DNA of 64,000 nt from Halichondria panicea (Eukaryota > Porifera > Demospongiae > Suberitida > Halichondriidae), in the NCBI RefSeq assembly GCF_963675165.1, contig NC_087383.1, positions 2,510,979 through 2,574,978 on the forward strand, read 5' to 3'. The first letter of the stretch is position 1; the number at the start of each line of letters is the position of its first letter. The notes beneath the pieces are model-generated. The model searched no databases and was not told where the DNA came from. It worked only from the letters and a program-made list of their open reading frames with translations. This document shows positions 1 through 64,000 of the stretch, piece by piece. The position numbers were made by a program, and so were the translations under genes.

Positions 1-315
1 AGTGGGACCATAGGCAGTGCATGTACATAGTGGGGCCATAGGCAGTGCATGTACACAGTGGGACCATAAGCAGTGCATGTACACAGTGGGGCCATAGGCA
101 GTGCATGTACATAGTGGGACCATAGGCAGTGCATGTACATAGTGGGACCATAGGCAGTGCACGTACACAGTGGGACCATAGGCAGTGCATGTACACAGTG
201 GGGCCATAAGCAGTGCATGTACACAGTGGGGCCATAGGCAGTGCATGTACATAGTGGGGCCATAGGCAGTGCATGTACATAGTGGGACCATAGGCAGTGC
301 ATGTACATAGTGGAC
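1..315. repeat. 28-bp minisatellite array 1 (cut by left window edge)
   Basis: Direct tandem copies of a 28-bp unit, core GGACCATAGGCAGTGCATGT, with single-base variants (ggacc/gggcc, ataggc/ataagc, catgta/cacgta, acatag/acacag). There are no spacers. The array ends at a truncated unit just before the duplicated block at 316. Its true length is unknown because it starts before base 1. Confidence 0.97.
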
Positions 316-954
316 CATAACCCTTTACAGGTCAAATTGTTGTAAATATTACAACAACAAAGGAGCATGCTATTAACTTGTCAATATTGATCAATGTTGA
401 TATTGGATTGTGTGGTAGATTGTGAGAGCTTTGAAGTACTAGTTTTGCTGAGCTGCTTGACACTTGAAACTGGATTGGCTCTGGAAGCACTATTGACTTT
501 GTACTCTTTTTTTTTTTTGCAGGTGATCTTAACTGCTTATTCTCCTGTTCAGCCATTGTCTGTTGGCTACTGCTTCCATCTACACCACCTTTAAAGATGC
601 TAAGTTTAATATTACTTTCTCCAGACACAACTCATCTCTTGTGTGTCCTACTGTGTCCCTTTACCGGTCAAATTGAAGGTTTAGACCAGCTACAGCTTTT
701 AAAGGCCACACATACTTCCATCGAGGCAAGCAGCAAGGCATAATCGACTGGTTAGTGTGTGTGTGTGTGACGTGAGTGTACACAACCATTGTCCCACGCC
801 CATCTTCTAAGCTAGTCTGGCCACGCCCTCCCCAAAGAAGTCTTCATTGGGGGGCGGCGATCAAATCAAGCTAAGTTGGTGGGTTGGGCTGACCACAAAT
901 TCAAATTCAAACTAAAGTGATGACCCTTTTCCCGATTAAACGATTGACCGATAA
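316..954. other. Duplicated spacer with a small recurring minus-strand ORF
   Basis: This block recurs at 59703-60177, also directly after a 28-bp array, so it is a duplicated array flank. Its minus strand holds an ORF at 332-628 (98 codons) with a Q/E/K-rich start and a lysine run encoded by an A tract. The paralogue at 59756-60007 has the same reading frame but a longer A tract and a different end. Conservation of the frame in both copies is suggestive only. I recognise no domain, and it may be an exon remnant of a mobile element. 640-954 shows nothing else coding. Confidence 0.5.
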
Positions 955-1835
955 ATGCATGTACATAGTGGGACCATAGGCAGTGCATGTACGTAGTGGG
1001 AGCATAGGCAGTGCATGTACGTAGTGGGAGCATAGGCAGTGCATGTACGTAGTGGGACCATAGGCAGTGCATGTACATAGTGGGACCATAGGCAGTGCAT
1101 GTACATAGTGGGACCATAGGCAGTGCATGTACATAGTGGGACCATAAGCAGTGCATGTAAATAGTGGGACCATAGGCAGTGCATGTACATAGTGGGACCA
1201 TAGTGGGACCATAAGCAGTGCGTGTACATAGTGGGACCATAGGCAGTGCGTGTACATGTGGGACCATAGGCAGTGCGTGTACATAGTTCCATAGGCAGTG
1301 CATGTACATAGTGGGACCATAGGCAGTGCATGTACATAGTGGGACCATAAGCAGTGCATGTACATAGTGGGACCATAGGCAGTGCATGTACATAGTGGGA
1401 CCATAGGCAGTGCGTGTACATAGTGGGGCCATAAGCAGTGCATGTACATAGTGGGAACATAGGCAGTGCATGTACATAGTGGGACCATATAGGCAGTGCG
1501 TGTACACAGTGGGACCATAGGCAGTGCATGTACACAGTGGGACCATAAGCAGTGCATGTACATAGTGGGACCATATAGGCAGTGCGTGTACACAGTGGGA
1601 CCATAGGCAGTGCATGTACACAGTGGGACCATAGGCAGTGCATGTATATAGTGGGACCATAAGCAGTGCACGTACATAGTGGGACCATAAGCAGTGCACG
1701 TACATAGTGGGACCATAAGCAGTGCACGTACATAGTGGGACCATAAGCAGTGCACGTACATAGTGGGACCATAAGCAGTGCACGTACATAGTGGGACCAT
1801 AGGCAGTGCATGTACATAGTGGGGCCATAAGCTCT
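955..1835. repeat. 28-bp minisatellite array 2
   Basis: About 31 copies of the same 28-bp unit, with one 12-bp partial unit (around 1195-1215) and units carrying an extra AT (around 1487 and 1573). Neighbouring units share variants: the cacgta form is concentrated at 1670-1770, as expected from local slippage or unequal exchange. Long minus-strand ORFs run through it only because the unit has no stop in its cyclic minus-strand reading. Confidence 0.97.
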
Positions 1836-2766
1836 GTACACACACTAGAGGTCAATTTGAGTACCTTTTCTACTTTGCTTAAAAAAATGTTTTTTCAGGT
1901 CTGCGCCCCGAACCCCCCCAAATGTTCAACAGCGTACGGCCGTCGTCATTTCCCCCCTTAGCTAAAAATCCAGCTTGAAACCCTGACAATAGTGAGTATT
2001 TGTGACATACCGTATAAGTAGAGGTTGTATGGTGAAAATGTTCGTATATTTCGTACTGTAGAGCATCATACACTGTACGAAAAATAAAACTACAAAACTA
2101 TTCTACAGCAATAGGCTCAACGTGGCTGTATGAATATTTAAAATACGAAATATTTCCAGTCCTACAGTATTATAAACTCTTTAACCACAACTTTGGTAAA
2201 CATAATATTATTTCTTACCTAAACTTCTTGAAGGCATGAGTGAGTGTTCGGATTCATTACTGACAGGGCATCATTCTCAGTCTCAACTCACATCAACCTC
2301 CAGCATGGGGTGGGTCGATCACAGTGACATAACACACACAAACTGTGCAAAGATGATAAATCGGCATTACGGTAACTTAAACCAACAGATGATAAATGGA
2401 CTAAAATCATGAAAACTCATGAAAACTCACTAATAATAACGAGTGTTGCAAACTGCGATGTGCTAATGCATGCCTCTCACTTATAGTTTCGATTAGGGGG
2501 GGAGGGGCTAAATGAGGCTCTTTATACTGCTAATCACAGGGGCCCCTCTTTCCGTATTCCCCCAAAACCTATAATCGCAGTCACGTGACCCCTAACCTCT
2601 AGCGTGAGAGATATGAATGGGCACGTACATGTAACATCTGCTTAACCGATACCTCGCGGATATGAGACAATAAATCTACTGCAACCTGTAAGACTAGTCT
2701 GATATACATGTACCACAGAAACAGTGTGCTTGTGTACATGCTAATTTAAAACTACTCACATCTGCC
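1836..2766. other. Array-flanking duplicated block, no gene seen
   Basis: It is nearly identical to 61338-62380 and, from its middle on, to 12318-13290. It includes C-rich stretches near 1905-1960, an 'aaaccctg' motif near 1980 and a G-run near 2495. A sequence at 2255-2350 resembles degenerate exon delta of the unassigned minus-strand gene (see 56290-57911). No continuous coding frame is kept across the three copies. Confidence 0.6.
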
Positions 2767-4311
2767 TTGCTGTTGGCCAGTTCCAATTCTCACTCCAGCT
2801 TAGCCATGACACCCAGGTCCATGATTTGAGACCTCTCGAGCAGCTTCTCCTCCAGCTCCCTCAGCAGGTCATCCTCTAGACATTGAATGGTCTCACTCTT
2901 CTCCTCAACCTGACAGGGGAACATCAATAAGTTGCTGCCAGGTGGAGAATACTCGACATACAACAGTGACGTGCATGTACACTCAACTACTGAATCTGGC
3001 AATGAAATTTAACGGTATTCTCCCACTTTGAAATAAAGGTCAGCTTAAAGTTGGACTGTAGTAGCAAATAGTAGATCGATTTTGATTAAAGGCCAGTGAA
3101 TATTCTAACCACTGCACATGTGTATCTCTCACCTCTGTGGGTGGTGTAGGAACGAGGGAGGCCCTCTGATACTGTCTAGAGGACTGGACTTCTTCTCACT
3201 GCCAATCTAGGAGGTATGAAAACAAAATATGCATTTGGTAAAGATCTGCTCCCAAACAACATTGCAATTGATCCACATTTACAGGTAAAGGGTCATTAAA
3301 GTAAAATATGACATTTGAGCACAAACATTCCTCCTGTCACCTCCTGCTCATTCAGGAACTTCATGAACCTGGTAGGAGTGAAGTGCATCTTGAAGGACTC
3401 GTCACATGATCTTGGAGCAAAAGATACAGACTTGGTTGAGGATTTGAGTGGGGCTAAAGTGAGAGAGGAGGTTGTGGGGGGAGGGGCCTCAGATCAGGAC
3501 TGGTGGGACGTAGTGTCACGTGAAAGAAGACTCGGACACATGGTCCTCCGTCTGGACAGCTGCTGTGAGGAGAATGAGAATTGTAAGGCACTGGAATTGA
3601 ACTGTGCACAAGCACGAAATACATGTACTATTTTATTCGCACCATGCACATAACTAACTAAAAATGCTCACCAATAAAACACCACACACCACTTGGTGTA
3701 CAACATTTTAACGAATCTAAAAGTATACAAATGAACATCTGCTCCTCTGCTCCTCTAGATAACCTGCCCAACCCTCCACATACACACTGGCTGGATCATG
3801 CATAAAGAAAATGGCATCTATTTTCACAGCGTTTGACCATCAAACGTATCAGAGAATAATCTCACGCCCATTATTGCTGATTTGCTTGAAATGCCCACCA
3901 CCATCTAAGCAATGTACCAGCAAGGGGCTTTTGTTGTGAGCATCAATGGTAGGCCATGGCATTCAGTTGCTATTGATGAGTCACATGAAATGCAGGTACT
4001 CTCTGATAAGAAGATCTTAATTGGACTGTTTGTGTCTGAAATGGGAGGCTCACTACAACTTCATATCAGCTAAAGCCTACAAGGTGTTAGGGCCTTCTGA
4101 AAATATGATTTCCTCTACCAACTCGATCAAAACTATATAAGAAACAATTTTACTTTCCCTAGTGAAATCTCAGCTCTCTCAACTCTGGCGACCAATTACT
4201 GCTCAAATACATTTATTCTTAAAGTGATTGAGCTCACCTTTGGTAGCGCTGACTTATCACAGCTGTTGGTCCAATTCTCCAGAACTCTGAGCTTCCCCTC
4301 GAGGTGCAACT
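2767..4311 (-). pseudogene. Fragment of unassigned minus-strand gene (exons theta, eta, zeta)
   Basis: Three exon-like blocks read on the minus strand in the order theta 4238-4311 (LEGKLRVLENWTNS), eta about 3340-3600 (ending HFTPTRFMKFLNEQE) and zeta about 2771-2910 (CLEDDLLRELEEKLLERSQI, a charged heptad-like stretch that could form a coiled coil). AG/GT-like junctions flank them. The same blocks recur at 24590-26104, and zeta recurs elsewhere, always on the strand of the EFR3-like gene. A stop (KLE then TGA) lies in zeta here. I do not recognise the protein. It may be the C-terminal part of the EFR3-like gene or a separate neighbour. The plus-strand ORF over 3315-3653 is the antisense of eta. 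Confidence 0.5.
3765..4075 (+). mobile_element. Decayed transposon-associated ORF fragment
   Basis: The plus strand reads a short fragment containing FTAFDHQTYQRI and, after stops, GAFVVSINGRPWHSVAIDES, followed by an HE motif. From memory this arrangement (FxAxDxxxYxR, then FVVS, then a D-x-x-HE motif) resembles a protein family repeated many times in invertebrate genomes near transposons; that assignment is inference. The paralogue at 25555-25864 is a little longer in frame. Both lie inside an intron of the minus-strand gene fragment. The 5' half carries stops in both copies, so it is not a working gene. Confidence 0.45.
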
Positions 4312-4390
4312 GCAAGTGACAGAAGATTTAAGTTGAGGTTGAGAAAAGAGTTTCATGCAATAAAGTTAGAAGACACTGAATAAGCAGATT

Positions 4391-4775
4391 ACCAGATAAA
4401 GTACAGCATAATTATGTTCTGGACAGGAAATTGTCCGGGTATAATTGGAACAGATTTTTATAGCGCATGCGAAGTGTCCGGGAATAATTAGCATGCAGCT
4501 GCATACGAGTGAGCTAAGTTTAATAGAACAGGGTACGACTGAATAGTTGCACTATTATAGCTATCTAAAACTAGATACTCAAAGCTATCTAACTGCAGCA
4601 CTCTAAGTATTACTGGCTGGTTATGACTGTAACTCAACTTTTCAAGGTATTGTCCGGACAAATGTAATATAAAAGCACAAGAGTGTCCGTTGTATTAGAA
4701 CAACGAAAATTGGCAGGCAAGAGTGTCAGGGATAATTAGAAGTTTCTGAGGCGATAAATTAGAAGATATACGGTA
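4391..4775. mobile_element. TIR-type MITE, family 1 (degraded copy)
   Basis: It aligns in opposite orientation with the elements at 47236-47620 and 62709-63096, sharing internal motifs such as GTCCGGGTATAATTGGAACA and the end GATAAATTAGAAGATATACG. The left terminal repeat is divergent and the right one is intact at 4752-4773. It has no coding capacity. Confidence 0.75.
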
Positions 4776-5812
4776 CCTCAGAAACAGACATGCAAATTCG
4801 TTGTCTAAGGACATAATTATTGCAGTGCTTATAACTATGGCTAATACAAGGGTGCTCAGTTAAAGTCGACCATACATACTTGATCCATATTATACATGTA
4901 CCCTGGGAGCAGTACAATAAGTCAAGAGCTCATAGTAAAAAAGAGAGAGTATCGAACGCATCGCTATCTTGCATCAGATATATTCGGAAAGTAACGTGAC
5001 ACCCTGTCTGAAACACGTCATCAATTAAATTGATCAGTTACAAAGCAGGAAGTTACGCTACTTTCCAAATACATCTTATGCTACGTTGGATACTCTCTCT
5101 CTCTTATTATGGGACTCTTGTTATTAGCGGCCTCTCAAAAAATTGGCTAAGAATAATTACATGTACACAGCTGTAGGCACACACTTGCCCAACCCACTCA
5201 CCAGAGAGGACACCTTCGAGGTTAGGTAAATTCTGACCTTTTAACGTCGTCGCATCCTAAATGGAGGTAAATGTAGGCACACCCTAGGCCCTAGTACACT
5301 AGAAATACGTTTTTAAGCGGCTAGAAATCGAGGCAAGTATAGACTGAGTGGAGTTACATGTACCTCCAATTAGATGAGACCCTCTAAATAATGGACACCA
5401 GGTCTTCAACATGATTTTCAACTTCCAAAAGAAGCGACCTCTGGCTTCGTAATTATTAAAATGTACTGCTTTAATTAAAGGTCTTACGGTAATCACATTT
5501 CTTACTTGAATACGTCGGGTTAATTACTGACAGGGCAGCATTCTCAGCCTCAAACTAACTGTGCAAAGGAAAAGAACAGAAAACATGATCCACGACCTTA
5601 CAAGGTAACGTAAACCGAGAGATGCATGAACCAGACAATCATCTATGGCTAATAAATTGACTCACCATCTTTCCAGCCGGAGAATGCTGTAATACTTTAG
5701 CAATGGAGCCAGGTTTTGCCTCTAGCTCTAGCTCTGTACTGCATGTACTAGTTTATACTAGCTAGCTGTGCGGTATGTGAAAATCAATGTCTTTGGTGGG
5801 TGTGGTGGTAAA
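4776..5812. other. Non-coding spacer with an imperfect long inverted repeat
   Basis: No supported gene. Sequences at about 4931-4998 and 5047-5118 are imperfect reverse complements (for example GAGAGAGTATC against GATACTCTCTCTC, and GGAAAGTAACG against CGCTACTTTCC), making a foldback of about 190 bp that looks like a MITE. A degenerate copy of exon delta of the unassigned gene lies near 5515-5565. The small minus ORF at 5299-5496 has no counterpart in the paralogous units. Confidence 0.5.
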
Positions 5813-5870
5813 TGCAAAAAGTGGGTGTATCTCAGTCTTAGATATCTGAGATACACCCACTTTTTTTGCA
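5813..5870. repeat. Perfect hairpin upstream of NLR1
   Basis: Arms 5813-5835 and 5846-5870 (core GTGGGTGTATCTCAG / CTGAGATACACCCAC) are reverse complements apart from two extra T, around a 10-nt loop. The same hairpin precedes NLR3 (33951-34007) and NLR4 (48812-48868) but not NLR2. It lies about 70-130 bp before the NLR start codon. It is probably a tiny MITE or a folded regulatory element. Confidence 0.85.
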
Positions 5871-5942
5871 AGTCATGCAAAAACAACACACCCAATATAT
5901 TTCAGAGAGAGCTAGCTGCAAGGCACAGATTTATTTGCTGAA

Positions 5943-6580
5943 ATGGCCACTAAAGAGCAGAACCAAGGTATAAAGACTGTCATGTTTCCTATAAAGGATA
6001 AACCCAATGATTGCTAAAGCATAAAACCCTCATTGGTGATTGCTAACCTTGTGTGCTTGCTATCTATTTTCAGAGCTCACAATTGACGATCTGAAGACAG
6101 AAATGAAACTGACTGATGAGCAGCTCAATACAGCAATACAGGAACCAGATCTACCCGAGTTAGCAGCATGTTTCGATAACACTGATGATTATCTTGAAAA
6201 GCTGGAGCTGTCAATGGAGCTGCCCTCTATCAACTTCTGAATACAAACAATTCCCTCGAATGTCTTAATTTGTCTGGTAACACATTGACTAACTGTCGTC
6301 ACATTGCTGCTGGACTTGCAGCCAATAAGACTCTGAGAAGATTGGACTTGAGTAACTGTAAACTGACTGATCAGAGTATCGAGGAGCTATCAACTGGACT
6401 GATCAACAAGATTGAAACACTGCACATTTATGATGGAACAGAAGATGGAATGAAGACGCTTGCCAGACATCTAACTGACACTATTGGTGATACCCGACCA
6501 CCTAATTAATATTCTGTATCGAGACAGTATTCAGGGATGCTAACAAAGAGAGGAAGAGAAATGGACTGCCTGAGATTTAA
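5943..6580 (+). pseudogene. NLR1: DEATH-NACHT-LRR gene with NACHT deleted
   Basis: Exon 1 (5943-5967, MATKEQNQ) and the start of exon 2 (6074 on, ELTIDDLKTEMKLTDEQ) match the intact paralogues, and both splice sites are present. At 'gagctgtc' near 6212 the sequence jumps straight into the LRR region. Compared with NLR2, bases equivalent to 19148-21429 (about 2.3 kb: half of DEATH, all of NACHT and the first LRRs) are missing. The junction is out of frame, so the product would be about 63 residues with half a DEATH fold. The LRR remainder (6250-6580) reads in another frame and has a further 17-bp deletion near 6474. Upstream hairpin and leader are kept, so it could still be transcribed. Confidence 0.85.
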
Positions 6581-6840
6581 TGTGGTTGCATTCTTACCAT
6601 GATTTTAATTACTTTTGACAATGGATTTTATTTTCTGCCATAATTATATCACATTATAATAAATGACAATTTGAGAAAAGTAGCAAAGTACTATAATAAT
6701 ATATAGTATATTATGTTGGAACATTAGGTCGTTAATAACGTGTCAATAGTACATGCAGATGATATAAATAATTCATGCACTGCTGTGAATAGTCAATGAA
6801 TACATGCACTTTGCTAATGGAAAATCCAATTTAACGCTCT
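6581..6840. other. AT-rich NLR1 3' flank
   Basis: Non-coding. It matches the 3' flank of the other units up to the conserved exon alpha block. An AATAAA at about 6658 could serve NLR1 polyadenylation. Confidence 0.5.
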
Positions 6841-6841
6841 G

Positions 6842-8030
6842 TCGATTTTTGTTCATGAGGAAGATGAGCAGACTAACGTTCACTTTGGCCCTCCCAAACA
6901 TCTTCATGATTGCCAGGCCCTCGTATTGCAGCTGAAGGAGGTCCTGTGTGGGGAGAAGAGAGGGAAGTGAAACACTTCAACTGGTGTATAAGACAAAGAA
7001 TGCATGTATTTGTAAGACAAATGAATACATGTACTTACATACACCGTACAAGCATACCAACACTATACCTGACACAAGGCAGTAAACTTCTTGAACACTT
7101 TACGTACCTACCATCTACCTGTACACACCCTCACCTGGAGGACCAGCTCCACCTTCTCTATCTGCCTGATGTGATCTCCAACACAACATTTCCGAATCTG
7201 AACCTGGGCGAGTAAGAAATAATGTTCACATAATTATAGCATAACGTTGCACATAAGATCAAGGCCGTAGCAAGTGGTCAGGCTGGTCAGGTTTTGGCCT
7301 AACCACTTTTTGCAGCTGGGTAGGTAATAGCGTAAATATTGTAAGTGATAATGCGCATGCTGTTTTGGTGAGGAAAAGTGATGACCTTTTTCCCAGAATA
7401 GTACATCAATGACAAGAGACATACGAAGCTCTTAGCATCAATACCGTGACACACCAATGTACGCACGAATTGAAAGCACAAATTCTATTTAGTACATTGA
7501 CAGCCCATATTAAAGATCTAAGCACACAACACAAGTACGTTAGTATGACTATCTGCTATGCACTCTCCAGTACGTAGGTGGAGACTCACAGAGTGGGTGG
7601 GGCATATCTCCATGGACACTGATGCAGATGATTGGTTTGGTCACGTCAGAGTACGCATCGATACCCAGCTATCTGTCCGGGGGGTCCACAGTCGATGCTT
7701 GCAGGAAGAACCCTCTGTGGGGGGTACAGTGAGAGTCATAATTATTATTATGATTCAGTTCCAGGAATAAATGTCATAGAAAGTCACTAATTGACTCACC
7801 TTTTTTCCAGCCAAGGTAAATGGAACACAGCTATAGGTTACGTCTCTGTGGGGCATGTGAAATTGTGTATCAGGTTTTAAGCAACTAATAAGGATTATCA
7901 CTTATTGAGCGCACAATCCATTCTACCCCCCGCCCACACACACCTGGTCAGTAGACAGCTGATTGCCTATCCACAACATCGAAGGATTTTATCGCAGCTA
8001 TGTACTTCATTGTACAGCTGCAAGGGGAGT
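6842..8030 (-). pseudogene. Unassigned minus-strand gene, 3' exons alpha-gamma, copy A
   Basis: Reading the minus strand: gamma about 7595-7720 (LGIDAYSDVTKPII, but with an in-frame TAG after DPPDR), beta about 7136-7205 (RKCCVGDHIRQIEKVELVLQ) and alpha ending at 6943 on its upstream side (DLLQLQYEGLAIMKMFGRAK). All have CAG acceptors and GTGAG-type donors. A further conserved block at 7945-8030 also has exon-like borders. The same series recurs after NLR2, NLR3 and twice after NLR4. The protein is not recognised; conserved reading frames in several copies support real exons. The TAG in gamma and absence of delta/epsilon nearby mark this copy as broken. Confidence 0.55.
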
Positions 8031-9703
8031 GACGTGTGATACAGTGTGATTCAATGAAAGTCAGTACAACACAGTTAGTGTATGTTTACCAAAGAGGTAC
8101 ATGAGATTGTTCTGACAAATCATTATTGTACTCTCTAATACACTAACAGGGTTTCCTCTAGGATAACAAGTTGGGGGGGGGGGGGGAGATTTGGGAGTGC
8201 GTAGGCGCGTCACAAAATGTTTGGCTATATGCCCACTTTTGTTTAAATGATTACATCATGCTTAACTTAATGCTAATGTGATGACATGTAGTACTAATGT
8301 GATGATGTCATTAGTTATTAGATTCGCTAAATAATAACTTAGGTACTTTACTGGATACCCAATTGAAACAAAATTAAAATTCCTCACAATTCACCACAAC
8401 CACAGACAAGTACAATCTATGAATTAGATTATTTTACACTACAACTGTCAAAGATAAAAATCACAAATGTACCTAAGTCATTTTGAAACATACCTTGTAA
8501 CTCCCCCCCCCCCCCTGTACGAGTTATGTGTTTGTGTTAAGCACACTTAACAGTGTACTCTAAAAGCTACATTTTGATAGTACAAACTTGGGTATGATGT
8601 AAACACTACTGACGTTTTGGCAGGATTAGTGGAACATATATTTATGATCCATTCCCCCCTTAAGCCGTGGCTATTTTAAAATACCTCGCTATTCTGGCCA
8701 AGCTTCACTGTGCCAGATTAACAAGAGTCTAGTGTACATGTATTAACGAGTGCTGCAAGCTGCGGTGTGCTAATGCCTCTCGTCATGTTTCGCTTTCTCT
8801 CAAACTATGAGAGTGTTAGAGAGGTGAAGAGGTAATTACATAATGTATTACTGTTGACAGAATTGAATTACAAATAGAATAGGAGAGGAGCTGAATGTAA
8901 ACAGAAGCCTATCTGATGGCTTGATGAATAATCAATCTTCAAAGATAGAAGTAACTGTTATTTATATGGCCTGTAGCCAAACAGTGGGAGCAAACCTTTG
9001 TCAAAGGCACAATCTGTACAGAATAGTAATAGAGAATTTGGATCATGAGGCTTATTTAAACACAACAGCAATATTTGAGAAAAGACTGTTGTTACATGCA
9101 TCTATTGTTACCAGACTTGTGTACTCTATTGTTATCTATTCTATAATCATTGTTGTGCTTGTGGCTTCTTACCACTAGAATCCCAAGAAAAAGTAGATCA
9201 GGATCTGGATTATCTCACACGTGGGGATGAGCATGCATGCGCATTAAATCTACACAAGAATAATGGGTGTCTGCAAAGAGAACAAATGGCTACTATAGTT
9301 TATAGCATAGATAGAGCAAAGAGGGATTGGCAACAAAATCGACCTCGAATAACCATCCGTGTTACTCGAGGCTGTCTACTTCAACATAGGAAGACAGCCT
9401 CGAGTAAAGCACAGGCTGGGAATGGTTGAGGAGACAACTGATTGTCTTACTGTCAGTATAACAATCCTGCTGCTGATTTTAGACTTCATTTCCATGCTTG
9501 AGGCTATATGTGATCCAGACACTACTTAGTTAGACAATCTTAGCTACATTATATTATAGGTGCTATTGGTACATAGCCATAAAAAAACGGTGAAAAAGCG
9601 CTATGTACCGCTAGCTCTTTCTCAAAAAAGTGTTTCGCGGCGTTACGGTGGGGGACAACACGCATCGTTTCAGGATAAGCCACACCCCCTGCACAAAAGT
9701 CCA
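8031..9703. other. Repeated intronic block with G-run/C-run and hairpin; no gene
   Basis: 8031-9260 recurs at 22930-24100 and, cut short, at 53670-53870. It contains a G run (8170-8186) and a C run (8503-8515) that vary in length between copies. A plus ORF at 8921-9178 (85 codons) is broken in the paralogue at 23841 on, so I do not call it a gene. 9362-9377 and 9392-9407 form a perfect 16-bp hairpin (TTACTCGAGGCTGTCT and its complement). 9541-9703 is unique flank before the minisatellite. Confidence 0.55.
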
Positions 9704-10408
9704 CACATAAGCAGTGCATGTACATAGTGGGACCATAGGCAGTGCATGTACATAGTGGGGCCATAGGCAGTGCATGTACATAGTGGGACCATAGGCAGTG
9801 CATGTACATAGTGGGACCATAGGCAGTGCATGTACATAGTGGGACCATAAGCAGTGCATGTACATAGTGGGACCATAAGCAGTGCATGTACATAGTGGGA
9901 CCATAAGCAGTGCATGTACATAGTGGGACCAAAGGCAGTGCATGTACATAGTGCAGTGCATGTACATAGCGGGACCATAGGCAGTGCATGTACATAGTGG
10001 GACCATAGGCAGTGCATGTACATAGTGGGACCATAAGCAGTGCATGTACATAGTGGGACCATAAGCAGTGCATGTACATAGTGGGACCATAAGCAGTGCA
10101 TGTACATAGTGGGACCATAGGCAGTGCATGTACATAGTGCAGTGCATGTACATAGTAGGACCACATGTACATAGTGGGACCATAGGCAGTGCATGTACAT
10201 AGTGGGACCATAGGCAGTGCATGTACATAGTGGGACCATAAGCAGTGCATGTACATAGTGGGACCATAGGCAGTGCATGTACATAGTGGGACCATAGGCA
10301 GTGCATGTACATAGTGGGACCATAGGCAGTGCATGTACATAGTGGGACCATAGGCAGTGCATGTACATAGTGGGACCATAGGCAGTGCATGTACATAGTG
10401 GGACCATA
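9704..10408. repeat. 28-bp minisatellite array 3, left part
   Basis: About 25 copies of the 28-bp unit, very homogeneous, with three short deletions (around 9953, 10137 and 10155). It is interrupted at 10408 by the inserted element 10409-11761 and resumes at 11762, so 9704-12317 was one array. Confidence 0.97.
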
Positions 10409-11761
10409 TGTGACAGGGCCTAGGAAAACACCCCTTAACGCGGGTGTACCCAAGTTTATTTTTATTGTTGAATCGGATAAAGCGTTCTCTAAGCTTCAAA
10501 ATGATACCAAGATCGACCTCCTAGCTATTTTCTATCCGGAGATATGTTCGAGGGAACGCTACGAAGTATTGCAACGCCCTCTTGAGTAAATGACGCTCAA
10601 ACGTCATGAATAATTGAAGTTCAATTATTGATTTCCGGGCACTTCCGTATACTCATAAAGCTTAGTAAAAGATTTTCTGGAGAAGACGAGTTAGTTAGAT
10701 GAAGGCTAGGCATTCTAGGACTCTCTAGCTAGCTAGTATAGCTATGTAGCTGGATTGCTTGGCATCTAGGAAGGATCTTCTAAGAAATAAAAAGACAAAG
10801 ACTCCCGTCGCTCCAATGGTAAGCTTTCATGTCTTGTTATCAGCTTGTACTTACTTTCTGTGTCATGTATCAGTCTTATAATAGATCGCTCACTTATATG
10901 GAGCCTACAAAAAGTGTCTCTGTTCTTCATAAAGCTTAAAGGAAGCCTGTCTGATCTATTATAGGTGGCCTTTCACTTAGTATTCGTCTATATGCTAGAT
11001 CCAACTTATTATTAGCCTTACAAGAAGCTTTCCTCCTTTAATTTAGTATTGGTATCACTGCCATTGTGCTTAGTATTAGCAGGCCTGATGGGATGAGTGA
11101 TCACATCTTGGAGAGCCCAGGAAACCCTGTGAAATTGTCCTATAACATTTATATGGATGGTTCCCCCAGGTCGTTGCGAGTGTCGGAGGCCTGAGAAACA
11201 ATAGTCTATTGGCTAGAATGTAAGTGATGTGTCTATCTTAACTTACTACTTATCTGTAGGTAGTTATGGAGGGTTTATGAAGACAAGTGGCACGGGATGC
11301 ATACATCTAAAGAAACAAGAGTGGATCTACGCCAAGCTAGCTAGCTAGATAGCTGCTCTTTCTAATGAATTTCTGTTGCTAAATTATGTTTGTTAAGAAG
11401 TGGAGCTATAATATACCTGGCTCCTCTTGATGATTGTACTGGGCTGATGAAATAGTCCTGTACAAGTTGTAATCTTTTTTTGTTAAAAATAATTAACAAT
11501 AATAGGGAAATTCCCTCACGTAAACAGTAAATTTCATTGTAAAAAATGAACGTTCGGTGAGTTTCTTCAACGTCCGCGCTTGACCTGTTTAAAGCTTCGT
11601 AGAGAGCCAAATTTTTACAGGTAGGTAGAGGAAGGGCTGAAGTTAGCACCTGTGAAAAAAAAATTTTTTGCCCATGTTTTTCATTTCTACTAAATAATAT
11701 TGACCTATAGCCTAATTTAATTAGTGCCGCGTTAAGGGGGGTTTTCCTAGGCCCTGTCACA
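10409..11761. mobile_element. 1.35-kb TIR element inserted in the minisatellite
   Basis: The ends are 35-bp inverted repeats with 34 of 35 positions matching: TGTGACAGGGCCTAGGAAAA at 10409 on and its complement up to 11761. The left array breaks at 'ggaccata' and the right resumes 'tataggcag'. Since some units in the arrays read 'accatataggc', this fits a TA (or TATA) target duplication. The inside has only short ORFs (for example 10389-10589 plus strand, which starts outside the element), and no transposase is recognisable, so it is non-autonomous. Superfamily not assigned. Confidence 0.85.
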
Positions 11762-12317
11762 TATAGGCAGTGCGTGTACATAGTGGGACCATAGGCAGTG
11801 CATGTACACAGTGGGACCATAGGCAGTGCATGTACATAGTGGGACCATAGGCAGTGCATGTACATAGTGGGACCATAGGCAGTGCGTGTACATAGAGGGA
11901 CCATAGGCAGTGCGTGTACATAGTGGGACCATAGGCAGTGCATGTACACAGTGGGACCATAGGCAGTGCATGTACACAGTGGGACCACAGGCAGTGCATG
12001 TACACAGTGGGACCACAGGCAGTGCGTGTACACAGTGGGACCACAGGCAGTGCGTGTACACAGTGGGACCACAGGCAGTGCGTGTACACAGTGGGACCAT
12101 AGGCAGTGCGTGTACACAGTGGGACCATAGGCAGTGCGTGTACACAGTGGGACCATAGGCAGTGCGTGTACACAGTGGGACCATAGGCAGTGTGTGTACA
12201 CAGTGGGACCATAGGCAGTGCGTGTACACAGCGGGACCATAGGCAGTGCATGTACACAGTGGGACCATAAGCAGTGCATGTACATAGTGGGACCATAAGC
12301 AGTGCATGTACATAGTG
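11762..12317. repeat. 28-bp minisatellite array 3, right part
   Basis: About 20 units. Variants differ from the left part: most units at 11990-12240 carry cgtgtacacag and several carry ccacaggc. These changes remove the TAG that normally closes the plus strand, so here both strands happen to be open. It ends at 12317 in 'catagtgaaaatg', joining the block also found after arrays at 1835 and 61337. Confidence 0.95.
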
Positions 12318-13295
12318 AAAATGTTTTTTCAGGTGAGTTGAAGGTGTACAATGCAGTAAGAACTAGACTGAATAGTTGTAAGCACAAAACCTCCAAATTG
12401 CACCTTAGACAATCATTCCGCCAAATTTTTCCAGTGGCTGCCCCCCGAACCCCCCCAAATGTTCAACAGCGTATGGCCGTCGTCATTTCCCCCCTTAGCT
12501 ATAAATCCTGCTTGAAACCCTGACAATAGTGAGTATTTGTGACATACCGTATAAGTAGAGGTTGTATGGTGAAAATGTTCGTATATTTCGTACTGTAGAG
12601 CATCATACACTGTACGAAAAATAAAACTACAAAACTATTCTACAGCAATAGGCTCAACGTGGCTGTATGAATATTTAAAATACGAAATATTTCTAGTCCT
12701 ACAGTATTATAAACTCTTTAACCACAACTTTGGTAAACATAATATTATTTCTTACCTAAACTTCTTGAAGGCATGAGTGAGTGTTCGGGTTCATTACTGA
12801 CAGGGCATCATTCTCAGTCTCAACTCACATCAACCTCCAGCATGGGGTGGGTCGATCACAGTGACATAACACACACAAACTGTGCAAAGGAACAGGAAAA
12901 CATGATAAACCGGCATTACGGTAACTTAAACCAACAGATGATAAATGGACTAAAATCATGAAAACTCATGAAAACTCACTAATAATAACGAGTGTTGCAA
13001 ACTGCGATGTGCTAATTATAGTTTCGATTAGGGGGGGAGGGGCTAAATGAGGCTCTTTATACTGCTAATCACAGGGGCCCCTCTTTCCGTATTCCCCCAA
13101 AACCTAATCGCAGTCACGTGACCCCTAACCTCTAGCGTGACAGATATGAATGGGCACGTACATGTAACATCTGCTTAACCGGTACCTCGCGGATATGACA
13201 CAACAAATCTACTGCAACCTGTAAGACTAGTCTGATATACATGTACCACAGAAACAGTGTGCTTGTGTACATGCTAATTTAAAACTACTCACATC
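12318..13295. other. Array-flanking duplicated block, copy in unit A
   Basis: Near-identical to 1890-2760 and 61390-62380. No frame is conserved. The plus ORF at 12773-12961 and its 61846-62034 counterpart lie antisense to a degenerate exon delta copy and are not supported as a gene. Confidence 0.55.
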
Positions 13296-13395
13296 TGCAT
13301 AGTTCCAATTTTCACTCCAGCTCAGCCATGACACCCGGGTCCATGATTTGATATCTCTTGAGCAGCTTCTCCTCCATGTCTAGATGACTGCACTT
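13296..13395 (-). pseudogene. Isolated exon zeta remnant
   Basis: The minus strand reads a degraded copy of the heptad-like exon (EKLLKRYQIMDPGVMAELE, then TGA). The closest copies are 28590-28690 and 41628-41720. It sits where the 3' exons of the EFR3-like copy A should begin, next to a deletion that removed its exons 9-10. Confidence 0.5.
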
Positions 13396-14200
13396 CTAGA
13401 AGGTAAAAGGAAAACAAAATAATGCATTTGGTAAATATCTACTCTCATGCAAACAACATTGTAATTAGTATTGAGAGAAAATACATGTGATGATCATTAC
13501 CAAATTTACTGGTAAAGGGTCAAACTGTTAGCAAGAGAGTTCATAATAGACGAACTCTGCTAATAACCAGGGAGGTAGTCAACATGGGGCTGCATAATAA
13601 AGGAGAGTATACAATTATGGAAGCATAAACACTTAGTAATGCATGCAGTCTATTGTGCATGGTCACATAATTATACGCAGATCATCCTCTATAATCTACT
13701 CAAAGGTTACTGCTATAAACAGGATTCACGAAGGCACCAGAATCAGAGAACACGTATATGTACAAACAGTGTTTATGACAGGAAACTAAACACATACATG
13801 TACACAAATAGCTACATGAAGCAAAAGCTGTATAATATCATTCTCACCTGTTTTGAGTGTCCTGAGGTGCCAGAGGATGTACAGACAGTCCAGTGGTGGC
13901 TCCGCTATCAAGACCCCCTGAGGCCACGGGTACATAAGAGTTGATGAGCCCCAGTATATCTGGCTTATGATAGTCGGGAAGGACTCCTGCAAACTCCCCC
14001 ACAGTGATAGTGATGGATTGCTGAAAGGTCAGAGAGGACGTGAGGTCAGAGGGGCCTTCTGAAACGGTTTCTATTGAGATACGGAGGTGGCGGACCAGTG
14101 TACGGAATATATCCAGTACAGACGGACCTGCATGAGTGGACACAAGCTAAGTAATGTAAATACATGTATGCAGATTAAAGCGTGGAATTAAACCACACTA

Positions 14201-14419
14201 CCGTATTACTAGAATGTTTTGCGAGCATCAAACATTTACGAATTTTGCGAAGGGTTGATCAATTCGCAACAATAATATCCGCAAAACCTAAAAATTATTA
14301 CTAGTAAATACACACGATCCTTGCCAGAACACAATAGTTAGATCGCAAAGGGTCAAATTTTCTGTTGATTTGGCTCATTCGAAAAGGTTTTTCACCAGCA
14401 AAATATTCTAGTAATACGG
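14201..14419. mobile_element. 219-bp MITE with TA target duplication
   Basis: Terminal repeats CCGTATTACTAGAATGTTTTGC (from 14201) and GCAAAATATTCTAGTAATACGG (to 14419) are complementary bar one base, flanked by TA on both sides. It is absent from the matching introns of copies B (near 30400) and C (near 43380). Confidence 0.85.
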
Positions 14420-14421
14420 TA

Positions 14422-15032
14422 CCAGGAGCACATTACAGAAGGAGCGTCTGACCTCGGAAATCGCATCTCGTGGAAGTTTGCAAAGCATGACCTTATATGC
14501 AAAACCACTAAGTGGGTCTGCGGGCGAGTGCTAATTGAGCTGACGGTGCACTTTTACCAAGCATAGGTCAATAAAAGTGAAAAGCTACAGCTAGCTAGCT
14601 AGCTATAGGCCTAGTAGTAAGCTCTCTCTTCTAACAATCCCAGTAAGACTCCCTACTGCAAAAACAAAACGCCTAGTATGTGTTAGTCTAAGTCTAGCAA
14701 ACTTTCTCTGTACAAAGTGACTGGATATGCTCGTATTTTAGAACTTTCTGTACCTTACCGATGACAGCCTCTTCCATGATGTATACCAACATCCATCAAA
14801 GATCTAGCTATTCATTTTAGCTCTTTCTGGATCAACCTAGCTCTCCTGCTGCTGAATTACAAACAAAATCCATTTATAATGATATTCACAGGCTGACCGC
14901 GGTCCGTACTTTATGTACACAGTACTTACACACTTTTCTTATAAGGCAATGCGGCGTTTAGGAAAGCACACGAGATGCGATTTCCGAACCCATGCACAGT
15001 TAGACGCTCCTTCTGTAATGTGCTCCTGACGG
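14422..15032. mobile_element. Inverted-repeat element of about 610 bp
   Basis: The left end AGGAGCACATTACAGAAGGA (14424 on) is the complement of 15002-15027, and the pairing resumes at CGGAAATCGCATCTCGTG against 14968-14985. It directly follows the MITE at 14201-14419. Both are absent from paralogues B and C, so together they form a nested insertion between EFR3-A exons 7 and 8. No ORF of note. Confidence 0.75.
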
Positions 15033-15322
15033 TACGTAGTGTCAAAACATACAATGTCATGTACAAACTTTAATAACAGCTATGAAAGCATCTACGTATG
15101 AAGAATAAATGCGTATAGCCTTCTTTAGAAAATGGCCCAAAAGTAGTGTTGCAACCATACAAGTACTCTACCATGGAGACTCACCTAGAGAGCTGTCTGC
15201 TGCCACGGCAACACACTTAGAGAGTGTGCTGAGGATCCCTTGTTTGGTCTCCCAGGACTCCTTCATCTTGGCATCCAGGTGGTCCACCAGCGACTGGACG
15301 GCCTTGTACCGATCCTGTCTCT

Positions 15323-16165
15323 GTGGGGGTACATGTAAGTGGATAATGTTACCCTAGGAGGCTGTGGGGGTACATGTACAGTGGATAATGTACACTGGGG
15401 GGCTGTGGGGGGTACATGATAGATAATGTAAACTGGGGGGCGTGGGGGTACATGTACAGTGGATAATGAACACTGGGGGGCTGTGGGGGTACATGTAAGT
15501 GGATAATGTACACTGGGGGGCTGTGGGGCGTGGGGGTACATGTACAGTGGATAATGTACACTGGGGGGCTGTGGGGCGTGGGGGTACATGTACAGTGGAT
15601 AATGAACACTGGGGGGCTGTGGGGGTACATGTAAGTGGATAATGTACACTGGGGGGCTGTGGGGGTACATGTACAGTGGATACTGTACACTGGGGGCTGT
15701 GGGGGGTACATGATAGATACTGTACACTTGGAGGCTGTAGGGGGTACATGTGTGTGGATACTGTACACTGGGGGGCTGTGGGGGGTACATGTGTGTGGAT
15801 ACTGTACACTGGGGGGATGTGGGTTGTACATGTGTGTGGATACTGTACACTGGGGGGCGTGGGGGGTACATGATAGATACTGTACACGGGGGGGGTGTGT
15901 GGGGGTACATGATAGATACTGTACACTGGGGGGCTGTGGGGGGTACATGATAGATACTGTACACTGGGGGGCTGTGGGGGTACATGATAGATACTGTACA
16001 CTGGGGGCTGTGGGGGGTACATGTGAGTAGAAAGTACAATACACATGTACACGGGGGGGGGGTGTGGGGGGTACATGTGAGTAGAAAGTACAATACACAT
16101 GTACACGGGAGGGTGTGGGGGGTACATGTGAGTGGAAAGTACAATACACATGTACATGTAGGTAC
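15323..16165. repeat. G-rich tandem repeat, expanded in EFR3-A intron
   Basis: About 20 imperfect copies of a roughly 35-45-bp unit with cores GTACACTGGGGGGCTGTGGG and GGGTACATG, changing along the array (gataatg near the exon, gatactg in the middle, gaaagtacaatacac at the far end). Only a few copies exist at 30700-30870 (B) and 43680-43790 (C). On the gene strand it is C-rich and supplies the pyrimidine tract for the exon 7 acceptor. Long ORFs through it on both strands are repeat artefacts. Confidence 0.92.
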
Positions 16166-16350
16166 CGTATAGCGGGTAGTTTTCGTGGAGTAAAAAATTC
16201 GTTCAACTCGGAAAACGGTGGTTTTTGTGAGTAAAAATTTGTTTAGTCTCGTTGCCTGCACTGCATTCCGGTAAGCCACGCCTACGTTAAAATTTCGTGG
16301 AGGTCAGCTTGCCCACGAAAATTACCTGCTATAATTACCCGCTGTCTTCG
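16166..16350. mobile_element. Remnant of a 'CCGTATAGCGGGT' MITE
   Basis: It begins TACCGTATAGCGGGTAGTTT and ends near 16345 with inverted versions (CCACGAAAATTACC, then TACCCGCT). It is related to 44765-45095 and to the remnant at 39795-40015. It sits where exon 6 of EFR3-A has been lost. Confidence 0.6.
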
Positions 16351-18054
16351 TGGGGGATACACATGTCTACTGGAGGGAACAATTGATCAAGAATAAATCA
16401 AGAGTATGTTGGACCTGAAAGCTATCAATGTTACATAACAGAACAAAGCAAAAAGCAACGAAAAACTTGTAGAGACTATTCATTTTATTACATAATTATA
16501 GTATACCTTGACTTACTGCAGTATTGGCTTGAGGACACTGTCGATGTGAGAGAGTCCGGCAAAAGTGATGAGCTCAGTGAGACTATCCTGAGAGTACCCT
16601 CCCAGACTGTCCCCCTCCTCCACAACAGGCTGGATCTCACCAGACTCTCTGTCAGAGTGGGAGGGAGGGAGGGAGGTTACTATTGGCACACACTGTATAA
16701 TTATCTAAGGCCATCAATAGGTAAGTTTGATACAAACTGAGGCTATCAACATTTACTCATTGAAGTATGTGTATTAGCCAGTGCTCCAGGAGTAGAACTG
16801 AAGCAAATTGTAGTGACTTTCCTAGACAGTATACCTTGACTGGACGACACTGACTGTGCATATTGAAGAGGAAGGGCGGCACTATCTTGTTCATGTGATC
16901 TAGGTCCCAAATGTTCATCTGGAGGTTGTCTTGCCAAACAATCTTCTTTATCACTCCCCTCAGCCCTTGCAACCCAGCCATCTGCGTCCTGTGTGAGGTG
17001 TAGTGGGGAGGGGTGGAGTTGGTGATGAAAGCAATGTGATCACAAGTTATGCATGTGGCAGAGCACCCTAAGGGCAGTACAGTTAAAATATGACACCTAA
17101 CACTTCGACCTGTGGCCACTCAAACTCATTTCAAAACAGTAAATGTACACATACTCGTGATATTGTCGGCGTTGTCCACATTCTTGGTGAGGCTAAGAGA
17201 GGCAAAGCGGTGGATGAGGAAGTCGTACTGTCTGTGGTAGGGGGTGTTCCCTTCCTCTCGCTCGGCAAACTTCACAAACTGTGTGTGCGGAGGAAGGGTC
17301 GTCAATGTGTTGTATACACAATACACTATTAACAAAATGAAAAGTATATGTACATGCAATCTAATCGTGAAGATACACGTTCACTCTCTGCACTCACCCA
17401 CCCACCCACACACTCTACTCACACACCCACTCCCACACCCACACACATCACACTCCCCCCTACTCACCGAATTGGTGGCCAGTTCTGTGTTGCTAGTTTC
17501 CAGCATATTATGCAGTATATCCAGGTAGCTATCCACAATCAACTGGAGCTTTCGTGAGTCACAGGCTGACAGCAGCTTCTCCGTCACTTGCAGAGCCACT
17601 CACATGCCTGGGGGGAGGGAGAGGCATGAAAATGGTATTTTGTACCACGTTTGTGAGAAAGCCATTGGTTGTATCATAGATATAACATTTAAAGTTCCCA
17701 GCCACATAAGATACATCATTTTCTGTTCCGGAGGTACAGGGATGGTCGATAAATTTCACTAGCTATACATGACATGTCGATATTGTATACTGTACAGGTA
17801 TGTCTCTGAAATAGTCGTCTAACCCGTTTCTCTCTCTTTTGCAGGCTCTGACGCAGTCTCAGAGCGAGGTACTCTCCAATATTGTCCAGATGGTCAGGGG
17901 AGGTTTGAACAAAGAACAGCAGCTTGTCTATATTAGCAGACACAGGTGTGGGAGAGCCCATCAACCAGCCGTTTGTAGCGAGGTTTGGGGCAGCAGAAGC
18001 ACGTCGCCATAGTTAGATCTAGTTCTGTGTCTTGATTGATTGTAGACCTAGCAT

Positions 18055-18714
18055 TTATTTGTAAAACGTAGAGCAGAGGTTTTTATGTAATATGTTGGCA
18101 ACCCTGCGCTTTCTTCTGGGTTTCTCACCCGTATCGTTTGAGGTACCCCCGAACGAGTCGGGTAAGAACTCAGCTAGTTCGATAAATTCCTCATTTTCCG
18201 ATTTTTTAGATAGTTTGTCGGGAATGGGGATGGCATTCTGGCCTACATTGACCGTATATGGAATAATGCTTGGTATCGTCGGTAATGTGGGGAGGCTCAT
18301 GCGGGTTTGAGTACGGGGGGCACTAGTGGATACGAGGGGAACATGTGCTAGTGAGGTACTTGACATACCTGCCGTTCCGGTGCTGACAACAGGGCCTGAG
18401 GTGGGACTCCGTGGGGTACCCGAGCCGGAAGCAGAGATGGTTGGGATCGAGGGTGGGACTGATGGTGAGACTGATGAGGGGACGGCTGTGGGGTGGTGTT
18501 GTTGGACTGCTGCCTGAATCCGCTGGTCCATTGCGGTGATGATCGTTGGTAACACCGCGCCGAGGGCTGCCTGGACAGAATTGGCAATCATGGTGTTGAA
18601 AGTTGTCGGAGTTGTCGTCGGGTTGGTGGAACTGATGGGCGGTGTTCCAGTTGAGGATGTGCTCGAGGAGGTAGTGGTCATCTTCATATAGAGAATTATA
18701 GGATAGATCAGCAA
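18055..18714 (-). CDS. S/T/P-rich ORF with retroelement-like C-terminal motif, copy 1
   Basis: A 219-codon ORF; a start at MKMTTTSSS, ten codons into the ORF, is as plausible as the first ATG. Residues 12-140 are low-complexity S/T/P. The end carries NAIPIPDKLSKKSENEEFIE, then LAEFLPDSF and a basic KPRRKRR. From memory this 'P-x-L-x-x-K...E-F-I/V...E-x-L-P' motif followed by a basic stretch is common just before the body of retrotransposon-type polyproteins in sponges and cnidarians, which would make this a truncated mobile-element ORF (inference). Its stop overlaps an AATAAA. It lies 45 bp upstream of the EFR3-like ATG on the same strand, at the same place in units B and C. Confidence 0.45.
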   Translation of the reverse strand: MLIYPIILYMKMTTTSSSTSSTGTPPISSTNPTTTPTTFNTMIANSVQAALGAVLPTIITAMDQRIQAAVQQHHPTAVPSSVSPSVPPSIPTISASGSGTPRSPTSGPVVSTGTAGMSSTSLAHVPLVSTSAPRTQTRMSLPTLPTIPSIIPYTVNVGQNAIPIPDKLSKKSENEEFIELAEFLPDSFGGTSNDTGEKPRRKRRVANILHKNLCSTFYK

Positions 18715-18876
18715 GAGAAATCTTGAGAATTATGGGATAGACCCAGAAGAGAAGTTTTCTATTCTTTCACTGACTGCCTGACCACGTGTTTCTTGCGCAT
18801 GCCCGTGTTGGTTGCAATTGGTACTCCATTATATTTCTGAGAGAGCTAGCTGCAAGGCACAGATTTATTTGCTGGA

Positions 18877-21825
18877 ATGGCCACTAAAGAGCAGAACCAA
18901 GGTATAAAGACTGTCATGTTTCCTATAAAGGATAAACCCAATGATTGCTAAAGCATAAAACTCTCATTGGTGATTGCTAACCTTGTGTGCTTGCTTATCT
19001 ATTCTCAGAGCTCACAATTGACGATCTGAAGACAGAAATGAAACTGACTGATGAGCAGCTCAATACAGCAATAAAGGAACCAGATCTACCCGAGTTAGCA
19101 GCATGTTTCGATAACACTGATGATTATCTTGAAAAGCTGGAGCTGTCGCCTGGACAGAAAACTGACGTCAGCGAAGTGAAGGCTAAAACACGTCTAAACC
19201 GCACTCAAGCCGGAATAAAACTTGCCCTAGAATACTGGCAGAACAAGAACCAACTACAAGCCACCTTCCAAGCTCTGCTACTCATCATACTCTCCCTGCT
19301 CAAAGGAGACGTTGCTGTTCAAGTGTGCAAGTACTTGTCTGACAAATGTGAGTCTGTTATGTGAGAGTGTGGTCATTGTGGTACCATACGTTGTGGGAGT
19401 GATTGCAACCAAATAAGGGACTTTCAACTTAATTGCTATTGTTACACATACAATTCTCTATTTACTATCACCAGGAATGGTACTCACCTATTGTTTTGTT
19501 TCTCCAGACTCCACCACCTCGTGTCCCCACTCTCAAGAGAGGGTCCTGCTGAACCACAAGCTGTCCTCGTACAGGGACTACCTACAAAGTCGCTACAGAG
19601 AACCAGACTCCACATCAGCCACACAATGGCCTCCCGTCTCAACAAACAAAGTCTTTAAACTGGCCATGATTCAGAAAGAGAAAATACAGAGAGGAAAAAT
19701 CGACGATGAATTTGTTAAACTAACAATCACAGGAAAAATTGACGATATTTTACTTAAAAAAACTCCGGTTAACTTGACGAACATTTTCTCTGAGATTGGA
19801 GATAGAAGACACTTTGTGTTGATTGAAGGAGCTCCCGGCTCTGGCAAGAGCACCCTTGCTCTACACATTTGTCAGGAGTGGGCAAAGGGGAAACTGTTCC
19901 AAGAATTCGATATTGCAATCCTTGTCAGACTGAGAGATCCCCTCGTTAGAGAAGCCATTACAATTTCTGACTTACTTCCCTGCACAAACAAAGCGATGGC
20001 TAATGAAATAGAGACTGCAATTATGTCATTGTACGGCAAAGGTGTACTGTGGGTGCTGGACGGATGGGACGAACTTTCTTCTGACCTCCCTAGAGACTCA
20101 ATCATCAACAAACTAATTCGACCAGGCACGTCACAAGAACGTCCGCTACACAAATCCACCATGATTATAACATCTCGACCATCATCTTCGGCTGAGCTCC
20201 ACCCACTAGTCTCGTCCAGGGTGGAAGTGTTGGGGTTCAATCCACATGAACTAGAACAGTATTTCACTGAGTGTCTGAAAGGTGACTCACAAGCTGTGCA
20301 GACTCTACTGGAGAGAATTCGAGAGAACCCAGTGGTAGAAGGTAGCTGCTACCTCCCCCTCAATGCTTCCATTGTCGTTAATTGCTTCCTTTCTGACAAC
20401 CACTCCCTCCCAACATCCAACCACGGGATATTCACATCAATTGTCCAGAGCTCTCTCAAGAGATACCTCCAGGAGAAGTTGGGGAAGACCACTCCAGTGG
20501 GAGACATCACATCCCCAGACTCACTGCCCTCGGAAATCAGAATGCAGACCGTACAAATGTGTCAACTTGCATATCATGGGATCGAAAAAAACAAAGCGAC
20601 ATTTACTGACAGTGATTTGGCCGCTCTTTGCATTACGAAGGACATTTCAAACGTTGGATTATTACAAACTGTTCCCAGTATCATTAGCGATGGTCATTTG
20701 GTTTACTACTGCTTTCTCCACCTGTCTATTCAAGAGCTACTGGCAGCAATCCACATCTCTCTCATGTCTCCCAAGCAACAAATCTCTGTATTCCAGAAGC
20801 TGTTTGGGAATCCTCGATTCAGTGCAGTCTTCCAGTTTTATGCTGGTATCACCAAACTGAGTACAAGTAGACCAATCCTCAGCAAGCTACCTCGATTCTT
20901 GTGTCCAGTTCCAGCCACTGTTTTTGATCTGGTCAGAAAGGTTGTCAAAACTGAGAAAGAGAAGTATGGTGAGCCGAAGCCCCTTTTGTTGTCCCTCATC
21001 AATTGTTTGTACGAAGCTGAAGACTCGCAACTGTGTGTGTTTGTGGCTAATCTTCTTAATCACAATCTAAATCTTGATAGCACTACAATGAATCCTATCA
21101 ACTGCCTCTCTGTTGGATATTTCGTATCAGCTTGTTCCAACACCAGTAATGGATTCACACTTCGCCTCAGAAGTTGCTCTATTAGTGAACAAGGCTGCAA
21201 ATTTCTGGCACGAGGACTCTCCAAGTGTCCCAACTCTAATAATGATATTCCTACAGAAGGGATACACATCGCTGAGATTATCGAGAACACTATTTCAATA
21301 TCTGAATTGGATTTGTTTAATAATGCCATTGGTAACAGTGGACTTAGCACACTCTGTGAGGCCTTCTCAGCGAACATATCATTAAAGCGCCTGCACCTGA
21401 CCAAATGCTCACTAACAATATCAGACGACAATGGAGCTGCCCTCTATCAACTTCTGAATACAAACAATTCCCTCGAACATCTTAATTTGTCTGGTAACAC
21501 AGTGACTAGCTGTCGTCACATTGCTGCTGGACTTGCAGTCAATAAGACTCTGAGAACATTGGGATTGGGTAACTGTGAACTGACTGATCAGAGTATCGAG
21601 GAACTATCAACTGGACTGATCAACAAGATTGAAACACTGTTCATTTATGGTAATGACTCAATAACAGAAGATGGAATGAAGACGCTTGCCAGACATCTAA
21701 CCACCCACTGCTCTGAACTGACACGATTGTTGATACCCGACCACCTAAGATCCTGTATCGAGACAGTATTCAGGGACACTAACAAAGAGAGGAAGAGAAA
21801 TGGACTACCCGAGATTGATGTGTGA
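18877..21825 (+). CDS. NLR2: DEATH-NACHT-LRR receptor, intact
   Basis: Join 18877-18901, 19009-19347, 19508-21825: 893 codons, both introns GT/AG with GTATAA and GTGAGT donors. Exon 1 encodes MATKEQNQ; exon 2 a six-helix DEATH-type fold (residues 9-121, ending FQALLLIILSLL); exon 3 a NACHT ATPase with Walker A GAPGSGKS (229-236), Walker B LWVLDGWDE (302-310) and sensor-like IITSRPSS, then helical NACHT-associated regions, then about 6 LRRs (650-880) with NSLEHLNLSGN-type repeats. NLRs of this layout are cytoplasmic sensors that oligomerise on ligand binding; sponge NLRs are presumed to detect microbes. The ATG upstream of 19508 in intron 2 is not used. It faces the EFR3-like exon 1 head to head and lacks the hairpin found before its sisters. 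No lesion seen. Confidence 0.93.
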
Positions 21826-22255
21826 TAATTGTTGTTTACCCGAGATTAATTATGTTTATTAATTGATTGATTATTAATTGAGATTGATTGTTATTCATAC
21901 AGTTTTGACAATTGATTTTAATTCTGCCATAATGCATTCAATGACAATTTAAATGCATAGAGAAAAGTAGTGAAGTATTATATACTAGTATATATAATTA
22001 TGTTAGACACTATAAAAACAAATGTTGTTAATTAATTACAACTTGTCAATAGCACAGCAATAACAAGGGCTTCTCCTTGAACAACACACAGACACACACA
22101 CACAGTCAGCTTTACCGTAGCCCTCGTGCGGCTACGCCTCGAGGCATAACAAGGGCTTCTCCTGGTAATAATGATAAATGCTCACATGCACAGTAAATTG
22201 TCAATGAACACAAAGCAATTTGCTAGTGAAAATCCAATTTAACGCTCTGATGCCT
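21826..22255. other. NLR2 3' flank with repeat tail
   Basis: AT-rich and non-coding. 22083-22150 carries a short (CA) run followed by TTTACCGTAGCCCTCGTGCG and 'cgaggcataa', the same tail as the interspersed repeat at 24184-24540. 21826-21880 is shared with the NLR4 3' flank. Confidence 0.5.
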
Positions 22256-22960
22256 TTTGTTCATATAATTATGAGGAAGATGAGCAAATTAACGTTCACT
22301 TTAGCCCTCCCAAACATCTTCTAAACATCTTCATGATTGCCAGGCCCTCGTATTGCAGCTGAAGGAGGTCCTGTGTGGGGAGAAGAGAGGGCAGTGAAAC
22401 ACTTCAACTGGTATACACAACATTTCTGAACCTAGGGGAGTGTTAACATAGAGCTCAACGTTACACATAGAGGCATAAAATAAGTCAATAGCCTCACTGG
22501 TTTGATCACGTCAGAGTACGCATCGATACCCAGCTATCTGTCCGGGGGGTCCACAGTCGATGCTCGCAGGAAGAACTCTCTGTGGGGGGGGGAACAGTGA
22601 GAGTCATAATTATTAAGATTCAGTTTCGGAGTCATAAGATTCAGTTTCGGGAATAAATGTCATAGAAAGTCACTAATTGACTCACCTTTTTTCCAGCCGA
22701 GGTAAATGGAGCACAGCTATAGGTTACGTCTCTGTGGGGCATGTAAAAATAGTGGGGCATGTAAAAATTGATTGACTGAAATTGTGTATCAGGTTTTAAG
22801 CAACTAATAAGGATTATCACTTATTGAGCGCACAATTCCCCGCCCACACACACCTGGTCAGTAGACAGCTGATTGCCTATCCACAACATTGAAGGATTTT
22901 ATCGCAGCTATGTACTTCATTGTACAGCTGCAAGGGGAGTGACGTGTGATACAGTGTGAT
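22256..22960 (-). pseudogene. Unassigned minus-strand gene, 3' exons, copy B (eroded)
   Basis: Alpha ends at 22370 on its upstream side and is open (DLLQLQYEGLAIMKMFGR). Beta is mostly deleted, leaving traces near 22418-22440. Gamma keeps only its first half (22497-22580). 22850-22940 matches the conserved block at 7945-8030. Compared with copies C and D2 this end is clearly degraded. Confidence 0.5.
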
Positions 22961-24183
22961 TCAATGAAAGTCAGTACAACACAGTTAGTGTATGTTTATC
23001 AAAGAGGTACATGAGATTGTTCTGACAAATCATTCTTGTACTCTCCAATACACTAACAGGGTTTCATCTAGGATAACAAGTTGGGGGTGGGGGGGGGGGG
23101 GAGATTTGGGAGTGCGTAAGCGCGTCACAAAATGTTTGGCTATATGCCCACTTTTGTTTAAATGATTACATCATGCTTAACTTGCTAATGTGATGACATG
23201 TAGTACTAATGTGATGATGTCATTAGTTATTAGATTCGCTAAATAATAACTTAGGTACTTTACTGGATACCCAATTGAAACAAAATTAAAATTCCTCACA
23301 ATTTACCACAACCACAGACAAGTACTATCTATGAATTAGATTATTTTTACACCACAACTGTCAAAGATAAAAATCACAAATGAACCTAAGTCATTTTGAA
23401 ACATACCTTGTAACCCCCCCCCCCCCCTGTACGAGTTATATGTTTGTGTTAAGCACACTTAACAGTGTACTCTAAAAGCTACATTTTGATAGTAAAAACT
23501 TGGGTATGATGTAAACACTACTGACGTTTTGGCAGGATTAGTGGAACATATATTTATGGTCCATTCCCCCCTTAAGCCGTGGCTATTTTAAACCACTTCG
23601 CTATTCTGGCCAAGCTTCACTGTGCCGGATTAACTAGAGTCTACTGTACATGTATTAACGAGTGCTGCAAGCTGCGCTGTGCTAATGCCTCTCGCCATGT
23701 TTCGCTTTCTCTCAAACTATGAGAGTGTTAGAGAGGTGAAGAGGTAATTACATAATGTATTACTGTTGACAGAATTGAATTACAAATAGAATAGGAGAGG
23801 AGCTGAATGGAAACAGAAGCCTATCTGATGGCTTGATGAATAATCAATCTTCAAAGATAGAGCATGTTATTTATATGACCTGTAGCCAAACAGTGGGAGC
23901 AAACCTTTGTCAAATGCACAATCTGTACAGAATAGTAATAGAGAATTTGGATCATGAGGCTTATATTCAGTAGTATTTGCACAAAGTAGAAAAGACTGGT
24001 GTTACATGCATCTATTGTGTTACACAGACTTGTGTACATCTATTGTTATCAGGATCTGGATTATCTCACATGTGGGGATGAGCTTGCATGCATATTAAAT
24101 CTACACAAGAATAATGGGTGTCTGCAAAGAGAACAAATGGCTACTATAGTCTATAGCTAATAACACCATAAAATCTCTTTTCT
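22961..24183. other. Repeated intronic block, copy B
   Basis: Paralogue of 8060-9290, with the same G run (23084-23101) and C run (23415-23427) at different lengths. Small ORFs are not conserved with the paralogue. No gene seen. Confidence 0.55.
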
Positions 24184-24441
24184 GGCTCTTAGCTAACAAA
24201 AAGCTAGCGCTTTAGTGCAAGGCTAACTTATAAGTTGAATAGAAATTTTGTGCGAACAGATGATTCTACGAAAGATTCTGAAGAGACTGCAACAGCCTTC
24301 AATGTGGGTCAAACTAGTCATAACTCGAGAAAGAAGCCTTAGTTTGCTAATCCACGAAACAAAATCCAAGAAAACGTGGCTAGAAGCCATAGAAGCTGTT
24401 AGTTTTTGTCGCATTGCAACCGTTGAGCAGTTACAGCTGGA

Positions 24442-24494
<53 letters not shown>

Positions 24495-24540
24495 CAGCTT
24501 TACCGTATCCCTCGTGCGGCTACGCCTCAAGGCATAATTA
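24184..24540. mobile_element. Interspersed repeat with internal (CA)n, copy 1
   Basis: It matches 58688-59021 along its length (agctagcg.t.tagtgca, CATAACTCGAGAA, AATCCACG, TAGAAGCC, then a (CA)n run at 24445-24492 and a TACCGTATCCCTCG...GAGGCATAATTA tail). The common borders and lack of coding suggest a short non-autonomous element carrying its own microsatellite. The type (SINE or MITE) is not decided. Confidence 0.65.
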
Positions 24541-26104
24541 TACAGTATTCACCGAGTGCATACATGTACATGCAAAACTCACATCTGAGTTGCTGTTAGC
24601 CAGTTCCAATTCTCAGCCATGACACCCGGGTCCATGATTTGAGACCTCTCGAGCAGCTTCTCCTCCAACTCCCTCAGCAGGTCATCCTCTAGACATTGAA
24701 TGGTCTCACTCTTTTCCTCAACCTGACAGGGGAACATCAATAAGTTGCTGCCAGGTGGAGAATACTCGACATACAACAGTGACGTGCATGTACAGTCAAC
24801 TACTGAAAATCTGGCAATGAAATTTAATGGTATTCTCCCACTTTGAAATAAAGGTCAGCTTAAAGTTGGACTGTAGTTAGCAAATAGTAGATCGATTTTG
24901 ATTAAAGTCCAGTGAATATTCTAACCACTGCACATGTGTATCTCTCACCTCTGTGGGTGGTGTAGGAACGAGGGAGGCCCTCTGATACTGTCTAGAGGAC
25001 TGGACTTCTTCTCACTGCCAATCTAGGAGGTATGAAAACAAAATAATGCATTTGGTAAAATCTACTCTCAAACAACATTGCACATTGACAGGTAAAGGGT
25101 TATTAAAGTAAAATATGAAAACATTCCTCCTCTCACCTCCTGCTCATTCAGGAACTTCATGAACCTGGTAGGAGTGAAGTGCACTTTGAAGGACTCGTCA
25201 CATGATCTTGGAGCAAAAGATACGGACTTGGTTGAGGATTTGAGTGATGATAAAGTGAGAGAGGAGGTTGTGGGGGGAGGGGCCTCAGACCAGGACTGGT
25301 GGGACGTAGTGTCACGTGAGAGAAGACTCGGACACATGGTCCTCCGTCCGGACAGCTGCTGTGAGGAGAATGAGAATTGTAAGGCACTGGAATTGAACTG
25401 TGCACAAGCACGAAATACATGCACTATTTTATTCGTACTACATAACTAACTAAAAATGCTCACCAATAAAACACCACACACCACTTGGTGTACAACATTT
25501 TAACGAATCTAAAAGTATACAAATGAACATCTGCTCCTCTGCTCCTCTAGATAACCTGCCCAACCCTCCACATACACACTGGCTGGATCATGCATAAAGA
25601 AAATGGCATCTATTTTCACAGCGTTTGACCATCAAACGTATCAGAGAATAATCTCACACCCATATTGCTGATTTGCTTGAAATGCCCACCACCATCTTAG
25701 CAATGTACCAGCAAGGGGCTTTTGTTGTGAGCATCAATGGTAGGCCATGGCATTCAGTTGCTATTGATGAGTCACATGAAATGCAGGTACTCTCTGATAA
25801 GAAGATCTTAATTGGACTGTTTGTGTCTGAAATGGGAGGCTTACTACAACTTCATATCAGCTAAAGCCTACAAGGTGTTAGGGCCTTCTGAAAATATGAT
25901 TTCTTCTACCAACTCGATTAAAACTATATAAGAAACAATTTTACTTTTCCCTAGTGAGATCTCAGCTCTCTCAACTCTGGCGACCAATTACTGCTCAAAT
26001 ACATTTATTCTTAAAAGTGATTGAGCTCACCTTTGGTAGCGCTGACTTATCATAGCTGTTGGTCCAATTCTCCAGAACTCTGAGCTTCCCCTCGAGGTGC
26101 AACT
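24541..26104 (-). pseudogene. Unassigned minus-strand gene, exons theta, eta, zeta, copy B
   Basis: Theta 26031-26104, eta about 25130-25390 (SVSFAPRSCDESFKVHFTP to MKFLNEQE) and zeta about 24590-24722 (CLEDDLLRELEEKLLERSQI). Theta and eta are open, with a GTGAGC donor after theta. Zeta has a deletion after GVMAE that shifts the end. Near-identical to 2767-4311. It lies between exons alpha/gamma and epsilon of the same strand, so exon order in unit B is scrambled relative to C and D by duplication. Confidence 0.5.
25555..25864 (+). mobile_element. Transposon-associated ORF fragment, copy 2
   Basis: Same fragment as 3765-4075, here with an open stretch of 63 codons (25673-25864) containing GAFVVSINGRPWHSVAIDES and then HEMQ. 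The upstream part (FTAFDHQTYQRI) is separated by stops. Plus strand, inside an intron of minus-strand exons; a relic. Confidence 0.45.
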
Positions 26105-26184
26105 GCAAGTGACAGAAGATTTAAGTTGAGGTTGTAAAAAGAGTTTCATGCAATAAAGTTAGAAGACACTGAATAAGCAGATTA

Positions 26185-27395
26185 CCAGATAAAGTACAGC
26201 ATAATTATGTTCTGGACAGGAAATTGTCCGGGTATAATTGGAACAGATTTTTATAGCGCATGCGAAGTGTCCGGGAATAATTAGCATGCAGCTGCATACG
26301 AGCGAGCTAAGTTTAATAGAACAAGGTACGACTGAATAGTTGCACTAGCTATCTAAAACTAGTTACACAGAGAAAAAAGATGTGCTGATTTAGCACAGAA
26401 AACCGTGCTAAACGAATGTCTCCAGTTTTAGCACGTTTGCACATGACTGTGCTAAACAACCTGATATGCTAAACCAGCACATGTGCTGAATTCTAATGTG
26501 CTGAAACAGTGTGCTGATTGTATTGTGCTAAATTAATTTCAAACATTACAAACAACAATACATCAATACAGTATTAAAATTGTATTAAACAAACGATGAG
26601 GATATAAAAGTGAAAGGTTTTTTTAAACATAGTTAGTTAACCATAGCAAGTCTGCACTCGGTTCACTGCAATTGTAAGATACTGCCTTTGACTTCTAAGC
26701 ATCACCTGCATGCGTGAAGTAGAAAAATATGTCACATAAAGCCAGTAGAATTATAACCAAGTATAAGAATAATTAAAGTGCGTATAGATTAGGTACATAA
26801 CATCAGTCATAGCATGAACAAAGTAAGGTTGTTCCACCCCCCTCTCCACTGATAGCATTCACTAGTCTGTTGACAGGAGGTGGGGTTATTCACAGCATTG
26901 CAATGTTATTATGGGGCGAAATAAGACATCACTAACGTTTATTCATCCATTCAGAGCATGAACAAAGTAAGGTTGTTCCACCTCCCTCCCCCCTCTCCCA
27001 AAAAAAAACAAGCGCATGCAGCTGCATGCGAGCTAGCTAAGTTTAATAGAACAGTGTGCAATTATTCAGTTGCACTAGCTATCTAAAACTAGCTACTCAA
27101 AGCTATCTAACTAATCTAATCATCACTAACGGTTATTCATCCATTCATGTTTATTCATCCATTCATCGCAGATTAATTTTAACAGTTTATACAACAGCTA
27201 TGTGGTTGTGATGTAGGTTAGACAGAATGCTTACTACGGTTAGTGGGAGTTGCATACTCTTCCTAATGAACTTCTCATTATAGTCGTTTTTACACACAAT
27301 TTAGTTTGCTAGACTATAATAATGCAAATGAGTTCTTGTTGTGCTATTATAGAGCAGCATCAATATTCGGGCCCATCAACTATCTCGTACAGAAT
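26185..27395. mobile_element. Mosaic of MITE pieces around a TGTGCT-repeat insertion
   Basis: 26185-26365 is the left part of a family 1 MITE (compare 4391-4775). It is cut by sequence starting 'ttacacagag', in which 26375-26540 holds about ten copies of TGTGCTAAA/TGTGCTGA and their complements. Near 27010-27115 the family 1 motifs resume (GCATGCAGCTGCATGCGAGC, then TAGCTATCTAAAACTAGCTA). Two direct repeats, 'agcatgaacaaagtaaggttg', lie at 26811 and 26954. No coding frame in 26540-27395. Confidence 0.55.
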
Positions 27396-28700
27396 TCCCT
27401 TTGCTTCACTGCATTGCATGCGTTCTGGTCAACCATGCCTACGTTTTCGTGAGTGATAAATATTCGTCAAGGTTTAGCTTGCCCACGGAAACTATACCCA
27501 GGACGCTATACGTACGGTATGGTATACTGTACCACTTTATCACCTGTTTCAAGTACTCTTCCTTCTCCCGTTACTTTGTAGCACTCGAATATGTCCACCC
27601 CGTCCACTGCAGGCACACTGCTCTGCTTCAACTCCTTACAGCGATCCAGTGCCTTCTTGAGCTCTTCCTTCATCACAAGTCTCTCTTGAACAGCAGACTG
27701 GGTAATAGATTGCATGGTGGTCATGTACACACACACAGGTATACAGATACAACCATCACAACATCGTGGTAGTGGTACAGTAGTAATAAAGGTACAGTAG
27801 ACTCTCGCTATTCCGACTCTCTGAAGTACGGCCTGAAATGTGGCCAACTCGCTATTCTGTATACTTGCTGCCCCAAACTAGTAATTTTATACGTATACAT
27901 TTTGGGTGTGGTTTAGCAGAAAAACTGTGTGTGGGGGGAGTGGTTGGGGTGTACAATGAGAGGTAGGAAGCGGGATGCTCATGAACACTACAATGAAAGT
28001 TATAAAAAAGGTAAACCGTTTTGTGAGCAAACACAGCTGTGGGATTACATTGTAATAGAGAGGAAATGATTTCTTATCTTTATTTCTTATCCTCGAGACA
28101 AAACCGCAAAATTAGTCATTAATATTCGAGGTAGGTTGATTATAAGCCGCGGCTATTTTCTTAAATGCAAACTACCGCGCTCTTCTGGCCAAGTTGCACT
28201 GTCCCAAGGGTGGCCGGATTAACGAGAGTCTACTGTACATGTATTAATTATACAGTATTCACCGAGTGTATACATGTACATGCTAAACTCACATCTGCCT
28301 TGCTGTTGGCCAGTTCCAATTCTCTCACCAGCTCAGCCATGACACCTGGGTCCATGATTTGAGACCTCTCGAGCAGCTTCTCCTCCAACTCCCTCAGCAG
28401 GTCATCCTCTAGACATCGAATGGTCTCACTCAGGGGAACATCAATAAGTTGCTGCCAGGTGGAGAATACTCGACATACAATAGTGACGTGCATGTACACT
28501 CAACTACTGAAAATCTAGCAATGAAATTTAACGGTATTCTCCCACTTTGAGTTTGTGTGCTTGCTAATTTAAAATTACTCATATCTGCATAGTTCCAATT
28601 TTCACTCCAGCTCAGCCATGACACCCGGGTCCATGATTTGATATCTCTTGAGCAGCTTCTCCTCCATGTCTAGATGACTGCACTTCTAGAAGGTAAAAGG
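27396..28700 (-). pseudogene. Unassigned minus-strand gene, exons zeta and epsilon, copy B
   Basis: Two zeta-like exons at 28590-28690 (degraded, stop after AELE) and 28292-28432 (RELEEKLLERSQIMDPGVMA then ELVRELELANSKADV, open) are followed by epsilon about 27634-27716 (ERLVMKEELKKALDRCKELK). The block recurs at 39880-40965. 27396-27510 contains the 'tgcccacggaaact' MITE remnant also seen at 39795-40015. The protein is not recognised; zeta and epsilon are charged and helix-prone. Confidence 0.5.
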
Positions 28701-29009
28701 AAAACAAAATAATGCATTTGGTAAAGATCTACTCTCATGCAAACAACATTGTAATTAGTATTGAGAGCAAATACATGTGATGATCATTACCAAATTTACT
28801 GGTAAAGGGTCAAACTGTTAGCAAGAGAGTTCATAATAGACGAACTCTTGCTGTTAGTATGTAAAATTGCCAGCTATGGACCCCAACTAGTACCTACATG
28901 CACATTTTAGGGGGGGAATTGGAGCTAGGGGAAATATCCCCCTTCCCCCCTGTATGACACACTGCTCACCCTTTAGAAGACTGCCCCCCCCCCATACACA
29001 CACACTCAC
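28701..29009. other. Intron-like spacer with C/G runs
   Basis: Non-coding, shared with 41730-42054 and 63230-63435. A hairpin-like pair AGAGTTCATAATAGACGAACTCTTGC lies at about 28824-28850 (AGAGTTC / GAACTCT). Confidence 0.4.
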
Positions 29010-32000
29010 CCTTCTAGAAGAATGTCCCACAATAGCCTTCGGAGCTGTCTCCTTCCTCTTAGCAATCACTCCATCGATGTGCGTCTTGAGTACCTCGTTT
29101 CGACTAATCTTGGACGCTAGATACAGCACACCTGCCACTGTAGCATGTAGCACCACTCTGTGATGTGCCTCAAGACTTTTCTCCTTCACAGCAAGCTCTT
29201 GCAGCTGGTATAGGAAGACCAGTATATCTGAGAGCCTTTGATAAGAGAATTCCAGTGTCAGGAGAAATACGAGTTGGTAGAAAGCGAGTGTGTTAGCAGG
29301 GCTAGTGCAGAGAGTTTTGGCCAGTTCCAGGAGATTGGTGAAGAGAGAGTTGACTGTTTTAGAGAGGAATCCTTTCTAAACCACACCCTCCAGACTCACC
29401 CAATCACTGCACAAGGGGAGGGTATAAATACACGTACATGTAGCTGTATGCACTGCACATGACATACATGTAGTGAAAGCTAAGACAAAAGCTCATATGG
29501 ACCTGTGTAACTAACAAATAAAATATAGTGTGCCTCAAATGCACACTGAACATAGCAAGGTACACACACACACACACACATCCACATACGTGTTGAGAGG
29601 AATCTTGTCCTTGTTGGCATGGTATTGTACGAGACGATGCCAGAGTAGGGCCACATCCAGCTGTGTGTTGGGCTCTCGTATGAGGAGCAATTGAACGAGG
29701 GAGGCAAACAGTTGCCCTGGGAACGCCGGCTCTAGCACTGATGCGTGACAGGTGTCAGCCACCGCCCTCAAACACTTGACCAGGGAGGTAGTCAACATGG
29801 GGCTGCATAATAAAGGAGAGAATACAATTATGGAAGCATAAACACTTAGTAATGCACGCAGTCTATTGTGCATGGTCACATAATTATAAGCAGATCATCC
29901 TCTATAATCTACTCAAAGGTTACTGCTATAAACAGGACTCACGAAGGCACCAGAATCAGAGAACACGTACATGTACAAACAGTGTTTATGACAGGAAACT
30001 AAACACATACATGTACACAAATAGCTACATAAAGCAATAGCTTTAAAATACAATTCTCACCTGTTTTGAGTGTCCTGAGGTGCCAGAGGATGTACAGACA
30101 GTCCAGTGGTGGCTCCGCTATCAAGACCCCCTTAGGCTACAAGTACATAAGAGTTGATGAGCCCCAGTATATCTGGCTTGTGATAGTCGGGAAGGACTCC
30201 TGCAAACTCCCCCACAGTGATAGTGATGGATTGCTGAAAGGTCAGAGAGGACGTGAGGTCGGAGGGGCCTTCTGAAACAGTTTCTATGGAGATACGGAGG
30301 TGGCGGACCAGTGTACGAAATATATCCAGTACAGACGGACCTGCATGAGTGGACACAAGCTAAGTAATGTAAATACATGTATGCAGATTTAAACTGTGGA
30401 ATTAAACCGTGTCAAAACATACATGTACAGTCATGCAGAAACTTTAATAACAGCTATGAAAGAATCTGCGTATGAAGAATAAATGCGTATACCCTTCTTT
30501 AGAAAATGGCCCAAAAATAGTGTGTGCAACCATACAAGTACTTTACCATGGAGACTCACCTAGAGAGCTGTCTGCTGCCACGGCAACACACTTAGAGAGT
30601 GTGCTGAGGATCCCTTGTTTGGTCTCCCAGGACTCCTTCACCTTGGCATCCAGGTGGTCCACCAGCGACTGGACGGCCTTGTACCGATCCTGTCTCTGTG
30701 GGGGTACGTGTATAGTGGATAATGTACACTGGGGGGCTGTGGGGGTACGTGTTAGATACTGTACACTGGGGGGCTGTGGGGGATAAGATAATGGCTGTGG
30801 GGGGATAAGATAATGTACACTGGGGGGCTGTGGGGGGATAAGATAATGTACACTGGGGGGTACATGTCTACACTGTAAGTAGACACTGGAGGGAACAATT
30901 GAAATGCTTGAATAAACAATCCTGTTCAGAAAGTGACGGAGTATGTTGGACCTGAAAGCTATCAATGTTACACAACAGAATAAAGCAGAGAGCAACGAAA
31001 TACTGTTGATCACAGTCCGTTATATGGACAGTCAAGTCAGAATTTACAGTCGATCGTATGACCACAAGTATTTTTATCAAGCTATGATGCACTATAAACT
31101 ATGGTGAGAACACTTGGCCACCAGTGCATGTATATACGTGTACCTGCATGGCTTCCACAACGATGACGTACACACCAGCTGTGAATTCCTTGTCTGATAT
31201 CCATAATTTGTTTAGGTCAAAGTGTCTACAAGGGGAGCAATGGAGTGTTACTATATACACAGGAAATGAGACAATGGTTGTCATGGTACTAGACCTGCTG
31301 AGACAACATTGCACAATAGGTCATAGCACTTTACTAACATCAGGAGTTCAATAAGAATCCTAATGCACTCCTGCTGAATGCAGTTCGATTTAAGTTAGGG
31401 AAACCACCTTGCCTACAAGTACAGTGTTGTAACACATACGTACGCACAATGTATACATATACATTAGGGAAACCACCTTGCCTACAAGTAGCACCTACGC
31501 ACACGAGGCATTGACTGACTTACTGCAGTATTGGGCTTGAGGACACTGTCGATGTGAGAGAGTCCGGCAAAAGTGATGAGCTCAGTGAGACTATCCTGAG
31601 AGTACCCTCCCAGACTGTCTCCCTCCTCCACAACAGGCTGGATCTCACCAGACTCTCTGTCAGAGTGGGAGGGGGGTTACTATGGGCACACACGGCATAC
31701 TCATACACATTGCCTAAGGCCACCAATGGGTAATGGTGCGTGTACGTCGCTCATTGAAGCTACAGTATGTATGATTGTGTATTAGCCAGTGCTCCAGGAG
31801 CAGCAACTTGTAGAGACTATTAATGTTATTACATAATTATAGTATACCTTGACTGGGCGACACTGTGACTGTGCATATTGAAGAGGAAGGGCGGCACTAT
31901 CTTGTTCATGTGATCTAGGTCCCAAATGTTCATCTGGAGGTTGTCTTGCCTACCAATCTTCTTTATCACTCCCCTCAGCCCTTGCAACCCAGCCATCCGC

Positions 32001-33045
32001 GTCCTGTGTGAGGTGTAGTGGGGAGGGGTGGAGTTGGTGATGAAAGCAATGTGATCACAAGTTATGCATGTGGCAGAGCACCCTAAGGGCGGTACAGTTA
32101 AAATATGACACCTAACACTTCGACCTGTGGCCACCCAAACTAATTTCAAAACAGTAAATGGGCACATACTCGTGATATTTGTCGGCGTCGTCAACATTCT
32201 TGGTGAGGCTAAGAGAGGCAAAGCAGTGGATGAGGAAGTCGTACTGTCTGTGGTAGGGGGTGTTCCCTTCCTCTCGCTCGGCAAACTTCACAAACTGTGT
32301 GTGTGTGGAGGAAGGGTCGTCAATGTGTTGTATACACAATACACTATTAACAAAATGAAAAGCTCATTATGCTGTACATGCAATCTAATCAGTCCACCCT
32401 CCGCAATCTCACACATACACACTCTACTCACACCCACACCACACACAAACTTTCTACTAACCAAATTTGTGGCCATGATATGCAGTTCTGTGTTGCTCGT
32501 TTCCAGCATAATTATTATGCAGTATATCCAGGTAGCTATCCACAATCAACTGGAGCTTTCGTGAGTCACAGGCTGACAGCAGCTTCTCCGTCACTTGCAG
32601 AGCCACTCACATGCCTGGGGGGAGGGAGAGGCATGAAAATGGTATTTTGTACCACGTTTGTGAGAAAGCCATTTGATACTATAGTTGTATCATAGATATA
32701 ACATTTAAAGTTCCCAGCCAAATAAGATACATCATTTTCTGTTCCGGAGGTACGGGGAAGGTCGATAAATTTCCCTAGCTATACATGACATGTCGACATT
32801 GTATACTGTACAGGTACGTCTCTGAAATAGTCGTCTAACCCGTTTCTCTCTCTTTGCAGGCTCCGACGCAGTCTCAGAGCGAGGTACTCTCCAATATTGT
32901 CCAGATGGTCAGGGGAGGTTTGAGCAAAGAAGAGCAGCTTGTCTATATTAGCAGACACAGGTGTGGGTGTTTGAGGGTCCTCTGGGAAGAGCCCATCAAC
33001 CAGCCGTTTGTAGCGAGGTTTGGGGCAGCAGAAGCACGTCGCCAT
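29010..33045 (-). pseudogene. EFR3-like HEAT-repeat scaffold gene, copy B (broken)
   Basis: The most complete copy at the 5' end: exon 1 (32840-33045) is undamaged, MATCFCCPKPRYKRLVDGLF then PEDPQTPTPVSANIDKLLFF, close to the EFR3 start. Other exons: 2 32462-32614, 3 32170-32294, 4 31848-32003, 5 31524-31658, 6 31144-31225 (FDLNKLWISDKEFTAGVYVI), 7 30560-30695, 8 30061-30340, 9 29590-29802, 10 29010-29406 (HHRVVLHATVAGVLYLASKI). Intron phases agree across all junctions. Lesions: 2-bp deletion (TGA) and 4-bp insertion in exon 2, 1-bp insertion at the end of exon 5, a TAA in exon 8 after SYVLVA, a TAG in exon 10 after SLEGVV. All exons are present, so decay by point lesions rather than by deletion. 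Confidence 0.87.
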
Positions 33046-33089
33046 AGTTAGATCTAGTTCTGTGTCTTGATTGATTGCAGACCTAGCAT

Positions 33090-33775
33090 TTATTTGTAAA
33101 ACATACAGCAGAGATTTTTATGTAATATGTTGGCAACCCTGCGCTTTCTTCTGGGTTTCTCACCCGTATCGTTTGAGGTACCCCCGAACGAGTCGGGTAA
33201 GAACTCAGCTAGTTCGATAAATTCCCCTTTTTCCGATTTTTTAGATAGTTTGTCGGGAATGGGGATGGCATTCTGGCCTACATTGACCGTATATGGGACT
33301 TCTGGTCAAAGTAACGGCTTGGTATCGTCGGTAATGTGGGGAGGCTCATGCTGGTTTGAGTACGGGGGGCACTAGTGGATACGAGGGGAACATGTGCTAG
33401 TGAGGTACTTGACATACCTGCCGTTCCGGTGCTGACAACAGGGCCTGAGGTGGGACTCCGTGGGGTACCCGAGCCGGAAGCAGAGATGGTTGGGATCGAT
33501 GAGGAGACTGATGGTGGGACTGATGGTGAGACTGATGAGGGGACGGCTGTGGGGCTGTGTTGTTGGACTGCTGCCTGAATCCGCTGGTCCATTGCGGTGA
33601 TGATCGTTGGTAACACCGCGCCGAGGGCTGCCTGGACAGAATTGGCAATCATGGTGTTGAGAGTTGTCGGAGTTGTCGTCGGGTTCGTGGAACTGATCGG
33701 CGGTGTTCCAGTTGAGGATGTGCTCGAGGAGGTAGTGGTCATCTTCATATAGAGAATTACAGGATAGATCAGCAA
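33090..33775 (-). pseudogene. S/T/P-rich retroelement-like ORF, copy 2 (frameshifted)
   Basis: The N-terminal 156 or so codons match the 18055-18714 ORF, with a four-residue expansion of the SVSPSVPPS stretch. A 14-bp net replacement near 33298-33318 shifts the frame, so the ORF closes at 33278. The terminal NAIPIPDKLSKKS part is still present but out of frame (33127-33290). Confidence 0.6.
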
Positions 33776-33950
33776 GGGAAATCTTGAGAATTATAGGATA
33801 GACCCAGAAGAGAAGTTTTCTAATTCCTTTGTTCTTTCACTGACTGCCTGACCACGTGTTCCTTGCGCATGCCAGTACCTAGTCTCATGAATCATCCGCC
33901 GTTCTTTTGGAGGTTTTGTCTCAAATGTCTTTGGTGGGTGTGGTATTAAA

Positions 33951-34007
33951 TGCAAAAGTGGGTGTATCTCAGTCTTAGATATCTGAGATACACCCACTTT
34001 TTTTGCA
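33951..34007. repeat. Perfect hairpin upstream of NLR3
   Basis: Same sequence as at 5813-5870: arms around TCTTAGATAT, 19 bp fully paired plus T-tract slippage. It ends 76 bp before the NLR3 ATG. Confidence 0.85.
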
Positions 34008-34082
34008 AGTCATGCAAAAACAACAACACACCCAATATATTTCAGAGAGAGCTAGCTGCAAGGCACAGATTTATTTGCTGGA

Positions 34083-36964
34083 ATGGCCACTAAAGAGCAG
34101 AACCAAGGTATAAAGACTGTCATGTTTCCTATAAAGGATAAACCCAATGATTGCTAAAGCATAAAACCCTCATTGGTGATTGCTAACCTTGTGTGCTTGC
34201 TATCTATTTCAGAGCTCACAATTGACGATCTGAAGACAGAAATGAAACTGACTGATGAGCAGCTCAATACAGCAATAAAGGAACCAGATCTACCCGAGTT
34301 AGCAGCATGTTTCGACAATGTTCACAAAGGCTATCTTGAAAAATTGGAGCTCTCACCTGGAGAGCAAACTGACGTGAGGACTAGAGCATATGTAGATGGC
34401 ACTCTGGCAGGAATGTTGCTGGCTTTGAAATTCTGGATTCTGACCAACGGACAAGACGCCACTTTCCAAGCTCTGCTACTCATCATACTCTCCCTGCTCA
34501 AAGAAGACGTTGCTGTTCGAGTGTGCAAGTACTTGTCTGACAAATGTGAGTCTGTCATGTGAGAGTGCATGTGGTCATTGTGGTACCATACGTTGTGGGA
34601 GTGATTGCAACCAAATAAGGGACTTTCAACTTAATTGCTATTGTTACACATACAATTCTCTATTAACTATCACCAGGAATGGTACTCACCTATTGTTTTG
34701 TTTCCCCAGACTCCACCACCTCGTGTCCCCCCTCCCGAGAGAGGGTCCTGCTGAACCACAAGCTGTCCTCGTACAGGGACTACCTACAAAGTCGCTACAG
34801 AGCACGAGTATCCACATCAGCCATACAATGGCCTCCTGTTCCAACAAACAAAGTCTTCAAACTGGCAATGATTCAGAAGGAGAAAATACAGAGAGGAAGA
34901 ATCGACGATGAATTTGTTAGGCTATCAATCACAGGAAAAATCGACGATATTTTACTTCAAAAAACTCCGGTTAACTTGACTAACATTTTCTCTGAGATTG
35001 GAAATAGACGAAACTTTGTGTTGATTGAAGGAGCTCCCGGCTCTGGCAAGAGCACCCTTGCTCTACACATCTGTCAGGAGTGGGCAGAGGGAAAACTGTT
35101 CCAAGAGTTCGATATTGCAATCCTCGTGAGACTGAGAGATCCACTTGTTAGAGAAGCCAAGAAAATAGAAGACCTTCTCCCTTGTAGGAAATCAACACAC
35201 GCAAGCCAGATTGGAGATGAAATTTTAGAAACTGATGGCAAAGGTGTACTGTGGGTGCTGGACGGGTGGGACGAGCTTCCTTCTGACCTCCATGGAGACT
35301 CGATCATCACCAAACTAGTTGAACCAGGCTTTGCACAAGAAAGTCCGCTACATAAATCCGCCGTCATTGTAACATCTCGCCCGTCGTCTTCAGCTAAGCT
35401 CCACCCACGTGTATCGTCCAGGGTGGAAGTGTTGGGGTTCACTCCACATCAACTAGAACAGTATTTTACCGAGTGTCTGAATGGTGACTCACAAGCTGTG
35501 CAGACTCTACTGGAGAGAATTCGAGAGAACCCTGTGGTAGAAGGTAGCTGCTACCTCCCCCTCAATGCTTCCATTGTCGTTAATTGCTTTCTTTCTGATA
35601 ACCACTCACTCCCCACATCCAACCACGGGATATTCATATCAGTTGTCCAAAGCTCTCTCAAGAGATACCTCCAGGATAGGTTGGGGAAGACCACTCCAGT
35701 GGGAGACATCACATCCCCAGACTCACTGCCCTCGGAAATCAGAACAGAGACCGTACAAATGTGTCAACTTGCATATCATGGGATCGAAAAAAACAAAGCA
35801 ACATTTACTGACAATGATTTGGCCGCTCTTCGCATTACGAAGGAAATTTCATACGTTGGACTATTACAAACTGTTCCCAGTATCATTAGCGATGGTCATC
35901 TGGTTTACTACTGTTTTCTCCACCTGTCTATTCAAGAGCTACTAGCAGCAATCCACATCTCTCTCATGTCTCCCAAGCAACAAATTTCTGTATTCCAGAA
36001 GCTGTTTGGTAGTCCTCGATTCAGTGCAGTCTTCCAGTTTTATGCTGGTATCACCAAACTGAGTACTAGTAGACCAATCCTCAGTTTGCTACCTCGATTC
36101 TTGTGTCCAGTTCCAGCCACTGTTTTTGATCTGGTCAGAAAGGTTGTCAAAAAGGAGAAAGAGAAAGAGTATGGTGAGCCGAAGCCCCTTTTGTTGTCCC
36201 TCATCAATTGTTTGTACGAAGCTGAAGACTCGTCACTGTGTGTGTTTGTGGCTAATCTTCTTAATCACAATCTAAATCTTAATCACACTACAATGAATCC
36301 TATTGACTGCCTTTCTGTTGGATATTTCGCATCAGTTTGCTCCAAACCCAGTAATGGAGGATTCACACTTAGCCTCAAAATGTGCTCTATTGGTGACCAA
36401 GGCTGCAAATTTCTGGCCCGAGGACTCTCCAAGTGTCCCAACTCTAATAATGATATTCCTACAGGAGGGATACACATCGCTGAGATTATCGAGAACACTA
36501 GTTCAATATCTGGATTGAATTTACCTTTTAATGCCATTGGCAACAGTGGACTTAGCACACTCTGTGAGGCCTTGTCAACGAACACATCATTAAAGACACT
36601 GAACCTGCGCAATTGCTCACTAACAATATCAGACGACAATGGAGCTGACCTCTATCAACTTCTAAATACAAACAATTCCCTCGAACATCTTGATTTGTCA
36701 TTTAACACAGTGACTAGCTGTCGTCACATTGCTGCTGGACTTGCAGTCAATAAGACTCTGAGAAGATTGCACTTGGATGACTGTGAACTGACTGATCAGA
36801 GTATCGAGGAGCTATCAACTGGACTGATCAACAAGATTGAAACACTGGAGATATGGGATAATTACTCAATAACAGAAGATGGAATGAAGACGCTTGCCAG
36901 ACATCTAACCACCCACTGCTCTGAACTGACACAATTGTACATACCCTTCCACCTAAGATCCTGA
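34083..36964 (+). CDS. NLR3: DEATH-NACHT-LRR receptor, C-terminus truncated
   Basis: Join 34083-34107, 34213-34545, 34710-36964: 870 codons. Walker A GAPGSGKS at 227-234 and LWVLDGWDE at 300-308. The DEATH exon differs from NLR2 in one patch (SPGEQTDVRTRAYVDGTLAG) and NACHT in another (KKIEDLLPCRKSTHAS), while flanking sequence is the same. The LRR block is the most distinct of the three intact genes (NHTTMNPID, KPSNGGFTLSLKMC, LHLDDCELTD). TGT ATC in NLR2/NLR4 reads TGA TTC here (36962-36964), removing the last 23 residues (IETVFRD...LPEI), which remain readable downstream. The lost tail lies after the last LRR, so the product may still be stable. Near-identical to NLR4 up to about 36280. 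Confidence 0.92.
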
Positions 36965-37655
36965 TTCGAGACAGTATTCAGGGACGTTAACGAAGAGAGG
37001 AAGAGAAATGGACTACCCGAGATTGTTGTGTATAATAAGTATAATTATGATTATTAATTTATAATTAATTGATTGATTATTATTAATATAATTAATGTTT
37101 ATAATTAATGATGTTTAGTAAATTATAATTATGTTTAGTAAATTATAATTATGATTATTGTTGTTATTAATTAATTAATAAATGTTAATTAATTTGTTGT
37201 GTTATGCATCTAATCTCTATCATTGGTCAATATAATTATAGCACATGTACAGATGGTGACGAGTGAATTCAATGCTTCCTACTGACACGGAGAGCATGTC
37301 ATGCACTAGCTGTATGTATGTAACTGAATACACTATTGTAATAATGCTATAATCTCCACCTAGCTAGCCTCCTTCACAGGCTTTCAAGAGAAGTGCGGCA
37401 TGGGCCGGGATCGAGGCTAATCTCGACATGATCTACTTTTGACAACAATTATATTACTAGGACAATTTACAAAACAGTTAGTGCACAGAAGACTAGAAAT
37501 ATGTCGGCACATTACATAACAATTACCTAAAAACAAATCAGTTGGAATTGGTCAATATAGCACAGTAATAATGATGGTTTAAATTCAATGCTCCCTACAG
37601 TGTCACAGAGAGCACATGCACTGTACGTATAAAACTGTCAATGAATGTAGTGGAA
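36965..37655. other. AT-rich NLR3 3' flank with a 55-bp inverted-repeat element
   Basis: TTAATTAATAAATG at about 37170 offers a polyadenylation signal. 37367-37421 starts TAGCCTCCTTCACAGGC and ends GGGATCGAGGCTA, a miniature version of the ends of the 45215-45774 element. The block from about 37200 recurs after NLR4 at 52060-52540. No gene. Confidence 0.55.
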
Positions 37656-40600
37656 ATCCAATTTAACGCTCTGTCGATTTTTGTTCATGAGGAAGATGAG
37701 CAGATTAACGTTCACTTTGGCCCTTTCAAACATCTTCATGATTGCCAGGCCCTCGTATTGCAGCTGAAGGAGGTCCTGTGTGGGGAGAAGAGAGGGCAGT
37801 GAAACACTTCAACTGGTGTATAAGACAAAGAATGCTTGTATTTGTAAGACAAATGAATACATGTACTTACATACACCGTACAAGCGTACCAACACTATAC
37901 CTGACACAAGGCAGTAAACTTCTTGAACACTTTACGTACCTACCAAATTAATTCTACCTGCACACACACCTCACCTGGAGGACCTTCTCTATCTGCCTGA
38001 TGTGATCTCAAACACAATATTTCCGAACCTGAACCTGGACGAGTAAGAAATAATGTTCACATAATTATAGCATAACGTTGCACATAAGATCAAAGCCGTA
38101 GCAAGCAGTCAGGCTGGTCAGGTTTTGGCCTAACCACTTTTTGCAGCTGGGTAGGTAATGGTCGTAAATATTGTAAGTGATAATGCGCATGCTATTTTGG
38201 TGAGGAAAAGGGATGACCTTTTTCTTAGGTAAAAAATTCATCACTGTATAAAAGTTCCAATAGTAGAAAAGCAGCTGACCTTTAATTGTAAGTTGGCCTG
38301 ACCACTTTAAAGTTGCTTGCTACGCTCCTGCATGAAGATTGGGGCATAAAAATAAGTCAATAGCCTCACACTGGAGGAATTGCTAAAGTCTAGTATAGTC
38401 TGAGCTTCAGTCAAACAGTGGACAAAGTACGTACCAGAGCAATTAATGGCACATGTGATGATGATCATGTTGTTTAATAGAAGTATGCTAGTATAACGGC
38501 TACTCAAGTATACGAAGACTCACAGAGTGGGTGGAGCATATCTCCATGAACGCCGATGTATGGATGATTGGCTTGGTCACGTCAGAGTACTTGTCGATAC
38601 CCAGCCTTCTGTCCGGGGGGTCCAATGTTGATACTCGCAAGAACTCTCTGTGGGGGGTACAATGAGTGTATGTATATTCATACCCTCTGCATGGCAACGA
38701 AAATAGCTAATGTGCAATTTAGATCATACGATACTTTAGTAGAAGGTAGAAACACACATGGCATCATCACATGACCATCATTCGTACATACACACTTTCC
38801 ACTAGTTGACTACAAATTCAGTTTTGGTTATCACATTTCTTATACCTAAATCTTGAAGGCGTCCGAGTGTACGGGTTCATTACTGACAGGGCAGCACTCT
38901 CAGCCTCAAACTGTGCAAAGGAACAGGAAAAACACGATAAACTCTTAAACCAACACATAACCATCATGGAAAGTTAATAATTTTCTGCTGATTTGGTGTT
39001 TTTTACACAAATAATTATCTAGTCCAGTACTAATTTAATGTACAAAGATGCAGTGCATAATGTAGGCCATAATCTGTACAGGTATACTGTACCACTTTTA
39101 TCACCTGTTGTTTGTAGCACTCAAATATCTACCCCATCGGCACACTGCTCTGCTCCTACTCCTCACAGCGATCCAGTGCCTTCTTGAGCTCTTCCTCCAT
39201 CACAAGTCTCTCTTGAACAGCAGACTGGGTAATAGATTGCATGGTGGTCATGTACACACACAGGTATACAGATACAACCATCACAACATCGTGGTAGTAG
39301 TACAGTAGTTATATAATTGCAGGTACATGTATTAATGAAAGCACTGCGGGTGCTGATGCCTCGGTGGAGGTGCAAAGCTACATAACATAAAGCTACACAC
39401 ATTATCATGATGAATATTTTTGCATTTTTGCTGCATGCAAACTCAAATTGCATGGTGGTCGATCATGTACACACACACACACAGGTAATACAACCACCAT
39501 GTGGTAGTGGTACAGCTGTTTGCTCACTGCATTACCACAAAACAACAAAATACCATACAATGTTGCTATGCAAACAACATGTGATCCTAAGCAATGATGG
39601 CTTCTAGCACTTGTAGGTACTTTTTGAGAGTTACAAAAATGGCTAATCTGCGAGACCCTCAAAAATTACCCACTATAAGGTGGCATCAATATTAACTGAT
39701 ACAGTACCCGAAATGCAACTTTTATATGGGGAAAAAAAAGGACAATAGTCTCTAGACACAATCGGCATCATGTATTGTGTATTTTGCCTAAGCCTTAATC
39801 TGTATAGCAGGTCATTTTCGTGGGATAAAAAATCCGAGACAAAAACATAGGCGTGGTGCAGCAGTGATTTTGTGTGTAAAAATTCCCTTTGCTTCACTGC
39901 ATTGCATGCGTTCCGGTCAACCATGCCTACGTTTTCGTGAGTGATAAATATTCGTCAAGGTTTAGCTTGCCCACGGAAACTCTACCCAGGACGCTATACG
40001 TACGGTACGGTATACTGTACCACTGTATCACCTGTTTCAAGTATACTCTTCCTTCTCACGTTACTTTGTAGCACTCGAATAATTATGTCCACCCCGTCCA
40101 CTGCTCTGATCCAACTCCTCACAGTTCCAGTGCCTTCTTGAGCTCTTCCTCCATCACAAGTCTCTCTTGCACAGCAGACTGGGTAATAGATTGCATGGTG
40201 GTCATGTACACACACAGGTATACAGATACAACCATCACAACATCGTGGTAGTAGTACAGTAGTAATAAAGGTACAGTAGACTCTCGCTATTCCGACTCTC
40301 TGAAGTACGGCCTGAAATGTGGCCAACTCGCTATTCTGTATACCTGCTGCCCCAAACTAGTAATTTTATACGTATACATTTTGGGTGTGGTTTAGCAGAA
40401 AAACTGTGTGTGGGGGGAGTGGTTGGGGTGTACAATGAGAGGTAGGAAGCGGGATGCTCATGAACACTACAATGAAAGTTATAAAAAGGTAAACCGTTTT
40501 GTGAGCAAACACAGCTGTGGGATTACATTGTAATAGAGAGGAAATGATTCATTTATTATCCTCGAGACAAAACCGCAAAATCAGTCATTAATATTCGAGG

Positions 40601-41730
40601 TAGGTTGATTTTAAGCCGCGGCTATTTTCTGAAATGCAAACTACCGCGCTCTTCTGGCCAAGTTGCACTGTCCCAAGGGTGGCCGGATTAACGAGAGTCT
40701 ACTGTACATGTATTAATTATACAGTATTCACCGAGTGTATACATGTACATGCTAAACTCACATCTGCCTTGCTGTTGGCCAGTTCCAATTCTCTCACCAG
40801 CTCAGCCATGACACCTGGGTCCATGATTTGAGACCTCTCGAGCAGCTTCTCCTCCAACTCCCTCAGCAGGTTATCCTCTAGACATTGAATGGTCTCACTC
40901 TTCTCCTCAACCTGACAAGGGAACATCAATAAGTTGCTGCCAGGTGGAGAATACTCGACATACAATAGTGACGTGCATGTACAGTCAACTACTGAAAATC
41001 TGGCAATGAAATTTAACGGTATTCTCCCACTTTGAGATAAAGGTCAGCTTAAAGTTGGACTGTAGGTTAGGTATTAAATAGGCATCTGCTATCAGGGTTG
41101 TTGCAATAACTATTATAAAGAGATAGTACGTACGTGTAATCACACAGTACACCATCAGATCGGCTATTCAGAGCATAGATCATACAGTATATACTGTACA
41201 AACTGTGCAAAGGAACAGGAAAACATGATAAACCGGCATTACGGTAACTTAAACCAACAGATGATAAATGGACTAAAAATCATGAAAACTCACTAATAAT
41301 AACGAGTGTTGCAAACTGCGATGTGCTAATGCATGCCTCTCACTTATAGTTTCGATTAGGGGGGGAGGGGCTAAATGAGGCTCTTTATACTGCTAATCAC
41401 AGGGGCCCCTCTTTCCGTATTCCCCCAAAACCTAATCGCAGTCTCGTGACCCCTAACCTCTAGCGTGAGAGATATGAATGGGCACGTACATTTAACATCT
41501 GCTTAACCGGTACCTCGCGGATATGACACAAAAAATCTACTGCAACCTGTAAGATTAGTCTGATATACATGTACCACAGAAACAGTGTGCTTGCTTGCAT
41601 ACATGCTAATTTAAAACTACTCACATCTGCATAGTTCCAATTTTCACTCCAGCTCAGCCATGACACCCGGGTCCATGATTTGATATCTCTTGAGCAGCTT
41701 CTCCTCCATGTCTAGATGACTGCACTTCTA
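37656..41730 (-). pseudogene. Unassigned minus-strand gene, exons zeta to alpha, copy C
   Basis: In minus-strand order: zeta 41628-41712 (degraded) and 40764-40912 (open, ELVRELELANSKADV), epsilon 40118-40202 and again 39175-39243 (ERLVMEEELKKA), delta 38862-38918 (FEAESAALSVMNPYTRT), gamma 38522-38652 (RRLGIDKYSDVTKPIIHTS, open), beta 37973-38041 with a deletion of about 13 bp, alpha ending at 37775 upstream (DLLQLQYEGLAIMKMF). The order and CAG/GT borders look like real exons of one gene downstream of EFR3-like exon 10. Epsilon is duplicated with its intron. Not recognised; could be the C-terminal half of the EFR3-like protein or a separate gene. Confidence 0.5.
39795..40015. mobile_element. 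MITE remnant ('tcgtggg ... cccacgga')
   Basis: 39795-39830 (TATAGCAGGTCATTTTCGTGG) and 39965-40010 (GCTTGCCCACGGAAACTCTA, ending TATACGTACGGTA) are degraded inverted ends related to 16166-16350. The same remnant, shortened, is at 27390-27515. Confidence 0.5.
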
Positions 41731-42054
41731 GAAGGTAAAAGGAAAACAAAATAATGCATTTGGTAAAGATCTACTCTCATGCAAACAACATTGTAATTAG
41801 TATTGAGAGCAAATACATGTGATGATCATTACCAAATTTACTGGTAAAGGGTCAAACTGTTAGCAAGAGAGTTCATAATAGACGAACTCTTGCTGTTAGT
41901 ATGTAAAATTGCCAGCTATGGACCCCAACTAGTACCTACATGCAAATTTTAGGGGGGGGGAATTGGAGCTAGGGGGGGATATCCCCCTTCCCCCCTGTAT
42001 GACACCCTGCTCACCCTTTAGAAGACTGCCCCCCCCCCATACACACACACTCAT
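41731..42054. other. Intron-like spacer
   Basis: Non-coding. Paralogue of 28690-29009, with longer G and C runs (41952-41960, 42028-42038). Confidence 0.4.
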
Positions 42055-43959
42055 CCTTCTAGAAGAATGTCCCACAATAGCCTTTGGAGCTGTCTCCTTC
42101 CTCTTAGCAATCACTCCATCGATGTGCGTCTTGAGTACCTCGTTTCGACTAATCTTGGACGCTAGATACAGCACACCTGCCACTGTAGCATGTAGCACCA
42201 CTCTGTGATGTGCCTCAAGACCTTTCTCCTTCACAGCAAGCTCTTGCAGCTGGTGTAGGAAGACCAGTATATCTGAGAGCCTTTGATAAGAGAATTCCAG
42301 TGTCAGGAGAAATACGAGTTGGTAGAAAGCGAGTGTGTTAGCAGGGCTAGTGCAGAGAGTTTTGGCCAGTTCCAGGAGATTGGTGAAGAGAGAGTTGACT
42401 GTTTTAGAGAGGAATCCTTTCTAAACCACACCCTCCAGACTCACCCAATCACTGCACAAGGGGAGGGTATAAATACACGTACATGTAGCTGTATGCACTG
42501 CACATGACATACATGTAGTGAAAGCTAAGACAAAAGCTCATATGGACCTGTGTAACTAACAAATAAAATATAGTGTGCCTCAAATGCACACTGAACATAG
42601 CAAGGTACACACACACACACACATCCACATACGTGTTGAGAGGAATCTTGTCCTTGTTGGCATGGTATTGTACGAGACGATGCCAGAGTAGGGCCACATC
42701 CAGCTGTGTGTTGGGCTCTCGTATGAGGAGCAATTGAACGAGGGAGGCAAACAGTTGCCCTGGGAAGCCGGCTCTAGCACTGATGCGTGACAGGTGTCAG
42801 CCACCGCCCTCAAACACTTAACCAGGGAGGTAGTCAACATGGGGATGCATAATAAAGGAGAGAATACAATTATGGAAGCTTAAACACTTAGTAATGCATG
42901 CAGTCTATTGTGCATGGTCACATAATCAAAGGTTACTGCTATAAACAGGACTCACGAAGGCACCAGAATCAGAGAACACGTACATGTACACAAACAGTTA
43001 TTAAATGAAGCAATAGCTTTAAAATACAATTCTCACCTGTTTTGAGTGTCCTGAGGTGCCAGAGGATGTACAGACAGTCCAGTGGTGGCTCTGCTATCAA
43101 GACCCCCTGGCCACGGGTACATAAGAGTTGATTTTCCCCAGTATATCTGGCTTGTGATAGTCGGGAAGGACTCCTGCAAACTCCCCCACAGTGATAGTGA
43201 TGGATTGCTGAAAGGTCAAAGAGGACGTGAGGTCAGAGGGGCCATCTGAAACAGTTTCTATGGAGATACGGAGGTGGCGGACCAGTGTACGGAATATATC
43301 CAGTACAGACGGACCTGCATGAGTGGACACAAGCTAAGTAATGTAAATACATTATGCAGATTTAAAGCGTGGAATTAAACCGTGTCAAAACATACATGTA
43401 CACGTGCAGTCATGCAAAAACTTTAATAACAGTTATGAAAGCATCTACGTATGAAGAATAAATGCGTATAGCCTTCTTTAGAAAATGGCCCAAAAATAAT
43501 GTGTGAAACCATACAAGTACTTTACCATGGAGACTCACCTAGAGAGCTGTCTGCTGCCACGGCAACACACTTAGAGAGTGTGCCGAGGATCCCTTGTTTG
43601 GTCTCCCAGGACTCCTTCACCTTGGCATCCAGGTGGTCCACCAGCGACTGGACGGCCTTGTACCGATCCTGTCTCTATGGGGGTACGTGTACAGTGGATA
43701 ATGTACACTACAGGGCTGTAGGGGTACGTGTTAGATACTGTACCCTGGGGGGCTGTGGGGGGATAAGATAATGTACACTGGGGGGTACATGTCTACACTG
43801 TAAGTAGACACTGGAGGGAACAATTGAAATGCTTGAATAAACAATCTTGTTCAGAAAGTGACGGAGTATGTTGGACCTGAAAGCTATCAATGTTACGTTA
43901 TGGACAGTCAAGTCAGAATTTACAGTTGACCGTACACGACCATAAGTATCAAGCATGAT

Positions 43960-44583
43960 CAAGGGCGTATACAGAGAAGAGGGCATGCAACTCACTATGT
44001 ACCCTACGTACTCATCCGACTTTGTATCAGAGACCGGATATGCTAAAAATAGAATTCAGTATACGGATGTGAACAAGTGGGCGGTGCTGTTTACGGAGTT
44101 ATAATTATGGGTGTGTACATCAGAGCTGCCTTTGCTAGCTAGCTAGCTAGCTAACATAACATGAACAGTGCAGTATTATTTTAGAGAAGTGTCATGACCA
44201 GTCCTAGTCCAGCCAGGTCCAATACAACCCCTTCGAGCAGGAAGTTAAGTGCTGGGCGCATTGTTAAGAAGTACCAGAGACTCAGGAAGACAGGTTTATT
44301 GTACCTAGGTTTCATCTTCTTGGACTTGCAACTGTTGGATGGTTTGCCTCTTTGCCTTTGACACTGCTAGTACGAGCCATACTGCTGCTGAGAACTAGTT
44401 TTACTATGCTGCAATCAAGCTAGCTAGCTAGCACAGATATAAAAAATACTTTGATTTACCTTGTGCGGTCAAAGGTTACGCGTGGGCGTTTTTGTGGGCA
44501 GTTCTAAAAATAGCTCACTACAAAGTCGGATGATCTGAGAATAGGGCGAGAGTTGCATGCCCTCTTCTCTGTATACGCCCTTG
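43960..44583. mobile_element. 624-bp hAT-like MITE with 34-bp TIR and 7-bp target duplication
   Basis: Ends CAAGGGCGTATACAGAGAAG (43960 on) and the exact complement to 44583 pair over 34 bp, with further imperfect pairing inside (TCATCCGACTTTG / CAAAGTCGGATGA). GCATGAT stands directly on both sides (43953-43959, 44584-44590). Copy B lacks the element. Target size suggests hAT; no transposase inside. Confidence 0.88.
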
Positions 44584-44764
44584 GCATGATGCACTAATAA
44601 TAATACACTATGGTGAGAACCGTTTCCAAGTTGGCCACCAGTATATACGTGTACCTGCATGGCTTCCACGACGATGATGTACACACCAGCTGTGAATTCC
44701 TTGTCTGATATCCATAGTTTGTTTAGGTCAAAGTGTCTATAAGGGGAGCAATGGAGTGCTACTA

Positions 44765-45095
44765 CCGTATAGCGGGTATATTTCGAGGGTATAAATTTTC
44801 GCGGATGGACCATTACAAAGGATTTCGCGGATTTTATTTTCGTGGTCTGAGTTCCAGCCTTTTGGCGCATGCGCACATCAACATGCAGCTGTTACCACCA
44901 CACCGTTAGCCTCGAATCCAGGCCTAGCCTATAACGGTGAGGCACCTCTTATTGTCGATAGGTGTGGTCAATAATACTGAACACGCCTACTATTCAATAA
45001 AGATATAAATTTTCGTGGGTAAAAATTTTCGCGGTAGAGGCTCAATCCGCGAAAACCGCGAACATTTATACCCTCGAAATATACCCGCTATACGG
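44765..45095. mobile_element. 331-bp MITE with exact TA target duplication
   Basis: CCGTATAGCGGGTATATTTC and its complement at the far end pair over about 38 bp. TA flanks both ends. Copy B at 31240 reads 'ac-tatatacacagg', exactly the empty site. Tc1/mariner-like target choice. Confidence 0.9.
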
Positions 45096-45214
45096 TATAT
45101 ACACAGGATATGAGACAATGGTTGTCATGGTACTAGACCTGCTGAGACAACATTGCACAATAGGTCATAGCACTTTACTAACATCAGGAGTTAATTAAGA
45201 ATCCTAATGAACTC

Positions 45215-45774
45215 TAGCCTCGATCCCAGGCCGCACTTCCCACTAGGGAAGTAGGCCTGGTATCGACTGCTTGCGCATGCCCTAATATCCCCCCGATATC
45301 TGGGGGCTTTGGATAACATCGTTTATGCTCAGTAAAACTATGACATCACAACGAAAGGAAGTGGATTGAAAGAAGTAGATAGAAAGTTCGATTGAAGGTT
45401 TCTAGCCCATCGGATAGCATTCTCTGATAGCTACCCTTAGCCTGCTATGTTAACAAAAGACTCACAGCCTGCAACAGTGTGGATGACGATCGTCTGAAAG
45501 GAGTGACGGCTGATAAAAGCCTATATGGACAGGCCACGCCCATTTAACACTAACTTGGTGAAAGTCTACTATACTACTGCTACTGATTCTATCAGAAGAA
45601 AATAGCAGTACAACAAACCTACACAGCTCTGTCTCTAGCTAGCTAGCTATATAGCTCTGTGTATGACTTTTAGGATATTTTCTCTGATGTATCCAGTATT
45701 ATAGGAATATTTATTTGGCGCATGCGCAAGCAGTCGATAGCAGGCCTTCTTTCAAAGGCCGGTGAAGGAGGCTA
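45215..45774. mobile_element. 560-bp element with TAGCCTC ends
   Basis: Ends TAGCCTCGATCCCAGGCC and (complement) TAGCCTCCTTCACCGGCC, with subterminal CGACTGCTTGCGCATGCC / complement near 45268 and 45725. Flanks 'aatgaactc' and 'aatgaattc' form an 8-9-bp target duplication with one mismatch. Copy B (near 31361) has the empty site. hAT-like; no ORF. Confidence 0.8.
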
Positions 45775-47235
45775 AATGAATTCCTGCTGAATGCAATTCC
45801 ATTTAAGTTACACCTATTAGGGAAACCACCTTGCCTACAAGTACAGTGTTGTAACACCTACGTACGTACACTGTATACATGCACATTAGGGAAACCACCT
45901 TGCCTACAAGTAGCACCTACGCACACGAGGCATTGAATGACTTACTGCAGTATTGGCTTGAGGACACTGTCGATGTGAGAGAGTCCGGCAAAAGTTATGA
46001 GCTCAGTGAGACTATCCTGAGAGTACCCTCCCAGACTGTCCCCCTCCTCCACAACAGGCTGGATCTCTCTGTCAGAGTGGGAGGGGGGTTACTATGGGCA
46101 CACACTGCATATAATTATCTAAGGCCATCAATAGGTAAGTTTGATACAGACTGAGGCTATCAATGTTTCTGGTACATGTATGTAGCTCATTGAAGTATGT
46201 GTATTAGCCAGTGCTTCAGGAGTAGAACTGAAGCAAATTGTAGTGACTATCCTAGACAGTATACCTTGACTGGGCGACACTGTGACTGTGCATATTGAAG
46301 AGGAAGGGCGGCACTATCTTGTTCATGTGATCAAGGTCCCAAATGTTCATCTGGAGGTTGTCTTGCCGACCAATCTTCTTTATCACTCCCCTCAGCCCTT
46401 GCAACCCAGCCATCCGCGTCCTGTGTGAGGTGTAGTGGGGAGGGGTGGAGTTGGTGATGAAAGCAATGTGATCACAAGTTATGCATGTGGCAGAGCACCC
46501 TAAGGGCGGTACAGTTAAAATATGACACCTAACACTTCGACCTGTGGCCACTCAAACTCATTTCAAAACAGTAAATGTACACATACTCGTGATATTTATC
46601 GGCGTCGTCGACATTCTTGGTGAGGCTAAGAGAGGCAAAGCGGTGGATGAGGACGTCGTACTGTCTGTGGTAGGGGGTGTTCCCTTCCTCTCGCTCGGCA
46701 AACTTCACAAACTGTGTGTGTGCGGAGGAAGGGTCAATGTGTTGTATAAACAAGTTCACTTCACACACTCACTCCTGGCCAATGGCATACCCCCTCCACA
46801 CCCACTACACACCCACACATATACATGCATGTTCACTTTCCGCACTCTCACACTTACACTCGCTACTCACACCCACACACATACACGCACGTTCACTCTC
46901 GGCACTATCACAGACACACACTCTACTCACACCCACACACACCACACACCCACACCCACTCCCTACTCACCGAATTGGTGGCCATGATATGCAGTTCTGT
47001 GTTGCTAGTTTCCAGCATATTATGCAGTATATCCAGGTAGCTATCCACAATCAACTGGAGCTTTCGTGAGTCACAGGCTGACAGCAGCTTCTCCGTCACT
47101 TGCAGAGCCACACTCACATGCCTGGGGGGAGGGAGAGGCATGAAAATGGTATTTTGTACCACGTTTGTGAGAAAGCCATTGGATACTATAGTTGTATCAT
47201 AGATATAACATTTAAAGTTCCCAGCCACATATATA

Positions 47236-47620
47236 CCGTATATCTTCTAATTTATCGGACACTTCTAATTACCCAGACACTCTTTTGGGCAATTTTCGTT
47301 GTTCTAATACAACGGACACTCCAGTACTTTAATATTACATTTGTTCTAAATATCCGGACAATACCGAGTTATCATTCACAGACGGCAAGTAAGACTTAGA
47401 GCGCTGCAGTTAGATAGCTTTGAGTAGCTAGTTTTAGATAGCTTGTGCAACTATTCAGTCGTACCCTGTTCTATTAAACTTAGCTAGCTCGCATGCAGCT
47501 GCTTGCTTGTTCTAATTATTCCGGACACTTCGCATGCTCTATAAAAATCTGTTCCAATTATACCCGGACAATTTCCAAAATAATTATTTTTTCCTGTCCG
47601 ATAAATTAGAAGATATACGG
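47236..47620. mobile_element. 385-bp TIR MITE, family 1, in EFR3-C intron 1
   Basis: CCGTATATCTTCTAATTTAT...TCGGACA at the left pairs with TGTCCGATAAATTAGAAGAT at the right over 27 bp. TA on both sides. Absent from introns of copies A (17712) and B (32724). Confidence 0.88.
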
Positions 47621-47985
47621 TACACCATTTTCTGTTCCGGAGGTACGGGGATGGTCGATAAATTTCCCTAGCTATACATGACATGTCGACATTGTACTGT
47701 ACAGGTACATCTCTGAAATAGTCGTCTAACCCGTTTCTCTCTCTTTTGCAGGCTCTGACACAGTCTCAGAGCGAGGTACTCTCCAATATTGTCCAGATGG
47801 TCAGGGGAGGTTTGAACAAAGAAGAGCAGCTTGTCTATATTAGCAGACACAGGTACGTGTGGGTGTTTGAGGGTACTCTGGGAAGAGCCCATCAACCAGC
47901 CGTTTGTAGCAAGGTTTGGGGCAGCAGAAGCACGTCGCCATAGCTAGATCTAGTTCTGTGTCTTGATTGATTGTAGACCTAGCAT

Positions 47986-48645
47986 TTATTTGTAAAACGT
48001 AGAGCAGAGGTTTTTATGTAATATGTTGGCAACCCTGCGCTTTCTTCTGGGTTTCTCACCCGTATCGTTTGAGGTACCCCCGAACGAGTCGGGTAAGAAC
48101 TCAGCTAGTTCGATAAATTCCCCTTTTTCCGATTTTTTAGATAGTTTGTCGGGAATGGGGATGGCATTCTGGCCTACATTGACCGTATATGGAATAATGC
48201 TTGGTATCGTCGGTAATGTGGGGAGGCTCATGCGGATTTGAGTACGGGGGGCACTAGTGGATACGAGGGGAACATGTGCTAGTGAGGTACTTGACATACC
48301 TGCCGTTCCGGTGCTGACAACAGGGCCTGAGGTGGGACTCCGTGGGGTACCCGAGCCGGAAGCAGAGATGGTTGGGATCGAGGGTGGGACTGATGGTGAG
48401 ACTGATGAGGGGCCGGCTGTGGGGCTGTGTTGTTGGACTGCTGCCTGAATCCGCTGGTCCATTGCGGTGATGATCGTTGGTAACACCGCGCCGAGGGCTG
48501 CCTGGACAGAATTGGCAATCATGGTGTTGAGAGTTGTCGGAGTTGTCGTCGGGTTGGTGGAACTGATCGGCGGTGTTCCAGTTGAGGATGTGCTCGAGGA
48601 GGTAGTGGTCATCTTCTTATAGAGAATTACAGGATAGATCAGCAA
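47986..48645 (-). CDS. S/T/P-rich ORF with retroelement-like motif, copy 3 (intact)
   Basis: 219 codons, colinear with 18055-18714, with few replacements (for example HHPTAVPS to HSPTAGPS, KSENEEF to KSEKGEF). Its stop again overlaps AATAAA, 45 bp before the EFR3-like ATG. Two of three copies stay open with mostly single-residue changes, despite the neighbouring EFR3-like genes being broken. Confidence 0.45.
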   Translation of the reverse strand: MLIYPVILYKKMTTTSSSTSSTGTPPISSTNPTTTPTTLNTMIANSVQAALGAVLPTIITAMDQRIQAAVQQHSPTAGPSSVSPSVPPSIPTISASGSGTPRSPTSGPVVSTGTAGMSSTSLAHVPLVSTSAPRTQIRMSLPTLPTIPSIIPYTVNVGQNAIPIPDKLSKKSEKGEFIELAEFLPDSFGGTSNDTGEKPRRKRRVANILHKNLCSTFYK

Positions 48646-48811
48646 GGGAAATCTTGAGAATTATAGGGAAGAGAAGTTTTCTAATTTGTTTGTTCTTTCA
48701 CTGACTGCCTGACCACGTGTTCCTTGCGCATGCCAGTACCTAGTCTCATGAATCATCCGCCGTTCTTTTGGAGGTTTTGTCTCAAATGTCTTTGGTGGGT
48801 GTGGTATTAAA

Positions 48812-48868
48812 TGCAAAAGTGGGTGTATCTCAGTCTTAGATATCTGAGATACACCCACTTTTTTTGCA
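48812..48868. repeat. Perfect hairpin upstream of NLR4
   Basis: Identical to 33951-34007 in sequence and in distance (76 bp) to the NLR ATG. Confidence 0.85.
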
Positions 48869-48943
48869 AGTCATGCAAAAACAACAACACACCCAATATA
48901 TTTCAGAGAGAGCTAGCTGCAAGACACAGATTTATTTGCTGGA

Positions 48944-51894
48944 ATGGCCACTAAAGAGCAGAACCAAGGTATAAAGACTGTCATGTTTCCTATAAAGGAT
49001 AAACCCAATGATTGCTAAAGCATAAAACCCTCATTGGTGATTGCTAACCTTGTGTGCTTGCTATCTATTTCAGAGCTCACAATTGACGATCTGAAGACAG
49101 AAATGAAACTGACTGATGAGCAGCTCAATACAGCAATAAAGGAACCAGATCTACCCGAGTTAGCAGCATGTTTCGACAATGTTCACAAAGGCTATCTTGA
49201 AAAATTGGAGCTCTCACCTGGAGAGCAAACTGACGTGAGGACTAGAGCATATGTAGATGGCACTCTGGCAGGAATGTTGCTGGCTTTGAAATTCTGGATT
49301 CTGACCAACGGACAAGACGCCACTTTCCAAGCTCTGCTACTCATCATACTCTCCCTGCTCAAAGAAGACGTTGCTGTTCGAGTGTGCAAGTACTTGTCTG
49401 ACAAATGTGAGTCTGTCATGTGAGAGTGCATGTGGTCATTGTGGTACCATACGTTGTGGGAGTGATTGCAACCAAATAAGGGACTTTCAACTTAATTGCT
49501 ATTGTTACACATACAATTCTCTATTAACTATCACCAGGAATGGTACTCACCTATTGTTTTGTTTCCCCAGACTCCACCACCTCGTGTCCCCCCTCCCGAG
49601 AGAGGGTCCTGCTGAACCACAAGCTGTCCTCGTACAGGGACTACCTACAAAGTCGCTACAGAGCACGAGTATCCACATCAGCCATACAATGGCCTCCTGT
49701 TCCAACAAACAAAGTCTTCAAACTGGCAATGATTCAGAAGGAGAAAATACAGAGAGGAAGAATCGACGATGAATTTGTTAGGCTATCAATCACAGGAAAA
49801 ATCGACGATATTTTACTTCAAAAAACTCCGGTTAACTTGACTAACATTTTCTCTGAGATTGGAAATAGACGAAACTTTGTGTTGATTGAAGGAGCTCCCG
49901 GCTCTGGCAAGAGCACCCTTGCTCTACACATCTGTCAGGAGTGGGCAGAGGGAAAACTGTTCCAAGAGTTCGATATTGCAATCCTCGTGAGACTGAGAGA
50001 TCCACTTGTTAGAGAAGCCAAGAAAATAGAAGACCTTCTCCCTTGTAGGAAATCAACACACGCAAGCCAGATTGGAGATGAAATTTTAGAAACTGATGGC
50101 AAAGGTGTACTGTGGGTGCTGGACGGGTGGGACGAGCTTCCTTCTGACCTCCATGGAGACTCGATCATCACCAAACTAGTTGAACCAGGCTTTGCACAAG
50201 AAAGTCCGCTACATAAATCCGCCGTCATTGTAACATCTCGCCCGTCGTCTTCAGCTAAGCTCCACCCACGTGTATCGTCCAGGGTGGAAGTGTTGGGGTT
50301 CACTCCACATCAACTAGAACAGTATTTTACCGAGTGTCTGAATGGTGACTCACAAGCTGTGCAGACTCTACTGGAGAGAATTCGAGAGAACCCTGTGGTA
50401 GAAGGTAGCTGCTACCTCCCCCTCAATGCTTCCATTGTCGTTAATTGCTTTCTTTCTGATAACCACTCACTCCCCACATCCAACCACGGGATATTCATAT
50501 CAGTTGTCCAAAGCTCTCTCAAGAGATACCTCCAGGATAGGTTGGGGAAGACCACTCCAGTGGGAGACATCACATCCCCAGACTCACTGCCCTCGGAAAT
50601 CAGAACAGAGACCGTACAAATGTGTCAACTTGCATATCATGGGATCGAAAAAAACAAAGCAACATTTACTGACAATGATTTGGCCGCTCTTCGCATTACG
50701 AAGGAAATTTCATACGTTGGACTATTACAAACTGTTCCCAGTATCATTAGCAATGGTCATCTGGTTTACTACTGTTTTCTCCACCTGTCTATTCAAGAGC
50801 TACTAGCAGCAATCCACATCTCTCTCATGTCTCCCAAGCAACAAATTTCTGTATTCCAGAAGCTGTTTGGTAGTCCTCGATTCAGTGCAGTCTTCCAGTT
50901 TTATGCTGGTATCACCAAACTGAGTACTAGTAGACCAATCCTCAGTTTGCTACCTCGATTCTTGTGTCCAGTTCCAGCCACTGTTTTTGATCTGGTCAGA
51001 AAGGTTGTCAAAAAGGAGAAAGAGAAAGAGTATGGTGAGCCGAAGCCCCTTTTGTTGTCCCTCATCAATTGTTTGTACGAAGCTGAAGACTCGTCACTGT
51101 GTGTGTTTGTGGCTAATCTTCTTAATCACAATCTAAATCTTGATAGCACTACAATGAATCCTATCGACTGCCTCTCTGTTGGATATTTCGTATCAGCTTG
51201 TTCCAACACCAGTAATGGATTCACACTGCACCTCAACAATTGCTCTATTAGTGAACAAGGCTGCAAATTTCTTGCCCGAGGACTCTCCAAGTGTCCCAAC
51301 TCTAATAATGATATTCCTACAGCAGGGATACACATCGCTAAGATTATCGAGAACACTAGTTCAATATCTGAATTGGATTTGTCTAATAATGCCATTGGTA
51401 ACAGTGGGCTTAGCACACTCTGTGAGGTCTTGTCAACTAACACATCATTAAAGATCCTGGACCTGTGCAGGTGCTCACTAACAATATCAGACGACAATGG
51501 AGCTGCCCTCTATCAACTTCTAAATACAAACAATTCCCTCGAACATCTTAATTTGTCTGGTAACACAGTGACTAGCTGTCGTCACATTGCTGCTGGACTT
51601 GCAGTCAATAAGACTCTGAGAACATTGTCCTTGGGTTCCTGTAAACTGACTGATCAGAGTATCGAGGAGCTATCAACTGGACTGATCAACAATATTGAAG
51701 GACTGTACATTGGGGGTAATGACTCAATAACAGAAGATGGAATGAAGCCGCTTGCCAGACATCTAACCACCCACTGCTCTGAACTGACACTATTGGTGAT
51801 ACCCGGCCGCCTAAGATCCTGTATCGAGACAGTATTCAGGGACGCTAACAAAGAGAGGAAGAGAAATGGACTACCTGAGATTTATGTGGGGTAA
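48944..51894 (+). CDS. NLR4: DEATH-NACHT-LRR receptor, intact and mosaic
   Basis: Join 48944-48968, 49074-49406, 49571-51894: 893 codons. It is offset from NLR3 by a constant 14861 bp from exon 1 to about 51140, with no indel and only one amino-acid change (ISNGHL for ISDGHL). From 'aatctt' at about 51141 it follows NLR2 instead (DSTTMNPI, FVSACSNTSNGFTL) through the stop and about 50 bp beyond, then returns to NLR3-like flank near 51960. Walker A and B as in NLR3. The LRR exposed positions are its own (LDLCRCSLT, LSLGSCKLTD, LYIGGND). Tail ends GLPEIYVG. Likely a cytoplasmic immune sensor. Confidence 0.93.
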
Positions 51895-52540
51895 TTGTTG
51901 TTTACCCGAGATTAATTATGTTTATTAATTGATTGATTATTAATTGTGTATTCATTAGATTATTAATTTATAATTAATTGATTATTATTAATAATTAATG
52001 TTTAGTTATAATTATATTATGATTATTGTTGTTATTAATTAATTAATAAATGTTAATTAATTTGTTGTGTTATGCATCTAATCTCTATCATTGGTCAATA
52101 TAATTATAGCACATGTACAGATGGTGACGAGTGAATTCAATGCTTCCTACTGACACGGAGAGCATGTCATGCACTAGCTGTATGTATGTAACTGAATACA
52201 CTATTGTAATAATGCTATAATCTCCACCTAGCTAGCCTCCTTCACAGGCTTTCAAGAGAAGTGCGGCATGGGCCGGGATCGAGGCTAATCTCGACATGAT
52301 CTACTTTTGACAACAATTATATTACTAGGACAATTTACAAAACAGTTAGTGCACAGAAGACTAGAAATATGTCGGCACATTACATAACAATTACCTAAAA
52401 ACAAATCAGTTGGAATTGGTCAATATAGCACAGTAATAATGATGGTTTAAATTCAATGCTCCCTACAGTGTCACAGAGAGCACATGCACTGTACGTATAA
52501 AACTGTTAATGAATGTAGTGGAAATCCAATTTAACGCTCT
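51895..52540. other. AT-rich NLR4 3' flank
   Basis: Non-coding. First about 50 bp match the NLR2 flank, the rest the NLR3 flank, including the 55-bp TAGCCTC miniature at 52227-52281 and TTAATTAATAAATG near 52035. Confidence 0.6.
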
Positions 52541-53786
52541 GTCGATTTTTGTTTATAGGAAGATGAGCAGATTAACGTTCACTTTGGCCCTTCCAAACAT
52601 CTTCATGATTGCTAGGCCCTCGTATTGCAGCTGAAGGAGGTCCTGTGTGGGGAGAAGAGAGGGCAGTGAAACACTTCAACTAGTATAAGACAAAGAATGC
52701 ATGTATTTGTAAGACAAATGAATACATGTACTTACATACACCGTACAAGCATACCAACACTATACCTGACACAAGGCAGTAAACTTCTTGAACACTTTAC
52801 GTACCTACTAAATTACACCACACCACTTTTTGTAGCTGGGTAGGTAATGGTCGTAAATATTGTGACTGAAAATGTGCATGCTGTTTTGGTGAGGAAAAGT
52901 GATGACCTTTTCTGAGGTAAAAAATTCACCACTGTACAAAAGTTCCAATAGTAGAAAAGCAGCTGACCTTTAATTGCAAGTTGGCCTGACCACTTTAAAG
53001 TTGCTTGCTACGCCCCTGCATGAAGATTGGGGCATAAAAATAAGTTAATAGCCTCACACTGGAGGAATTGTTAAAGTCTAGATTAGTAGTATAGTCTGAG
53101 CTTCAGTCAAACAGTGGACAAAGTACGTACCAGAGCAATTAATGGCACATGTGATGATTATCATGTTGTTTAATAGAAGTATGCTAGTATAACGGCTACT
53201 CAAGTATACGGAGACTCACAGAGTGGGTGGAGCATATCTCCATGGACGCTGATGTATGGATGATTGGCTTGGTCACGTTAGAGTACGCGTCGATACCCAG
53301 CTATCTGTCCGGGGGGTCCACAGTCGATGCTCGCTGGAAGAACCCTCTGTGGGGGGTACAGTGAGAGTCATAATTATTATTATGATTCAGTTCCGGGAAT
53401 AAATGTCATAGAAAGTCACTAATTGACTCACATTTTTCCAGTCGAGGTAAATGGAACACAGCTATAGGTTACGTCTCTGTGGGACATGTGAAATTGTGTA
53501 TCAGGTTTTAAGCAACTAATAAGGATTATCATCTATTAATCTTGTTGAGCGCACAGTCCATTCTACCCCCCGCCCACACACACCTGGTCAGTAGACAGCT
53601 GATTGCCTATCCACAACATCGAAGGATTTTATCGCGGCTATGTACTTCATTGTACAGCTGCAAGGGGAGTGACGTGTGATACAGTGTGATTCAATGAAAG
53701 TCAGTACAACACAGTTAGTGTATGTTTACCAAAGAGGTACATGAGATTGTTCTGACAAATCATTCTTGTACTCTCTAATACACTAA
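52541..53786 (-). pseudogene. Unassigned gene 3' exons, copy D1 (truncated duplicate)
   Basis: Alpha (upstream end 52642) and gamma (53213-53345) are readable, beta is missing (deletion near 52806), and the block 53570-53650 is kept. This is an extra copy of the 3' end: a second, better one follows at 56290-58000. Confidence 0.5.
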
Positions 53787-53966
53787 CAGGGTTTCATCTA
53801 GGATAACAAGTTGGGGGGGGGGGAGATTTGGGAGTGCGTAAGCGCAAGTGTTTGGCTATGCCCACTTAAAAAAAGTTGATTTAATACTAATGTGATGATG
53901 TCATTATTCTACAAGATTTGGGGGGGGGGGGAAGAACCACCCCCCCTACTAGATGAAACCCTGACT
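53787..53966. mobile_element. Short element with CAGGGTTTCATCTAG ends
   Basis: CAGGGTTTCATCTAGGATAA at 53787 on and ACTAGATGAAACCCTG at about 53950-53965 are inverted, around G runs. The long paralogue blocks at 8157 and 23058 keep only the left end, so this is an internally deleted copy. Confidence 0.55.
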
Positions 53967-54146
53967 AACTGATACAGTACCAAAGATGCAACCTTTTACA
54001 TGGCAAAATTAAAAACGGCCATTGTCAAAGTAATGTAGACGCAATCGGCATCATGTATAAATTGTGTATTTGGCCTAAGCCATATTCAGTACATACTATA
54101 TAGCAGGTCATTTTCGTAGGTTATAACATTCAAAACAAACAACGTC

Positions 54147-54330
54147 TACACACAGTAAGTGCAGTAGTAGTAGATCTAAGAGGTAGTCTAATGCTCAAGA
54201 ATGATGGAACATCTTATATACATATAGTAGTCATCTGCAGAATGGAGATGTTTCACCATCTTTGAGCATTAGTTTACCTCTTAGATCTACTACTACTGCA
54301 CTGCACTATACTGCACTTACTGTGTATATA
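54147..54330. repeat. Foldback of about 180 bp
   Basis: CACAGTAAGTGCAGTAGTAG...TAGATCTAAGAGGTA...ATGCTCAAGA (about 54150-54202) is complementary, with one small insertion, to 54261-54325. Absent from paralogous units; MITE-like. Confidence 0.7.
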
Positions 54331-54483
54331 GCTAGTAGGTATCTTCAAGACCAGCTAGCTCACTGATAGTTGACAAACACTCTCTGGGACAAAAACCATT
54401 GTGTAGCTCTTACTTCAATATTTTACAAACTTCCTTTATTTAGAATAATAGCGCATGCATTGCAGAATGCAGAGGCTGCAAAA

Positions 54484-56012
54484 TATGGTGGGCCGTTTGT
54501 TTCAAAATTCAAATGTTACATTTTCATTCAAATCACAATACATTCATTCAAGATGTGCAATTTTCATTCAAGAGCATTCAAGATTATTCATTCAAGATTC
54601 AAGATTTTGATGGATGCATAAACATGCATAACTTCAGATGACTTTAGCCACACTTTGTGGTTTTATTGCATGGTGTAGTTGTTTTAATTAACAGGAAATG
54701 GGGTTCACAATAATCAACTCCCTCCCTCAGTAGTGGTAAGGTGATTCCCAAACCAGAAACATGACATTGATTGACGAAAATTAACAAGAGGTCAGGGGTT
54801 CGTTGCTGACCTTCGAGTTTTGAGCATTAAGCAAAGGACATCTTATAAATGTTGTGTTTTAATGACTGTATATGCATGCATGGCATGCATATCTTGAATA
54901 ATTATTGTCGACTTGAATGCATTAAAATCTTGAATGACAGTTGCATGGTCTTGAATGGTCAGTGGATCTTTGGATCAATTTAAATTTATTTTGGGCAGAA
55001 TTTCAAATCGATAGAAATTTATGTATTTTTTGATTTTGAATATTTTGAAACTGCAAGAGTACATGCAAATGAGTGCATTCTATTTTCAATTCTTGAGGAA
55101 GAACTGGTTCTGAGTTTCGTGCAGAAAAAAGCAGTTTCATATTTTGCACCCACAGGGGTTAGCTTATAATGACCTTTGTACTCTAAGAAGCTGTGCACTT
55201 TATAGTCTGTTATAAAATCAGTATTATGTGCACCTAGCTTGTATGCGTACAGGTTATGTTAACAGTTGTATCCCACCCTGATTGACAATGACAATTACAC
55301 CCCTGTCTGTATAGGTGTTCCAAGTACCATGGCCAATAGATGAGTGTTCCCAGCATACAGACGGTACTATACATATAATCATACAGTTGTTCGATTGCAC
55401 ACACACACACACAATAATATCATAATTTAATTGATCCTTCAACATTAAAATGTTTAATAATAATTAATTATTAATTATGTACAGTTAAGGTATAGCCAGC
55501 GATCCGATTACGGCAGATGTTTTTACTCGGAAGTACATTATTATATTATACATAGCAGAGTCGTGCAGTTGGCTAGCCTCGAGGAAGTGATTGGGATATC
55601 AAGGCTAGCAGTTGGCAAGGTTATATTCTGGCTATATTTAGCATTGCATTGGAGCATGGCTTCTCAAGAGTACAAAGGTCATTTTAAGCAAACCCTGTGG
55701 ATGCTATAAGCGCTAGTGATGGTCAAAAATTGAAAATGCTTTTTCTGCACGAAACTCAGGACCAATTCTTCCTCAAGAAATTAAAAGTAGAATGCACTCA
55801 TTTGCATGTACTCTTGCAGTTTCAAAATATTCAAAATCAAAAAATATATAAATTTCTATCGATTTGAAATTCTGCCCAAAACAAATTTAAATTGATCCAA
55901 AGATCCACTGACCTTGAATGAATACTGTATATGCATCTTGAATGAATGTATTGTAATCTGAATGAAAATATAACATTAATTTTGAATTTTGAAACAAACG
56001 GCCCACCATACA
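54484..56012. mobile_element. 1.5-kb foldback element with long arms
   Basis: TATGGTGGGCCGTTTGTTTC at 54484 is the complement of 55993-56012. Pairing continues through ATTCATTCAAGAT / ATCTTGAATGAAT, then AGTGGATCTTTGGATCAATT to GAGTTTCGTGCAGAAAAA (54961-55131 against 55738-55911) and up to GACCTTTGTACTCT (about 55170 against 55670). About 330 bp of the left arm (54600-54950) has no partner. The middle (55200-55660) is unpaired and AT-rich, with no transposase. It lies in the NLR4 3' region only. Confidence 0.82.
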
Positions 56013-56289
56013 CCATAGCAAAAACACATTGATTTTACAATGTAAAAGGGTGGGCCAGCTCAGCACAATTCAAATAGCAATCAAAATTCCAGGCTCTTAA
56101 ACGAATAGGACTATTATATCATTCAATGACAATTTAGAGAAAAGTAGCGAAGTACATAGTATGTTAGAACATTAGGTCGTTAATTAATCAATTGCAACGT
56201 GTCAATAGTACATGCAGATGATATAAATAATTGAAGAATGCTCACATGCAATTGTCAATGAATACATGCAATTTGCTAATGAAATCCAA
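56013..56289. other. Spacer before second 3' exon set
   Basis: 56100-56289 resembles the NLR1 3' flank at 6640-6830 (acattaggtcgttaat, gatgatataaataatt). No gene seen. Confidence 0.45.
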
Positions 56290-57966
56290 TTTAACACTCT
56301 GAGGATTTTAAAAGTTCATGAGGAAGATGAGCAGATTAACGTTCACTTTGGCCCTTCCAAACATCTTCATGATTGCCAGGCCCTCGTATTGCAGCTGAAG
56401 GAGGTCCTGTGTGGGGAGAAGAGAGGGCAGTGAAACACTTCAACTGGTATATAGGACAAAGAATGCATGTATTTGTAAGACAAATGAATACATGTACTTA
56501 CATACACCGTACAAGCATACCAACACTATACCTGACACAAGGCAGTAAACTTCTTGAACACTTTACGTACCTACCAAATTAATTCTACCTGTACACACAC
56601 CCTCACCTGGAGGACCAGCTCCACCTTCTCTATCTGCCTGACGTGATCTCAAACACAATACTTCCGAATCTGAACCTGGGCGAGTAAGAAATAATGTTCA
56701 CATAATTATAGCATAACGTTGCACATAAGATCAAGGTCGTAGCAAGCGGTCAGGCTGGTCAGGTTTTGGCCTAACCACTTTAGCAGCTGAGTAGGTAATG
56801 GTCGTAAATATTGTAAGTGATAATGCGCATGCTGTTTTGGTGAGGAAAAGTGATGACCTTTTTCTTAGGTAAAAAATTCACCACTGTATGCAAAAGTTCC
56901 AATAGTAGAAAAGCAGCTGACCTTTAATCAAGTTGGCCTGACCACTTTAAAGTTGCTTGCTACGCCCCTGCATGAAGATTGGGGCATAAAAATAAGTTAA
57001 TAGCCTCACACTGGAGGAATTGTTAAAGTCTAGATTAGTAGTAGAGTCTGAGCTTCAGTCAAACAGTGGACAAAGTACGTACCAGAGCAATTAATGGCAC
57101 ATGTGATGATGATCATGTTGTTTAATAGAAGTATGCTAGTATAACGGCTACTCAAGTATACGGAGACTCACAGAGTGGGTGGAGCTGATCTCCATGGACA
57201 CTGATGTATGGATGATTGGCCTGGTCACGTCAGAGTACTCGTCGATACCCAGCCTTCTGTCCAGGGGGTCCACTGTCGATGCTCGCAAGAACTCTCTGTG
57301 GGGGGTACAATGAGTGTATGTATATTCATACCCTCTGCATGGCAACGAAAATAGCTAAATTGATGTGCAAATTAGATCATACGATACTTTAGTAGAAGGT
57401 AGAAACACCCATGGCATCATCACATGACCATCATTCGTACATACACACTTTCAACTATTTGACTACAAATTCAGTTTTGGTTATCACATTTCTTATACCT
57501 AAACTTCTTGAAGGCGTCCGAGTGTACGGGTTCATTACTGACAGGGCAGCACTCTCAGCCTCAAACTGTGCAAAGGAACAGGAAAAACACGATAAACTCT
57601 TAAACCAACAGATATAACCAGACAATAATCATGGAAAGTTAATAATTTTCTGCTGATTTGGCGTTTTTTACCAACAAATAATTATCTAGTCCAGTACTAG
57701 TTTAATGTACATAGATGCAGTGCATAATGTAGGCCATAATCTGTACAGGTATACTGTACCACTTTTATCACCTGTTGTTTGTAGCACTCAAATATCTACC
57801 CCATCGGCACACTGCTCTGATCCAACTCCTCACAGCGATCCAGTGCCTTCTTGAGCTCTTCCTCCATCACAAGTCTCTCTTGCACAGCAGACTGGGTAAT
57901 AGATTGCATGGTGGTCATGTACACACACACAGGTATACAGATACAACCATCACAATATCGTGGTAG
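56290..57966 (-). pseudogene. Unassigned minus-strand gene, exons epsilon to alpha, copy D2
   Basis: The clearest set: epsilon about 57834-57911 (ERLVMEEELKKALDRCEEL), delta about 57513-57568 (FEAESAALSVMNPYTRT), gamma about 57165-57300 (LGIDEYSDVTRPIIHTSVSM), beta 56606-56684 (HVRQIEKVELVLQ), alpha with upstream end 56406 (DLLQLQYEGLAIMKMFGRAK then VNVNLLIFLMN). Each has AG and GT borders and, in this copy, no obvious stop. It could belong to a working gene that runs to the right through exon zeta at 62390 and EFR3-like exon 10 at 63436, but the 28-bp arrays and a MITE lie in between. No family recognised. Confidence 0.5.
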
Positions 57967-58687
57967 TGGTACAGTAGTTATATAATTGCAGGTACATGTA
58001 TTAATGAAAGCACCGCGGGTGCTGATGCCTCGTTGGAGGTGCAAAGCTACATAACATAAAGCTACACACATTATCATGATGAATATTTTTGCATTTTTGC
58101 TGCATGCAAACTCAAATTGCATGGTGGTCGATCATGTACACACACACACACACAGGTAATACAACCACCATGTGGTAGTGGTACAGCTGTTTGCTCACTG
58201 CATTACCACAAAACAACAAAATACCATACAATGTTGCTATGCAAACAACATGTGGTCCTAAGCAATGATGGCTTCTAGGACTTGTATGTTAAATGGGTAC
58301 TTTTTGAGGGTTACAAAAATGGCTAATCTGCGAGACCCTCAAAAATTACCCGCTATAAGGTGGCCATTAATATTATAGTAAATGCTCTCACGATCTACTC
58401 TTAGTGGTATAATTTTTATATGGAAACTAACATACAAATGAAAGCACCGCGGGTGCTGATGCCTCGGTGGAGATGCCAAAGCTACATAACATAAAGCTAC
58501 TAGAGTTTAATAGCTTTTATACACATGACATGATAAACAATTAATTTTGCTGCATGCAAACTCAAGGAGTGGGTGGGTAATGATCGACCATGATTGTTGT
58601 TAAAAACGATCGATGCCAAAAGTTCAAGTCTAAAATTAATGGCTGCATTAGCAGAGCCTTGCAGCTCTCTTCTCACTCTTGCAGCTA
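57967..58687. other. Spacer with internally repeated 'gatgcctcg' segment
   Basis: 58010-58060 and 58440-58500 carry the same sequence (GCACCGCGGGTGCTGATGCC, then gcaaagctacataac); a copy is at 39343-39400. (CA) runs at 58138-58154. No gene. Confidence 0.45.
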
Positions 58688-59021
58688 CCAATAGCTAGCG
58701 TTCTAGTGCAGAGCTAACTACTAAGTAGAGTAGCAACACTCAGTAAACAAGTTTGGCTACGTGCTCTTCTGAAAAGGCTGCAATGGCATTCCAAGTAAGC
58801 AAAACTAGGCATAACTCGAGAACAAAGCATTATTTTGCAAATCCACGTATTAAAATCCAAGTAAACATGACTAGAAGCCTATAGAAACTCTTACTTGCAC
58901 TTGATTCATCCTTGAGCAGCTGTAGCAGTCTACACAGACAGACAGACACACACACACACACACACAGACACACAAACACACTACCGTATACCTCGCTTGC
59001 GCATGCGCACCGAGGCATAAT
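58688..59021. mobile_element. Interspersed repeat with internal (CA)n, copy 2
   Basis: Homologue of 24184-24540, with the microsatellite at 58933-58982 made of cacaga/caca units and the tail ACTACCGTATACCTCGCTTG...CGAGGCATAATTA. Confidence 0.62.
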
Positions 59022-59177
59022 TATGGTGAGGATCTGAAATGGAGAATGGGCTGGGACTAGCTTGCATATACCAGCAGATATGATATACATGTAGCTACTA
59101 ACCGTCCACTGAATGTATGGAAAGCAGTGTGAAGGCTGAAGAAATTGTTAGTATGAAGTACTGCAAAGGACATCAAA

Positions 59178-59706
59178 CAGTGCATGTACATAGTGGGACC
59201 ATAAGCAGTGCATGTAAATAGTGGGGCCATAGGCAGTGCATGTAAATAGTGGGGCCATAGGCAGTGCATGTACATAGTGGGACCATAGGCAGTGCATGTA
59301 CATAGTGGGACCATAGGCAGTGCATGTACATAGTGGGACCATAGGCAGTGCACGTACACAGTGGGACCATAGGCAGTGCACGTACACAGTGGGACCATAG
59401 GCAGTGCACGTACACAGTGGGGCCATAGGCAGTGCACGTACACAGTGGGGCCATAGGCAGTGCACGTACACAGTGGGGCCATAGGCAGTGCACGTACATA
59501 GTGGGACCATAGGCAGTGCACGTACATAGTGGGACCATAAGCAGTGCATGTACATAGTGGGACCATATAGGCAGTGCATGTACATAGTGGGACCATAGGC
59601 AGTGCATGTACATAGTGGGACCATAGGCAGTGCATGTACATAGTGGGACCATAAGCAGTGCATGTACATAGTGGGACCATAAGCAGTGCATGTACATAGT
59701 GGGACC
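59178..59706. repeat. 28-bp minisatellite array 5
   Basis: About 19 units. The cacgtacacag and gggcc variants are concentrated at 59345-59490. Right border identical in kind to that of array 1 (followed by 'tttacaggtcaaattg'). Confidence 0.97.
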
Positions 59707-60177
59707 TTTACAGGTCAAATTGTTGTAAATATTACAACAACAAAGGAGCATGCTATTAACTTGTCAATGTTGATATTGGATTGTGTGGTAGATTGTGAGA
59801 GCTTTGAAGTACTAGTTTTGCTGAGCTGCTAGACACTTGAAACTGGATTGGCTCTGAAAGCACTGTTGACTTTGTACTCTTTTTTTTTTTTTTTTTTGCA
59901 GTTGATCTTAACTGCTTATTCTCTTGTTCAGCCATTGTCTGTTGGCTACTGCTTCCATCTACACCACCTTTAAAGATGCTAAGTTTAATATTACTTTCTC
60001 CAGACACAACTCATCTTTTGTGCGTCCTACTATGTCCCTTTACCGAAGGTTTAGACCAGCTACAGCTTTTAAAGGCCACACATACTTCATTGAGGCAAGC
60101 AGCAAGGCATAATCGACTGGTTAGTGTGTGTGTGACGTGGGTGTGCACAACCATTGTCCCACGCCCATCTTCTAAGC
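59707..60177. other. Duplicated array flank, second copy
   Basis: Paralogue of 316-820. The T run at 59880-59897 is longer than in the left copy (519-529). The minus ORF at 59756-60007 (83 codons, SSSQQTMAEQENKQLRS) keeps the frame of 332-628 up to its end. Function unknown. Confidence 0.5.
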
Positions 60178-60240
60178 TCCATAGGCAGTGCATGTACATA
60201 GTGGGACCATAAGCAGTGCATGTACATAGTGGGACCATAT
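60178..60240. repeat. Two-unit island of the 28-bp repeat
   Basis: Two units and a partial, flanked by 'taagctc' and 'tactctgc'. In the left paralogue the same position (about 812) has no unit, so this island was gained or lost after duplication. Confidence 0.85.
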
Positions 60241-60937
60241 ACTCTGCGCAGTTAAGGCCTGGGTCAGGCACTGATAAGATTAATTTTATTCATTGCCTAC
60301 ATTTTATGTAGATGATGTAGATGATGTAGTGTTAATGAGATTCATAATGTTTATTAATGTTATTCATTGCACATGACGTCATAAGGTCAATGTATTTGCT
60401 TAGCTAGCTGCTAGAACTATTGTAGATTATCTTTGGCAACAAATACAGCGGACTTAAACAAGGTAAGAGTAGCTGTTTAGGCCCTCAAAAGATAGAGTTT
60501 GTTGTTATGATTATGTTTCCTTGATGGGAAGTAAAAATGTCCAAAACTTTCTTAGCTATGCTAGCTTCTTTAGCTCTGACAGCCACTCTAGAGGTAGGCT
60601 ATTTTGTGTATCTCAAGAATACAATAACTCTTACTCTTCCCATCAAGGATACTAGTACCTAGCTATGAGATGTTCATCTAGCCTTGTTTTTGAAGCTTGA
60701 TCTTGGCATCTTCAACGCCGTATTTGCAGTTCTCTTTCTGAAAGTGGCATGACGTCATCACCATTTATGGGACTAATTAGCATAATTGAATTAAGCTAAT
60801 CAGAAAAAGAAAACATTGAGCTTCATTTTGGATCATTTTGATGCAGCATACACTGTATACTGCAAATAATACAGCAGTATGAACATAGTGTAAATTTTGG
60901 TGTTGAAATCTGGACCCGGGCCTTAAGTGCGCGGAGT
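60241..60937. other. Unique spacer
   Basis: No supported gene. TTTCCTTGATGGGAAGTAA (60517) and CTTCCCATCAAGGATAC (60636) form an inverted pair about 100 bp apart. No copy elsewhere in the window. Confidence 0.45.
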
Positions 60938-61337
60938 AGGCAGTGCATGTACATAGTGGGGCCATAAGCAGTGCATGTACATAGTGGGGCCATAATTAAG
61001 CAGTGCATGTACATAGTGGAACCATAAGCAGTGCATGTACATAGTGGGACCATAAGCAGTGCATGTACATAGTGGGACCATAAGCAGTGCATGTACATAT
61101 TGGGGCCATAAGCAGTGCATGTACATAGTGGGACCATAAGCAATGCATGTACATAGTGGGACCATAAGCAGTGCATGTACATAGTGGGACCATAAGCAGT
61201 GCATGTACATATTGGGGCCATAAGCAGTGCATGTACATAGTGGGACCATAAGCAGTGCATGTACATAGTGGGACCATAGGCAGTGCATGTACATAGTGGG
61301 ACCACAAGCAGTGCATGTACTTAGTGGGACCATAAGC
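60938..61337. repeat. 28-bp minisatellite array 6
   Basis: About 14 units, mostly the ataagc variant. One unit has an extra 'att' (60993) and two read acatattggg. It ends with 'ccataagctctgtacacaca', the same border as array 2 at 1830. Confidence 0.96.
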
Positions 61338-62385
61338 TCTGTACACACACTAGAGGTCAATTTGAGTACCTTTTCTATTTTGCTTAAAAAAATGTTTTTT
61401 CAGGTGAGTTGAAGGTGTACAATGCAGTAAGGAACTAGACTGAATAGTTTTAAGCACAAAACCCCCAAATTGCACGTTAGACAATCATTCCGCCAAATTT
61501 TTCCGGTTGCTGCCCCCCGAACCCCCCCCCAAATGTTCAACAACGTACGGCCGTCGTCATTTCCCCCCTTAGCTAAAAATCCTGCTTGAAACCCTGACAA
61601 TAGTGAGTATTTGTGACATACCGTATAAGTAGAGGTTGTATGGTGAAAATGTTCGTATATTCGTACTGTAGAGCATCATACACTGTACGAAAAATAAAAC
61701 TACAAAACTATTCTACAGCAATAGGCTCAACGTGGCTGTATGAATATTTAAAATACGAAATATTTCCAGTCCTACAGTATTATAAACTCTTTAACCACAA
61801 CTTTGGTAAACATAATATTATTTCTTACCTAAACTTCTTGAAGGTATGAGTGAGTGTTCTGGTTCATTACTGACAGGGCATCATTCTCAGTCTCAACTCA
61901 CATCAACCTCCAGCATGGGGTGGGTCGATCACAGTGACATAACACACACAAACTGTGCAAAGGAACAGGAAAACATGATAAACCGGCATTACGGTAACTT
62001 AAACCAACAGATGATAAATAGACTAAAATCATGAAAAAACTCACTAATAATAACGAGTGTTGCAAACTGCGATGTGCTAATGCATGCCTCTCACTTATAG
62101 TTTCGATTAGGGGGGGAGGGGCTAAATGAGGTTCTTTATACTGCTAATCACAGGGGCCCCTCTTTCCGTACTCTCCTTAAACCCTAATCGCAGTCACGTA
62201 CGTGACCCCTAACCTCTAGCGTGAGAGATATGAATGGGCACGTACGTACATGTAACATCTGCTTAACCGGTACCTCGCGGATATGACACAACAAATCTAC
62301 TGCAACCTGTAAGACTAGTCTCATATACATGTACCACAGAAACAGTGTGCTTGCGTACATGCTAATTTAAAACTACTCACATCTG
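61338..62385. other. Array-flanking duplicated block, copy in unit D
   Basis: Near-identical to 1836-2760. Minor indels (for example the C run at 61520). No conserved frame. Confidence 0.6.
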
Positions 62386-62706
62386 CCTTGCTGTTGGCCA
62401 GTTCCAATTCTCACTCCAGCTCAGCCATGACACCCGGGTCCATGATTTGAGATCTCTTGAGCAGCTTCTCCTACATGTCTAGATGACTGCACTTCTTCTT
62501 ACTACCACTCTAGAAGGTAAAAAGGAAAACAAAATAATGCATTTGGTAAAGATCTACTCTCGTGTAAACAACATTGTAATTAGTATATACATGTGATGAT
62601 CGTTACCAAATTGTGGGTAAAGGGTCAAAAAAGCAAAATAATTATGATTTTTATAAAAACATTCTTCTCAACTCCTGCCATTCAGGAACCTCGAACCTGG
62701 TAGGTA
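62386..62706 (-). pseudogene. Exon zeta and stub of exon eta, unit D
   Basis: Zeta at about 62386-62480 reads KRSQISDPGVMAELE, then TGA. A stub of eta (about 62660-62705, 'cattcaggaacctcgaacctggtagg') is cut by the MITE at 62709. Compared with 3340-3600 the rest of eta is missing. Confidence 0.5.
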
Positions 62707-62708
62707 TA

Positions 62709-63096
62709 CCATATATCTTCTAATTTATCGGACACTTCTAATTACCCCGGACACTCTTTTGGGCAATTTTTGCTGTTCTAACACAACTTCTAATACAACG
62801 GACACTCCAGTGCTTTAATATTACATTCGTTCTAAATATCCGGACAATATCTTGAGTTACATTCATAGACGGCAAGTAAGACTTAGAGTGCTGCAGTTAG
62901 ATAGCTTGAGTAGCTAGTTTTAGATAGCTAGTGCAACTATTCAGTCACACACTGTTCTATTAAACTTAGCTAGCTTGCATGCAGCTGCTTGCTTGTTCTA
63001 ATTATTCCGGACACTTCGCATGATCTGTTCCAATTATACCCAGACAATTTCCAAAATAATTATTTTTTGCTGTCCGATAAATTAGAAGATATACGG
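62709..63096. mobile_element. 388-bp TIR MITE, family 1, inserted in exon eta remnant
   Basis: Same family and orientation as 47236-47620, with TA on both sides (62707-62708, 63097-63098). Terminal repeat CCATATATCTTCTAATTTAT against its complement at the right end, one mismatch. Confidence 0.87.
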
Positions 63097-63435
63097 TACT
63101 CAACCTCAATACCGTCCCCCCACACATGTACAAGACTGCCCCATACTCACCAGGGTGTCATACAGGATTTTGAAATAGAGAGGGTAATAAGAAAAGTGAC
63201 TAGAGCTAAAAAAAGGTCAACTGTTATTAGTTAGCAAGAGTTCACAATAGACCTTTATCATGAACTCTTGCTGTTAGTATGTAAAATTGCCAGCTATAGA
63301 CCCCGACTAGTACCTAAATGTAAATTTTAGGGGAGGGAGGATTGGAGCTAGAGGGGGATATCCCCCTTCCCCCTCCCCTGTATGACACCCTGCTCACCCT
63401 TTAGAAGACTGCCCCCCCCATACACACACACTCAC
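63097..63435. other. Intron-like spacer
   Basis: Non-coding, paralogue of 28790-29009. AGAGTTCACAATAGAC...GAACTCTTGC at 63237-63272 is hairpin-like. Confidence 0.4.
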
Positions 63436-64000
63436 CCCTCTAGAAGAATGTCCCACCATAGCCTTTGGAGCTGTCTCCCTCCTCTTAGCAATCACTCCAT
63501 CAATGTGCGTCGTCTTGAGTACCTCATTTCGACTGATCTTGGACGCTAGATGCAGCACACCTGCCACTGTAGCATGTAGCACCACTCTGTGATGTGCCTC
63601 AAGGCCTTTCTCCTTCACAGCAAGCTCTTGCAGCTGGTGTAGGAAGACCAGTATATCCGAGAGCCCTTGATAAGAGAATTCCAGTGTCAGGAGAAATACG
63701 AGTTGGTAGAAAGCGAGTGTGTTAGCAGGGCTAGTGCAGATAGCTTTGGTCAGTTCCAGGAGATTGGTGAAGAGAGAGTTGGCTGTTTTAGAGAGGAACC
63801 TTTTCAAAACCACACCCAGTGAGAGCCCTACAGCCTCCAGACTCACCCAATCACTGCACAAGGGGAGGGTATAAATAAACGTACATGTAGCTGTAAGCAC
63901 TGCACATGATTGTATACATACATGTAGTGAAAGCTAAGACAAAATGGACCTGTATAACTGACAAATAAAATCTAGTACGCCCACTGAACACACACGCACG
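63436..64000 (-). pseudogene. EFR3-like HEAT-repeat gene, copy D (exon 10, runs off the edge)
   Basis: Exon 10 at 63436-63853 is open: DWVSLEAVGLSLGVVLKRFL, then SPANTLAFYQLVFLLTLEFS, LAVKEKGLEAHHRVVLHATV and KRRETAPKAMVGHSSRG. It has the 18 bp missing from copies B and C, whose TAG arose at that deletion, so D is the best-preserved exon 10. The acceptor GCAG and donor GGTGAG are present. Exons 1-9 must lie beyond 64000. Whether D is functional cannot be judged here: the exon itself is sound, but exon eta next to it is cut by a MITE, and I type it as pseudogene only provisionally. Confidence 0.55.

What the first reader, a model, noticed from the sequence alone, without database searches (positions are those of the whole stretch)
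51120..51970. Gene conversion tract swaps the LRR region of NLR4
NLR4 equals NLR3 (one residue different) up to about 51140, then matches NLR2 for about 0.8 kb through the stop codon, then returns to NLR3-like 3' flank near 51960. The exchange covers just the ligand-sensing LRRs, a way to reshuffle specificity.
Basis: seen in the sequence. Interest (0 to 1): 0.75.

Follow-up and report, generated by a model that had tools for sequence, protein, structure and literature searches.

The report
Immune receptors with reshuffled sensor ends
NLR4 belongs to a cluster of dozens of closely related animal immune-receptor genes in which the body of the gene is often copied almost unchanged while the sensing (leucine-rich repeat) end differs as if redrawn from a family-wide pool, a germline way of making new specificities already known in outline from plants and zebrafish.

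Summary
The switch is real, but it is not an NLR2-to-NLR4 transplant. NLR3/NLR4 show 2 mismatches over 48,700-51,100, about 96 to 52,000, then 1 to 52,500. NLR2 is 93.6% identical to NLR4's LRR, tied 7th of 56 paralogues; the best is 94.7%. Among 57 paralogues, 38 of 42 pairs with NACHT >=99% have LRR <=96%; 0 of 3 pairs with LRR >=99% have NACHT <=96%. In the closest pair of each of 12 NACHT groups, NACHT divergence is 7% of random pairs' but LRR R3-R7 divergence 98%; 141 of 180 backbone differences are standing family variants, against hypermutation. Hypervariable codons fall on the xLxLxx strand positions (26 of 30). Identity on both sides of the LRR was seen in 5 of 11 groups profiled. Best reading: duplicated scaffolds whose LRR is re-sorted by short exchanges between paralogues (gene conversion, partly perhaps crossing over) under diversifying selection, as in Arabidopsis RPP8 and zebrafish NLR-B30.2. 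No donor cassette was found; scaffold homogenisation remains a live rival, above all for NLR3/NLR4.

The parts
49540..51894 (+). NLR4 large coding exon: NACHT (res 114-267), winged-helix/HD2-like region, LRRs
   Evidence: open 784-aa frame; Pfam NACHT 9.8e-20, LRR_6 9.5e-8, NOD2_WH 5.7e-5 (all above cut-off), NLRC4_HD2 1.2e-5 (below cut-off); best PDB sequence hit NLRP3 4.1e-28
49073..49408 (+). upstream open reading frame shared by the family, probable N-terminal domain exon; two to three sequence types that differ between some NACHT-near-identical genes
   Evidence: found in 56 of 57 genes by tblastn; no Pfam hit; AF2 pLDDT 46.5, uninformative. Splice sites not resolved
48700..51141 (+). scaffold: 5' flank plus NACHT, near-identical in NLR3, NLR4, L003 and others
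   Evidence: 2 mismatches in 2.4 kb NLR3/NLR4; 5 mismatches and 4 indels in 4.9 kb NLR4/L003
51136..51876 (+). LRR cassette (res 533-779), divergent between scaffold-near-identical genes
51370..51387 (+). hypervariable cluster, res 611-616
   Evidence: nonsynonymous diversity per codon, strand from AF2
51454..51471 (+). hypervariable cluster, res 639-644
51544..51561 (+). hypervariable cluster, res 669-674
51622..51645 (+). hypervariable cluster, res 695-702
51700..51723 (+). hypervariable cluster, res 721-728
51790..51816 (+). hypervariable cluster, res 751-759
51277..51459 (+). 183-nt exact match to L019, a gene of another NACHT type (NACHT 91.2%)
   Evidence: on its own within the permuted range (longest run in 60 codon permutations 195 nt)
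51457..51627 (+). 171-nt exact match to L017 (NACHT 91.6%)
   Evidence: on its own within the permuted range
51880..52016 (+). AT-rich tail after the LRR with indels; 3' boundary of the divergent block
52017..52500 (+). 3' flank where identity with NLR3 resumes
34679..36964 (+). NLR3, same scaffold, different LRR; in-frame TGA removes about the last 22 residues
19477..21825 (+). NLR2, another NACHT group (90.6% to NLR4); its own closest scaffold is L022

Best explanation
NLR4 is one of at least 57 long NACHT-LRR genes (56 without an in-frame stop), 56 of them within 2.4 Mb of one contig. Scaffolds (5' flank, NACHT, in part the 3' flank) multiply by recent segmental duplication. Afterwards the LRR block is re-sorted against the rest of the family by repeated, mostly short exchanges between paralogues: gene conversion where both flanks stay near-identical, possibly also unequal crossing over where the 3' flanks are unrelated. 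Diversifying selection favours new residues at the x positions of xLxLxx in each repeat. Shown: near-identical NACHT with random-level LRR divergence in 12 of 12 groups; differences drawn mostly from standing family variation; low linkage within the LRR; hypervariable sites at the predicted strands. Inferred: that the exchange is germline gene conversion with tracts of roughly 80-230 bp, that selection rather than mutation bias drives the hypervariable codons, and that the LRR binds ligand.
For: NACHT >=99% in 42 of 1596 pairs, 38 of them with LRR <=96%. Closest pair per group, 12 of 12 groups: NACHT divergence 0.071 of random pairs, LRR R3-R7 0.98 (hv 1.01, backbone 0.89). Of 180 backbone differences in those pairs 141 have both alleles in other genes; in a hand-picked 9-pair set 90 of 110, where 9.1% of possible point changes would hit a segregating allele. 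Young flanks: L009/L014 4 mismatches in 4.9 kb upstream plus NACHT; L013/L027 99.5% over 2.9 kb upstream and 99.8% over 3.2 kb downstream, with two diverged islands, the upstream exon and the LRR. LRR r2 0.032 at 30-84 bp against 0.151 in NACHT, floor 0.019. Exact LRR runs >=150 nt: 19 against 2.8 permuted (max 12); >=200 nt: 4 against 0 (43 of 57 genes). piN/piS 2.03 in strand windows, 0.55 in the rest of the LRR, 0.36 in codons 1-520. One pair, L049/L052, has LRR 98.2% with NACHT 95.1%, as an LRR transfer would leave.
Against: No 240-nt LRR window at >=99.5% between otherwise diverged genes is seen from +1680 on, and one pair per window at +1440 and +1560, so recent donors are missing. Both-flank identity was seen in 5 of the 11 groups profiled; in the others the 3' flanks are unrelated or clearly diverged, which crossing over explains as well. 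The linkage contrast shrinks at synonymous sites (NACHT 0.071, LRR 0.050 from 7 site pairs, at 30-84 bp) and at backbone sites (0.071 against 0.036), and four-gamete fractions in NACHT are as high as in the LRR, so NACHT is exchanged too. Runs >=100 nt (94) do not exceed the permuted maximum (102). Holding NACHT groups together on the LRR tree is not rejected (p-AU 0.166, 0.242, 0.094, 0.389): the LRR tree is nearly star-like (3 of 41 inner branches starred) and some group signal remains (NLR4's group 6 of 500 shuffles as low; four groups together 1 of 200). For NLR3/NLR4 the outer flanks differ by about 2.3% and the core by 0.1%, which fits scaffold homogenisation. Six of 10 pairs of hypervariable codons two apart show no association (z<3), finer than ordinary tracts make. 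One assembly, no reads.
Confidence: 0.55

Rival explanations
1. Scaffold homogenisation: the LRRs are old and stay put; gene conversion repeatedly overwrites flank and NACHT, and selection for LRR diversity (or its divergence) keeps the LRR out of the tracts.
For: 240-nt windows >=99.5% identical occur in 29-64 pairs across the first 1.56 kb, some between otherwise diverged genes, and fall to 8-3 from +1440. No pair with LRR >=99% and NACHT <=96%. NLR3/NLR4 outer flanks 2.3% against core 0.1%.
Against: L009/L014 and NLR4/L003 are 99.9% identical for 3.3 kb upstream of the gene too, and L013/L027 99.5-99.8% for about 3 kb on both sides, so long tracts would have to stop at the same LRR edges repeatedly. 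LRR stretches are shared between NACHT groups beyond chance at >=150 nt, so LRRs are exchanged too.
Confidence: 0.22
2. Unequal crossing over inside the LRR: each twin pair shares everything upstream and takes LRR end plus 3' flank from another gene.
For: In several NACHT-twin pairs (e.g. L020/L023, L028/L036, L025/L031, L040/L041, NLR2/L030) identity ends near the LRR start and the 3' flanks are unrelated; L009/L014 are 0.1% apart upstream but 1.5% downstream.
Against: NLR3/NLR4, NLR4/L003, L010/L016, L041/L042 and L013/L027 regain near-identity after the LRR, and LRR divergence is random-level inside, not a single switch.
Confidence: 0.1
3. Single conversion tract from NLR2 into NLR4.
For: NLR2 is the closer of the other two window genes in the block, and its similarity runs on into the tail.
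Against: 93.6% only, tied 7th of 56; about 17 NLR3-like and 22 NLR4-only sites in the block.
Confidence: 0.03
4. Targeted mutation of LRR codons after duplication (deaminase-like or retroelement-like).
For: Hypervariable codons vary at positions 1 and 2 far more than 3 (heterozygosity 0.47, 0.42, 0.17), A is among the common alleles at 69 of 74 such polymorphic positions (my tally), and many neighbouring codons assort freely.
Against: Backbone changes rise with the hypervariable ones (ratio 0.89), and 141 of 180 backbone differences are standing variants. L001/L002, L011/L012 and L053/L054 have 0-1 LRR differences, and NLR2/L022 become diverged only from about +2000. The codon-position and A patterns may also follow from selection for polar residues.
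Confidence: 0.05
5. Assembly artefact: collapsed or wrongly joined repeats or haplotypes.
For: Highly repetitive tandem cluster; three pairs near-identical also in the LRR.
Against: The pattern recurs in 12 groups with open frames (one of 57 with a stop) and graded flank divergence; the identical pairs have differently spaced neighbours (coordinates).
Confidence: 0.05

Closest known systems
Arabidopsis RPP8 NLR family (PMC6771003, passages read)
   Same: Intergenic gene conversion concentrated in the LRR, LRR tree mixed while the non-LRR part follows locus, raised Ka:Ks and diversity at the X sites of XXLXLXXXX
   Different: Plant, a few paralogous loci surveyed as population alleles; here dozens of animal loci in one assembly, scaffold twins with random-level LRR
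Zebrafish NLR-B30.2 family (PMC4852459, passages read)
   Same: NACHT homogeneous within groups, recognition module exchanged across groups, positive selection in it
   Different: The exchanged module there is B30.2, which its authors prefer over the LRR as the recognition part; here it is the LRR
Sea urchin Sp185/333 cluster (PMC3091723, passages read)
   Same: Tandem immune genes in segmental duplications, gene conversion proposed, sharp boundaries
   Different: Different protein; boundaries at GA/GAT microsatellites, here an AT-rich tail after the stop
Lamprey VLR assembly (PMC13428168, passages read; otherwise recalled)
   Same: LRR diversity made by gene-conversion-like copying
   Different: Somatic, from incomplete germline cassettes; here open-frame germline genes, nothing somatic shown
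Sponge NLR expansions (PMC12909245: abstract, passages, first part of Discussion)
   Same: Large DEATH/NACHT/LRR families, species-specific
   Different: Its main text has 0 occurrences of 'gene conversion' or 'positive selection'; the organism here is not identified

Membership tests
NLR (NACHT-LRR receptor) | NACHT NTPase domain | tested here: met
   PF05729 E 1e-19 to 2.3e-21, above cut-off in all 3 window proteins
NLR (NACHT-LRR receptor) | C-terminal LRRs of ribonuclease-inhibitor type | tested here: met
   LRR_6 above cut-off in all 3; AF2 model of NLR4's LRR part, pLDDT 75.5, matches ribonuclease inhibitor 2.1e-10 and NLRP3 1.3e-9
NLR (NACHT-LRR receptor) | N-terminal death-fold domain | tested here: inconclusive
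   upstream frame found in 56 of 57 genes but no Pfam hit and unreliable fold
Interlocus gene conversion diversifying a recognition domain | recognition part not following the scaffold | tested here: met
   the LRR tree breaks all 4 tested groups, but the AU test rejects none of them
Interlocus gene conversion diversifying a recognition domain | shared tracts between paralogues beyond chance | tested here: met
   >=150 nt 19 against mean 2.8 (max 12), >=200 nt 4 against 0; not at >=100 nt, 94 against mean 63.5 (max 102) (43 of 57 genes)
Interlocus gene conversion diversifying a recognition domain | flanks on both sides of the exchanged part unchanged (non-crossover) | tested here: inconclusive
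   seen in 5 of 11 groups profiled; unrelated or diverged 3' flank in the rest
Interlocus gene conversion diversifying a recognition domain | identifiable donor | tested here: not met
   0 of 3 LRR >=99% pairs have NACHT <=96%; 1 of 4 at >=98%, L049/L052
Interlocus gene conversion diversifying a recognition domain | excess nonsynonymous diversity at binding positions | tested here: met
   piN/piS 2.03 in strand windows, which I defined after seeing the pattern
Somatic LRR assembly (VLR-like) | rearrangement in immune cells | not testable with these tools
   one assembly, no reads
Diversity-generating retroelement | A-specific changes with other sites invariant | tested here: not met
   backbone and synonymous sites differ too; no search for a reverse transcriptase or template was made

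The most novel reading that the evidence does not exclude
LRR replacement is a directed, one-ended process: copying starts at the AT-rich tail just after the stop codon, runs 5' for a variable distance into the LRR with frequent template switching among paralogues, and ends with end-joining scars in the tail, so that an animal reassembles NLR sensors much as lampreys assemble VLRs, in germline or soma. Pointers (17 hand-chosen LRR-changed pairs that share genes): divergence ends between 9 bp before and 121 bp after the stop in 13 of 17, 9 of these 13 from NLR4's own group, while the 5' edge ranges from +1458 to +2002; 16 of 17 carry tail indels against 1 of 3 LRR-unchanged pairs, that one a single base. 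L017 keeps 278 nt of a second LRR end behind its stop. Against: in 4 of 17 no such 3' edge is found (three have unrelated 3' flanks); with pairs chosen by rule the 5'-to-3' gradient is weak (R1 0.79, R3-R7 0.98; 8 of 12); the tail is low-complexity and may gain indels by slippage.
Probability: 0.1. Interest if true: 0.9.

Novelty: new member of a known kind. Interest (0 to 1): 0.5.

Why it matters
It is a clear animal case in which scaffold twins let one measure how fast a germline repertoire re-sorts its sensors: intergenic DNA dates the duplication and the LRR shows the turnover. It makes testable whether invertebrates without lymphocytes renew recognition by exchange of standing variants, by homogenisation around a protected sensor, or by a directed process.

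Tried and rejected
Whole-cassette transplant into NLR4 from a fetched paralogue: rejected. LRR-only fragments as silent donors: one search scored 150 of 192 candidates (not all matches are listed) and shows many LRR pieces on C7 in short frames, 54-88% identical to NLR4 at protein level, some with stops, plus pieces of about 23 residues at 87-91%; not recent donors of NLR4, and not tested as donors of other genes. Hypermutation: rejected as the main cause. Polarity gradient: looked strong in a hand-picked set of 9 pairs (R1 0.49) and weakened when the closest pair of all 12 groups was taken by rule (R1 0.79), so only suggestive. AU tests on the LRR tree rejected none of the four NACHT clades. 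The exon-2 fold failed. Splice junctions: the obvious donor/acceptor choice, read by eye, would give a stop, so the transcript is unresolved. Organism not identified.

Rows dropped: leave out L002, L012, L054, and the random pairs, leave out the ten long genes and L002, L012, L043, L044 (43 of 57 used); one search leaves out the ten long genes, L043 and L044 (45 of 57). NACHT groups are single-linkage at >=98% among those 43 genes (12 groups, 10 singletons).
Full report
What was checked. The window is C7:2510979-2574978 of a 131-Mb genome in 39 contigs. Three long frames, NLR2 (19477-21825), NLR3 (34679-36964) and NLR4 (49540-51894), encode NACHT plus LRRs. NLR4's best sequence match among solved structures is NLRP3, E 4.1e-28. 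A three-way alignment confirms the switch: from 49,540 to about 51,100 every informative ungapped site but one groups NLR4 with NLR3; from 51,142 sites mostly group it with NLR2 but with many exceptions; beyond about 52,000 mostly again with NLR3. In 100-bp bins NLR3/NLR4 mismatches are 2 in 48,700-51,100, 96 in 51,100-52,000, 1 (plus 2 indels) in 52,000-52,500, and 2-3% in the next stretch on either side.

The family. A protein search gave 57 long genes, 56 on C7 between 1.80 and 4.19 Mb and one on C1; NLR3 alone has an in-frame stop. The count is a lower bound: the tool scored 57 of 331 candidates. I fetched 54 with 800-bp flanks and used the window copies of the other three. Over 1596 pairs LRR and NACHT similarity are only loosely tied (r 0.34). 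NACHT >=99% occurs in 42 pairs and 38 of these have LRR <=96%; the other four are L001/L002, L011/L012, L053/L054 (LRR 99.9-100%) and NLR2/L022 (97.0%). LRR >=99% occurs in 3 pairs, none with NACHT <=96%. At >=98% one of 4 does, L049/L052 (LRR 98.2%, NACHT 95.1%).

How general. I profiled 27 hand-chosen pairs from 11 of 12 NACHT groups. Near-identical NACHT, diverged LRR and near-identical 3' flank are seen in 5 groups: NLR4's, L009/L014, L010/L016 (whose 5' flanks differ), L041/L042 and L013/L027 (with a second diverged island upstream). In the other 6 the 3' flanks are unrelated or clearly diverged. With 2.5 kb more on each side for seven pairs, NLR4/L003 have 5 mismatches and 4 indels from -3,300 to +1,600 but lose identity about 3.3 kb after the start codon on the other side. 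L009/L014 have 4 mismatches upstream and 1.5% downstream. L013/L027 are 99.5% upstream and 99.8% downstream for about 3 kb each. These look like young duplications whose LRR changed afterwards. NLR3/NLR4 themselves have outer flanks 2.3% apart and a core 0.1% apart, which fits later homogenisation of the core. Both processes may act.

Exchange or mutation. In scaffold twins synonymous divergence is raised in the LRR too (NLR3/NLR4: 0 synonymous changes in codons 1-520, 13.5 in 535-779). For the closest pair of each of 12 NACHT groups, repeats 3-7 differ 0.98 times as much as random pairs (hv 1.01, backbone 0.89), NACHT 0.071 times. Of 180 backbone differences 141 have both alleles elsewhere in the family, and 398 of 418 hypervariable ones; 9.1% of possible backbone point changes would hit a segregating allele. 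So LRRs of young twins look like fresh draws from the family pool.

Scale of exchange. Over all biallelic sites linkage in the LRR is near the floor beyond 30 bp (r2 0.032 at 30-84 bp, floor 0.019) and higher in NACHT (0.151). Part of that contrast comes from a linked block in NACHT: at synonymous sites the figures are 0.050 (7 site pairs) and 0.071, at backbone sites 0.036 and 0.071, and four-gamete fractions are as high in NACHT. Long exact LRR runs exceed codon permutations at >=150 nt (19 against 2.8, max 12) and >=200 nt (4 against 0), not at >=100 nt (94 against 63.5, max 102); 88 of those 94 join different NACHT groups, as do 865 of all 903 pairs (my count from the group list). NLR4's LRR contains a 183-nt exact match to L019 and a 171-nt one to L017, abutting at about 51,457; singly these lie within the permuted range (longest 195). 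A painting cost shows clear haplotype structure in R1-R3 (16.9 against 26.1 permuted, z -29) and less in R4-R7 (24.2 against 26.7, z -7.6; 28-codon blocks 24.7). Six of 10 hypervariable codon pairs two apart show no association; recurrent change under selection, besides exchange, is the simplest account.

Selection and place. piN/piS is 0.36 in codons 1-520 and 1.04 in 535-779. An AlphaFold2 model of the LRR part (three window sequences, pLDDT 75.5, poor around residues 583-602) is LRR-like (ribonuclease inhibitor, NLRP3). Of 30 hypervariable codons 26 lie in 64 of 252 residues around the strands (hypergeometric p 4.5e-14, windows defined after seeing the pattern), with mean nonsynonymous difference 0.64, 0.02, 0.94, 0.03, 0.88, 1.05, 0.06 at successive offsets, i.e. 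x-L-x-L-x-x-N/C; piN/piS is 2.03 there and 0.55 elsewhere in the LRR. That these residues face a ligand is inference from known LRR structures.

The 3' edge. After the last LRR codons the sequence is AT-rich and full of indels. LRR-changed twins carry tail indels in 16 of 17 pairs examined (hand-chosen, sharing genes), LRR-unchanged twins in 1 of 3, a single base. L017 has 278 nt of a second LRR end after its stop, 95.7% to L019; of 57 tails only 3 others hit LRR sequence, over 25-37 nt. This fits exchanges that end by joining rather than by homology on the 3' side, but low-complexity DNA also gains indels by slippage, and the 5'-to-3' gradient is weak under rule-based pairing.

Trees. NACHT recovers four tested groups as single clades; the LRR tree breaks all four, but holding them together is not rejected (p-AU 0.166, 0.242, 0.094, 0.389), only 3 of 41 inner LRR branches are starred, and some group signal remains.

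Comparison. The logic (uniform scaffold, exchanged and positively selected recognition part) is that of Arabidopsis RPP8 (PMC6771003) and zebrafish NLR-B30.2 genes (PMC4852459), of both of which I read passages only. The RPP8 authors note that GENECONV underestimates exchange when tracts overlap at high rates, which may be why no clean donor is seen here. In the held library my searches listed no paper whose title or abstract start reports LRR exchange in sponge NLRs; most listed papers were not opened, and most subscription papers are not held, so this is weak. That the genome is a sponge's is only a guess from architecture.

Verdict.

Noticed in passing
49073-49408 and homologues about 470 to 130 bp before the NACHT-exon ATG in 56 of 57 genes: Upstream domain exon in two main types and a third hybrid-looking type; NACHT-near-identical pairs L010/L016, L008/L010, L013/L027 and L024/L032 carry different types, so a second swap island exists on the N-terminal side.
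   Followed up: partly
NLR4 residues 161-185 (50020-50094): Second hypervariable stretch, inside NACHT; NACHT hypervariable codons are tightly linked (mean MI z 14-20 up to 14 codons apart), unlike those of the LRR.
   Followed up: no
L045-L054: Ten long genes (838-857 aa in the frames used) in which LRR stretches match twice, i.e. extra LRR repeats.
   Followed up: no
L001/L002, L011/L012, L053/L054: Gene pairs identical or nearly so including LRR and flanks, about 70-300 kb apart with differently spaced neighbours: very young dispersed duplications.
   Followed up: partly
5786-6585: A 5'-flank piece followed by an LRR-end piece with no NACHT match between, perhaps a deletion remnant; the genome has many similar LRR-only fragments on C7.
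   Followed up: partly
956-1832, 9706-10408, 11763-12317, 59168-59706, 60937-61337: Related 28-bp-period minisatellite arrays under several overlapping minus-strand frames.
   Followed up: no
48815-48863: Imperfect palindrome just upstream of the gene, with matches at 5816-5864 and 33954-34001.
   Followed up: no
47986-48645 (-) and 18055-18714 (-): 219-aa minus-strand frame upstream of NLR4 and of NLR2; no convincing Pfam hit for the 47986 copy, perhaps mobile-element derived.
   Followed up: no
36962-36964: NLR3 carries a premature TGA removing about 22 residues; the frame is otherwise open.
   Followed up: partly
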